This document shows, in pieces, positions 1 to 42,729 of a stretch of DNA of 42,729 nt; position 1 is the stretch's first letter, and every line of letters starts with the position of its first letter. The notes under the pieces are model-generated. The model was not told where the DNA came from. It saw nothing but the letters and a program-made list of their open reading frames with translations, and did not search any database. The position numbers were made by a program, and so were the translations under genes. Source of the DNA: Candidatus Gastranaerophilales bacterium (GTDB lineage Bacteria > Cyanobacteriota > Vampirovibrionia > Gastranaerophilales > Gastranaerophilaceae); the NCBI GenBank assembly GCA_944325945.1, contig CALVBW010000021.1, positions 1 to 42,729 on the forward strand. Reading direction: 5' to 3'.

Positions 1-2
1 AA

Positions 3-1130
3 GAAATTATTAAAGTAATTGAAACAGAGCTCAAAAAGAAGTTCGGTTCGGATTTTTACATTAAGCCTGAAGGTGTAGTAGATAATATTGTCACTTCAGC
101 CGCTATGATGGTAATGTCTTTACAGCTACAGATAGCCTTTCTGGCAAAGCAGTTTGATCCCGAGACAGCGGAAGCTTACTGGCAAGATGCCTTGTATGAA
201 CGTATAGGTGTAAAAAGATTGGATGAAAGCCCCACCGTATTTAAGAAGAAACTCAAGGGGAATTCAGGTTATACAGGCAGTGCCGGAAGTATAACAATCC
301 GTTCATCAGTGTCAAATGAAGAATTCACGAACAGCGAGTCATATACGATAGGAGAAGACGGAACAGCGGAGATAGAATTTGAGAGCGTAATCAAAGGAGA
401 AATACCGGTAAATACGGGGGAGAGATTTGTAATAGTAGAGGCACCGAACGAGATAAAAGAATTGACAGAAGAGGAAGCGAGCGAGATAGTAATAGGACGG
501 GAGAGGGAATCGGATTCGGAATTCAGAGTGCGCTTCAGGAATTCAAAATCCCGAAACGCGAGAGCAACAAGGAATGCGAATATAACAAATTTATTACCGT
601 ATGTGGATGCACCGGGGTATTTGCGAATATATGACAGGAAAACGGATAATACGATACCAGTAGGGACATTAAAAATAATCGCAAAACATAATACAACGGA
701 CGAGGAATTTGCAAAAGCAATATTTGAAACAGTAGTGGACGGAGTTGCATTTATAGGAGATACGAGTGTAGAGGTAAAGGATTCCGAGGGTCAGGTAGTA
801 GAGATAAGCTGGAAGAACGCGGAGGAGGTAGGGATAGATATAACAGGAAAAATAAAGATAAAAAGCGGATATTACCCGAATACGGTAATGACGAAAGTAA
901 AAGAAAGCATAATAGAGTATATAGAGAAACGAGTATACGGATTAGAATCAACGATCTACGCAACGGAGTTCATAATCCCGATGTTAGAAACTGACGGAGT
1001 AGAGGCTGTAACGGAAGTGGAGGTAAAGAAGAGCACGGACAACACCTTTACGGACAGCGTAGCTTTAACCCGGGAAGAAGTTCCCTCCTTTGCGACTGAT
1101 AGTATCACTCTCATTAATGTAACAACATAA
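3..1130 (+). CDS. Baseplate J-like protein, 5' end cut by the window
   Basis: The frame is open from the first bases, so this is a partial gene; 375 residues are visible. Baseplate J-family proteins form the wedge arms that join the baseplate of contractile tails and trigger sheath contraction. The visible part begins in the helical N-terminal region (SAAMMVMSLQLQIAFLAKQF), followed by a segment resembling the usual tA-G-Ld-la-Gi-R pattern (YWQDALYERIGVKRL). A charged stretch then matches the family's E-sD-eFR-R signature (RESDSEFRVRFRNS). The ATG at 105 is internal. Base use changes inside the gene: about 330-1020 is purine-rich with many ATA, GTA and AGG/AGA codons, while both ends resemble the sheath gene. 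In most related tails J lies after the gp25 gene; here it lies before the sheath gene. The family call is fairly sure; the exact subgroup is not. Confidence 0.8.
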   Translation, partial: EIIKVIETELKKKFGSDFYIKPEGVVDNIVTSAAMMVMSLQLQIAFLAKQFDPETAEAYWQDALYERIGVKRLDESPTVFKKKLKGNSGYTGSAGSITIRSSVSNEEFTNSESYTIGEDGTAEIEFESVIKGEIPVNTGERFVIVEAPNEIKELTEEEASEIVIGRERESDSEFRVRFRNSKSRNARATRNANITNLLPYVDAPGYLRIYDRKTDNTIPVGTLKIIAKHNTTDEEFAKAIFETVVDGVAFIGDTSVEVKDSEGQVVEISWKNAEEVGIDITGKIKIKSGYYPNTVMTKVKESIIEYIEKRVYGLESTIYATEFIIPMLETDGVEAVTEVEVKKSTDNTFTDSVALTREEVPSFATDSITLINVTT

Positions 1131-1145
1131 AGAAAGGAGAAAAAA

Positions 1146-2282
1146 ATGAGTGTTTATGACAATTTAATCAGTATTCTTTTCAAACTGCCGGACGGCAGAA
1201 GTTTGGAGGAGTATTTCAAAAACGTACTGCTTGTCGGAAAAATTAATACGGGCGACTTGCAGTCAGATGTTGAGTTTCCGTCAACAGGATTAAAAAAGTA
1301 TTCATCCTATGACGAAGTTATTGCGGATTTTGTCCCGACATCACAATTTGCGCTGGAAGCGAATGCGGTATTTAATCAGAAAAATAATACCCAGACGACT
1401 TCACAAATCCAGTATCTTATGATTGCCGAACAGGGCGCGTCAGAATCAGTTGCTGACGCATTGAATAAAGCAAAATCCGTTGACGGTAAATTTGTAAAAG
1501 TAGTTCCTGTATCGCGGGAAACAGCTGATATTAAAGCAGTTGCGGGCTGGTGCCTGACAAACGACAGGTTCTGCGATTTTGTGGTAACCGATGTTGATGA
1601 TGTCGCGGAAATTGCTGCTGCTGAAAACAATTACGCATATGCAATTTTCAGAAAAAATGCAACCGATCCGATTGCATCCGCTGTTGCATCAACTTCTACA
1701 TGCGGATATTTCGGCGGAAAAGACGGCTCCGCACAGTTTACACAATTGGCGGGTATTATGCCGGAAACATATTCCGATACCGAAATTTCCGAAATGAATT
1801 CATCTAACGTGGCTTATTATACAAATGTTTCGCCTATTGACGGCGGTGAAACCGACAGTTTCGGCTATAACTGGGTAATCGGATCAAGAATGCTCGGCGG
1901 TGAACTCAGACAGCGTCAGATGATTATGCATTATATTAAAAAGTCTATGGGCTTGATGGCGTTGGAATTCTTTAATCAGAAACCTGTTTACGACGAAACA
2001 GGAAACAATCTTTTGCTTTCTATGGCTGAAAAACAGTTCAGAAGTTTTCAAACTTATAACCTTGTTATTGCAAATACTGCAGATCAAACAGGTTATGAAT
2101 TAAAAGTTACACCGATAAGAACAGGTTCGGACAGTATTATGAACACTGATACCGAAGCTTATAACGCAAAGAAATTTAAGCTTACGGGCTACTATTACGA
2201 TGCAATTGTCGGTGAAAAGGTTGATTTCTTATTCTACGTAGACCCGTCAGATGAGCAGGTGGAACAAATTTTAGGTGAATAA
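1146..2282 (+). CDS. Phage tail sheath-like protein (DUF3383-type)
   Basis: This 378-residue protein has the length and N-terminal layout of the DUF3383 family, which I take to be the sheath subunit in myoviruses of this type. Support is mainly position: it follows J and lies directly before the tube gene, the usual sheath-tube pair. The middle region has the alternating beta/alpha pattern of sheath proteins. A strong Shine-Dalgarno (AAAGGAG) precedes the ATG at 1146, 15 bases after the J stop. It would polymerise around the tube and contract to drive the tube into a target cell. Function rests on context and general resemblance rather than a catalytic motif. Confidence 0.7.
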   Translation: MSVYDNLISILFKLPDGRSLEEYFKNVLLVGKINTGDLQSDVEFPSTGLKKYSSYDEVIADFVPTSQFALEANAVFNQKNNTQTTSQIQYLMIAEQGASESVADALNKAKSVDGKFVKVVPVSRETADIKAVAGWCLTNDRFCDFVVTDVDDVAEIAAAENNYAYAIFRKNATDPIASAVASTSTCGYFGGKDGSAQFTQLAGIMPETYSDTEISEMNSSNVAYYTNVSPIDGGETDSFGYNWVIGSRMLGGELRQRQMIMHYIKKSMGLMALEFFNQKPVYDETGNNLLLSMAEKQFRSFQTYNLVIANTADQTGYELKVTPIRTGSDSIMNTDTEAYNAKKFKLTGYYYDAIVGEKVDFLFYVDPSDEQVEQILGE

Positions 2283-2301
2283 CACAGAAAGGAATAATAA
2301 A

Positions 2302-2682
2302 ATGGCAGTATATGATGCAAAAAATATACAATTTGTGTGGAGAGGTATGACCCTGACAGGCGCAGGCGACGACCACGCTTATAATATTACCCAGCAAAAT
2401 GACAGCTTTACTCCCTATAAAGGCGTTCAGGGAGAAGGTTTGAATATTGTAAATAATACCAGACAATGGCAGATTACACGTTCTTTTAAAGTTGACAGCG
2501 TGTCTTTGCCTGTATTAATTCAGGATAATCTCAACGGCGTTGAGGATACTCTTGTCGTACGTGATTTGAATACAGGTGCCGCGGATACTTTTTCAAATTG
2601 TGTAATTATGAATATTTCGGGCGAGCAGGACAGCGCAACAAGAATTGTTACCTGGAATGCATTGACCAGAAACGGTAAATAA
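2302..2682 (+). CDS. Phage tail tube-like protein, copy 1
   Basis: This 126-residue protein follows the sheath gene, the standard place of the inner tube subunit. I place the start at the ATG at 2302, which has AGAAAGGA just upstream, rather than at 2275 inside the end of the sheath gene. It has a paralogue of exactly the same length at 6373. Both share VWRG-TLTG near the N-terminus, a QDNL...DTL-VRDLNTG block near residues 75-95, and a C-terminal RIVTW...RNG. The family is probably the small-tube DUF3277-type group, recalled from memory. A GC-rich inverted repeat (GGGGGAAATTCCCCC, 2685-2699) follows the stop and may separate its transcript from the next gene. Confidence 0.7.
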   Translation: MAVYDAKNIQFVWRGMTLTGAGDDHAYNITQQNDSFTPYKGVQGEGLNIVNNTRQWQITRSFKVDSVSLPVLIQDNLNGVEDTLVVRDLNTGAADTFSNCVIMNISGEQDSATRIVTWNALTRNGK

Positions 2683-2684
2683 TC

Positions 2685-2705
2685 GGGGGAAATTCCCCCG
2701 GTTTT
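2685..2705 (+). terminator. Hairpin after the first tube gene
   Basis: GGGGGAA pairs with TTCCCCC immediately after the tube stop codon, followed by GGTTTTG. The U-run is short, so it may be a partial terminator or a processing/stability hairpin that lets sheath and tube, made in many copies, be expressed above the downstream genes. Confidence 0.4.
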
Positions 2706-2746
2706 GCCGGTAAAAAATTAAGATTATAAACTGAAAGGAAGAAAAT

Positions 2747-3223
2747 ATGACACTTGAATGTACCGTAGGCGGTCATAAATATGAAACAGAACCGCTTTAT
2801 TTTGAGGATTTTACAACGCTGGGGTTTATGGCGGAAGAAAAAATTTACCCGTTTTTAACCTGTCTTTTTGCATGTATAACAAATGATTTGTCGGACAGTG
2901 AGCTGTTAAAAGCACTTTACAGTTCGTGTAAAGATATTTTTAACCGTGAAGATTTAAAATTTATCTCAAATTTAGCCTTAAATCGTGAGCATTTGCGTAT
3001 TGACGGGAAAATACCGGATAATCTGGAATGGGAAAAACACTGGCAAAAAGCGGGTTTTAGCGACTACAGGGTTGTATGTTTCAATTTTATAAGGATGAAC
3101 CTCGGAAATTTTTCGAATTTGTCCGCACTGCTGCCGGCGGAGTGGACACAGAACTTTTTATCCCGTCTGGAAAACAAATTCTCAATACTGTTTACAAGCC
3201 TAAACGCTCTTTTAAAAAAATAA
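2747..3223 (+). CDS. Tail assembly chaperone, short (0-frame) form
   Basis: A 158-residue protein lies between tube and tape-measure genes, the place of lambda G/GT-type and P2 E/E'-type tail assembly chaperones. A clear RBS (GAAAGGAAG) precedes the ATG. The frame stops at 3221-3223 directly after a slippery run, so normal decoding gives this short form. These chaperones coat the tape measure and recruit tube subunits; the short form is usually the major product. I see no sequence motif that proves the family. The call comes from position, size and the frameshift site at its end. Confidence 0.72.
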   Translation: MTLECTVGGHKYETEPLYFEDFTTLGFMAEEKIYPFLTCLFACITNDLSDSELLKALYSSCKDIFNREDLKFISNLALNREHLRIDGKIPDNLEWEKHWQKAGFSDYRVVCFNFIRMNLGNFSNLSALLPAEWTQNFLSRLENKFSILFTSLNALLKK

Positions 3224-3399
3224 AAGCAGATGTTACAAAACAATTGATGAATATTTTTATACTGAATAAAAAATGCGGTATCGGTGTGAATTTGGATGAA
3301 ATAAAGAAGATGACCCCTTTTGAGGGTTATTTTTTTATTAAAAATGTCGCGGATACTCTTGCAATATTAAAAGAAATGAGGAACAAACGTGGAAATTAA
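2747..3399 (+). CDS. Tail assembly chaperone, -1 frameshift (long) form
   Basis: If ribosomes slip back one base at 3211-3217, translation continues in the overlapping frame to the TGA/TAA region ending at 3399 and gives about 217 residues. The added C-terminal part starts near KIKADVTK and includes a Cys-Gly-Ile-Gly segment and a helical end (DTLAILKEMRNK). The second frame has no RBS-supported start: its first ATG at 3076 lies in the middle of the short form's coding sequence. This two-frame arrangement is the rule for tail chaperones, where the long form binds the tape measure. The end overlaps the next gene by 11 bases. Confidence 0.68.
3211..3223 (+). other. Programmed -1 ribosomal frameshift site
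   Basis: In the reading frame of the chaperone the bases read CTT TTA AAA AAA TAA. T TTA AAA is a canonical X XXY YYZ slippery heptamer (TTTAAAA), overlapped by A AAA AAA, and the 0-frame stop follows at once. A shift of -1 enters the frame that is open to 3399. I did not identify a clear stimulatory hairpin or upstream Shine-Dalgarno. Confidence 0.75.
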
Positions 3400-4327
3400 A
3401 GAATTTATGATAAAAATTGTATCTGAATTTGACGATTCGGGTTTTAGAAAACTCGATGATATGCAGTCCGATACGCAAAAATCAATGAAAAAACTATCTG
3501 ATTTTTTGAGAAACTTTTTTTCGTTTCCGGAAAATGTAGAGCAGGTTTTGAACGGTGACAATACATCAGAGTATATATCAAATAAATCCGAAACAAATTC
3601 TACCGTCCCTAAGACGAAAAACAGCAGCGGAAAAGTTTCAGCAGGCGATGTTCCTTCAGGAAAATACGAAAAGAATTTTTTAGGTAACCTTTTGCCCTCA
3701 ATTTCATTAAACTCTTTTCTTAACAAATCGTCCTCCGGTTTAAAAAAAATCATAACCCCAATTGCCGGAGGACTTTTCTTTAACGGACTATTCAAAAAAT
3801 CCCCCCTTGTCATTGACAAAGGTTTTTCCGGAGCTCCGCAAACATTCTTATACGGTGCAGTCAATAAAAAAAATCAAAATGACAGCTCTGATTTGGATAA
3901 AACATTTACTGCAGCTCACGTACGATATCTGAGTGAATATAACAGGCATTATAACAGGGATTATCAGAGAAATGACATCAGTAATATGTCGTCGGAATCT
4001 TCCCGGTTTCTGTCGGAGATTGCTTCATTTGTAAATTTGACATCAATGGGAAATACTGTTTTGAATTCCGGATTGGAAAATTATAACTCTGATGAATTTA
4101 ACACAAATGATTTTAACAATACAGCGACAACAACGGCAATACAAAATTCAGAAAGTGTTTCAAATAATTCATCCGGCACATACACATTGAACGTAGCAGA
4201 AGGTGCAATTCAGATTAACACAACAGGTGAAAACCCTCAGGAAATCGGTCAATCTGTCAGGGAAGCATTAGCCGGTGCTCTGGATGATTTTATATTGAAA
4301 CGGGGATACGGAGGTTCAAATGAATAA
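3389..4327 (+). CDS. Short tail tape-measure-like protein
   Basis: This 312-residue protein starts at GTG (3389) with GAGGA upstream, overlapping the frameshifted chaperone by 11 bases. It sits exactly where a tape measure is expected. The N-terminus (FDDSGFRKLDDMQSD) resembles the start of many tape measures. The middle contains a hydrophobic Gly-rich stretch (IITPIAGGLFFNGLF). The end (GAIQINTTGENPQEIGQSVR) resembles the C-terminal segment common in these proteins. The length is striking: most contractile phages and tailocins use 600 residues or more. At about 1.5 angstrom per residue this predicts a tail of only about 45-50 nm. It could also be a baseplate or adaptor protein with the real tape measure elsewhere. 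Confidence 0.6.
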   Translation: MEIKEFMIKIVSEFDDSGFRKLDDMQSDTQKSMKKLSDFLRNFFSFPENVEQVLNGDNTSEYISNKSETNSTVPKTKNSSGKVSAGDVPSGKYEKNFLGNLLPSISLNSFLNKSSSGLKKIITPIAGGLFFNGLFKKSPLVIDKGFSGAPQTFLYGAVNKKNQNDSSDLDKTFTAAHVRYLSEYNRHYNRDYQRNDISNMSSESSRFLSEIASFVNLTSMGNTVLNSGLENYNSDEFNTNDFNNTATTTAIQNSESVSNNSSGTYTLNVAEGAIQINTTGENPQEIGQSVREALAGALDDFILKRGYGGSNE

Positions 4328-4640
4328 ATTAACTTTACCAAATCTTACAAACAAATCAGATACGCGTCTTTCTTATAATATTAATGACAGAGAATACATG
4401 TTTCATTTCAAATGGTGTGATACCTTTTGCATTGTAGATATTTATTTAATTGAAAACAACACAAATAACTATCTTATAAAAAGTGTACCTCTTACATTGA
4501 CGGAGAATTTGATAGCGCGGGTCAGAGATAACAACCTTATTTCAGGCTCGTTATTTTTTCTGAACCGGTACAATGCGCCGTCAGAGCCGTCGCAGGACGA
4601 TTTTCATACGGATTACTATCTATTATATACGGAAGAATAA
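4320..4640 (+). CDS. Baseplate plug-like protein (Pam3 gp18-type)
   Basis: A 106-residue protein overlaps the previous gene by 8 bases, with a GGAGG upstream. The order of predicted beta strands, the Arg-x-x-Tyr-x-Phe-x-Phe-x-Trp core (REYMFHFKWCD), the G-SLFFLNRY turn and the DYYLLY ending fit the small baseplate plug family typified by cyanophage Pam3 gp18. That family sits between tape measure and hub genes, as here. It would close the tube at the baseplate centre. The assignment is from pattern memory and gene order. Confidence 0.6.
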   Translation: MNKLTLPNLTNKSDTRLSYNINDREYMFHFKWCDTFCIVDIYLIENNTNNYLIKSVPLTLTENLIARVRDNNLISGSLFFLNRYNAPSEPSQDDFHTDYYLLYTEE

Positions 4641-4643
4641 ATT

Positions 4644-5441
4644 ATGGACGAAAAATCATTAGAATTTAATTTGATTATAAAAACAGAATCCGACAAAGCT
4701 GCTGAAATAAGCGGATTGGATATAGATTTTGATATCGTAAAGACAAATACATCAGAAAATAATAAAGCATTGCTTACAGTCTGGAATCTTAACGATAATT
4801 TGTACCAGACTCTTACGGAAAAAAATGATAAAATATGCATTTATGCATCATATGATGCGGAAGAGCAGATTTTATGTTTCAGAGGCTCTATTCAAAAAAT
4901 TGAAAAAAGAAAAGCTCCCGGGCATGCGGATATCCCCGTTTATATAGAGTTATCGGACGGCAGACAGGCTTATACTAATGCATTTATGAATAAGAATTAC
5001 CGCGGCAGTGTAACTTCAACGGCAATAATCAAAGATTGTATAAGTGCAATGGGTTTGAGTACGGGTACTATGAGCTCAAAACTGCCGGAAAGGACTTATG
5101 ATTCTTATAAAGCAAAGGGGCCTGCGCACACAATATTACAAAAAATATGCCGTACGCTGGGCGCGCAGTTCAGTATTCAAAACGATCTTGTGAATATTGT
5201 AACGCCAAATGACGAACCCGTAGAGGAAACAGCTTTTGAATTGAATATTGAAAATTCAATGACTCCGAGAAGAACAGGATTTGATGAAACTGTTATTCAA
5301 ACCGGATTTGCGCCTCATATAAATCCGAATTCATCCGTGAAATGTAATTTTACGGAGATTTCGGGATTGAGAGTCGTAAAACGGGTGCATTCATTCGGAA
5401 ACAATTACGGAAAAACAATAATAACGGAGATTACGGTATGA
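4644..5441 (+). CDS. Baseplate hub protein (gp27/gp44-like)
   Basis: This 265-residue protein opens with a beta-rich domain. It contains the hub-type pattern of an N-A-L-x-V-W-N-L segment (ALLTVWNLND), a Y-A-S-Y strand and an LCFRGSI strand, followed by a T-I-x-L-x-D-G strand pair. Hub proteins form the trimeric ring that connects the tube to the central spike. It lies between the plug and spike genes and its stop overlaps the spike start by 4 bases (ATGA), implying translational coupling. The protein ends without an obvious lysozyme or peptidase domain. Confidence 0.68.
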   Translation: MDEKSLEFNLIIKTESDKAAEISGLDIDFDIVKTNTSENNKALLTVWNLNDNLYQTLTEKNDKICIYASYDAEEQILCFRGSIQKIEKRKAPGHADIPVYIELSDGRQAYTNAFMNKNYRGSVTSTAIIKDCISAMGLSTGTMSSKLPERTYDSYKAKGPAHTILQKICRTLGAQFSIQNDLVNIVTPNDEPVEETAFELNIENSMTPRRTGFDETVIQTGFAPHINPNSSVKCNFTEISGLRVVKRVHSFGNNYGKTIITEITV

Positions 5442-6001
5442 GGACATTTAATGATGGTTTGGACGATATATTAAACGGCTTTTCAAAATCATTACCGGTT
5501 GAAAAGCCTTGTAGAATTACCCGTGTAAATTCGCAATATTCTGTTGATGTTGAGTATTATGACAATTCGGGAGTTGATAACCTTTATAACGTACCTGTCA
5601 AACATATTCAAACACAGAGTGCGTATGTATTTTTAGGTTTAAAGTCGGGTGATTGCGGCACAATAAGATTTTTTGACAGCGATGTAGGGGACTATTACGG
5701 CGGGACGACTCAGAAAATTCCCGAAACACGATGCCATGATATAAACGATAATTTATTTTCCGTCGGATTTTATCCCGCACAGTCGCAGTATGTGTTCCCT
5801 CAAGGTGATATTGTAATCGGAACCACGTCCGGCGCTGTTATAAATGTTACGGGCGAGAATATAACAATAACAGGCGGCACAATAGATATTTCGGGAAGTT
5901 CCGTGAATTTAGGCAATGATACAACAATTGACGGTAAAAAATTTCTTGAACACACGCACACAAACGGTAATAACGGAAGTCCGACAGGCGGAGTAATATA
6001 G
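5438..6001 (+). CDS. Baseplate central spike protein (gp45/gpV-like)
   Basis: This 187-residue protein has an N-terminal OB-fold-like part (residues 20-95). A repetitive beta-helix-like stretch follows with evenly spaced Ile/Val (residues 124-165, for example VTGENITITGGTIDISG). The tip segment is H172-T-H174 followed by NGNNGSPTGG. The HxH pair near the tip is the iron-binding signature of P2 gpV and phi92 gp138-type spikes, which pierce the outer membrane. Translation is coupled to the hub gene by the ATGA overlap. Confidence 0.8.
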   Translation: MRTFNDGLDDILNGFSKSLPVEKPCRITRVNSQYSVDVEYYDNSGVDNLYNVPVKHIQTQSAYVFLGLKSGDCGTIRFFDSDVGDYYGGTTQKIPETRCHDINDNLFSVGFYPAQSQYVFPQGDIVIGTTSGAVINVTGENITITGGTIDISGSSVNLGNDTTIDGKKFLEHTHTNGNNGSPTGGVI

Positions 6002-6023
6002 GAACATTAAAAAAGGAGAAAAA

Positions 6024-6368
6024 ATGGATATATTAATGCAGAATAACAGATTGCCGATGGTAAACGGAGATTTCCAGCTCGTAAGCGGCGTAGATGAGAT
6101 AAAGCAGCATGTAATTGTTGCATTGAATACTTTTTTCGGAGACTGGATTCTTGATTTTGAAAAAGGTATTGATTATGCGTACGGCTTCCGGCACGATGAG
6201 TTTTTGGAGTACGACATAAAAAATCAGTTGTCCGGAATTGACGGAGTTCTGTCAGTGGATGATTTGACTATGGAATATGATAAAGAGAATTTAGTTATGA
6301 AAGTCACGGCGAGTTTAAACACAACTTACGGACGACTTGATGTAAGAAATACAATAAACAGAGGTTAA
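6024..6368 (+). CDS. Baseplate wedge protein, gpW/gp25-like
   Basis: This 114-residue protein has the features of the GPW/gp25 family: an early G-D-F-x-L strand, V-x-x-I-K-Q-H-V helix, a G-D-W-x-L-D-x-E-x-G-I-D-Y turn (residues 38-50), and alternating strands to the end. gp25-like subunits clamp the first sheath ring to the baseplate. A very good RBS (AAAAAGGAGAAAA) precedes the ATG. In most tails the J gene would follow; here a second tube-like gene follows instead. Confidence 0.85.
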   Translation: MDILMQNNRLPMVNGDFQLVSGVDEIKQHVIVALNTFFGDWILDFEKGIDYAYGFRHDEFLEYDIKNQLSGIDGVLSVDDLTMEYDKENLVMKVTASLNTTYGRLDVRNTINRG

Positions 6369-6372
6369 AATT

Positions 6373-6753
6373 ATGATATATAACGTACGGAATATGGAAT
6401 TAGTGTGGCGGGGTCTGACATTAACGGGTTTCGGGTCTCAAAAAGTTGAGATAACCCAGCCGCAGGATATGGCAAGCGGGAACCTTGTATACGGGATTTT
6501 CGGCGAATGCTTCAGCATACCTAATAACAAACGCGGATGGCAGATTGTGGCATCATTTCATCCGTTAAGTCTTTCATATCCAATACTGGAGCAGGATAAT
6601 CTGTATAACTTTGCGGATACACTGATTGTAAGAGACTTAAATACAGGCGTAACGGATATTTTTACGGATTGTATAATTTTTTCTACAGATAAGAAAAAAG
6701 ACAGCGACGAGCGTATTGTAACCTGGCTTGCCGCTAAACGTAACGGCAGATAA
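6373..6753 (+). CDS. Phage tail tube-like protein, copy 2 (paralogue)
   Basis: This protein is 126 residues, the same length as the tube protein at 2302, and clearly homologous to it. It shares VWRGLTLTG near residue 14, an F-S-I-P-N-N-x-R-x-W-Q-I block where copy 1 has L-N-I-V-N-N-T-R-Q-W-Q-I, QDNL, DTLIVRDLNTG, and the ending ERIVTW...RNG. The duplicate lies four bases after the gp25-like gene, using GAGG at that gene's end as RBS. It may cap the tube, form the first tube ring on the hub, or allow an alternative tube. After its stop an RBS-like AAAGGACGG is followed by no start codon, which suggests a lost or displaced downstream gene. Confidence 0.7.
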   Translation: MIYNVRNMELVWRGLTLTGFGSQKVEITQPQDMASGNLVYGIFGECFSIPNNKRGWQIVASFHPLSLSYPILEQDNLYNFADTLIVRDLNTGVTDIFTDCIIFSTDKKKDSDERIVTWLAAKRNGR

Positions 6754-6826
6754 TGCGAAAGGACGGAAAAAATATATTTAAATAATAGCCGGCGCTACTG
6801 TTACAAATGGCATGAGTGAAGGTATT

Positions 6827-7954
6827 TCAAAAGATACTGAAAGACCCTCTTGTATCACCATAGGCATCATATTGTGTAATGTTGTTACCAAAGATACTGA
6901 AAGATCCTGTCGTATCACCATAGGCATCATATTGTGTAATGTTGTTACCAAAGATACTGAAAGATCCTGTTGAGTTACCATAGGCATCATATTGAGTAAT
7001 ATTGTCTCCAAAGATGCTGAAAGACCCTGTTGTGTCGCCATGTGAATCATATTGTGTAATGTCGTCTCCAAAGATGCTGAAAGACCCTGTTGTGTCGCCA
7101 TGTGCATCATATTGTGTAATGTTGTCTCCAAAGATGCTGAAAGATCCTGTTGTGTCACCATGGGCATTATATATGGTTATACGTGATGAATCATTAATTT
7201 TATCCGTCCACTCGTAGTTGTCTGCTTTTGGAGATCGAGCAACAGCAACTAAAATTGGAATAATAGTATTTGACTGAGAATTTTTGACGGTGACTTTAGG
7301 CAGTTGTTTAGTTTCTTGTTTGTTTTTTTTTCGGGAATAATATTCATCCCAGGTAAAAACATTGTAAAAATCAATAACCTGGTCTTCGCTGTCAAATTCA
7401 AAGATATGCTCTCTGTCAATGAGCACGAAACTGCCGAGTTTATTACCGCTCAAATCATAGTGTGTAACAACGCCGTCGTCAGAAATTTTGTAAAAGGAAA
7501 TGATATCGCCGTCAGCTTCAAAATTAAAAATGTCCAGAATACTCCGATACCAGCCGGTATCAGGTCTATCGTATTTGTAAATTGTATTACCGGAGACTTT
7601 GTATCTAAATATAGGATTCTTGTCTTTGGCATCAGATCCCGGATATTGATAAATATATTCGTCATATCCCCAATTACGCAAAGACCAAAAATCATGAGAT
7701 GCCGTTACATCCATTTTTGTTACACCATCTTTGTGATGTGTAACAAGTCCTGCAATTTCTTTTTTAGCCGGCGAGAGTTGTCTTATAGCGATAATCTCGT
7801 CCTGTTTAAAAGCCTTTGCCCATTTTGGTGCATTATACATTCCTGTATTAACCATAATAGAAATAACGCCGAGGATAGTATCTTCATCGGTAGCCGGAGT
7901 ATTAGGCGCAAGCATAAAAAATACAACAAGTAAAACAAATAGTTTTTTTAGCAT
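6827..7954 (-). CDS. Secreted protein with six tandem 20-residue repeats
   Basis: This 375-residue protein has a signal peptide (MLKKLFVLLVVFFMLAPNTPA), a non-repetitive region to about residue 258, then five full and one partial copies of a 20-residue unit (consensus ITQYDAYGDTTGSFSIFGNN) to the stop. The upstream half contains related short strands (YKVSGNTIYKYD, THYDLSGNKLGSF), so the unit may have arisen from within the protein and expanded. It reads against the tail operon, between tube copy 2 and the fibre gene. No family is recognised. It resembles RHS/WG-type beta repeats in character only. It could be a lysogenic-conversion gene, or a host gene captured in the locus. Confidence 0.8.
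   Translation of the reverse strand: MLKKLFVLLVVFFMLAPNTPATDEDTILGVISIMVNTGMYNAPKWAKAFKQDEIIAIRQLSPAKKEIAGLVTHHKDGVTKMDVTASHDFWSLRNWGYDEYIYQYPGSDAKDKNPIFRYKVSGNTIYKYDRPDTGWYRSILDIFNFEADGDIISFYKISDDGVVTHYDLSGNKLGSFVLIDREHIFEFDSEDQVIDFYNVFTWDEYYSRKKNKQETKQLPKVTVKNSQSNTIIPILVAVARSPKADNYEWTDKINDSSRITIYNAHGDTTGSFSIFGDNITQYDAHGDTTGSFSIFGDDITQYDSHGDTTGSFSIFGDNITQYDAYGNSTGSFSIFGNNITQYDAYGDTTGSFSIFGNNITQYDAYGDTRGSFSIF
6830..7180 (-). repeat. 60-bp tandem repeats, six units
   Basis: Units of exactly 60 bp encode the 20-residue repeats of the antisense secreted protein. Units nearest its C-terminus carry Tyr and Asn variants (DAYG, GNN), those nearer the N-terminus His and Asp (DAHG, GDN), so neighbours are most alike. 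This is the pattern expected from local duplication. The last unit is cut short by the stop codon at 6827-6829. Confidence 0.9.
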
Positions 7955-8037
7955 AAATTTAATCCCTTAATGTGTCACATTATAGCATAAAAATAAAAAG
8001 TTCAAAATAGTACCTGAAAAAAGAAAGGAGAAAAAGT

Positions 8038-8079
8038 ATGAAAATTGTCAACAAAGGTTACACTTTATCAGCAGCATAA
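8038..8079 (+). pseudogene. 13-codon mini-ORF with a full-strength RBS, possible gene remnant
   Basis: AAGAAAGGAGAAAAAGT precedes an ATG that opens MKIVNKGYTLSAA and then stops. The RBS is of the same strong type as those before the sheath and gp25-like genes, yet the product is only 13 residues. It may be the start of a tail gene destroyed when the antisense gene entered the operon, or a leader peptide. An 8-bp stem (AATGCCGC/GCGGCATT, 8096-8125) follows within 20 bases. Confidence 0.4.
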
Positions 8080-8095
8080 AAATTACTGAGAATAA

Positions 8096-8125
8096 AATGC
8101 CGCAGGAGAAGTTCATTGCGGCATT
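8096..8125 (+). other. Stem-loop before the tail fibre gene
   Basis: AATGCCGC and GCGGCATT form a perfect 8-bp stem with a 14-base loop, 38 bases before the fibre gene start. There is no U-run behind it, so it is not a typical terminator. It could protect the fibre mRNA end or be part of the remnant to its left. Confidence 0.45.
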
Positions 8126-8163
8126 TACGTTGGAACAAAATATTTAAGTGAAAGGCGGTAAAA

Positions 8164-9786
8164 ATGACAAAACCAACAAAGCCTAATATCAATTTTCCAG
8201 AAGGATTTGCGATAGAGGGTCAGAAAACAGATTTTTTAGACGAACAAATTCAAAACGGGTTTGATCCTGTAGACCCGGATGTACTTGCAGGTGACAATTT
8301 AAACAAACTCATAGACGACACCTATAAAGGCCTGCACTACTCAATGGACGGAGTAAACGACCTTTATAAAGGAGCTGTACTTTACGACGAAACCGAAACC
8401 TATACGAATAAGTCAATTGTTTTTAATATTGACGAAAACGGCAACGCAGCTGTTTATCAATCACTGGTTAATGACAATACCGGTAACGCCCTGACTGACG
8501 GGACGAAGTGGCAGAAAATCGAACCCTGCCTGAAAGACCGCGTGACGAACTGCATAAGCGAGTTACCTAAGGGAGTGGAATACGAACTGGCAGACGGTAC
8601 ATTAACCATAAAAGCGGGAAGCATACTGCAGGTGCCTTACGGAGTAGAAGACTTAACCTCAACCTACCCTGTAGGGGCGACGTTTCTGAACGATAATTTC
8701 AAGGTAACAGACACCCAGTATGCATATAACAAATTTCAAGTCTGGGTAGAGGTGCAGACAGATATAACATATAGTAAAATAAGCACAACTACGTCAAAAT
8801 ATTATTTTGCAATAAGTATAACCGGAAATCAAGGACTAGTATTAAGAACGGGTATAAGCGGAACATCCGCACCGACAAGCGAGCTGGTATTGTATTACAA
8901 TACCAATACAAATCTCGTATCATTTACCGAAGAGGACAGTACAACTCCGGAAACCGATGTAGTGTCTTTACCGTTGTTTGAAGGACAAAGTGACGGAGAA
9001 TATTCTTTAGGGAGCATAGATAACATATATAATCCTGTAAGCTATATAGGCACCACCTGCTTTATGAATAAAGGAGTAAAGATATTAGCGCCTGCGGGGA
9101 GAAATGAGAACGGGACATTAAAGAATGTGGAATATAAGCTTGGAACTGCATATACATTTAATGCGCCGTCAACAGATACATATTACCTGTATTTGAATGC
9201 AACAAGCGGAAGTATTCGGATGTGCTGGATACAATCAACATTTATAAGTAATGAAAAACCGGTATTATTAAGCGGCACAACAAATGCAATGTGGATTAAC
9301 CCGCAAACAAATGAAATAAAGGTATCCAATGACGGAGGTGCAAGCTGGGAAGAATTTATAGCGGCAAAAGTAGGAATAATAAAAGACGGAGTTGTATACT
9401 CAAAAGAGCCTTTGGAACTGCTGAAACAAACAGACGGGAAAAAGATATCAGGTTTATCAATGCCGTCAGAGACCCCTGTGGCATTAACACTCGGGGCGAG
9501 CGGAAGTGAGTATACGTCTCCCGCAAACGGATATTTTTACTGTCAGGTAACAAATAGCGGAGCAGTGGGTCATTATTATTTGACGGCAACACTTTCGGAT
9601 AAGGAAGATAATTTCCTGATGACATCACGCTGTAATACATATGCGCCGAATACAACAAGCGATTATTCAAATCAGGTAATAATTCCGGCACGTCAAGGTC
9701 AAAAAGTGACAATAACCTATACAAACAATAACAGACAAATAACAAAAACGCTTAGATTTATTTATGCACAAGGAGAGGTGGAATAA
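8164..9786 (+). CDS. Tail fibre / receptor-binding protein
   Basis: This 540-residue protein starts at ATG with GAAAGGCGG upstream. The N-terminal 80 residues are acidic and polar (DPVDPDVLAGDNLNKLIDD) as in tail-fibre attachment regions. A segment at about 75-120 (KGAVLYDETETYTNKSIVF, then AVYQSLVNDNTGN) resembles carbohydrate-binding or fibre-linker repeats. The rest is beta-rich with many Ser, Thr, Asn and Gly. The last 90 residues (TSPANGYFYCQVTNSGA) look like a jelly-roll-type tip. Purine-rich codon use matches the middle of the J gene and differs from the baseplate genes. Fibres usually evolve by module exchange, which fits. The receptor is unknown. Confidence 0.65.
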   Translation: MTKPTKPNINFPEGFAIEGQKTDFLDEQIQNGFDPVDPDVLAGDNLNKLIDDTYKGLHYSMDGVNDLYKGAVLYDETETYTNKSIVFNIDENGNAAVYQSLVNDNTGNALTDGTKWQKIEPCLKDRVTNCISELPKGVEYELADGTLTIKAGSILQVPYGVEDLTSTYPVGATFLNDNFKVTDTQYAYNKFQVWVEVQTDITYSKISTTTSKYYFAISITGNQGLVLRTGISGTSAPTSELVLYYNTNTNLVSFTEEDSTTPETDVVSLPLFEGQSDGEYSLGSIDNIYNPVSYIGTTCFMNKGVKILAPAGRNENGTLKNVEYKLGTAYTFNAPSTDTYYLYLNATSGSIRMCWIQSTFISNEKPVLLSGTTNAMWINPQTNEIKVSNDGGASWEEFIAAKVGIIKDGVVYSKEPLELLKQTDGKKISGLSMPSETPVALTLGASGSEYTSPANGYFYCQVTNSGAVGHYYLTATLSDKEDNFLMTSRCNTYAPNTTSDYSNQVIIPARQGQKVTITYTNNNRQITKTLRFIYAQGEVE

Positions 9787-10385
9787 TGTATTACGTAGAA
9801 AAAGAAAACGAAATAGTATTGTATGACACAGATAAAACCAGATTGGAACAAACAATAAACTTTATGCCGCAGTATGCGGGCTTGGAAATAAAAGAAACAG
9901 ACCGCCCGATAGTGGAATTTGAGTTTGCGGACACGGAAGAATACGCACAGGCAGAGGCTCAGAGGGAACGTCAAAGGCTGAATCTTTTGAATTTAACAAA
10001 GGCGGATGTACTTCTGGCATTGTATGAAGATAAAGGCTTAACGCCTGACGACATAAAAGAAATGCTGAAAGATAACGTGCCTGCGTTAATCAAATTCGAC
10101 TATGCAAGCTCATATTATCGCGGCGATGAGGTGGTAAATACTCTCGGGCTTGCTTTAGGCTATACGACAGAGGAAATGGACTATCTGTTTGAGAATAAAA
10201 CATTCCCGCAGGATGTGTCTTCCGATACGGATGATGACAGTGATACAGATAATGATTCAGACAGTGACGCGGATACTGACACGGACAGTGACACTGATAA
10301 TGATAGCGACACAGATAGTGACAACGACACCGACACTGATTTGGACAGCGACACAGATAATGAAGAAAGCGAGGTAACAGAATGA
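9786..10385 (+). CDS. Tail-fibre-associated protein with Asp/Ser/Thr-rich tail
   Basis: This 199-residue protein has an ATG overlapping the fibre stop by one base (TAATG), so the two are translationally coupled. The first part (MYYVEKENEIVLYDTDKTRL) is an alpha/beta domain. A charged helix (residues 55-72) and an LGLALGYTTEEMDYLF helix follow. From about residue 143 to the end the protein is almost only Asp, Ser, Thr and Asn (for example TDSDTDNDSDTDSDNDTD), probably disordered and strongly acidic. Position suggests a fibre assembly or attachment role. No known family is recognised for the tail. Confidence 0.6.
   Translation: MYYVEKENEIVLYDTDKTRLEQTINFMPQYAGLEIKETDRPIVEFEFADTEEYAQAEAQRERQRLNLLNLTKADVLLALYEDKGLTPDDIKEMLKDNVPALIKFDYASSYYRGDEVVNTLGLALGYTTEEMDYLFENKTFPQDVSSDTDDDSDTDNDSDSDADTDTDSDTDNDSDTDSDNDTDTDLDSDTDNEESEVTE
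10215..10365 (+). repeat. Low-complexity GAY-rich coding repeat
   Basis: About 50 codons alternate GAT/GAC with AGT/AGC, ACA/ACT and AAT. The repetition produces long shadow ORFs in other frames and is likely prone to length change by slippage. Confidence 0.75.
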
Positions 10386-10606
10386 ACGAAGAAATGAAAC
10401 AGGCATTGTTGGAATGCTGCGAAAGAAACTGCGAAGTATTAAGCCCTTCTGTTGTAGCTTTTATGCAGGATTTGGTAAACACAGCGATTGAAACATCCGA
10501 CACCAAAGTGGATGATATGTTTGTACCTATCATTAATATGGGATTTGATGTTCTGGATGATTTTCTTGCAAACCAGATTGACAAAATCGACGGGGTAGAA
10601 GGGTAA
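10382..10606 (+). CDS. Small phage protein of unknown function (74 aa)
   Basis: It starts in an ATGA overlap with the gene before and ends in a TAATGG overlap with the gene after, so it is embedded in a tightly coupled late operon. It is predicted mostly helical, with two Cys near the N-terminus (ECCERNC). It has no signal peptide or membrane segment. No family is recognised. Coupling to the fibre and lysis genes suggests a virion or lysis accessory. Confidence 0.65.
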   Translation: MNEEMKQALLECCERNCEVLSPSVVAFMQDLVNTAIETSDTKVDDMFVPIINMGFDVLDDFLANQIDKIDGVEG

Positions 10607-10848
10607 TGGATGTAGCGGATGCAATTAAATCAGTCGGAGAGGCTTTTACGAGCCTCTTCAACTGGTTAAGGACAAACAAGGAAGAACAATCCGAAACCCA
10701 GTTGATAAAAGATAAAAAACGCCTTAAATCGGCAGCAAATATTGCGGAGGAAATCTTTGATATTACGGATAAATACAAGGACTTTTTTGACGCAAACGAC
10801 ACTGAAAATTACGACAAATTACGAAAAAAATTTGACAAAAAGGACTGA
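10606..10848 (+). CDS. Small phage protein of unknown function (80 aa)
   Basis: Its ATG overlaps the preceding stop by one base. The protein is mostly charged helix: an amphipathic N-terminal helix (VGEAFTSLFNWLRTNK), then Lys/Asp-rich helices to the end. It has no membrane segment or known motif. It lies between the 74-residue gene and the holin-like gene in the lysis end of the operon. Confidence 0.62.
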   Translation: MDVADAIKSVGEAFTSLFNWLRTNKEEQSETQLIKDKKRLKSAANIAEEIFDITDKYKDFFDANDTENYDKLRKKFDKKD

Positions 10849-10850
10849 AT

Positions 10851-11261
10851 ATGCCGGAACAACCTGATAAATGTTTTGAACATCATATGATGCTCAAAGC
10901 TGAACTTGAAAATTTTAAAAAAGAATTTGATGATTTGACCCGAAGCTGCCGTGATATGCACTGTTTCTTTTTCGGCGGTATAACCCAGTCGGACGGACAT
11001 ATTTCGTTTGTTGACAAGGTCAACAGTCTTTATGATTCCCAGCAAAATACCCGCAAGTTTTACAATACTTTTTTGAGTATTTTCGGAGGGTTAATTGTAA
11101 CGGGACTCATAAGTCTCGGAATAGGTATCCATACGCTTTCCGTGACAAGCTCGACACTCGAGGATGTGATGGCAAATACAAGTCAAATCCGGCAGGAACA
11201 AATGGAAATCCGGCTGGAAGTTGCGCAATTAAAAGCAAAGGAGAAAAATGAAACTTACTGA
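10851..11261 (+). CDS. Holin-like membrane protein (136 aa)
   Basis: The protein has a charged N-terminal helix, one clear membrane segment at about residues 72-96 (FLSIFGGLIVTGLISLGIGI is its centre) and a C-terminal coiled coil (residues 108-131, IRQEQMEIRLEVAQLKAK). Placement directly before the endolysin, with a 14-base overlap, suggests a holin or a phage membrane accessory of the XhlA/class III kind. An alternative is an endolysin-export or spanin-like role. Function is inferred from topology and position only. Confidence 0.55.
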   Translation: MPEQPDKCFEHHMMLKAELENFKKEFDDLTRSCRDMHCFFFGGITQSDGHISFVDKVNSLYDSQQNTRKFYNTFLSIFGGLIVTGLISLGIGIHTLSVTSSTLEDVMANTSQIRQEQMEIRLEVAQLKAKEKNETY

Positions 11262-11667
11262 CAATTTTACGATAAACGAACTTACATATTCGGTGACGGC
11301 TGCGGCGAATAATATAGATAACCGTCCGTCAGTTGAAGTGATAGCAAATTTAAAAGCATTATGCGAAAACGTTTTGCAGCCGCTGCGAAATCATTTGGGT
11401 TGTCCGGTAATTGTTACAAGCGGTTACAGGTCACCCGAGTTAAATAAAAAAATAGGCGGCAAACAAAATTCTCAGCACCTGAAAGGTCAGGCGGCGGATT
11501 TTGTGGTGCCGCAGAAGAATTTGGAAGACATTTTCAGTTATATAAAAAATACTCTTCCTTTTGATCAGCTGCTTCTGGAAACGGGTAAAGCCGGCAAATG
11601 GATTCATGTTTCCTTTTGCTCAAACGGCTACAACAGACGCCAGGCTGTTGACAATTACCTTTCATAA
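11248..11667 (+). CDS. Endolysin, peptidase M15 family (D-Ala-D-Ala / L-Ala-D-Glu peptidase)
   Basis: This 139-residue zinc peptidase is of the M15_3/VanY-like type. The motif S-Q-H77-L-K-G-Q-A-A-D84 carries two zinc ligands and W-I-H120-V-S the third; E111 is the likely catalytic acid. SGYRSPELNKKIGG (58-71) is the usual preceding block. It has no signal peptide, as expected for an enzyme released by a holin. It cuts peptide bonds of peptidoglycan to lyse the host. It is the last gene of the operon and a strong terminator follows 16 bases after the stop. Confidence 0.9.
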   Translation: MKLTDNFTINELTYSVTAAANNIDNRPSVEVIANLKALCENVLQPLRNHLGCPVIVTSGYRSPELNKKIGGKQNSQHLKGQAADFVVPQKNLEDIFSYIKNTLPFDQLLLETGKAGKWIHVSFCSNGYNRRQAVDNYLS

Positions 11668-11683
11668 TCTTTAATCCTTCGAA

Positions 11684-11711
11684 CCCCTGCCTCCTGCAGG
11701 GGCTTTTTTTA
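11684..11711 (+). terminator. Terminator of the phage late operon
   Basis: CCCCTGC pairs with GCAGGGG across a five-base loop, followed by CTTTTTTT. This is a textbook intrinsic terminator and marks the end of the tail-lysis transcript. Confidence 0.92.
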
Positions 11712-11921
11712 TATCCCGAAATCAATATAAATCCTCGCACGCTCTATTGAATAAGTTGAGTAATCCTCATTTTTCGTCTGTTTGATTTTATTTCTGTTTT
11801 CAAGATAGCGCTTGAAGTTCAGGGCTTTGGAATTTGATTTGTAAATCCCTTTTACCTGTTTTTCGCCGACAAAGGGGTCATATTTGTACAGAATAAAAAT
11901 TTCTTCTTTTGAAACATCCAT
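11709..11921 (-). CDS. Small protein of unknown function (70 aa)
   Basis: This 70-residue protein has the pattern I-F-I-L-Y-K-Y-D...V-K-G-I-Y-K-S-N-S-K-A-L at its N-terminus. That resembles small DUF7336-like proteins in which a strand is followed by a G-x-Y-x-S and a helix. Lys and Glu are frequent, and there is no signal peptide. No good Shine-Dalgarno lies before the ATG at 11921. It ends inside the T-run of the phage terminator on the other strand, so the two are convergent. It could be the first host gene beyond the prophage or the prophage's last gene. Confidence 0.5.
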   Translation of the reverse strand: MDVSKEEIFILYKYDPFVGEKQVKGIYKSNSKALNFKRYLENRNKIKQTKNEDYSTYSIERARIYIDFGI

Positions 11922-11957
11922 AGCAACAATATGGAATATTTTTTCGTTTTGTCAAAA

Positions 11958-11983
11958 GCGGGCGGTATAAATTTACCGTCCGC
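11958..11983 (-). terminator. Terminator of the hsp20 transcript
   Basis: GCGGGCGGTA and TACCGTCCGC form a 10-bp stem (one G-U) around a six-base loop. Read on the minus strand it is followed by CTTTTG. It lies just after the hsp20 stop. Confidence 0.55.
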
Positions 11984-12010
11984 CGTTTAGGAGTTGCTAA
12001 TGAAAAAAAA

Positions 12011-12466
12011 TTATTTAACCGTTAATTTCTTTTTAGATTCTTTTTCCATATGAACTTTAGGTGCGTGGATTTTTAATACACCGTGTTCAAGTTTAGCATC
12101 TGTTTTTTCGACATCAATTTCTTCAGGGAAGTAAACAGTTCTTGAGAATTCGCCGTATTTGAATTCTGATTTTTTGTAAGATGTTTCTTCTTCCTCGGTT
12201 TCTTCTTCTTTTCTGGCGTTGATAGTAATATATTTTTTATCAATGTCAATATCAAGATCTTCTTTTTTAACCCCGGGTAATTCTGCTTTTACGACAAATT
12301 CTTTGCCTTTATCTGTCATTTCGACGGGCATTGAGTATTTGTCCATATCTTCCCAGTAGGCAGCTTCCGGAAAATAGCTGTCAAAGTGTCGGTTCAGTAA
12401 TGAGCTTATTTCATCATTAACTGTTCTTATAAAATTCTCCGGTGTTTTTCTAACTAAAAATTTCAT
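12011..12466 (-). CDS. Small heat shock protein, Hsp20 family
   Basis: This 151-residue protein has an alpha-crystallin domain (about residues 45-140) containing the V-K-A-E-L-P-G-V-K-K-E-D-L-D-I block, and ends in K-L-T-V-K. Hsp20 proteins are ATP-independent holdases that bind unfolding proteins in the cytoplasm. I choose the ATG at 12466 because AAAGGAG lies eight bases before it; the longer frame starts at TTG and includes that RBS. An insert rich in Glu (RKEEETEEEETSYKKSE) sits in the beta5-beta6 loop region. It is a single-gene unit, transcribed away from the repeat element at 12573. Confidence 0.93.
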   Translation of the reverse strand: MKFLVRKTPENFIRTVNDEISSLLNRHFDSYFPEAAYWEDMDKYSMPVEMTDKGKEFVVKAELPGVKKEDLDIDIDKKYITINARKEEETEEEETSYKKSEFKYGEFSRTVYFPEEIDVEKTDAKLEHGVLKIHAPKVHMEKESKKKLTVK

Positions 12467-12572
12467 ATTCAACACTCCTTTCAAATTTCCTTACTCTCTA
12501 CACTTACGTTATAACTCTGTTTTTGCGAAAACCGTTTGTTTTTAACCAAAAATTAACAATTAATGTAAAAAG

Positions 12573-12707
12573 TGAATAAGTAAATAAGTGAATAAGGGAA
12601 TAAGGGAATAAGGGAATAAGTGTTATATAAAAAGCAATCTTGATAAAATTCCGCACAGATTAATCCATGATACAACTTATTCCCTTATTTACTTATTCCC
12701 CTATTCC
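12573..12707 (+). repeat. Dispersed element, family A, copy 1
   Basis: Six 8-bp units (TGAATAAG, TAAATAAG, TGAATAAG and three GGAATAAG; 12573-12620) form a left arm. A 55-bp core follows (12621-12675). A right arm has the inverse units (CTTATTCC, CTTATTTA, CTTATTCC, CCTATTCC; 12676-12707). The arms can pair into a long hairpin. The core matches the inverted copy at 40469-40523 in 49 of 55 positions and its right 25 bp match 15207-15231 in 24 of 25. It lies between hsp20 and the methyltransferase gene. Confidence 0.85.
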
Positions 12708-12716
12708 CTATATAAT
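12688..12716 (+). promoter_or_regulatory. Promoter of the RNA methyltransferase gene, probably leaderless
   Basis: TTTACT - 17 bases - TATAAT, with the -10 box ending seven bases before the ATG at 12724. The -35 box and most of the spacer lie in the right arm of the repeat element. No Shine-Dalgarno is present, so transcription likely starts at or next to the start codon. Confidence 0.6.
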
Positions 12717-12723
12717 AGCAACC

Positions 12724-14079
12724 ATGGATAACGAATTAACGGTAAGAATAGAAAGTTTATCCAATCTCGGATACGGAATAGCGCGAGCAGACGGAGCCGT
12801 AATATTTACGGAAGGTGCGTGCCCCGGTGACCTTGCAAAAATACGGATTACCGGACGTAATAAAACGTATTATAATGCCAGAGTCGTTGAAGTTCTTGAA
12901 CCTTCCCCGCACCGTGTCAAACCTTTCTGCGCTATGCAAAAAGTATGCGGCGCCTGCCAGCTTCAGTTTATTGATTACGATTATCAATTGGAGCTAAAAC
13001 GCAGTGTAGTCGAGGATACAATGCGAAAAATCGGCGGGATTGATATTAAAATTCATAACACAATTCCAAGCCCTCAGATAAAAGAATACAGACACAAAAT
13101 TCAATATCCTGTTGCTCAGACAAAAGTGTCAAAGCGGTTTTTGGCGGGGTATTACAAATCCGGCACTCACGAAATTGTCAATATCAAGCACTGTCCCATA
13201 CAGCCTGAAATTTGCGATGAAATCATTGATTTTGTAAGAGAAAATGCTTTTGTATACGGTATTTCGGCTTATGATGAAAAAACTCATACGGGGATTTTGC
13301 GGCACGTTATTATAAGAAATTCCGTATCAACCGGCAAAAATCTTGTTGTATTAGTTGTAAATTCAGACAAAATTCCGCCTGAAGTTCAAAGATTTGCCGG
13401 GGCTTTGTATGAAGCATTTGAGGAAGTGTCCGGGGTTTGTGTAAATTTTAATACAAAAAAGACAAACGTAATTCAGGGTAAGATTTCAAAATGCGCGGCG
13501 GGTGATGATTTTATAGAGGAAAAAATTCTGGATAAAACATTTTTAATCGGTGCCAACACGTTTTTTCAGGTTAATCCGAAAAGCGCGGAGAATATTTTCA
13601 GGTATGTAAAAGATTATATTGCGGAAAATTTTGAGAAACCGGTTATACTGGACGCCTATGCCGGTATCACGGCATTCGGAATATGCGTTTCTGATACTTG
13701 CGAAAAAGTTGTGAGCGTTGAAGAAAACGCTGATTCGTGTGAACTTGCCCGAAAATCTCTTGAATTAAATAATATAAAAAACGTTGAAATTCACAATATG
13801 GACGCAGGTGAATTTTTTGCGGAAGAAAAGAGGAAATTTGACGCAATAATTCTTGACCCGCCGCGGAAAGGCTGCACAAAAGAGGCTCTGGATAACGCGT
13901 TAAGGCTTGCAAAGGGCAAAATTATTTACGTAAGCTGCAACCCTGCGACTTTAGCCCGTGACTTGAAATATTTAACGGAAAACGGCGCTGTTGTCGAAAG
14001 TATTCAGCCGTTCGACATGTTTTGTCACACTTATCATATTGAAAATGTAGCTATTGTGGATTTTTCTCGAAATATTTGA
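12724..14079 (+). CDS. RNA (uracil-5-)-methyltransferase, RlmD/TrmA family
   Basis: This 451-residue enzyme would methylate C5 of a uridine in 23S rRNA or tRNA with S-adenosylmethionine. It has an N-terminal TRAM domain (residues 3-58). C69, C75 and C78, plus a later Cys (HCPIQ), are the [4Fe-4S] ligands. The SAM-binding motif is LDAYAGITAFG. The ILDPPRKGC motif and the catalytic loop VSCNPATLARDL hold the nucleophilic Cys. The ending HIENVAIV holds the general-base Glu. The ATG at 12724 is preferred to 12667, because the longer N-terminus would be encoded by the repeat element. The substrate position cannot be told from sequence. The 3' end overlaps the convergent gene by 29 bases. Confidence 0.9.
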   Translation: MDNELTVRIESLSNLGYGIARADGAVIFTEGACPGDLAKIRITGRNKTYYNARVVEVLEPSPHRVKPFCAMQKVCGACQLQFIDYDYQLELKRSVVEDTMRKIGGIDIKIHNTIPSPQIKEYRHKIQYPVAQTKVSKRFLAGYYKSGTHEIVNIKHCPIQPEICDEIIDFVRENAFVYGISAYDEKTHTGILRHVIIRNSVSTGKNLVVLVVNSDKIPPEVQRFAGALYEAFEEVSGVCVNFNTKKTNVIQGKISKCAAGDDFIEEKILDKTFLIGANTFFQVNPKSAENIFRYVKDYIAENFEKPVILDAYAGITAFGICVSDTCEKVVSVEENADSCELARKSLELNNIKNVEIHNMDAGEFFAEEKRKFDAIILDPPRKGCTKEALDNALRLAKGKIIYVSCNPATLARDLKYLTENGAVVESIQPFDMFCHTYHIENVAIVDFSRNI

Positions 14080-15067
14080 TGGAAGCACCGAACATAGCGT
14101 CTATATAATTTATGAGAGTAATGTCGTCTTTTTCGTCTTTGCGCAGCTGGATCAGTGCAAGTTCGCTGTTTTGTGCCTGTGTTCGTTTATGCCTGTAGTA
14201 ATCTTTGGTACGGTCTTTAAGCGCTGCAAAATAGTTGTTAATAAGGGCTTTATTTTCGGGTGAGAAAGTTATCGGCGCCACATCATCTATTTTGTAAAAA
14301 TCTTTATTTTTAGCGTTATCAAAAAGTTTTTTTGAAATTTTATTTCGCGCCTGAGTTTTAATCAGCTGGATATATCTATGCGCTTTAAACTCATTAGAGC
14401 CGATAGGAGCATCGGTAAAGTCAATATGCAGTTCGTCGAATTGTCTTATGAGGTTATAAACTTTTTCGGATTCAATGTGCTTCGCCTGAGCGTAATTTGG
14501 ACCGAAAAGGACAATGAGTTCGTGTTTAATTTTATTTTTTTTAGCTTTTTTCTCAACAAAACGCATTTGAATATCTTCGTAGCCGGATTTTTGCGGTTCG
14601 CCAATTCCTTCAAGTCTGAAATCAATATCAGGTTTGCCGTTTACTTTTGCAAGAACATAACCGTGTTCTTCCATTGAGGGAAGAAACTTGTTATAGATAA
14701 AGCTTGTATCATACGGGTTAGTCATATATATTGTTGTTCTAATTAAATCAGGTACATCAAAAGAGCCTGAGCGGGTAACTTTACTGCTTGTGGATTTTGC
14801 TGATTTAATTGGGTTTTGCATTGCATATTGGCGGTCAAATGTTACGCCGTATTCCTCAAGCTCTTTTGCGACATCTTCCAGAGTATCGAAGAAAATATCC
14901 GCATAAACCCTGTATTTATTCATGTTATGCTCGTGCTGCATTTCAAAAGAGTCTTTAATTGTAGACTGTCCGAAAGACGGCGTTTTAGCTTGAATCCGCG
15001 GACGGCTTACGCCGCTGGTATAATTTGTTTTAGTAATATAAAAATTATTTATCGGGTTGATGATCAT
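14051..15067 (-). CDS. Unknown protein with RelA/SpoT-like motifs
   Basis: This 338-residue protein begins with an Asn/Thr/Ser-rich stretch ending in TPSFGQ, a leader seen in several unknown genes of this window. The middle resembles the RelA/SpoT nucleotidyltransferase order: I-K-S-A-K-S-T-S-S-K (87-96), D-V-P-D-L-I-R-T-T-I-Y (104-114, compare D-x-x-G-x-R-I), S-G-Y-E-D-I-Q-M-R-F (161-170, compare G-Y-x-S-x-H), H-E-L-I-V-L-F (182-188, compare E-x-Q-I-R-T) and H-I-E-S-E-K-V-Y (197-204). The Gly, the His of GYxSxH and the QIRT arginine are not conserved, so activity is doubtful. The C-terminal 120 residues are charged helices. It is convergent with the methyltransferase. Similarity is by eye only. 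Confidence 0.55.
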   Translation of the reverse strand: MIINPINNFYITKTNYTSGVSRPRIQAKTPSFGQSTIKDSFEMQHEHNMNKYRVYADIFFDTLEDVAKELEEYGVTFDRQYAMQNPIKSAKSTSSKVTRSGSFDVPDLIRTTIYMTNPYDTSFIYNKFLPSMEEHGYVLAKVNGKPDIDFRLEGIGEPQKSGYEDIQMRFVEKKAKKNKIKHELIVLFGPNYAQAKHIESEKVYNLIRQFDELHIDFTDAPIGSNEFKAHRYIQLIKTQARNKISKKLFDNAKNKDFYKIDDVAPITFSPENKALINNYFAALKDRTKDYYRHKRTQAQNSELALIQLRKDEKDDITLINYIDAMFGASIKYFEKNPQ

Positions 15068-15206
15068 TATTTACCTTCCGATACCTCTAAAATTCCTGAA
15101 TAATTTTTTTATTCTTATTATCTCATAAATTGTTTAAATTTTTACATAAGTTTACAGATGCAGGCTATGTTAAAGATTTTGGACAGATCTGCGGATTGAA
15201 ATCATC

Positions 15207-15263
15207 CCGCACAGATTAATCTATGATACAACTTATTCCCCTATTCCCTTATTTACTTATTTC
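15207..15263 (+). repeat. Dispersed element, family A, copy 2 (truncated)
   Basis: Only the right part remains: 25 bp of core (15207-15231) and four 8-bp units of the right arm (CTTATTCC, CCTATTCC, CTTATTTA, CTTATTTC). The left arm and left core are missing. It lies in the 290-base gap upstream of nifJ, ending 16 bases before the nifJ -35 box. Confidence 0.8.
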
Positions 15264-15278
15264 TTTATACAAATTTTT

Positions 15279-15307
15279 TTGTCAACAAAACATGTTTGTA
15301 TTATGAT
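15279..15307 (+). promoter_or_regulatory. nifJ promoter
   Basis: TTGTCA - 17 bases - TATGAT is a near-consensus housekeeping promoter. It gives a 5' leader of about 44 bases that carries AAGGAGG ten bases before the nifJ ATG. Confidence 0.8.
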
Positions 15308-15357
15308 ATTAGGCGTAGGTAAATATTAAGTATAGCAAATAAGGAGGATATTTAATT

Positions 15358-18300
15358 ATGCCGGGAAAAACTATAACAGTTGACGGTAACTACGCAGCGG
15401 CGCATATAGCATATGCGTTAAGCGAAGTATCAGCGATTTATCCTATCACCCCGTCATCAACAATGGGCGAATGGATAGACGAATGGGCGTCCCAGCACAA
15501 ACAAAACATCTGGGGCAAAGAAGTGAGAGTAGCTGAAATGCAATCAGAAGCTGGTGCTGCAGGTGCAGTACACGGCGCACTGGCAGCAGGGTCTTTAACC
15601 TCAACATACACAGCTTCACAGGGCTTGTTGTTGATGATTCCTGTAATGCATAAGATTGCGGGCGAAATGCTTCCTTCAGTAATTCACGTTGCAGCACGTG
15701 CAATAGCTGCACAATCATTATCAATTTTCGGTGATCATTCCGACGTTATGGGATGCCGTAACACAGGTTATGCAATGCTCGCCGCAAATTCAGTTCAGGA
15801 AGAAATGGATCTGGCTTTAGTTGCACACCTTTCAACTTACAAAGCAAAAGTTCCGTTCTTGCAGTTCTTTGACGGTTTCAGAACATCACACGAGGTTCAC
15901 AAAATCGAAGAGATTTCTTATGAAGACATTGCAAAACTTGTTGAGCCGAAATACATTGAAGAGTTCAAAAACAGAGCAATGAGACCGGAAGCCCCTGTAT
16001 GCAAAGTCGGCGCACAAAATACCGATGTTTACTTCCAGGGTCGTGAAACAGTTAATAAGTACTATGAAATGGTACCTGACATTGTTCAGGAATATATGGA
16101 TAAAGTTGCCTCTGTAACAGGCAGACAGTATCATCCGTTTGATTACGTCGGCGCACCTGACGCTACTGATGTAATCGTTGCAATGGGTTCAGGCTGCGAA
16201 ACAATTGAAGAAACAATCGAATACCTGAATGCAAAACGCGGAACTAAATACGGTTTGGTTAAGGTTAGACTGTATAGACCGTTTGACGTTAAACGTTTCA
16301 ATGAAGCATTACCGAAATCAGTTAAACGTATAACAGTTCTTGACAGAACAAAAGAACCCGGTTCTATCGGCGAACCTTTATACTTAGACGTTGTAGCAGC
16401 TCTTGAAAATAAAGATATCAGAGTTATCGGCGGACGTTACGGATTATCATCAAAAGAATTCACTCCGTCAATGGTTCTGGCTGTTTACAAACACGCTGAA
16501 AACAACGGCTTCCACGGTTTCACCGTAGGTATCGAAGATGACGTAACTCATAAATCATTAAAAGTTACCGAACACATCGTAACGGAACCCGAAGGAACTA
16601 CAAACTGTATGTTCTGGGGCTTAGGCTCTGACGGTACCGTTGGTGCTAACAAAAACTCAATTAAAATTATCGGTCAATATACAAACAAAGATGCTCAGGC
16701 ATACTTTGCATATGACTCTAAAAAATCATTCGGTGTAACCGTTTCTCACTTGAGATTCGGCGACAAACCGATTAAATCAACTTACCTTATCACGGCTCCT
16801 GACTTTGTATCTTGCTCAGCTCATGCATACATCGGCAGATATGACCTGTTGAAAGGTATTAAAGAAGGCGGAACATTCTTACTCAACAGCCCGTATACAA
16901 AAGACGAAGCATTCGCTCATTTGACACGCGATATGCAAAAAACTATTATTGATAAGAAAATCAAATTCTATAACGTAGATGCCGAAAAACTTATCGAACA
17001 GCAGCCGGGCTTGAGAGGAAAAGGCGCCAATACGGTTATGATGGTTGCATACTTCAAAGTTTCAGGTATAATCCCGTTTGAACAGGCTCTTGAAGGTATG
17101 AGAGAAATGACCAAGAAAACTTTCAAGAAAAAAGGCGATGACGTTGTTAATATGAACTTAGCGTTAATTGACGCTGCGGTTGATGCTTGTCAGGAAGTTC
17201 CTGTACCGGCAACTCTTGACGGCGTTGGTTGCGTTGACGACGTTAAATTAATCCCTGATAACGCATCTGACTTTGCTAAGAAAATCATTGAACCTTCAAT
17301 GAGACAAAAAGGCGATGATATTCCGGTATCAGCAATGTCAAATGACGGCGTAATCCCGACAGGCACTGCCTGCCTTGAAAAACGCGGTATCGCACCTCGT
17401 GTTCCTCACTGGAATTCTGAATTCTGTATTCAGTGCGGAATCTGCGCATCAGCTTGTCCTCACGCTGCAATCAGAACAAAACTTATTGAAGCTGACGATT
17501 TGAAAGATGCTCCTGCATCATTCAACACTGTTGATGCAAAACCGAGTGACCACGGTGAAAAATTCAAAGTTCAGGTATACTGCAAAGACTGCACAGGCTG
17601 CGGTGTTTGTATTGATCAATGTCCGATGGCTAAAAATCCTGAAAAAGCAGCACTCACCTGGTCTTCAATCGAAAAAGAAGAAGCTGCTTGCGAAATGGTT
17701 AATGAAGAATTCTTTGACGCATTACCTGATAATGTTATGGGTAAAAATACAACCAAAACAATTAAAGGCGCAATGCTCAGAAAACCGTTGTTTGAATTCT
17801 CAGGCGCCTGCGCAGGCTGCGGTGAAACACCTTATGTAAAACTTGTTTCACAACTGTTCGGCGAAAACATGATTATCGCAAACGCAACAGGCTGCTCTTC
17901 AATATATTCAGGCACATTCCCGACTATTCCTTATACAACAAATAAAGAAGGTCGCGGTCCTGCCTGGGCTAACTCATTGTTTGAAGACAACGCTGAATTC
18001 GGTTTCGGTATGAGACTTGCAGTTGATCAGCACAGAAGCACTTTGAAAACTTATGTTGAAAAAGTTCTTTCTAACGAAAAAACTCCTGCCGATTTGAAAG
18101 AAGCTTTGAACGAAGCTATGTCGCACTTTGAAAATTCAAAAACTGACGAAGCTCACAAAGCTCAGGATAAAGTAAAAGAAGTTCTTGCTAAATACAAAGA
18201 CGTAACATGTCCTGATTTAGCAAAAGTTAGAGAACTTCAAGACTACTTTACGGATAAATCAGTCTGGATTATCGGCGGCGACGGCTGGGCAAACGATATC

Positions 18301-18891
18301 GGATACGGCGGTATTGACCACGTTCTGGCTCAAAATCAGGATGTAAATATCCTCGTACTTGATACGGAAGTTTACTCAAATACGGGCGGTCAAGCTTCCA
18401 AATCAACTCCGACCGGTGCGGTTGCCAAATTCGCTACAGGCGGTAAGAAAACATATAAGAAAAATATGGGCTTGATGAGCATGTCATACGGCTATGTATA
18501 CGTTGCATCAGTTGCTCTCGGTGCTGACAGAGCGCAAACTCTTAAAGCATTCCAGGAAGCTGAAGCATACAAAGGTCCGTCAATCATATTTGCTTACGCA
18601 CCTTGTATCGCACACGGTATTGACATGTCTAAAACCCAGACAGAACAAAAACGCGCGGTTGACGCCGGATACTTCCCGTTATACAGATACAACCCTGATA
18701 ACGAAGTTCCGTTCACCTGGGACGCTAAAGATCCGAAAGAAAGCTATCAGGAATTCATCAGATCAGAAGGACGTTATAAATCTCTGATGAAAACCAACCC
18801 TGAAGCTGCGGAAGCTCTTTACGCTCAGGCTGAAGAAGATGCCGCAAAACGTATGGCTGTTTATAAAGCAGTCGGCGAATTGATGAGATAA
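15358..18891 (+). CDS. nifJ: Pyruvate:ferredoxin (flavodoxin) oxidoreductase
   Basis: This is a full-length single-chain enzyme of 1177 residues, the usual length. It oxidises pyruvate with CoA to acetyl-CoA and CO2 and passes electrons to ferredoxin, the key step of anaerobic fermentation. Domain order is complete. YPITPSSTMGEW (about 27-38) opens the first domain. CIQCGICASACPH (about 690) and CKDCTGCGVCIDQCP (about 741) bind two [4Fe-4S] clusters. CAGCGETPY (about 817) starts the thiamine-diphosphate domain and coordinates the proximal cluster. GDGWANDIGYGG (about 973) with NTGGQ binds TPP-Mg. The gene is a single transcription unit with its own strong promoter, strong RBS and terminator. 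The codon use looks like that of a highly expressed gene. Confidence 0.97.
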   Translation: MPGKTITVDGNYAAAHIAYALSEVSAIYPITPSSTMGEWIDEWASQHKQNIWGKEVRVAEMQSEAGAAGAVHGALAAGSLTSTYTASQGLLLMIPVMHKIAGEMLPSVIHVAARAIAAQSLSIFGDHSDVMGCRNTGYAMLAANSVQEEMDLALVAHLSTYKAKVPFLQFFDGFRTSHEVHKIEEISYEDIAKLVEPKYIEEFKNRAMRPEAPVCKVGAQNTDVYFQGRETVNKYYEMVPDIVQEYMDKVASVTGRQYHPFDYVGAPDATDVIVAMGSGCETIEETIEYLNAKRGTKYGLVKVRLYRPFDVKRFNEALPKSVKRITVLDRTKEPGSIGEPLYLDVVAALENKDIRVIGGRYGLSSKEFTPSMVLAVYKHAENNGFHGFTVGIEDDVTHKSLKVTEHIVTEPEGTTNCMFWGLGSDGTVGANKNSIKIIGQYTNKDAQAYFAYDSKKSFGVTVSHLRFGDKPIKSTYLITAPDFVSCSAHAYIGRYDLLKGIKEGGTFLLNSPYTKDEAFAHLTRDMQKTIIDKKIKFYNVDAEKLIEQQPGLRGKGANTVMMVAYFKVSGIIPFEQALEGMREMTKKTFKKKGDDVVNMNLALIDAAVDACQEVPVPATLDGVGCVDDVKLIPDNASDFAKKIIEPSMRQKGDDIPVSAMSNDGVIPTGTACLEKRGIAPRVPHWNSEFCIQCGICASACPHAAIRTKLIEADDLKDAPASFNTVDAKPSDHGEKFKVQVYCKDCTGCGVCIDQCPMAKNPEKAALTWSSIEKEEAACEMVNEEFFDALPDNVMGKNTTKTIKGAMLRKPLFEFSGACAGCGETPYVKLVSQLFGENMIIANATGCSSIYSGTFPTIPYTTNKEGRGPAWANSLFEDNAEFGFGMRLAVDQHRSTLKTYVEKVLSNEKTPADLKEALNEAMSHFENSKTDEAHKAQDKVKEVLAKYKDVTCPDLAKVRELQDYFTDKSVWIIGGDGWANDIGYGGIDHVLAQNQDVNILVLDTEVYSNTGGQASKSTPTGAVAKFATGGKKTYKKNMGLMSMSYGYVYVASVALGADRAQTLKAFQEAEAYKGPSIIFAYAPCIAHGIDMSKTQTEQKRAVDAGYFPLYRYNPDNEVPFTWDAKDPKESYQEFIRSEGRYKSLMKTNPEAAEALYAQAEEDAAKRMAVYKAVGELMR

Positions 18892-18910
18892 TTCTTTTAT
18901 CTCGGAACAA

Positions 18911-18941
18911 AAAAGACTCCCTTCAAGGGAGTCTTTTTTTT
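18911..18941 (+). terminator. Terminator after nifJ (bidirectional)
   Basis: AAAAGACTCCCTT pairs with AAGGGAGTCTTTT and an eight-T run follows. The A-rich left flank gives a U-run on the minus strand as well, so it can also end the convergent gene at 18955. Confidence 0.92.
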
Positions 18942-18954
18942 ATAGTTAAATAAA

Positions 18955-19749
18955 TTACGCTACAAAACTGTCTTTGTATTCAGTATAAGTTGTCTCATCC
19001 TGACTGAATCCGATGATTTTAAGCTCACGGCCGTTTTCATCAACCTTAATTTTTCTTACTTCAACAGGATTTCCGTTTATATCATTTGTAAATTCATATT
19101 TATTCACGCCGTCAGGCTCAAAGGCTGTAACGATATGTGTTGTAAATTCGCCTTCAGGAAGTGTATCCACGGCAAATTGTATATTTTTTTCTTTGAGTTT
19201 TCCTGTCAATTCATCAATTTTTGTTTGAAAATTAATGTCATAATCCTGATAAGGAGATTTGTCTTTTTCGTATATATTGGTTCTTGAACGGAAATTGCCG
19301 TCAGCGCTATAGTTCGTCATAGAGGTTTTTAAGCCTGTAGCTTCAGGATTCAGGCAATATTCAAATTTGGTATAGCCGTCAAGATCATCTGCGGAGGCGT
19401 TTTTATTCTTATAGAAGAAAATTTCCGACGGTTGTCCGTTTTCAAAAATTTCAAGGATTTTAGAGTTTTTGCCGGCATCAGATATTTTGAAGTCAACGCC
19501 TTCAGTTTTATTTTGAGCCAGAAGTTCTGTTTTTTTATCTTCAAGACTTTTCTTTACAAACGGTTTTTTATTAACAGCTGCAACTCCGCTGTAAGCTTTT
19601 GCGGCGTCAGCAGCTTCTTTGCTCATTATTTCCTGTTTTGGCTGTGCGATTGTTTCTTCTGATGTAAAACTTTCATTTTTAGGTTGAGCAGAAATGCTGT
19701 AATTTTTTAGTAAATTTGTTGACGGCATCGCCGGTGTAATTTTTTCCAT
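18955..19749 (-). CDS. Unknown protein (264 aa), Lys/Asn-rich
   Basis: The gene is well supported by TAAGGAGAAAAA before its ATG. The N-terminal 80 residues are low-complexity (Ser, Thr, Gln, Ala) and probably disordered. The rest alternates short strands and turns: E-F-T-T-H-I-V-T-A-F-E-P-D-G-V-N-K-Y and D-I-N-G-N-P-V-E-V-R-K-I-K-V-D-E-N-G look like MORN/YD-type beta hairpins that process text-like repeats of D/N-G turns. It has no signal peptide and no catalytic motif. No family is recognised. It stands alone between nifJ and the small gene at 19861. Confidence 0.75.
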   Translation of the reverse strand: MEKITPAMPSTNLLKNYSISAQPKNESFTSEETIAQPKQEIMSKEAADAAKAYSGVAAVNKKPFVKKSLEDKKTELLAQNKTEGVDFKISDAGKNSKILEIFENGQPSEIFFYKNKNASADDLDGYTKFEYCLNPEATGLKTSMTNYSADGNFRSRTNIYEKDKSPYQDYDINFQTKIDELTGKLKEKNIQFAVDTLPEGEFTTHIVTAFEPDGVNKYEFTNDINGNPVEVRKIKVDENGRELKIIGFSQDETTYTEYKDSFVA

Positions 19750-19831
19750 GAATTTTTCTCCTTACAGATATAATAATTCAAAATTTATTATATATTACTT
19801 TTTATGAAAATTTTTCTACATATTTTGTTAC

Positions 19832-19858
19832 AAAAGGACTGAAAAATTCAGTCCTTTT
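19832..19858 (-). terminator. Terminator of the 79-residue gene
   Basis: AAAAGGACTGAA pairs with TTCAGTCCTTTT around AAA. On the minus strand it is followed by GTCCTTTTG, and on the plus strand by TTTTATTTAA. It sits directly after the stop of the gene at 19861. Confidence 0.7.
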
Positions 19859-19860
19859 AT

Positions 19861-20100
19861 TTAATACATAACCTGAGGTTTTCCAAGTGTGTCCGCTATT
19901 TTCAATGCTTTAAGACAATAAAGCTGCATTTGTTCGACATCCGTTAATTTTTGACCATTTTTTGCCTTTGTTTGCAAATATTCATACAATTTTTCCATGC
20001 GGATTTGCTGCTGTATTCTGGCTCTGTCACGCATAATTTCATGCGGTGAACGTCTCGGCGCAGGACAACATTGATTTACACCTGAAATACTATTAACCAT
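19861..20100 (-). CDS. Small unknown protein (79 aa)
   Basis: The start ATG at 20100 has AAAGGAG seven bases upstream; a GTG six bases earlier is less well spaced. The N-terminus (MVNSISGVNQCCPAPRR) is polar with a Cys-Cys pair. Residues 22-75 are predicted helical (RARIQQQIRMEKLYEYLQ, EQMQLYCLKALKIADTLG), with an N-G-Q-K-L-T-D-V-E-Q turn between helices. It has no signal peptide or recognised family. It is divergent from the 51-residue gene at 20255. Confidence 0.7.
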   Translation of the reverse strand: MVNSISGVNQCCPAPRRSPHEIMRDRARIQQQIRMEKLYEYLQTKAKNGQKLTDVEQMQLYCLKALKIADTLGKPQVMY

Positions 20101-20204
20101 AAACACACTCCTTTCATATATTTATAAAGTTTTCCGGTAAAAAAATCTTGCTTAAACATCAAAAAAAATGTTAATTTTTTTTACAAAAATCAATATTACA
20201 TTAA

Positions 20205-20230
20205 AGATTATCGAGAGACACACCGATAAA
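20205..20230 (+). other. 5'-UTR stem-loop before the 51-residue gene
   Basis: TTATCG pairs with CGATAA around GAGACACAC about 30 bases before the start of the gene at 20255. It could be a regulatory or mRNA-protecting hairpin; nothing else supports a function. Confidence 0.35.
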
Positions 20231-20254
20231 AAATATGTAATAAAGGAGTAGTTC

Positions 20255-20410
20255 ATGTTAAAAAAGATTTCACAACCTTCGTGTAATATAAGCGATAGTG
20301 TTGAATTTATATTAAGAGGAGCGAGAAAGCGCCGTTCAATGGCGTTAATGAATGCGAACGCAATAAACGCGGACGCAGGTATTCAAGGCAAACTGAGAGC
20401 CGTAAAATAA
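20255..20410 (+). CDS. Small basic protein (51 aa)
   Basis: A 51-codon frame begins MLKKISQPSCNISDS and ends GKLRAVK. TAAAGGAGTAG lies seven bases before the ATG, a very strong RBS for so short a gene. The centre is Arg/Lys-rich (LRGARKRRSMALM) and the C-terminal half is Ala/Asn-rich. An upstream TTTACA and an AT-rich -10 region (20180-20207) could be its promoter. No family is recognised. It could be a nucleic-acid-binding peptide or a ribosome-associated factor. The RBS and clean stop make a real gene likely. Confidence 0.6.
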   Translation: MLKKISQPSCNISDSVEFILRGARKRRSMALMNANAINADAGIQGKLRAVK

Positions 20411-20434
20411 TACGATAAGAAGAGAGTTTTTTTG

Positions 20435-20456
20435 AGGCGGATTTAATCCGCCTTAT
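20435..20456 (+). terminator. Terminator-like hairpin between convergent genes
   Basis: AGGCGGAT and ATCCGCCT form an 8-bp stem with a TTA loop, followed by TATTTATTG. The U-run is imperfect. It lies between the 51-residue gene and the stop of the methyltransferase on the other strand and may serve both. Confidence 0.5.
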
Positions 20457-21200
20457 TTATTGTATAAATAATTCATAAAGTACAACGGCGCATGAAACAC
20501 TCAAATTCAGTGACTCAACCTCATTTGTCATTTCGATTTTAACACTGTCCGTTGCAAAATTTTGTAATTCCGTGCTCAATCCGTCAGCCTCGGAGCCGAA
20601 CATAACAAGACACGGCAAATCGGTTTTCTGGTTTTTCAGATAATTATTTGCACGCGGCAGGGTGGCAATTCTTGAAAAATCAGCAAAAAGTTCATTCAGT
20701 TCAGCAAAATTTTTCATTTCGAAAACCGGAACACGCCATAAGTTTCCGACAGTAGCTCTGACGCATTTCGGGTTATACAAATCCACACTGTCGCCGTAAA
20801 GTACAACTGCATCAACGCCAAAAGCCGCGCAGGTTCGCAATATTGTCCCCAGATTTCCTGCATCTTTTATCCCCTCAAGCAGCACGACTTTTTGTGATTT
20901 TTTTAAAATTTTGCGGTCGTATTCCTTTTTAAATGCAACTCCGACAGCATCAGGTGCCGAATCTGTTGTGGAAATTTTTTTCAAAACGGCATCAGTTGTC
21001 AGAATTATTTTATCACCTAAAAAAGTGTAGTCACCGGCTTTATCTTTTTTTACAAATACGTAATCCGTTTCTATACCCGCATTATACGCCCCTTCAATTG
21101 CCTTGAAGCCTTCAAGCAGAAATTTTTCAGTCCTGTATTTTTTCTGCTGCAGCTTTACGGTTTCTTTGACAAGGTCGTTATGCAAGCTTGTAATTTCCAT
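20457..21200 (-). CDS. TrmH/SpoU-family RNA 2'-O-methyltransferase
   Basis: This 247-residue protein has the N-terminal L30e-like substrate-binding domain (residues 1-90, KFLLEGFKAIEGA) and a C-terminal SPOUT knot. The three SpoU motifs are present: motif 1 around GNLGTILRTCAAFGV, motif 2 around MFGSEADGLS, and motif 3 around SLNLSVSCAVVLYE. It would methylate a ribose 2'-OH in rRNA or tRNA with SAM. The substrate is not predictable. It directly abuts the M24 peptidase gene upstream (stop and start one base apart), so the two are likely cotranscribed with the parvulin. Confidence 0.9.
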   Translation of the reverse strand: MEITSLHNDLVKETVKLQQKKYRTEKFLLEGFKAIEGAYNAGIETDYVFVKKDKAGDYTFLGDKIILTTDAVLKKISTTDSAPDAVGVAFKKEYDRKILKKSQKVVLLEGIKDAGNLGTILRTCAAFGVDAVVLYGDSVDLYNPKCVRATVGNLWRVPVFEMKNFAELNELFADFSRIATLPRANNYLKNQKTDLPCLVMFGSEADGLSTELQNFATDSVKIEMTNEVESLNLSVSCAVVLYELFIQ

Positions 21201-22763
21201 CTAAATCCCTCCGAATTCTTCCAGCCACTCTTTTTCAATATTTGTCAAAAGAGTGTAGTCAATCAATTTGTTTTCATAAGGCATTTTTACAAACGATTTT
21301 ATTTTTCCGTTTTCCAGATAGCAGGAATTTTCGAGCCGGACGCCAAAATGTTCGGCATTATAAAGACCTGGTTCAATCGTAAAGCACATATTATCACGGA
21401 GCGGAGTTTTTGCGATATCGCCTTTTCCGAGATTCGGCGGTGCTTCATGAACATTAATCCCGATGCCGTGCCCAAGTCCGTGGTTGAAAACAAAACCGTC
21501 AACAGGGTTTTCGTCAAAGAACACACGCGCTTCCGCGTCAATGTCATAACCTGTCATGCCTTCTTTGATTTCGGTATTATAAGCATGTAAAAATGCTTTC
21601 AAAACGGTTGTATAAACTTTTTTTTGCAGCTCGTCAGGCTCGCCTTTAACAAAAACACGCGTAATATCGGTTGCGAGTCCGCCGTCAAAATACGCGCCGC
21701 AATCTATTAAAACAAGGCTTCCGTCTTTCAAAACCTCATCAGGAGACGATTTTGAATAATGCGCAAGTGCGGAGTTCTTGTCTTTAGCGACAATTGAATT
21801 GAAACTCAAACCTTTTGCGCCGTTTTTAATAAATTCTTCTTCAAGTTTGCGGGCAATATCAAATTCCGAAATATTATCGTGAGAATTTATATATTCGCGC
21901 ACAGCCCTTACTGCATTATCGGTACGCCTGAAAGCGTCCTTGTAATGTGCGATTTCCGCATCTGTTTTAATGGATTTCATTAATTTAACGGGGTTAGATG
22001 TTAAATCAGCCGCGCGGTCGCCTAAAAGTGCGTAATCATAAGCGTTTATGGACGATTTGTCAACATAAATTTTTTTATCAAGTGTTTTGATAAATTCTTC
22101 AAACTTATCAAGCCTGTCAGCTTCAAAAAGCACCGCTTTATCTTTTAAAATAACCGCTTTAGCCTTGATTTTGGCGGAAAAAGGCATGGAAAAATCTCTG
22201 AGATTAAACAAATAAGAGACTTCTTCAAGGTTTGTCAAAAGAATTGCTTCATTGTCATTGAGTTTAATTTTTGCTATTTTTTCGTCAGCTGAAAGCCCCG
22301 TGAGGCTTTTGTCCACAGGCACGATTTCAGAGCTGCCGGATGCGTCGATAACATCCAGCGGGTCATCGGAAATCAGCTTAATTTTACGTTGTTTTTGTAT
22401 AAAATCAACGGTTGATTGTGAATTTTTGCGTGAAAAAAGTCCCAATACTGCGTCTTGCGGAATTTTTTTCAGCATTTCGTCCAAAAATTTTTGTCCGGTT
22501 TGTAATTTTACAACCGTAGTAACGGAATGATCGACTTCAAGATCAGCCTGAATGTGGTATCTGCCGTCGACAAAGAGAAAAACATTTTCCCGTGATACAA
22601 GTGCATCGCCGGTTGATCCTGAAAATCCTGTCAGATGATAGCGGGAATTTTCTGCAAGGGTATTGTATTCCACCAGAAACTGATTAGTGGAATTAACGAG
22701 CAAAAAGTCGACCTTTTGTTCGGTCATAAAATCTCGAAGCATCTGTAAAACGTTATAGTGCAT
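21201..22763 (-). CDS. Xaa-Pro aminopeptidase-like peptidase, M24 family
   Basis: This 520-residue protein has two N-terminal creatinase-like domains and a C-terminal pita-bread domain. The five metal ligands are visible: D354 (VLIDCGAY), D366 (TDITRV), H432 (GHGIG), E464 (FTIEPG) and E478 (VRLEN). H439 in NVHE is the usual second-shell His. It removes N-terminal residues preceding proline, using two Mn or Co ions, in the cytoplasm. The length with the extra N-terminal domain resembles the eukaryote-like/XPNPEP branch more than short PepP. Its start overlaps the parvulin stop by one base, implying coupling. Confidence 0.9.
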   Translation of the reverse strand: MHYNVLQMLRDFMTEQKVDFLLVNSTNQFLVEYNTLAENSRYHLTGFSGSTGDALVSRENVFLFVDGRYHIQADLEVDHSVTTVVKLQTGQKFLDEMLKKIPQDAVLGLFSRKNSQSTVDFIQKQRKIKLISDDPLDVIDASGSSEIVPVDKSLTGLSADEKIAKIKLNDNEAILLTNLEEVSYLFNLRDFSMPFSAKIKAKAVILKDKAVLFEADRLDKFEEFIKTLDKKIYVDKSSINAYDYALLGDRAADLTSNPVKLMKSIKTDAEIAHYKDAFRRTDNAVRAVREYINSHDNISEFDIARKLEEEFIKNGAKGLSFNSIVAKDKNSALAHYSKSSPDEVLKDGSLVLIDCGAYFDGGLATDITRVFVKGEPDELQKKVYTTVLKAFLHAYNTEIKEGMTGYDIDAEARVFFDENPVDGFVFNHGLGHGIGINVHEAPPNLGKGDIAKTPLRDNMCFTIEPGLYNAEHFGVRLENSCYLENGKIKSFVKMPYENKLIDYTLLTNIEKEWLEEFGGI

Positions 22764-23044
22764 TATTTTTTACCGGTCAGCTGGATTAAATGCCATCCGA
22801 ACTGAGTTTGGACGGGTTTTGAAACTTCGCCGACTTCCATATCAAAAGCAGCATCTTCAAACGGTTTAACCATCATGCCGCGTCCGAAATATCCCAGATC
22901 CCCGCCGGCTCTGCCGGATGGGCAAAGAGAATATGCTTTTGCAGTATCGGCAAAAGATGCGCCGTTTTTAATTTCGTCATACAATTTTTGAGCTTCCTCT
23001 TCGGTTTTGACGAGGATATGGCTTGCTTTAACTTCTGTTGTCAT
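22763..23044 (-). CDS. Peptidyl-prolyl isomerase, parvulin (PpiC) type
   Basis: This 93-residue single-domain parvulin has the core motifs A-S-H-I-L-V, GRAGGDLGYFGRG and the ending FGWHLIQLTGKK. It catalyses cis-trans isomerisation of prolyl bonds. There is no signal peptide, so it acts in the cytoplasm, like E. coli PpiC. The ATG at 23044 has AAAGGAG nine bases upstream; the longer frame lacks this. It is the first gene of a parvulin - M24 peptidase - TrmH operon. The first two are both proline-related, a plausible functional link. Confidence 0.93.
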   Translation of the reverse strand: MTTEVKASHILVKTEEEAQKLYDEIKNGASFADTAKAYSLCPSGRAGGDLGYFGRGMMVKPFEDAAFDMEVGEVSKPVQTQFGWHLIQLTGKK

Positions 23045-23068
23045 AAATTTAAACTCCTTTTTTAAAGG

Positions 23069-23097
23069 ATTATACTCCAAAAAGCAGTTATGCGCAA
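23069..23097 (-). promoter_or_regulatory. Promoter of the parvulin operon
   Basis: On the minus strand TTGCGC - 17 bases - TATAAT. The -10 box is a perfect consensus and gives a leader of about 18 bases that holds the AAGGAG RBS. Confidence 0.78.
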
Positions 23098-23099
23098 CA

Positions 23100-23420
23100 G
23101 AAATTTACAGGAAATGTAAAAAATGCATAAAAAAGCGTAAGCCCAAAATATTTTAAACCAAACCCGCTAAAGAAAAAATCTTGTCGCAACCCCGAAAAAA
23201 GTGCCTGGATATCTTGAGCCTACGTATATATAATAACTCTTTTCAGGGCTTATTTCACCCTTCTGAAGAATTACTTTTATTGTGATAAAAATAACGATTA
23301 ATAATTAATTCGGTAGAGCTAGATAGTTGGGGTTTATATAATCCTACCCTCTGCCTTTGAGAGAGGGGTGCCTGAGGCACGACAACATACCCCTTAAAGT
23401 TTATCTCTCCTAATAAAAAA
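23100..23420. other. 320-base gap, no gene; possible structured RNA and a dispersed repeat
   Basis: No ORF with an RBS is seen. TAAGCCC near 23140 and GGGCTTA near 23245 are exact complements 100 bases apart, enclosing CGCAACCCCG and a GTGCCTGG...TTGAGCC stretch, so a structured RNA is possible. At about 23341-23380 CCCTCTGCCTTTGAGAGAGG followed by TGCCTGAGGCA resembles widespread short palindromic repeats of bacterial intergenic DNA. The rest is AT-rich. Confidence 0.3.
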
Positions 23421-23446
23421 AACACCCTGATAGGGTGCTTTTTTAT
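23421..23446 (-). terminator. Terminator of tRNA-Gly
   Basis: CACCCT and AGGGTG form the stem, with a run of eight T on the minus strand directly after it. It lies just after the tRNA. Confidence 0.88.
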
Positions 23447-23448
23447 TA

Positions 23449-23520
23449 GCGGAAGACGAGATTCGAACTCGCAACAACCTGCTTGGAAGGCAGGGACTCT
23501 ACCATTGAGTTACTTCCGCA
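23449..23520 (-). tRNA. tRNA-Gly (anticodon UCC)
   Basis: The minus strand folds as a tRNA: acceptor GCGGAAG/CTTCCGC, a D arm with AATGGTAGA, an anticodon stem CCTGC/GCAGG around CTTCCAA (anticodon TCC), and a T arm GCGAG-TTCGAAT-CTCGT. The discriminator base is U, as in bacterial tRNA-Gly. CCA is not encoded. Confidence 0.95.
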
Positions 23521-23528
23521 ACAAATCT

Positions 23529-23557
23529 ATTCTAAGATAAAAATAAAAAAATTGCAA
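23529..23557 (-). promoter_or_regulatory. Promoter of tRNA-Gly
   Basis: On the minus strand TTGCAA - 17 bases - TAGAAT, with the -10 box eight bases from the mature tRNA 5' end. Transcription would thus start almost at the tRNA itself. Confidence 0.65.
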
Positions 23558-23592
23558 GCTTAGCTCTCCGGGCATATAAATCCACAAAAAAT

Positions 23593-23616
23593 GAGGACCG
23601 GAGTCCTCTTTTTTTT
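23593..23616 (-). terminator. Terminator of rplU-rpmA
   Basis: GAGGAC and GTCCTC form a stem around a four-base loop. On the minus strand ATTTTTTG follows. It sits 16 bases after the rpmA stop. Confidence 0.82.
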
Positions 23617-23631
23617 ATTTTTTAAAAATTC

Positions 23632-23886
23632 TTACACCGCGTAAACGCTGACCTGTTTTCTGTCGCGTCTGTGGGGTTCAAATTTCACCTGACCGTCAAT
23701 CAATGCGAACAAAGTATCATCAGAACCGATACCTACATTGTTTCCGGGATGAATTTTAGTACCTCTCTGGCGGACAAGAATATTTCCGGCTTTAACAGTT
23801 TCGCCGCCGAATTTTTTGACGCCCAAGCGCTTAGCTTCCGAGTCGCGTCCGTTACGGGTAGATCCCATACCTTTCTTATGTGCCAT
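23632..23886 (-). CDS. rpmA: 50S ribosomal protein L27
   Basis: An 84-residue L27 that starts [20 protein letters not shown], with the conserved G-x-x-I-x-V-R-Q-R-G-x-x-x-H-P-G block in the middle. L27 lies near the peptidyl-transferase centre. It starts directly at MAHKKG, so it lacks the cleavable N-terminal extension seen in Firmicutes and Fusobacteria; this argues against those phyla. It follows rplU by 93 bases with a GGAGAAA RBS. Confidence 0.97.
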
Positions 23887-23979
23887 TTTTATTTCTCCTT
23901 TAAATTTTTAGATTTGTGCCTGAATTTTTAACTGTTTTGTGAGTAACCCGAACTTCAAATACTTTCAAGCATTGAAGGG

Positions 23980-24336
23980 TTATTCAGCTGCTGATTCTTC
24001 AGTTGCTGCGGCTTTTTTCTGAGCAGAAGTTCTGATTTTGTTAATCATAACTCTTGTAAAGCCTTGTCTGTGACCTTGTTTTCTTCTGTAGCCTTTTTTA
24101 GGTCTTTGTTTGAAAACAATGATTTTTTTAGCTTTGTCATGAGCAAGAACGGTTCCTTCTGCAGAAGCGCCTGTAACGTAAGGCTGACCTACTTTTGATT
24201 TTTTACCGTTTACGATCATAACAACTTTATCAAAAACGATTTTGCTGTCTTTGTCTGCGTCGAGCAGTTCTACGTCAACATAGCGTCCTTCTTCGACCTG
24301 ATACTGCTTTCCGCCTGTTTCTACAATTGCGTACAT
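23980..24336 (-). CDS. rplU: 50S ribosomal protein L21
   Basis: A 118-residue L21 starts MYAIVETGGKQYQVEEG and contains the KKGYRRKQGHRQ signature (about residues 79-90). The last 15 residues are an Ala/Glu/Lys-rich extension (AQKKAAATEESAAE), longer than the E. coli protein. It binds 23S rRNA in the large subunit. It forms the standard rplU-rpmA operon, driven by a near-consensus promoter 135 bases upstream through a GC-hairpin leader. Confidence 0.97.
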   Translation of the reverse strand: MYAIVETGGKQYQVEEGRYVDVELLDADKDSKIVFDKVVMIVNGKKSKVGQPYVTGASAEGTVLAHDKAKKIIVFKQRPKKGYRRKQGHRQGFTRVMINKIRTSAQKKAAATEESAAE

Positions 24337-24467
24337 TTCATATTTCCTTTCATTTTGGGTTTCGTAACCCTTGGGGGTTCGGCTTCATTGTAAAAAGCGT
24401 TTTTCGCTAAATTTAACTTTTCGCCCCTCCGGGGTTTTTCATAACGAGTTACCGCATACTAATACGT
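24337..24467 (-). promoter_or_regulatory. Leader of rplU-rpmA, candidate autoregulatory RNA
   Basis: The minus-strand leader of about 131 bases contains three hairpins: CCCC-GGA-GGGG (24424-24434), GCGAAAAACGC (about 24397-24408) and AACCCCCAAGGGTT (about 24368-24382). Ribosomal protein leaders that bind the encoded protein are known before L21 genes in other phyla. The same role is likely but unproven here. On the plus strand the first hairpin is followed by TTTTT. Confidence 0.45.
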
Positions 24468-24473
24468 ATGTTT

Positions 24474-24502
24474 ATTATCCGATACAGAAAAATCAATGTC
24501 AA
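24474..24502 (-). promoter_or_regulatory. Promoter of rplU-rpmA
   Basis: On the minus strand TTGACA - 17 bases - GATAAT, with a consensus -35 box. It is divergent from the murF promoter that starts about 25 bases away. Confidence 0.82.
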
Positions 24503-24524
24503 GTAGTTTTAATATTTGTAAAGT

Positions 24525-24555
24525 TTGTGATTTTGGTTATTTTTTGCAGTAAAAT
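24525..24555 (+). promoter_or_regulatory. Candidate murF promoter, probably leaderless
   Basis: TTGTGA - 19 bases - TAAAAT; the -10 box ends seven bases before the murF ATG and no Shine-Dalgarno is present. The spacer is longer than ideal, so the -35 assignment is weak. Confidence 0.45.
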
Positions 24556-24562
24556 TATAAGT

Positions 24563-25894
24563 ATGAAGGAAGATGAGATTGTAAAATCAGCAGGGGCAAA
24601 AGTTCTTAAATCCGGCGAAAGTGCTGCGGACTATGTACTTTCGACCGATACACGGAGTATAAAAGCGGGTGAAATTTATCTGCCGCTAAAGGGTGCAAAT
24701 TTTGACGGCGAAAAATTTATTCAGGACGCCTTGAAAAAAGGTGCTGCGGGGTATTTTACGACCGGTGATGAAGTTTTTGACGGCGCGTCTGTTGTTTTCA
24801 AAGTTGAAAACACGCTGGAGGCTTATTTGAAGCTTGCAGGGTATTACAGGGAAAAGATTAACCCGAAAGTCATAGGTATTACGGGAAGTTCCGGCAAAAC
24901 CACGGCAAAAGAGATGATGTATTCGGTTGTCAGCCAGAAATACAGAACCGTTAAGACTTTTTCCAATCATAATAACGAAATAGGTTTTTGCCAGACGGTT
25001 TTTGAAATGGCACCGGAGACTGAGGTTTTGATAGTCGAGATGGGAATGAGAGGTCCTGGCGAAATTGAACTTATATCACGCTATGCGCGTCCGGATATCG
25101 CGGTAATAACAAACGCCGGAACTTCGCATATAGGACGGCTCGGCAGCGTTGAAAATATTGCAAAAGCCAAATGCGAAATCGCCCTGCATCTTAACCCGAA
25201 CGGAACATTTATAGCGCTGGATCAGGACAGAATTAAAAATAACGTTAATTTTTCAGGCGAAAAGGTCTATTTTTCGTTAAAAAATGTCGAAATAACGGAA
25301 AAAAATCAGTCTTATACGAGATTTATTTATGATGATGAGGAATATGAATTAAGCGTAGCGGGCGACTATAACGTGGAGGACGCGCTCGCAGTGATAGAAA
25401 CAGCAAAAAGGCTCAATATTGGATATGAAAACATCAAGGCAGGACTCAGGGCTTATAAACCCATTGAAAAACGGTGGGAAGCCCTTAGTGTTGCCGGATT
25501 TAAGCTGATTAACGACAGTTACAACGCCAACCCTGATTCCATGAAAGCGTCTGTCAAAACTTTTGTGGAGCTTTATGAAAAACCTGTTGTTGTACTCGGA
25601 AATATGGGTGAGCTGGGTGAAAATGAAATTGAGCTTCATAAAGAGGTTGGAAAATTTTTGGCAGAGCTGAAAAATATTAAAAATGTAAAATTTTTGACTG
25701 TCGGAAATCTTGCGGCGGAAATCGGCAAAGAGCTTGAAAAATCGGGTATTCCAGTGAAAAGTTTCGGGACAAACGAGGAGGTTTCACGTTACATTCTTGC
25801 TAATCCCGATATCGGTAATACAATATTTTTAAAGGCATCAAGGACGATGAAATTTGAAGAAATTATTGAAAATTTAAAAAGAGGTGCACTATGA
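24563..25894 (+). CDS. murF: UDP-N-acetylmuramoyl-tripeptide--D-alanyl-D-alanine ligase
   Basis: This 443-residue ATP-dependent ligase adds D-Ala-D-Ala to the UDP-MurNAc-tripeptide. It has an N-terminal UDP-substrate domain, a P-loop GITGSSGKTT (105-114), HNNEIG and a Lys in the AKAKCEIA segment. NDSYNANPDSM precedes the C-terminal domain. The ATG at 24563 starts MKEDEIVKSAG and aligns with the family's N-terminus. The open frame extends upstream through the rplU promoter region, which is not coding. It is the first gene of the murF-mraY-murD-ftsW-murG operon and overlaps mraY by four bases. Confidence 0.95.
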   Translation: MKEDEIVKSAGAKVLKSGESAADYVLSTDTRSIKAGEIYLPLKGANFDGEKFIQDALKKGAAGYFTTGDEVFDGASVVFKVENTLEAYLKLAGYYREKINPKVIGITGSSGKTTAKEMMYSVVSQKYRTVKTFSNHNNEIGFCQTVFEMAPETEVLIVEMGMRGPGEIELISRYARPDIAVITNAGTSHIGRLGSVENIAKAKCEIALHLNPNGTFIALDQDRIKNNVNFSGEKVYFSLKNVEITEKNQSYTRFIYDDEEYELSVAGDYNVEDALAVIETAKRLNIGYENIKAGLRAYKPIEKRWEALSVAGFKLINDSYNANPDSMKASVKTFVELYEKPVVVLGNMGELGENEIELHKEVGKFLAELKNIKNVKFLTVGNLAAEIGKELEKSGIPVKSFGTNEEVSRYILANPDIGNTIFLKASRTMKFEEIIENLKRGAL

Positions 25895-26871
25895 TAATGA
25901 TTGCGGTGTCATTTCTTCTGGGAATGATTTTATGCCTCCTGTTCGGGGTTCCGTACATAGATTTTTTAAAGAAAAAAATGATAGGGCAATATGTAAAAGA
26001 TCTTGCGCCTGAGGCTCATGCCAAAAAGCAGGGAACACCGACAACCGGCGGCGTTTTCATAATAGTTGCAATAATTGCTGCTGCTTTAATCACGTTAATG
26101 CTTGCGCAGCGGCTTACGACAGATGCCCTGATAATTATGCTGACACTTGTTTTTTATACTTTTGCGGGATTTCAGGATGATTATATAAAAATAAAAGGCA
26201 AAGGAAACGACGGCTTGACACCGCGCGGAAAGTTTTTAAGACAGGTTGCGATTGCGCTTTTGCCGACGTTGTATGTAATGATGACAAATCCGTTCGGGGC
26301 ATATTTTTCAGTCGGGCACTGGGTAATCAATCTCGGCTGGATTTATCCGCTTTTGTCAATATTTATAATCACCGGTGCGTCAAATGCTTATAATTTGACG
26401 GACGGATTGGACGGGCTTGCGGCGTCAACGGGTGTGCCGGCATTTATTGCGTGCGCCCTGATTGCCATGTTTACCGGATATCAGGAGGTCGCAATAATCT
26501 CAGCGGCTGTTGCGGGTTCATTAATCGGATTTTTAAAATACAACAAGCCCAAGGCACAGGTATTTATGGGCGATACAGGCTCCCTTGCAATCGGCGGTTT
26601 GTTGGGTACTCTGGCGGTTATGGGCAAATTCGAGTTTCTTTTAATCTTTATAGCCGCGGTATTTGTTATTGAAACTTTATCGGTAATAATTCAGGTTACA
26701 AGTTTCAAAACAACCGGCAAAAGGGTTTTTAAGATGGCACCGATTCACCATCATTTTGAACTGTGTAACTGGAGCGAAAAGAAAATCGTCACGGTATTTG
26801 CAATTTTTTCTTTAGTATGTTCATTATTTGCAATCGGTTTATTTGAAGTATTTGTAAAAGGGATAATATAG
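25891..26871 (+). CDS. mraY: Phospho-N-acetylmuramoyl-pentapeptide-transferase
   Basis: This 326-residue integral membrane enzyme has about ten membrane segments. It transfers phospho-MurNAc-pentapeptide to undecaprenyl phosphate, giving lipid I. Signature segments are G-T-P-T-T-G-G (48-54), the DDY pair (96-98) followed by KGNDGLTPRGKF, NAYNLTDGLDGLA (about 165-178), FMGDTGSLAIGG (about 224-235) and the histidine-rich MAPIHHHFE (about 283-291). All catalytic Asp and His positions are present. ATGA overlap couples it to murF, and murD starts directly after its stop. Confidence 0.97.
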   Translation: MIMIAVSFLLGMILCLLFGVPYIDFLKKKMIGQYVKDLAPEAHAKKQGTPTTGGVFIIVAIIAAALITLMLAQRLTTDALIIMLTLVFYTFAGFQDDYIKIKGKGNDGLTPRGKFLRQVAIALLPTLYVMMTNPFGAYFSVGHWVINLGWIYPLLSIFIITGASNAYNLTDGLDGLAASTGVPAFIACALIAMFTGYQEVAIISAAVAGSLIGFLKYNKPKAQVFMGDTGSLAIGGLLGTLAVMGKFEFLLIFIAAVFVIETLSVIIQVTSFKTTGKRVFKMAPIHHHFELCNWSEKKIVTVFAIFSLVCSLFAIGLFEVFVKGII

Positions 26872-28182
26872 ATGAAAAAGGTTCTGGTACTCGGGTTATC
26901 AAAAAGCGGAATAGCAGCGGCAAAGTTTTTGAAAAAGCACGGATTTGACGTTTATTTAACGGAAAGCAAGAGTGTTGAGCCGGATCATGAGCTGGAAAAA
27001 CTCGGGATACATATAGAAACAGGCGGGCATTCTTTAGGGTTTGTCGAGGGTTCCGAATTTGCGGTTACAAGTCCGGGAATTCCTCCGCACAGCACAATTA
27101 TTCAGCTTTTAGGCATGAAAAATATTCCCGTAATTTCCGAACTTGAGCTTTGTTACAGAATGAGTAAGACGCCGTTTGTTGCGATAACCGGTACTAACGG
27201 CAAGACGACAACGACGGCTTTGACGGCGCATATTTTTGAAAAGAAATTCAAGGCAAAAGCCTGCGGAAATATAGGTCAGCCGCCGTGTGATTTTGCTGAT
27301 GACAATCTCGACTATTACGTCTGCGAAATGAGCTCATACCAGATTGCTATGTGTCCGACTTTGACGCCTTTTATCTCTGTCTGGACTAATTTTACTCCCG
27401 ATCATATTGACTGGCATCAGGGAATTGAAAATTACTTCGCGGCAAAAGCCAAAATTTTCAAAGCGCCTCAGGCTCCGAAATTCTCCGTCCTCAATGCTTG
27501 CGATGAAAGATTAAAAGATTTTCAGGCAGACGGTACGGTTTTCTATTTCGGGGAAAGAAAAACAGGCAACTCCTGCTATGTTAAAAACAACGAATTTATT
27601 TACGAAAATGACGGAGTTGTGGAATTTGTTATGCCGGTTGCGGATTGTCCTTTGGTCGGCGAACACAATTACCAGAACACGGAATGCGCAATAATCTGCG
27701 CCAAGCTTGCAGGAATTGACAATGACACAATACGCGGGGCAATTAAAGAGTTCAAATCTCCGCCGCACAGACTTGAATATGTCGGAAAAATCGGAAAAAC
27801 CGCTTTTTATAACGATTCAAAAGCCACAAACCCCGAGGCTGCAAGCGTTGCTATAAAATCTTTTAATAATCAGGATGTCCTTTTGATTGCTGGCGGAAGA
27901 GATAAAAATACAAGTCTGAAAGAATTTTGTGATGATATTAAAAATCATATCAAAACCGTAGTATTAATCGGGGAGGCTGCCGAAAGATTTGAGAAAAATC
28001 TCAGAGCAAGCGGATTTGAAAATATTTTGCATGCCGATACTCTTGAGGCTGCAATAGATAAGGGAATTGAATTAATGCCTGATGTGGTATTGCTTTCGCC
28101 GGCATGTGCAAGTTTTGATATGTTCAAGAGTTACGAGGAAAGGGGGGACGTTTTCAAAGACTATGTCTTATCAAAGATCTGA
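26872..28182 (+). CDS. murD: UDP-N-acetylmuramoylalanine--D-glutamate ligase
   Basis: This 436-residue ligase adds D-Glu to UDP-MurNAc-L-Ala in the cytoplasm. The N-terminal Rossmann domain starts MKKVLVLGLSKSGIAAAKFL. The P-loop is AITGTNGKTTT (about 104-114). FTPDHIDWH and NDSKATNPEA are the central and C-terminal signatures, and RDKNTSL binds nucleotide. The ATG follows the mraY stop by one codon's space (TAGATG) without its own strong RBS, so coupling is likely. The 3' end overlaps ftsW by 20 bases. Confidence 0.97.
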   Translation: MKKVLVLGLSKSGIAAAKFLKKHGFDVYLTESKSVEPDHELEKLGIHIETGGHSLGFVEGSEFAVTSPGIPPHSTIIQLLGMKNIPVISELELCYRMSKTPFVAITGTNGKTTTTALTAHIFEKKFKAKACGNIGQPPCDFADDNLDYYVCEMSSYQIAMCPTLTPFISVWTNFTPDHIDWHQGIENYFAAKAKIFKAPQAPKFSVLNACDERLKDFQADGTVFYFGERKTGNSCYVKNNEFIYENDGVVEFVMPVADCPLVGEHNYQNTECAIICAKLAGIDNDTIRGAIKEFKSPPHRLEYVGKIGKTAFYNDSKATNPEAASVAIKSFNNQDVLLIAGGRDKNTSLKEFCDDIKNHIKTVVLIGEAAERFEKNLRASGFENILHADTLEAAIDKGIELMPDVVLLSPACASFDMFKSYEERGDVFKDYVLSKI

Positions 28183-29341
28183 AAACCGTGAACCCGTAAA
28201 GCGTCGTCATCCGATTCAAAGCATAATTGTGTCGTCGCCCGATACAACATTGCTTGTTGCGGTAGCTTTTCTCGTGATAATAGGTTTTATGGCAATATTT
28301 TCGGCAACTGCGCCAAAGTGTCTTGATGAGGGCGGAAACCCGGCACAGTTTTTGATTAAGCAGATTCTTGCATTTGTTGTGGGATTTGTCGGATTAAAAT
28401 TCTTCTCAAATTATGATTACAAAAAGCTTGCCGAATGGAACACAATTTTTATGATAATAATTGTTGTTGCGCTTGTTCTTGTGGATTTTACACCGCTCGG
28501 GGTTACGGTAAACGGTGCAAAAAGATGGATAAATATTGCGGGATTTCAGCTTCAGCCGTCGGAATTTGCAAAACCTGCGGTTGTAATGCTTCTGGCGTCT
28601 GCTTTTAAAAATGACGCAAACCTGTTTGACCAGAATAAATGGGTATTTGCATTTATTCCGATACTTATAATGATAGCGTTTATCTTTGCCCAGCCGAACT
28701 TGAGTATGGTAATTTTACTTTTAGCAACGTCGGTTGTGGTTTATTTGTGTGCGGGCGGGTCGTTAAAATTGTTTGTAAGCTGTCTTGTCGCGGGGATTAC
28801 GGGAATTGTAATTGCAGCGACAACGGTTATTAAGCCTTATCAGCTGCAGAGATTGAGAATTTGGCGCCACCCTGAAACTGATCCTCAGGGCGCGGGGTAT
28901 AACATAATCCAATCGCTGATTGCCTTTGCCTCAGGCGGGTTCAGCGGGGTAGGCTATGGCGGCTCTATTCAAAAATTGTATTACCTCCCCGAATGCCATA
29001 CTGACTTTATTTTCGCCATTATTGCCGAAGAAATGGGGTTTATCGGGTGTATTCTGGTAATCGGATTGTTCTTTACCTTTGTACAGAGAGGTCTTTTGAT
29101 TGCGGGAAGATGTCCGGATATGTACGGCAAGCTTCTGGCTGTCGGAATTACGTTTTCAATAGGATTTCAGGCGTTTTTGAATATGAGCGTCGCAAGTTCA
29201 TTCCTTCCGACAACGGGTGTTCCGCTTCCTTTTATAAGCTACGGCGGCTCGTCTTTGATCGTTTCATTGTGGATGGTCGGAATTTTGTTGAATATTTCCA
29301 AAAAACGTATTAAAAAAATAAGGAATGCGGAAGGTGACTAG
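28163..29341 (+). CDS. ftsW: Peptidoglycan glycosyltransferase of the SEDS family, FtsW
   Basis: This 392-residue polytopic membrane protein polymerises glycan strands at the septum. It contains SEDS signatures: the Phe-Ser-Ala-Thr start (AIFSATAPK), the large periplasmic loop with GYNIIQSLIAFASGG and GYGGSIQKLYYLPECHTDFI, and the C-terminal PTTGVPLPFISYGGSS. The catalytic Asp of the loop is in HTDFI. The start MSYQRSENREP at 28163 lies inside the 3' end of murD. The upstream AGGGGGG is a possible RBS at about 15 bases. It overlaps murG by 17 bases. Position within the mur cluster favours FtsW over RodA. Confidence 0.95.
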   Translation: MSYQRSENREPVKRRHPIQSIIVSSPDTTLLVAVAFLVIIGFMAIFSATAPKCLDEGGNPAQFLIKQILAFVVGFVGLKFFSNYDYKKLAEWNTIFMIIIVVALVLVDFTPLGVTVNGAKRWINIAGFQLQPSEFAKPAVVMLLASAFKNDANLFDQNKWVFAFIPILIMIAFIFAQPNLSMVILLLATSVVVYLCAGGSLKLFVSCLVAGITGIVIAATTVIKPYQLQRLRIWRHPETDPQGAGYNIIQSLIAFASGGFSGVGYGGSIQKLYYLPECHTDFIFAIIAEEMGFIGCILVIGLFFTFVQRGLLIAGRCPDMYGKLLAVGITFSIGFQAFLNMSVASSFLPTTGVPLPFISYGGSSLIVSLWMVGILLNISKKRIKKIRNAEGD

Positions 29342-30428
29342 GTATTTTATAACAGGCGGGGGCACGGGCGGCCATATATATCCTGCGGTGGCAATTGCGG
29401 ATTATTTGAAAGACGACGGAGAAATTTTTTACGTCGGCAACCCGCGTAACCTTGAATTCGATATTGTAAAGCATAAAGGTTATAAATTTTTGCCGGTGCA
29501 TGTTCACGGAATGCCGAGAAAAGCCTGTCTAGACCTTTTAAAATGGAGTGTGCAGCTCGGTTTTGCCGTTATAAAAGGGTTTTATTATATTTTGAAATAC
29601 AAGCCCGATGTAATTTTCGGAACTGGCGGTTATGTGTCTGCTCCTGTTTTAATTGCTGCGGCGATGTTAAGAAAGCCTTTTGTAATGCATGACTGTGACG
29701 CACAGCCCGGGCTTGTTACAAGGTATCTTTCACCTTATGCTTCAGGGGTTTCGCTTGCATTTGAGTGCGCTCAGGATTTTATTAAGAACGAAAACTGCTA
29801 TATTACGGGTAATCCTTTGCGCGAAGGGTTCAAAACACTTTCAAAACAGGAGGCAAGGCAGTCTCTCGGACTTGAGGATAAGCTTACCCTATGTATTATG
29901 GGTGGCTCTCAGGGCGCAAAGTCTATAAATTCCGCCGCTGTCGAGATTTTGAAAACTCTTTCACAAAAATACGGTATGCAGATTATTTTCCAGACCGGCA
30001 AAAAGAAATTCAACGCGGTAGAGGAAAGTTTATCAGCGCTTTATCCTGAATATGCCGAGGACAAAAATATAATTATAAAGCCGTATTTTGACGATATGGT
30101 AAGTGTTTTGAAAGCGTCCGACATTGCGGTATCGCGTGCGGGGTCATTGAGTATATCAGAGCTTTGCGCGTCGGGGATTGCGTCAATTTTTGTACCTTAT
30201 CCGCATGCAGCAGCCGACCATCAGCGGAAAAACGCAAGATTTATGGCGGAAAAGAACGCCGGAATTTACATTGAGGATGATGAAATTTCGCCGGATATTC
30301 TTTTGAATACTATTGTTGAGCTGGTTGACAATCCTGACAGGCTTAAAACAATTCAGAAAAACGCGCTTGAACTTGCTAAATTCAATGCGGCTTTTGATAT
30401 TGTAAAGGTTATTAACGAATGTTTGTAA
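29325..30428 (+). CDS. murG: UDP-GlcNAc:undecaprenyl-pyrophosphoryl-MurNAc-pentapeptide GlcNAc transferase
   Basis: This 367-residue glycosyltransferase makes lipid II from lipid I at the inner face of the membrane. The G-loop GGGTGGH (11-17) and PAVAIADYL bind the lipid substrate. GTGGYVSAPVL and GGSQGAKSIN are the second and third signatures. SRAGSLSISEL binds UDP-GlcNAc. The first ATG at 29325 has only AGGA close to it; a GTG at 29334 is a possible alternative. It ends the operon. No terminator is obvious before the glyS promoter. Confidence 0.97.
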   Translation: MRKVTRYFITGGGTGGHIYPAVAIADYLKDDGEIFYVGNPRNLEFDIVKHKGYKFLPVHVHGMPRKACLDLLKWSVQLGFAVIKGFYYILKYKPDVIFGTGGYVSAPVLIAAAMLRKPFVMHDCDAQPGLVTRYLSPYASGVSLAFECAQDFIKNENCYITGNPLREGFKTLSKQEARQSLGLEDKLTLCIMGGSQGAKSINSAAVEILKTLSQKYGMQIIFQTGKKKFNAVEESLSALYPEYAEDKNIIIKPYFDDMVSVLKASDIAVSRAGSLSISELCASGIASIFVPYPHAAADHQRKNARFMAEKNAGIYIEDDEISPDILLNTIVELVDNPDRLKTIQKNALELAKFNAAFDIVKVINECL

Positions 30429-30444
30429 ATTGCGGTAAATTCAT

Positions 30445-30473
30445 TTTACAACGGGTTTTGTTTGGGGTATGAT
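30445..30473 (+). promoter_or_regulatory. glyS promoter
   Basis: TTTACA - 17 bases - TATGAT, giving a leader of about 50 bases with AAAGGAC before the start codon. Confidence 0.65.
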
Positions 30474-30528
30474 TTTGGGGTAAAATATACCACTTATCAC
30501 TTTATTCACCAAAATAAAAGGACACGAA

Positions 30529-32520
30529 ATGAGCAAATATTTACTGGAAATAGGAACTGAAGAATTACCCTACAGGTTTATACCGTCTGCGATTGAGCAG
30601 TTGAGAAAGGGCTTTGAAAATTTTTTAAACACAAATAAAGTCGGATTTGATAAAATTGACGTTTATGCAACCCCGCGTCGTCTGGCGGTTATTGTTGCAG
30701 GACTTGCCGCTAAAAGTCCGGATGAAGAAAAAATTGTTAAAGGTCCTATAAAAAAGGTCGCCTATGACGAAAACGGCAATCTCACACGCGCCGGCGAAGG
30801 ATTTTTGAATAAAAACGGACTTAAACCCTCTGATATCTATATCGAAAACGATTACATCCACGCAAAAATTCTTGTAAAAGGCAAATCAATCGTTGAATTA
30901 CTTCAGGAAAACGTCCCGTCTATTGTCATGAAGCTTCAGGGCTCTCATTTTATGAGATGGGGATATAATGACGAAAAATTCTCCCGTCCTATCCGCTGGA
31001 TTGTGTCTGTGCTTGATAGAGACGAGGTTAAAATAAAAATTATTGACAAAGAATCCTCAATTTATTCACGCGGTCACAGGTTTGCCCAGCAAAAAGTTAT
31101 GATAGGGCATCCGGATGATTACGTGGAAACCATGCGCAATGCCTGCGTTATCGTTGACCAGAACGAAAGAAAACAACTTATTATTGATAAAGCTAAAGCC
31201 GAAGCCGACAAGCTCGGTGCAACCGTCAGATACTCAGATGACCTGCTGGATGAGGTTACGTATATTACCGAATATCCCGTGGCAGTGGTCTGTGAGTTTG
31301 ACCCGAAATATCTCGAAATCCCCGAAGAAGTCACGGTTACCGTTATGGCGGTTCACCAAAGATATTTCGCGCTCTACAAAAACGGCAAATTGATTAATAA
31401 ATTTATTACCATGACAAACTATATCGGTGATGAATTCGCTAACATAAAAGCCGGAAACGTCCGCGTAATTAAAGCAAGACTTGATGATGCGGTATTTTTC
31501 TTTACCGAAGATACTAAAAAGCCGCTTATAGATTACGTCGAGGACTTAAAAGGCGTTACGTTCCAAAAAGGTATGGGATCAGTTTACGACAAAACGCAAA
31601 GGATTATTGCGCTTTCAAAAGACATTGCGTCTGACCTCGGCGAAACCTCGCCGACAATTGAGCGGACAGCACTTTTGTGCAAAGCTGATTTGACAACCAG
31701 CCTTGTGTTTGAGTTTACGGAACTTCAGGGCTTTATCGGCGCTGATTACGCAAGAGTTTCCAAAGAAGATGCGCGTGTCGCGGAGGGTATTAAGGAACAC
31801 TATTTCCCTCTAAATGCGGAAAGTGAAACTGCAAAAGGTATTGAAGGGCAAATCGTTGGTATAGCGGATAAATTGGATACGATTTGCGCCGTGTTTGCCG
31901 ACGGCAAAAAACCGACAGGCTCCTCTGACCCGCTTGGCGTTAGACGTGCGGCACTCGGTGTTATGAGAACCGTTCTTGATGCAGGACTTAAAGTTAATAT
32001 CGCAAAATATATTGATAAAGCCGTTAAATTGCTGCCTGTTCAAAAAGACTGCGCGGATGAGGTTAATGAATTCTTTGTCCAGCGTCTGATTATTATGCTT
32101 TCCGATAAATTCAAAAGAAATGTTCTGGAAGCATGCGCCGGATCAAGAAATCCGCTTCTGGATTTGAATGATTACATTGAAAGAGTTAAAATAGTATCAG
32201 AGCTGAATTCACCCGAAATGCTCGAAAGCGCCAACAGGGTTATCAGAATTTTGAAAGAAGAAAACCCTGCGCCAGTCGATACTAAATTATTCAAAGAACA
32301 GGCTGAGAGCATGTTATATGAAGCTGTTATGTCTGTTAATGAAAACTTTAAATACGGTGTTTATCTTGAGGCTTTGATTGCCATAAATCCAGTCGTAGAG
32401 AAGTTTTTCAATGATGTTCTCGTAAATGACCCTGACGAAAATGTTAAGAAAAACAGACTCGCACTTTTAACTTTATTGAAACATAAGTACGAAGTGCTGG
32501 CAGATTTTAGCAAGCTATAA
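30529..32520 (+). CDS. glyS: Glycine--tRNA ligase beta subunit
   Basis: This 663-residue protein opens MSKYLLEIGTEELPYRFIP, the classic GlyS start. It contains VMAVHQRYF, the RLDDAVFFFTEDTK block, and KADLTTSLVFEFTELQG. GKKPTGSSDPLGVRRAALG follows. It ends in an anticodon-binding-like helical domain. The beta subunit recognises tRNA-Gly in the alpha2-beta2 enzyme. The alpha gene glyQ, often directly upstream, is not in this window. It lies between murG and a small unknown gene and has its own promoter. Its tRNA substrate, tRNA-Gly(UCC), is encoded 7 kb away. Confidence 0.97.
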   Translation: MSKYLLEIGTEELPYRFIPSAIEQLRKGFENFLNTNKVGFDKIDVYATPRRLAVIVAGLAAKSPDEEKIVKGPIKKVAYDENGNLTRAGEGFLNKNGLKPSDIYIENDYIHAKILVKGKSIVELLQENVPSIVMKLQGSHFMRWGYNDEKFSRPIRWIVSVLDRDEVKIKIIDKESSIYSRGHRFAQQKVMIGHPDDYVETMRNACVIVDQNERKQLIIDKAKAEADKLGATVRYSDDLLDEVTYITEYPVAVVCEFDPKYLEIPEEVTVTVMAVHQRYFALYKNGKLINKFITMTNYIGDEFANIKAGNVRVIKARLDDAVFFFTEDTKKPLIDYVEDLKGVTFQKGMGSVYDKTQRIIALSKDIASDLGETSPTIERTALLCKADLTTSLVFEFTELQGFIGADYARVSKEDARVAEGIKEHYFPLNAESETAKGIEGQIVGIADKLDTICAVFADGKKPTGSSDPLGVRRAALGVMRTVLDAGLKVNIAKYIDKAVKLLPVQKDCADEVNEFFVQRLIIMLSDKFKRNVLEACAGSRNPLLDLNDYIERVKIVSELNSPEMLESANRVIRILKEENPAPVDTKLFKEQAESMLYEAVMSVNENFKYGVYLEALIAINPVVEKFFNDVLVNDPDENVKKNRLALLTLLKHKYEVLADFSKL

Positions 32521-32621
32521 GCGCTTTTTAATAAAAAGTATTAAATTTTGTAAACAATAGTGTAAAAACAGTAAATAATTTTTTTCAGGATACTTTAAAA
32601 TAGTACAAAGGTGAGGTAGTG

Positions 32622-32927
32622 ATGTTTAACCGATTCCAGAATTTCAAGATAGTAAAAAAATTAAAAGAAGAAATCAGCCCGAAATTGCGCTGGCTGAAGT
32701 TCTCAAATAAAAATGCAGACAAAACCTCTTCTGATTATATTCAAATGGTGAGCGGGGTTGAACTGCAGTCAATGTCTGACGCACAAAAGCTGGAAGCAAT
32801 GGTCAGAGAGCAGCTCAAGACAGAGTTTCCGAATATTGAGAGCATGAAGTCTTATGAGCTTCTGGTTGATGCGGTTATGCACAACATGATGAAAAAACAG
32901 CTTCAAGCAGAAGATAATCAGCAGTAG
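32622..32927 (+). CDS. Unknown small helical protein (101 aa)
   Basis: The ATG at 32622 follows AAGGTGAGG by five bases. The N-terminal third is basic (FKIVKKLKEEISPKLRWLKF). The rest is helical and Met/Gln-rich, ending in MMKKQLQAEDNQQ. It has no signal peptide, membrane segment or known motif. It lies 101 bases after glyS and is closed by its own terminator, so it is probably a separate transcription unit or a glyS readthrough gene. Confidence 0.7.
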   Translation: MFNRFQNFKIVKKLKEEISPKLRWLKFSNKNADKTSSDYIQMVSGVELQSMSDAQKLEAMVREQLKTEFPNIESMKSYELLVDAVMHNMMKKQLQAEDNQQ

Positions 32928-32943
32928 ATGATTATCATATTAT

Positions 32944-32973
32944 AAAAAAACACCCTTAGGGGTGTTTTTTTTT
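32944..32973 (+). terminator. Terminator of the 101-residue gene
   Basis: AAAACACCC and GGGTGTTTT form the hairpin, with a nine-T run after it. The dispersed family B element starts four bases later. Confidence 0.9.
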
Positions 32974-32976
32974 AGG

Positions 32977-33312
32977 TTACTAAGATACTAGGGCAGTAAG
33001 ATACTAAGAAGATTTTAGAGTGAGTGAAGTGAGTGGCGCGTGAGGCTTTATGTCATCCTGAACTGCCAAAGGCAGGACAACACACTGAACATTGGTGGGA
33101 TTAACCATGTCATCCTGAACTTGTTTCAGGATCTCAAGAACAAAGGGAAGCCCCTCTCCCGTCACTGCGTGCCACCCTCTCACCTTCACTACGTTCCGGA
33201 AACAGGGTCGCACAACTCGTACCTCGTTGGCTCCCTTTGTTCCCTAAGGGGCGAGGGAAATGTAGGTCGGCTTATCCGACAGTAAATTTTTAGTATCTTA
33301 GTGCCTTAGTAT
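32977..33312. repeat. Dispersed element, family B, with 8-bp-unit inverted arms
   Basis: Left arm: TTACTAAG, ATACTAGG, GCAGTAAG, ATACTAAG (32977-33008). Right arm: the inverse TTTAGTAT, CTTAGTGC, CTTAGTAT (33289-33312). The arms pair closely. The 280-bp interior has no supported gene. It carries GTCATCCTGAAC twice (33052 and 33109), the second as the palindrome ATCCTGAAC...TCAGGAT, and several GC-rich palindromic pieces such as CCCTAAGGGG and GGTCGGCTTATCCGAC. The element fills the whole gap between the terminator at 32973 and the stop codon of the DUF4013-like gene. Confidence 0.75.
33109..33135. repeat. Palindromic GTCATCCTGAAC-type repeat
   Basis: The sequence starting GTCATCCTGAACTTGTTTCA and ending GGATCTC is a well-known kind of short palindrome scattered in many bacterial genomes, recalled from memory. 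Here it is nested in the family B element, with a partial second copy at 33052-33063. Confidence 0.6.
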
Positions 33313-33317
33313 CTTCT

Positions 33318-34061
33318 TTATAACTTTTCTTTATAAATCTGTACATAGCAGTAGCTTGCAATATATTGCATTATAGTCGTCAAATAAGCTCCGAGTGCCA
33401 TGCAAATGTATGATACAACATCATTTCCTCGTCCGAGAACATTTACGATGGCAACAACTATGAATACCGGTATTAATTTTACCAAAAGCCATAAAACACT
33501 TAGAATTGTCTTTTTGAAATATTGGAAAATTATCCCTAAATTATATAATCCGTCGCGTTTGTATTCTTTGGAAAATTCCGTGAAAACAAACGGCAGCATA
33601 ATACATATGATTAAACCGGTTATTCCGAATAATGCCATAACAATTCCGGAGGCAAGTTTAGGCGCAATCACAAATGACAGAGCTATTTTTAAAATCAATG
33701 CCGCAAAAAACAGCAGGAATATATACAAAACCCACACAATCTGCACCGGCAGACCTTTGAAAAATATTAAGAACCAGCTTTTGTCAAATTCCGGCAAAAT
33801 TCCTTCTTTCATTTCGTCAAAAGAATTATGGATTATTCCGTACAAATATCCGCCGAGGTAGATTGAAATTACACCCATTACAATTAATGCCAGAAGTGAC
33901 ATAACAATATCGGTTGTCGAAAGCGCAACCCTTTTGCTGATTTCGTTAAGCGGTGTTGAAAGCATTACCGGCACCCCTGTTAATACAAAAAGCATTATGT
34001 GTTTTACAAGGATATCTTCTCCTGTGTATAATTTTTTGATTGCGTCTTTTATTCCTGACAT
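33318..34061 (-). CDS. DUF4013-like integral membrane protein
   Basis: This 247-residue protein has about six to seven membrane segments. It starts MSGIKDAIKKLYTGEDILVK at the ATG at 34061, after AAAAGGAGC. The layout is a short cytosolic N-terminus, a G-Y-L-Y-G-I-I-H-N segment between helices, and an L-P-E-F-D-K-S-W motif before the third or fourth helix. This layout fits the DUF4013 family of bacterial and archaeal membrane proteins of unknown role. Its stop lies six bases from the end of the family B repeat, which therefore forms its 3' UTR. Confidence 0.65.
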   Translation of the reverse strand: MSGIKDAIKKLYTGEDILVKHIMLFVLTGVPVMLSTPLNEISKRVALSTTDIVMSLLALIVMGVISIYLGGYLYGIIHNSFDEMKEGILPEFDKSWFLIFFKGLPVQIVWVLYIFLLFFAALILKIALSFVIAPKLASGIVMALFGITGLIICIMLPFVFTEFSKEYKRDGLYNLGIIFQYFKKTILSVLWLLVKLIPVFIVVAIVNVLGRGNDVVSYICMALGAYLTTIMQYIASYCYVQIYKEKL

Positions 34062-34115
34062 TATAAAGCTCCTTTTTTGTCTCTCAATATTAAGAATAGC
34101 ATTTTTTCGGGAGAA

Positions 34116-34144
34116 TTGCAATAGAAAAAAGTTTATTGTAGGAT
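34116..34144 (+). promoter_or_regulatory. prfB promoter with short or no leader
   Basis: TTGCAA - 17 bases - TAGGAT, with the -10 box six bases before the ATG at 34151. AGGA within the -10 box is also at Shine-Dalgarno distance, so leaderless initiation is only one option. Confidence 0.55.
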
Positions 34145-34150
34145 TGAATT

Positions 34151-35234
34151 ATGGAAATCGAATTAAAACAGCAATTGAATAATTTGCGTCCGAGGGTTAA
34201 TAAGATAAAGGAGTGTCTTTGACCCTGCGGGGCTGGAGAAAAAATTAGCGGAACTTGAAGGGAAAATGCAGTTGCCTGAAGTGTGGGCGGACAAAAATCT
34301 TTCCTCAAAACTCGGCGGCGAAATTAAAGAAATTAAGGACAATCTTGATATGCTAAAGCGCTGGACAGGAGCGCTTGATGATGCGGAAGCCGCACTGGAA
34401 ATTCAAGATGCCGAATTAATAACGGAAAGCGAAAACGCTTTGAATACTTTGTCAAAAGAGGTTGACAGTTTTGAATTAAGGCAGATGCTCTCAGGTGAAT
34501 ATGATGAGGCGGATGCGATTTTGACAATCAACGCCGGCGCCGGCGGAACAGACGCTCAGGATTGGGCAAGCATGCTTTTAAGGATGTATATGCGGTGGGC
34601 GGAAAACCGCGGCTGGAAAGTCGAACTTCTTGATAAGCTTGACGGTGAGGAGGCAGGGATTAAATCCGCTACCATAAAAATTACCGGTAAATACGCTTTT
34701 GGCTACGCAAAAGCTGAAAAAGGCGTCCACAGACTCGTCAGAATTTCACCGTTTAACGCTAACGGAAAACGCCAGACAAGTTTTGCGTCTTTGGAGGTTA
34801 TGCCGATTATTGAAGATTACGAAAAAACAATCCATATCCCGCCCGAGGATTTGGAAATCGATACAATGCGTTCAGGCGGTGCAGGCGGTCAAAATGTTAA
34901 TAAAGTTGAAACAGCCGTAAGAATTCTCCACAAACCCACCGGTATTGTGGTTAAATGCCAGCAGGAACGCTCTCAATTGCAAAATAAAGAAAACGCCATG
35001 CAAATGCTTGCGGCAAAGCTTCTTGCAATGCGTCAGGCCGAACACGAGAAAAAGCTCGCCGAAATTAAAGGTGAAAGTATGGATATTAATTTCGGTTCTC
35101 AAATCCGTTCTTATGTATTCCACCCTTATAAAATGGTGAAAGATCACAGAACAAATTTTGAAGTCGGAAATGTCGATGCGGTTATGGACGGCGATATCGA
35201 CGGGTTTATTGAAGAATATTTGCGCAGACAATAA
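34151..35234 (+). CDS. prfB: Peptide chain release factor 2, with programmed +1 frameshift
   Basis: The first 23 codons ([11 protein letters not shown]...) end at an in-frame TGA at 34220-34222. The context AAGGAG-TGT-CTT-TGA-C is the classic RF2 autoregulatory site: a Shine-Dalgarno-like AAGGAG, the CTT slip codon and TGAC. A +1 shift continues at GAC (34221) into the long frame, giving about 360 residues, the normal RF2 length. SPF (199-201) reads the UGA and UAA stops, and GGQ (245-247) triggers peptide release. Low RF2 makes the ribosome pause at TGA and shift, so the protein regulates itself. Confidence 0.96.
34206..34223 (+). other. prfB programmed +1 frameshift signal
   Basis: TAAAGGAGTGTCTTTGAC: the AAGGAG pairs with 16S rRNA three bases before CTT, and CTT-T allows the P-site tRNA-Leu to slip onto TTT. 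TGAC is the weak termination context. All parts match the E. coli site. Confidence 0.95.
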
Positions 35235-35262
35235 CAGCCGCCGTGATTGGCGGCTGCTGTTT
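35235..35262. terminator. Hairpin between convergent prfB and aminotransferase
   Basis: CAGCCGCC and GGCGGCTG form an 8-bp GC-rich stem with a six-base loop, followed by CTGTTTTA. It probably ends prfB and, from the other side, the aminotransferase operon. Confidence 0.65.
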
Positions 35263-36503
35263 TAATATCTGAAACCGTCAGCTTTCATGCGGTCAATAAC
35301 TTCCTGCAGCTCTTCGTCCGAACATACATAGGATAACCTGAAAAATCCCTCGCCGCATTTGCCGAAAGCATTACCAGGAACAACTACAATACCGGAAGTT
35401 TTTAATAAATCCTCGCAAAATTCATATGATGATTTGTATTTACGCGGAATCGGCATCCAGAGATAAAACGTCGTATGCGGTACATTAGACATGTCCCAGC
35501 CAAGCTCCGTAAATCCTTTGACCATAATTGCCTGTTTACGTTTGTAACCGAGGTTGCCTTCTTTTATGTAGTCGTCACCCTCTTTGGAATTCAAAATTTC
35601 AGCACAGGCTTTTTGAAGTGCTTTGAAAATTCCGTTATCAACCGTTGATTTACCTTTGCCTAAACGCTGAACTGCAAATTCATTTCCGCAAACCCAGCCC
35701 AGACGCCAGCCGGTAACTGCATACGGTTTAGAAAAGCTGTGAAATTCAACCGCAATATCTTTTGCGCCTTCAAGTTCAAATACGCTGAAGGGTTTTTCGT
35801 CCTCGCTGAAATACAAATCCGAATATGCTAAATCAGATATCAAAAGAATTTTGTGTTTTTTACAAAAATCTATTGCTGATTGGACATATTCTCTTGTTGC
35901 GCTTACTCCGAGAGGGTTGTTCGGGTAATTTATGATAAGCGCTTTTAAATTTTCAGGATTGTGTCCTGTTTTTATGAAATTATCCCAAACCTCGTCCAAA
36001 TCAGGCATATAACGGTTTTCTGCAGTCAAAGGGATAGGGTAAGCCTCGCCGCCCGCACACTGGATAAATTGCAAATATGATGCGTAACACGGATCAGGAA
36101 CCATTATTATGTCTTTATCGGTATCTTTCTGGGTAATCAAAAACCTTATCAGATTTGAAATCCCTTCTTTTGAACCCACGAGAGAATAGATTTCTTTATC
36201 GGGATCTAAATCAACGCCGAAGCGGGTTTTCATTCTTTGAGCAATGGCTTTTCTGTAATAATCTTCGCCTCTGGGGGTTGAATATGTATGAATACCGTCC
36301 TCGTCAAGGATTTGTTTAAGTCTTTCGACAAGTGCTTTTGGCGGATTTGCCGTCGGCGCACCCATTGAAAGCGAAATCGGTGCTCTGTTTTTGGCTGTTA
36401 ATTCAGGTTTCAGCCTCGCGGTTTCCTCTTTCAGTTTAAACATAATATATGTGTCAAGTGACATTACATCTTTGTTAAATAAGTTTTCTTTAAAATTAGT
36501 CAT
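35262..36503 (-). CDS. PLP-dependent class I/II aminotransferase (LL-diaminopimelate aminotransferase-like)
   Basis: This 413-residue fold-type I enzyme has NYPNNPLG (192-199), a PLP-binding D224 in ISDLAY, the Schiff-base lysine K259 in HSFSKPYAVTGWRLGW, and a substrate-carboxylate Arg near the end (FFRLSYV). The N-terminal S-M-G-A-P-T-A-N-P-P block fits the DapL/alanine-type subgroup. If DapL, it makes LL-diaminopimelate for the cell wall. An alanine or aspartate transaminase is also possible. GGAGGG lies before the ATG, only one base from the mlaF-like stop, so it is cotranscribed with the ABC genes. Confidence 0.82.
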   Translation of the reverse strand: MTNFKENLFNKDVMSLDTYIMFKLKEETARLKPELTAKNRAPISLSMGAPTANPPKALVERLKQILDEDGIHTYSTPRGEDYYRKAIAQRMKTRFGVDLDPDKEIYSLVGSKEGISNLIRFLITQKDTDKDIIMVPDPCYASYLQFIQCAGGEAYPIPLTAENRYMPDLDEVWDNFIKTGHNPENLKALIINYPNNPLGVSATREYVQSAIDFCKKHKILLISDLAYSDLYFSEDEKPFSVFELEGAKDIAVEFHSFSKPYAVTGWRLGWVCGNEFAVQRLGKGKSTVDNGIFKALQKACAEILNSKEGDDYIKEGNLGYKRKQAIMVKGFTELGWDMSNVPHTTFYLWMPIPRKYKSSYEFCEDLLKTSGIVVVPGNAFGKCGEGFFRLSYVCSDEELQEVIDRMKADGFRY

Positions 36504-36504
36504 A

Positions 36505-37230
36505 TTAATTTCCCTCCGTCATTTTCATAGGACCTTCCAGAGATGCCGTGACAAACTGTCTTGTGTAATCGTTGTCCTGTCTGAGCATTTCATCAGGAGT
36601 GCCTTCAAAAACTATTTTTCCGTTATATAGCATAACAACTCTGTCTGCTGTTCTGGTAATCGTTGACATCTGGTGAGTTACAACAATAGATGCCGCGTTT
36701 GTTTCTTCTTTTAATCTTACAATATAATTTTCAATTAATGTTGAAGATATGGGATCAAGCCCTGCTGTCGGTTCATCGTAAAGTATTGTATTGGGTTCCG
36801 TGACAATTGCACGGGCAAAGCTGACACGCTTTTGCATACCGCCGGAAAGCTCCGACGGATACAGCTTTTCTATCCCTTTTAACCCTACAAGTTCAAGCTT
36901 TTGGGCTACAATTTCTTTTATTTGTTCTTCCGTATATTTTTTCCTTAAATCCCGTCTTTCGTGCAGCGCAAATGCAATATTATCCGCTACGTCCAGTGAA
37001 TCAAATAATGCTGAATACTGAAAAACCATTGCAATGTCGCCTTTGGATGTGATGATTTCGCCTGAATCTTTTTCCAGTAATCCTGAAATAAGTTTTAAAA
37101 TCGTACTTTTGCCGGAGCCGGAAAATCCTACAATTGCAAGGGTTTCCTTGTCGTTGACTTTGAATGAAACATTGTCAATTACCGTTTTATCACCGAATTT
37201 TTTTACCAGATTTTTAACTTCAATACTCAT
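36505..37230 (-). CDS. ABC transporter ATPase, MlaF-like
   Basis: This 241-residue ATPase has Walker A GFSGSGKST (35-43), Q71, signature LSGGMQKR (128-135), Walker B ILYDEPTAGLD and the H-loop histidine H186. Together with the permease upstream it resembles the MlaFE lipid transporter that keeps outer-membrane lipid asymmetry. I choose the ATG at 37230 (MSIEVKNLVKKFGD) with a GAGGT RBS; the longer frame is the permease's other frame. No MCE (MlaD) substrate-binding gene lies next to it in this window. Confidence 0.9.
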   Translation of the reverse strand: MSIEVKNLVKKFGDKTVIDNVSFKVNDKETLAIVGFSGSGKSTILKLISGLLEKDSGEIITSKGDIAMVFQYSALFDSLDVADNIAFALHERRDLRKKYTEEQIKEIVAQKLELVGLKGIEKLYPSELSGGMQKRVSFARAIVTEPNTILYDEPTAGLDPISSTLIENYIVRLKEETNAASIVVTHQMSTITRTADRVVMLYNGKIVFEGTPDEMLRQDNDYTRQFVTASLEGPMKMTEGN

Positions 37231-37238
37231 TATTACCT

Positions 37239-38048
37239 CTAAAAGAAAAATGCCACCGCAAATATCATATCCCATACAACAATTGAAACAAACGACCATA
37301 CAACGGCTTTTGTTGTAGCAAGACCGACGCCTTTTGCCCCGCCTGATGCGTAATATCCGCAAGAACAGCTGATTAATGCTATTGTCCCGCCGAAAAATAC
37401 AGCCTTCAAAAGACTTACCCACAGGTCTTTCATGTATATTCCGAGCCATGCCGAATCAAAATATGCCCTGTAGCTTAATCCGGCAAACAAATCCGACGTT
37501 ACCGCTCCTGCAAGAACACCTACAGCTGCGGCTATTATGGTTACAAACGGCATCATGATTATTCCTGACAAAACCCTCGGGACAAATAAATACCTTATAG
37601 GATCAACTTTTAATACCCTTATTGCGTCAATTTGTTCTGTAACTCGCATTGTAGCAATCTCTGACGCCAATGATGAGCCTATCATTGAAATTATTGCAAA
37701 GCCGGACATAATTACTGCGACTTCCCTTACTATCAATATTGACATCATCATGCCGATAAAATTACCGCCCCCCTGTTTTACCATCTCAAGCGCCACCTGA
37801 GACGCTACGATTACAGATGTCATACCGACAATTGTCAAAGTTATGGGGAGTGAACTTACTCCGAAACGTGAACATTGATAGATAAGCTCTTTTTTATCTA
37901 TTCCGCCTTTTAAAAGTGATTTGACAAGTTGAATACCGTTTTGGGTGATTTTGCCCAGTGTGTCCACAAATTCATAAAATGTGTCGTATACCCCTGTAAA
38001 AATTTTATATGTGGCGGATTGTTTTAAATATTTTTGTAATGTCCCCAT
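37239..38048 (-). CDS. ABC transporter permease, MlaE family
   Basis: This 269-residue permease has five or six membrane segments. It contains the MlaE signature A-S-E-I-A-T-M-R-V-T-E-Q-I-D-A-I-R-V (around residues 128-146), preceded by V-R-E-V-A-V-I-M-S-G, and ends in a hydrophobic helix. It forms the membrane part of the lipid transporter with the MlaF-like ATPase eight bases downstream. The ATG lies seven bases after a perfect -10 box, with no Shine-Dalgarno. Confidence 0.92.
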   Translation of the reverse strand: MGTLQKYLKQSATYKIFTGVYDTFYEFVDTLGKITQNGIQLVKSLLKGGIDKKELIYQCSRFGVSSLPITLTIVGMTSVIVASQVALEMVKQGGGNFIGMMMSILIVREVAVIMSGFAIISMIGSSLASEIATMRVTEQIDAIRVLKVDPIRYLFVPRVLSGIIMMPFVTIIAAAVGVLAGAVTSDLFAGLSYRAYFDSAWLGIYMKDLWVSLLKAVFFGGTIALISCSCGYYASGGAKGVGLATTKAVVWSFVSIVVWDMIFAVAFFF

Positions 38049-38055
38049 AACTTGA

Positions 38056-38085
38056 ATTATACTAAAAAATCCTGCAGGTTGTCAA
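38056..38085 (-). promoter_or_regulatory. Consensus promoter of the mlaE operon, leaderless
   Basis: On the minus strand TTGACA - 18 bases - TATAAT: both boxes are perfect. The -10 box ends seven bases before the ATG at 38048, so the transcript should begin at or within a base or two of the start codon. Confidence 0.85.
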
Positions 38086-38110
38086 TCTGAGTTACTCTGC
38101 AGTTATATAT

Positions 38111-38143
38111 AAAAAAGCGCCCTTTTTGCGGGGCGCTTTTTTT
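38111..38143 (-). terminator. Terminator of the 292-residue gene (bidirectional)
   Basis: AGCGCCC and GGGCGCT form the stem with A-runs and T-runs on both sides. It lies just after the stop of the gene at 38147 and upstream of the mlaE promoter, so it insulates that promoter. Confidence 0.88.
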
Positions 38144-38146
38144 ACA

Positions 38147-39025
38147 CTACACTTCTAACCCTTCCTTAGGACTTTGCAAAATCTCCAAATCCTCTCGATT
38201 TTGGGGATTTGTACGCATAAAATCATTTTGCAGCGCTAATTCGGTCATTCTTCTTTTTGATAATTCAAATTGTTTATCTTTTAATTCATTGTAATTTCTG
38301 TTGAGTTCACGGGCTTTTGCATTAGCATGATCTGCTGTATGGAATACGGCTCCGAGTCCCAAAAGTGCCGGTGACCAGCTTAAAACTGATTTGCCGAATT
38401 CTTTCAACGCTGGCGGAGTGTTTTTAGATACCACACCGAGTTTGTCGGACATCCAGTTTAGAACTCTGCTGTTATCAAGTTTCTTGCCTGCGGCAAGTAA
38501 TTTTTTGGTAATCCATGCATCGTGTTTGTCAACAAATCTTGTGCCGTATTTGTCAAGGAATAAGCCCAAGCCTTTTTTAGCACCTGCAATAGCCGCAAAG
38601 CTTAATCCTGCAGTTGCCAGGAAAGAGATAAACGGATGTTCCCGTGTAAATTCACGTGATTTTTCGGATTTTTGGTCAAGTTTGTTTTTGCCTGCAAACA
38701 TTAAATCAATAATTCCGAATGCCGCAAACCATTTGACGGTATCTTGAGCAAATACCATTAATTTTTCCAGTCTGCCTTTTTGAGTGAAGGTTTTGCCTCT
38801 TGAAAATACTGCTGCCGCTACACCTGCAGCTACAGGTACAAGATTCATCAAAACACTGTCAATTTTTTTGTGCTTTTTATCGTCAACTTTTTCTATTGTT
38901 TTAAGATAAGCTAATTTTTGTATTGTTCCGTCGTCCAGGTTAATAAACGCATCTATATTGTCGCGTTTGCCTGTAAAATTACGTGCGGAGTTTGTAATTT
39001 GCGCATTTATTGCATTTACTTGCAT
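38147..39025 (-). CDS. Unknown membrane-associated protein (292 aa), lineage-type
   Basis: The gene has a good RBS (AAAGGTGTG) and starts MQVNAINAQITNSARNFTGK, a polar leader ending in F-T-G-K similar to the F-G-Q leader of the gene at 14051. Three or four hydrophobic segments follow (VLMNLVPVAAGVAAAVF, WFAAFGIIDLMF, FISFLATAGLSFAAIAG, LLGLGAVFHTADHA). The C-terminus is a charged helix rich in Asn, Lys and Glu. No family is recognised. It resembles clade-restricted membrane proteins of Gastranaerophilales from memory. It is monocistronic. Confidence 0.7.
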   Translation of the reverse strand: MQVNAINAQITNSARNFTGKRDNIDAFINLDDGTIQKLAYLKTIEKVDDKKHKKIDSVLMNLVPVAAGVAAAVFSRGKTFTQKGRLEKLMVFAQDTVKWFAAFGIIDLMFAGKNKLDQKSEKSREFTREHPFISFLATAGLSFAAIAGAKKGLGLFLDKYGTRFVDKHDAWITKKLLAAGKKLDNSRVLNWMSDKLGVVSKNTPPALKEFGKSVLSWSPALLGLGAVFHTADHANAKARELNRNYNELKDKQFELSKRRMTELALQNDFMRTNPQNREDLEILQSPKEGLEV

Positions 39026-39114
39026 TTTTCACACACCTTTCACACTTTTATTATACACATGTAAAATCAAAAAGTAAATTATTTTGCCAGCTTATTAATT
39101 CTTTTTAATAAATA

Positions 39115-39143
39115 TTTACAAAAAAAGTTATTTTGCTTATTAT
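39115..39143 (+). promoter_or_regulatory. mtaB promoter, short or no leader
   Basis: TTTACA - 17 bases - TATTAT, with the -10 box six bases before the first ATG at 39150. AAAGG directly abuts the ATG pair, too close for a normal Shine-Dalgarno for the first ATG. Confidence 0.55.
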
Positions 39144-39149
39144 TAAAGG

Positions 39150-40451
39150 ATGATGAGATTTTTGATACACACAATGGGCTGCAAATCCAATCAATTTGAG
39201 GGCGCGGTCATTGAAGAAAATTTAATAAAAAACGGATTTGAAAAAGTCAAAAAGCTTGATGAGGCGGATATTTATATCCTGAATTCCTGCTCGGTAACAC
39301 ACAAAAGCGATAATGAAGCCCTTTATCTTCTGCGAAACGCAAAACACAAAAATCCAAATATCATAACTGTTTTGACCGGATGCCTCGCGCAAATCGAAAA
39401 AGAAAAATTGCTTGAATATGATTTTATAGATTTTGTTGTCGGTAACGATGAAAAGTTGGATTTGGAAAATTTCTTAAATTCAAGAGAAAGATTGCAGGCA
39501 GCTGACATTATGCAGCTTGAAAAATTCCATGAAGTTCGGCTTGAAGATATGACCAAAACCCGCGCAAGCCTTAAAATTCAAGACGGCTGTGATAACAGAT
39601 GTTCTTATTGCATTATCCCTTTTGCCCGCGGCAACAGCCGTTCTGCAGACATTGATTTTGTAATCGACGGGATAAATAATTTTGTCCGGCACGGGTTTAA
39701 AGAGGTTGTGTTTACGGGAATTCATATAGGTTTGTGGGGAAAAGAACTGGGATTGACGCTTTTGGATTTGTTAAAAGAGGTTGAAAGCAGGACGGATTTG
39801 GTCAGGTACAGACTCGGGTCTTTGAATCCGCTGGAAATTACGGACGATTTGTTGGAATTTCTTGCTAAATCGGATAAATTCTGCCCGCATTTTCATCTTT
39901 CGCTTCAATCAGCCTGCAACAAAACTCTTGAGAGTATGAACAGGTTTTATAAGGTTGAGGATTATTTAAAACAGATTGATAAAATTAACAATATGTTTGA
40001 TCTGCCGTTTTTGGGAAGCGACATAATAACGGGTTTTGCGGGTGAAACTGATGAGGATTTTGAAATTACCCGCAAAAATCTTGAAAAGTCAGGGCTTTCT
40101 CAAATTCATACCTTTCCTTATTCAATCCGTAAAGGCACTAAAGGCGCCGCCATGCCTGCTCAGGTTGAAGAAAAGGTCAAAGAAGCCCGTGCCTCTGTTG
40201 TAAAAGCGATTTCCGCGCGTAAATATAATGAATTTATTCGAAAAAATCTCGGCACGGTTCGTGAAGTTTTAATCGAAAAACATCCCGACAAGTCAAACGG
40301 CATGCTCAAAGGTGTTACGCGGAATTATCTGACAGTCTACATAAATTCAAGCGACTTGTCGCTTTTGAATACCCTTTGTCAGGTGCGTTTGACCGAATAC
40401 AAAGACGGCAAGGTATATGGGGAAGTGAATAATAAGGGAATAAGTAAATAA
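39150..40451 (+). CDS. mtaB: tRNA t6A37 methylthiotransferase
   Basis: This 433-residue radical-SAM enzyme adds a methylthio group to t6A at position 37 of tRNAs reading ANN codons. The N-terminal UPF0004 domain has C11 (TMGCKSNQFE), C47 (NSCSVTHKSD) and C78 (GCLAQ) for the auxiliary cluster. The radical-SAM Cys are C147, C151 and C154 (DGCDNRCSYCIIPFARG). A C-terminal TRAM-like region follows. The G-C-K-S-N-Q start and the T-H-K-S-D motif point to MtaB rather than MiaB or RimO. The last eight residues and the stop codon come from the dispersed repeat at 40426. Confidence 0.92.
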   Translation: MMRFLIHTMGCKSNQFEGAVIEENLIKNGFEKVKKLDEADIYILNSCSVTHKSDNEALYLLRNAKHKNPNIITVLTGCLAQIEKEKLLEYDFIDFVVGNDEKLDLENFLNSRERLQAADIMQLEKFHEVRLEDMTKTRASLKIQDGCDNRCSYCIIPFARGNSRSADIDFVIDGINNFVRHGFKEVVFTGIHIGLWGKELGLTLLDLLKEVESRTDLVRYRLGSLNPLEITDDLLEFLAKSDKFCPHFHLSLQSACNKTLESMNRFYKVEDYLKQIDKINNMFDLPFLGSDIITGFAGETDEDFEITRKNLEKSGLSQIHTFPYSIRKGTKGAAMPAQVEEKVKEARASVVKAISARKYNEFIRKNLGTVREVLIEKHPDKSNGMLKGVTRNYLTVYINSSDLSLLNTLCQVRLTEYKDGKVYGEVNNKGISK

Positions 40452-40547
40452 GGGAATAGGGGAATAAGTTGTTTCATAAATTAATCTGAGCGGAAATTTT
40501 TCAAGATTGCTTTTTATATAACACTTATTACCTTATTTACTTATTCG
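40426..40547 (-). repeat. Dispersed element, family A, copy 3 (inverted)
   Basis: This is the same architecture as copy 1, read from the other strand. A 55-bp core (40469-40523) is 49/55 identical to that of copy 1. Arms are of 8-bp units: GGAATAAG, TAAATAAG, GGAATAGG, GGAATAAG on the left and CTTATTAC, CTTATTTA, CTTATTCG on the right. It lies between convergent mtaB and the Bax-inhibitor-like gene and overlaps the last codons of mtaB, so it may end both transcripts. Confidence 0.85.
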
Positions 40548-40553
40548 CTATAG

Positions 40554-41276
40554 TTAGTTTCTGTCGCTTACTTTTGCAAGGAGTCTCAAGACTTCCAGAT
40601 AAAGCCAGATTAAGCTGACCATAAGCCCGAACGCACCATACCATTCGTATTTTTTTTCAAAAAAGTGTTCGGCGCCGCGTTCAATAAAATCAAAATCAAT
40701 AATAAGGTTAAAAGCGGCAATAGCAACGACAATTACACTAAAACCGATGCCAATGGGGCTTGCGGTAAATATTTGCGGAATACCGCGCCCGAAAAATGAA
40801 GCTACAATCTGGATAAAATATACAAGAGCAACCGAAAGAGTTGCGGTAAAGATTACGGAGCGGAAACGTTCCGTGCATCTGATAGCGCCTGTGCGGAATA
40901 AAATAAGCATGGAAAATAAAACCGCAAAAGTGGCGAGAATTGCCTGCATAACAATACCGGCATATTGAGCGGCATAAACTGCAGAAATTCCTCCTAAAAA
41001 GAAACCTTCGCAGATAGAATAAAGCGGAGTTAAAATATTCATGGCACTTCTTGTGAAAATGATTATCATAGCAAGAATAAATCCTCCGATAGCGCCCCCT
41101 ATGGTAAGTAATTGTGCTTTATCAGTATAGCCGTTCAAAGCCAAAAACCATGTATAGCATGCTGCTATAAAGACACATGCGAGAAGAATAAAAGTTTTAT
41201 TAACAGCACCGTTGACTGTCATCGGTTCGCCATCAAGAACTCTTGCGTCATCAATGTTAAATAAAGGATTTGCCAT
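40554..41276 (-). CDS. Bax inhibitor-1 / YccA-like membrane protein
   Basis: This 240-residue protein has seven membrane segments and matches the BaxI_1-type subfamily. It starts MANPLFNIDDARVLDGEPMT, has Asp/Glu-rich loops, and contains I-D-F-D-F-I-E-R-G-A-E between the last helices. The ending (YGAFGLMVSLIWLYLEVLRLL) is typical of the family. Related proteins regulate FtsH protease or conduct calcium, but the role here is unknown. I choose the ATG at 41276 after GGAGGTATCTT; the longer frame includes the promoter. Confidence 0.85.
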   Translation of the reverse strand: MANPLFNIDDARVLDGEPMTVNGAVNKTFILLACVFIAACYTWFLALNGYTDKAQLLTIGGAIGGFILAMIIIFTRSAMNILTPLYSICEGFFLGGISAVYAAQYAGIVMQAILATFAVLFSMLILFRTGAIRCTERFRSVIFTATLSVALVYFIQIVASFFGRGIPQIFTASPIGIGFSVIVVAIAAFNLIIDFDFIERGAEHFFEKKYEWYGAFGLMVSLIWLYLEVLRLLAKVSDRN

Positions 41277-41294
41277 AAGATACCTCCCATTTGT

Positions 41295-41322
41295 ATTATA
41301 CATATTATATATTAACACACAA
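41295..41322 (-). promoter_or_regulatory. Promoter of the Bax-inhibitor-like gene
   Basis: On the minus strand TTGTGT - 16 bases - TATAAT. The predicted start is near 41288, giving a leader of only about 12 bases that is nearly all Shine-Dalgarno. It is divergent from the tRNA-Asn promoter. Confidence 0.5.
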
Positions 41323-41358
41323 GTGTACAAATTGCCAATAATTTTTTACAAAAAGTAC

Positions 41359-41386
41359 TTTACAAGAAAAATTTTTATTTTATAAT
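41359..41386 (+). promoter_or_regulatory. Promoter of tRNA-Asn
   Basis: TTTACA - 16 bases - TATAAT, 23 bases before the mature 5' end. Confidence 0.7.
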
Positions 41387-41409
41387 AAAGATATGCCGAA
41401 AGGTGATAA

Positions 41410-41481
41410 TCCTCAGTAGCTCAATGGCGGAGCAACCGGCTGTTAACCGGTAGGCTGTTGGTTCGAGTCCAACCTGGGGAG
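41410..41481 (+). tRNA. tRNA-Asn (anticodon GUU)
   Basis: Acceptor TCCTCAG pairs with CTGGGGA (one G-U). The D arm contains TCAATGGCGG. The anticodon stem ACCGG/CCGGT encloses CTGTTAA (anticodon GTT). The T arm is TTGG-TTCGAGT-CCAA. The discriminator is G. CCA is not encoded. Confidence 0.95.
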
Positions 41482-41494
41482 TTTTTTAATACCT

Positions 41495-41530
41495 AAAAGA
41501 AAAGCAGGGCTAGTCCCTGCTTTTCTTTTG
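41495..41530 (+). terminator. Terminator of tRNA-Asn
   Basis: AAAAGAAAAGCAGGG and CCCTGCTTTTCTTTT form a 15-bp stem with a five-base loop. It is a long perfect stem that also ends the T-run on the plus strand. Confidence 0.88.
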
Positions 41531-41921
41531 GTGTAGATTATCAGAGAGATTGAGAAAAGTACCCCCGGAAGTTTGAGAGAATTCTCAAACTTTTTACATT
41601 CTGGAGGAAATACTTCAAAACTAATTGATACAAATTCTTAAACTCAAAGATAATTAACTCTCAAATTAACAGATACTTTTTTAATAAGGTTTATGCTTTT
41701 TGAAAAATATTATGAACTCTATTTAAACACTAATAAAACTCCATTTAAACAATATTTGAATATCATTTAAAAACTGTTTGAGCCATGTCCATATTTGACA
41801 TATGCATATGTTTTAATGGAATTATCTCAGCATTGTTACACAACAAACTAAGGAATATTTTCATGATACAATTAAGGTAGCTTCCTATAAGTTTTTATTA
41901 TCAGAAGTTGTGAGGTGAAGA
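41531..41921. other. 390-base AT-rich gap before the restriction gene
   Basis: No gene of any length with a good RBS was found. It contains a terminator-like hairpin (AAGTTTGAGA/TCTCAAACTT around GAAT, then TTTTT; 41569-41597), three 22-bp direct units (41717-41782), and a TTGACA-containing stretch near 41796. GC content is clearly lower than in the host genes to the left. It probably marks the border of a horizontally acquired island beside tRNA-Asn. Confidence 0.5.
41717..41782 (+). repeat. Three 22-bp direct repeats (iteron-like)
   Basis: Three consecutive 22-base units share the core ATTTAAA at the same offset: CTCTATTTAAACACTAAT..., CTCCATTTAAACAATATT..., TATCATTTAAAAACTGTT... The 22-base period is two helical turns, so a dimeric regulator could bind one face. 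They lie about 140 bases before the hsdR-like start. Confidence 0.5.
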
Positions 41922-42729
41922 ATGACTATATTACCTAAAAATCAAATGGCTGAAGAAGATATCAAACTTAATTTTATTACTCCGGCATTAGAAAAAGCCG
42001 GGTGGAAAGATAAAATTACAATGGAAACAAAAGTTCAGTTTACTGACGGTAAAATCAACTTGCGTGGTAATATGGCATCCAGAGAAAAGCCTAAAAAGGC
42101 TGACTACGTTTTGTATATAAACGCAAATAATCCAATAGCAATTGTAGAAGCAAAGGATAATAAACACTCTGTATCACATGGTCTGCAGCAAGCTATGGAA
42201 TATGCTAAAAAATTAGACATTAATTTCGCATATAGCTCTAATGGTGATGGGTTTATAGAACATGATTTTTTAACAGGTAAAGAAAGAGAATTTACTTTAG
42301 ATGAATTTCCAAGCCCAGAAGAACTTATTAGTAGATTTAAATCAGAGAAGAATAATAACACAGGTATTACTGAAGCTGAAGAAAATATTATAGAACAACC
42401 TTATTACACAAGCAGTAAAACATATCCGCCTCGCTATTATCAAAGAGTTGCCGTAAATAGAACGCTTGACGCTATTGCAAGAGGGCAAGACCGTTTATTA
42501 CTTGTTATGGCAACAGGTACTGGTAAAACTTATACAGCTTTTCAAATTGTTTATAGGTTAATAAAAAGTGGGTTAAAAAAGAAAATTTTATATTTGGCAG
42601 ATAGAAATATTCTTGTTGATCAATCTATTCAGCAAGACTTTGCTCCGTTAGAAAAAACTATTCATAAAGTAAATTTTGCAAAAGATAATAAAACAACTAT
42701 AACTGCATACGAAGTTTATTTTTCATTGT
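41922..42729 (+). CDS. Type I restriction endonuclease subunit R (HsdR-like), 3' end cut by the window
   Basis: 269 residues are visible; the frame is open to the window end. GAGGTGAAG precedes the ATG at 41922. The N-terminal PD-(D/E)xK nuclease domain has D61 (KKADYVLY), E76 and K78 (AIVEAKDNK). After a linker the helicase motor begins with Q-R-V-A-V-N-R and Walker A MATGTGKT (196-203). HsdR subunits translocate and cut foreign DNA with HsdM and HsdS. Those genes are not in this window and would lie beyond its right end. Codon use is more AT-rich than the neighbouring genes, which suggests transfer. Confidence 0.9.
   Translation, partial: MTILPKNQMAEEDIKLNFITPALEKAGWKDKITMETKVQFTDGKINLRGNMASREKPKKADYVLYINANNPIAIVEAKDNKHSVSHGLQQAMEYAKKLDINFAYSSNGDGFIEHDFLTGKEREFTLDEFPSPEELISRFKSEKNNNTGITEAEENIIEQPYYTSSKTYPPRYYQRVAVNRTLDAIARGQDRLLLVMATGTGKTYTAFQIVYRLIKSGLKKKILYLADRNILVDQSIQQDFAPLEKTIHKVNFAKDNKTTITAYEVYFSL

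Follow-up and report, generated by a model that had tools for sequence, protein, structure and literature searches.

The octamer-armed element in the window

The window, a stretch of 42,729 bp from a Gastranaerophilales bacterium, is an entire contig (C21) of a 1.63-Mb genome assembled in 32 contigs. At positions 32977-33320 it carries an element bounded by two convergent arrays of four octamers with the word NNACTAAG, called B here. The left arm (32977-33008, plus strand) consists of the units TTACTAAG ATACTAGG GCAGTAAG ATACTAAG, and the right arm (33289-33320, minus strand), read on its own strand, of (TAAAGAAG) ATACTAAG GCACTAAG ATACTAAA, the bracketed outermost unit being degenerate. A sequence-only reading of this locus had described the octamer arms, and the array scan finds them real and in 8-bp phase; its coordinates hold at every boundary except the end of the right arm, where 33312 misses the degenerate unit and 33320 is the true end. 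The core (33009-33288) is 280 bp long, contains no gene and is pieced together, as a mosaic, from other dispersed repeats, GTCATCCTGAACTTGTTTCAGGATCTC among them; its pieces recur separately elsewhere when the genome is searched with them. The element lies between convergent protein genes, directly 3' of a hairpin that resembles a terminator and ends in a T run, and outside any 23S rRNA gene; Rfam models detected two tRNAs only, and no rRNA, in the window.

Elements of a second family, A, are bounded in the same manner by arrays of the octamer NNAATAAG. One has a left arm of seven units, mostly NNAATAAG (12565-12622, plus strand), a core module (12623-12675) running from TGTTATATAAAAAGCAATCTTG to CAGATTAATCCATGATACAA, and a right arm at 12676-12707 (minus strand). 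Another has its arms at 40429-40470 (plus) and 40522-40547 (minus), and a truncated copy at 15206-15263 (minus) retains the right half of the core and the right arm only, as judged from the array scan and from relatives. In an alignment of 13 A pairs, a module of about 55 bp is conserved in most copies. The NNAATAAG and NNACTAAG arrays bear out the earlier claim that both families follow one 8-bp grammar, and the cores differ as had been proposed, with a mostly conserved module in A and a 280-bp mosaic in B. Two further repeats of the window overlap predicted open-reading frames: a 60-bp tandem repeat in 5.7 copies (6830-7172) and a GACACAGATAATGACAAC-type repeat (10236-10363).

Octamer arrays across the genome

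With up to one mismatch allowed, 23 two-octamer patterns were found in the window against 1.4 expected, a number reached in none of 100 shuffles. The inverted arrays had been expected to recur genome-wide with their 8-bp period, and both the period and the further arrays were found: three-octamer patterns number 236 in the genome, compared with 22 for a reversed control, and the pure ACTAAG pattern occurs 147 times, compared with none in the control. When adjacent arrays within 600 bp were paired in stretches sampled around the elements, 32 pairs were convergent (+-), ten were "--", one was "++" and none was divergent (-+). The elements fall into three groups, namely A with NNAATAAG arms, B with NNACTAAG arms in intergenic positions, and C with NNACTAAG-type arms within prepilin genes. 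On contig C31, B-type arms of one orientation are repeated every ~90-100 bp at 69059-69488, 80233-80470 and 94989-95126 (L084, L085 and L086), an arrangement resembling tandem duplications of half elements.

S23 genes between the arms

PF05635 comprises the four-helix-bundle S23 or 23S rRNA intervening-sequence proteins (IVP), known mainly from insertions within ribosomal RNA. The genome contains two PF05635 genes only, and each is exactly enclosed by octamer arms: one by A arms (C18:78380-78830) and the other by B arms (C24:22538-22974). The enclosed frames encode proteins of 117 aa (P0001, A-armed) and 123 aa (P0002, B-armed), both matching PF05635/TIGR02436, and a solved homologue is available from Xanthomonas campestris (XCC0516, 2gsc). 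The complete elements that share these arms carry S23 and not a known transposase. No catalytic activity is known for S23 proteins. A phage collection yielded no relative of P0002.

This architecture extends through the order. In Gastranaerophilales PF05635 loci the gene is closely bracketed by inverted arrays of a tandem 7-9-bp unit, the word varying by element (GTGACTAA, GGGAATAA, GTGAACA, TTTGATAAG and others). The inverted-arm score exceeded that of all control ORFs, a small set of 20 from the same loci that never scored above 25, in 30 of the 31 scorable Gastranaerophilales loci, and also in 18 of 21 loci from IMG/VR, six of ten from plasmids and seven of 12 from other Cyanobacteriota; a minority of the S23 loci beyond the order are thus without arms by this score. 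Outside Gastranaerophilales the period is mostly 7, with GGGAGTA, GGGAACA and GGGTGTA in Nostocales and GGACAGA-like words in Azospirillum. We observed an S23 gene between cas10 and cmr3 and another between cas6 and cas4; S23/IVP genes have been reported within cas loci (PMC3936711), which fits insertion into operons.

In several species, S23 elements with different arm words occupy the same junction, either before the start of a GroEL-like gene (MAKKIVFEEEARKSLLKG) or before a gene beginning MIKIGTALFEACE (L183-L185 and L343; L181, L187-L189, L191, L195, L196, L201, L203, L204, L209 and L210), and such junctions are possible insertion hot spots. PF05635 matches 18 times in one cyanobacterial genome (G225:C1; L324-L326, L328, L330-L334), where many copies have an extra TAACTGACGTTACGCACTTATTG upstream and near-identical sequence downstream of the gene, as if the S23 gene rides within a bigger repeated element. 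For this reason these copies were dropped as a guide to the exact ends.

Arm words are related to the proteins that they enclose. Among 20 dereplicated Gastranaerophilales loci, arm k-mer similarity rises with protein identity (Spearman 0.46; none of 5000 Mantel permutations as high), a correlation that supports recognition of the arms by the protein, although co-inheritance by itself could yield the same. Within the genus, a B-type S23 gene occurs in two genomes, which also have the most B arms (147 and 144), and all eight genomes devoid of B arms lack the gene. Two genomes, both incomplete (G152 and G148), have B arms and lack the B-type gene. The distribution of A is mixed: the A arm matches 205 times in one genome (G153) that lacks a PF05635 gene.

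Presence, absence and core turnover at orthologous sites

The presence of the elements is erratic among close relatives. G057 has the complete B element of C24 at the corresponding site, whereas G154 has AAAAGTTACTAAGATATATAAT only, which matches the expectation for deletion at GATA microhomology. Three genomes (G033, G113 and G149) have one octamer-like sequence there, and in other relatives the site is simply a spacer of about 20-40 bp. The site of the B element in the window is filled in the related G154, G057 and G148, and the element is absent in more distant genomes. Flanks of the relatives compared here are about 94% identical, and G154 and G057 have kept the arms around cores of different length and content. 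In G148 an A element lies within the left B arm. At the site corresponding to 15206-15263 of the window, one relative (L106), whose neighbouring protein is 99% identical, has a two-armed A element with its core reversed, and five others (L101-L105) have no element. No target-site duplication was found at unfilled orthologous sites, where the boundaries are ambiguous. Seven loci that lack the B element of the window (L248-L253 and L255) have in its place a small gene for a protein starting MKTIIGVKLENR or similar; this gene is absent at the window site.

Elements within prepilin genes

At least 16 B-armed elements (group C) lie within type IV prepilin genes, just upstream of the FTLAE motif (FTLAEVLITLGIIG). 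The paired cores, 81-453 bp long, are multiples of 3 in all 16, and 15 of the 16 elements leave the pilin frame open, the other two frames averaging nine stops each; core lengths in A and B are mixed modulo 3 or too few for judgement. Variant units in the group C arms (ACTATG, CAGTAAG) appear to remove stop codons, which fits selection for an open frame. Most copies show no clear start codon for the pilin frame, and we infer from the frame constraint that the elements are translated. Copies in prepilin leaders were found almost only where the frame remains open. The orthologues of one pilin could not be traced across the genus, the gene bodies having diverged.

A run of exactly nine G residues (CGGGGGGGGGCGAC) stands shortly 3' of the ATG in all eight prepilin genes with such a run, for example at C7:4019 (L038), C7:13018 (L066), C14:33991 (L033) and C8:47808 (L069) in this genome. 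The ATG is out of the pilin frame in seven of the eight, all of which could be brought back into frame by a tenth G or by a -1 slip, and in frame at C8:47808; phase variation or programmed slippage is possible. In other species, six prepilin genes (L262, L266, L268, L270, L272 and L275) have long repeat-filled leaders, open for about 70-113 aa, and some leaders contain different repeats where the octamer arms would be. Prepilin leaders thus appear to be a place where repeats accumulate in frame, and this could alter the leaders of many pilus proteins.

Comparison with known repeats and insertions

Short tandemly repeated repetitive sequences (STRR) of cyanobacteria are similar in form to the tandem arrays described here. 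Both they and the heptamers of Xanthomonas and Nostoc share with these arrays tandem short words and a preference for four units, and the TAACTGA repeats of Beggiatoaceae are similar. In Xanthomonas, GGGAATC arrays favour four units, and each genome has about 70 convergent pairs of them; the GGGAATC and GGGGA(C/T)T heptamers of Xanthomonas and Nostoc were described as quadruplex-forming and generally not associated with mobile elements (PMC4692102), and that work linked no S23 gene to them. In being short, non-coding, multi-copy and bounded by terminal inverted repeats, the elements have the traits of MITEs, and the MITEs that they resemble most are the Rickettsia palindromic elements, some of which are inserted in frame in protein genes (PMC10969869), in their lack of genes, inverted ends and partly in-frame positions. 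They differ from MITEs in that their ends are tandem octamer arrays and that the complete relative carries S23 and no known transposase.

The closest likeness is to the intervening sequences (IVS) of 23S rRNA genes in Leptospira and Coxiella, which share the protein family, the short unit and stem-forming inverted ends. The Coxiella IVS has an S23 ORF with tandem heptamers (GACAGAT) just upstream and a 28-bp terminal stem, and is excised by RNase III (PMC4990558); being of the same build, it counts in favour of an S23-element origin for the B element. However, the elements described here stand outside rRNA, between protein genes or within prepilin genes, and with many gene-less copies in a single genome. 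Because the element of the window is not within a 23S rRNA gene, it is IVS-like and not a strict IVS.

Origin of the elements

The B element of the window is probably a gene-less, non-autonomous derivative of an S23 element that resembles the IVS but stands free, belonging to a selfish family that consists of arms and an S23 gene. In its complete form such an element would have inverted arms, each of about four tandem 7-9-bp words, around one S23/IVP gene, and since S23/IVP is the protein of 23S rRNA intervening sequences, the family would be a free-standing relative of the IVS. The architecture, the presence or absence of elements at orthologous sites, the turnover of cores within kept arms and the co-variation of arms and protein are direct observations, and the elements are apparently mobile. 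The long RNA stems predicted for the arms also speak for this origin. Against it count the lack of any known catalysis by S23, the A arms of G153 and the B arms of G152 and G148 in genomes that have no matching S23 gene, and the armless minority of S23 loci beyond the order. An S23 oligomer may recognise its own arm word, either in DNA or in the stem of the arm RNA, and this recognition would mark complete and gene-less copies alike for spread, the cutting and joining being left to a host or other factor. No reverse transcriptase was detected in this genome, which makes an enzyme of that kind an unlikely candidate for the factor. Copies that are transcribed would stand in operons as RNase III-type hairpins, and recombination between arms could then shuffle the cores.

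The sequence-only reading was correct in seeing one arm grammar around interchangeable cores, and cores do turn over at a single site in relatives. Its further suggestion, a single recombination or replication system acting on the arms, gains a candidate factor in the enclosed S23 gene, but since the S23 gene within A arms is not the one within B arms, these look like two sister systems, and homologous recombination between dispersed repeats could also swap cores. Taken further, this last process gives an unlikely alternative, the likeliest of three, in which the arms are ordinary dispersed repeats, spread and core exchange are due to host homologous recombination and gene conversion, and S23 is a captured passenger. 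Core turnover within kept arms at one site is expected from repeat recombination, and the deletion at GATA microhomology in G154 and the abundance of A arms in G153, which has no S23 gene, also agree with it. However, inverted tandem arms with unrelated words enclose S23 genes not only in Gastranaerophilales but also in other cyanobacteria, in plasmid records of other phyla and on viral contigs, and such repeated association with new arm words is not expected of a passenger; moreover, the new sites in relatives require insertion, for which exchange is insufficient.

An RNA route is improbable. It supposes that the arm stem is processed and that S23 passes the RNA on to a reverse transcriptase in the manner of diversity-generating retroelements, whose Avd protein is distantly homologous to S23 proteins (PMC10053308). 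In its favour, P0001 and P0002 have weak similarity to Avd models, IVS excision happens on RNA (PMC4990558), and the arms of both the window element and the C24 element pair in the predicted RNA fold, forming long stems (z -5.6 and -7.3). However, a PF00078 search, in which diversity-generating retroelements would be expected to show their reverse transcriptase, gave no match in this 97.7%-complete genome (G000), and the route was disfavoured on that ground. Two weak PF05635 matches below the cut-off in G033, near reverse-transcriptase matches, are armless and probably true Avd genes. The least probable alternative, that the arms are binding sites or RNA stems by means of which S23 regulates the transcripts of its own gene or of its neighbours, and are immobile today, would suit the strong stems, the positions near gene ends and the arm-protein co-variation, but not the erratic presence among close relatives, the position of the window element after a terminator-like hairpin between convergent genes, or the pilin copies within reading frames.

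What is new here is the enclosure of PF05635 genes by such arms, S23/IVS elements themselves being already known; we found no open-access paper joining S23 genes to tandem heptamers or octamers, to STRR or to Gastranaerophilales pilins. Compared with the origin proposed for the B element, a broader generalization is more tentative, and we hold it at a little under an even chance: S23/IVP elements may be a general class of bacterial mobile DNA, spreading with the aid of an arm-binding four-helix-bundle protein and with no transposase of their own, and the tandem heptamers and octamers of cyanobacteria, Xanthomonas, Coxiella and Gastranaerophilales may be their ends or gene-less derivatives. The association offers a testable partner protein for several families of repeats that have long lacked an explained origin. 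With it, the S23/IVP proteins would cease to be an oddity of rRNA and would come to stand for a probable class of selfish elements found across the genome.
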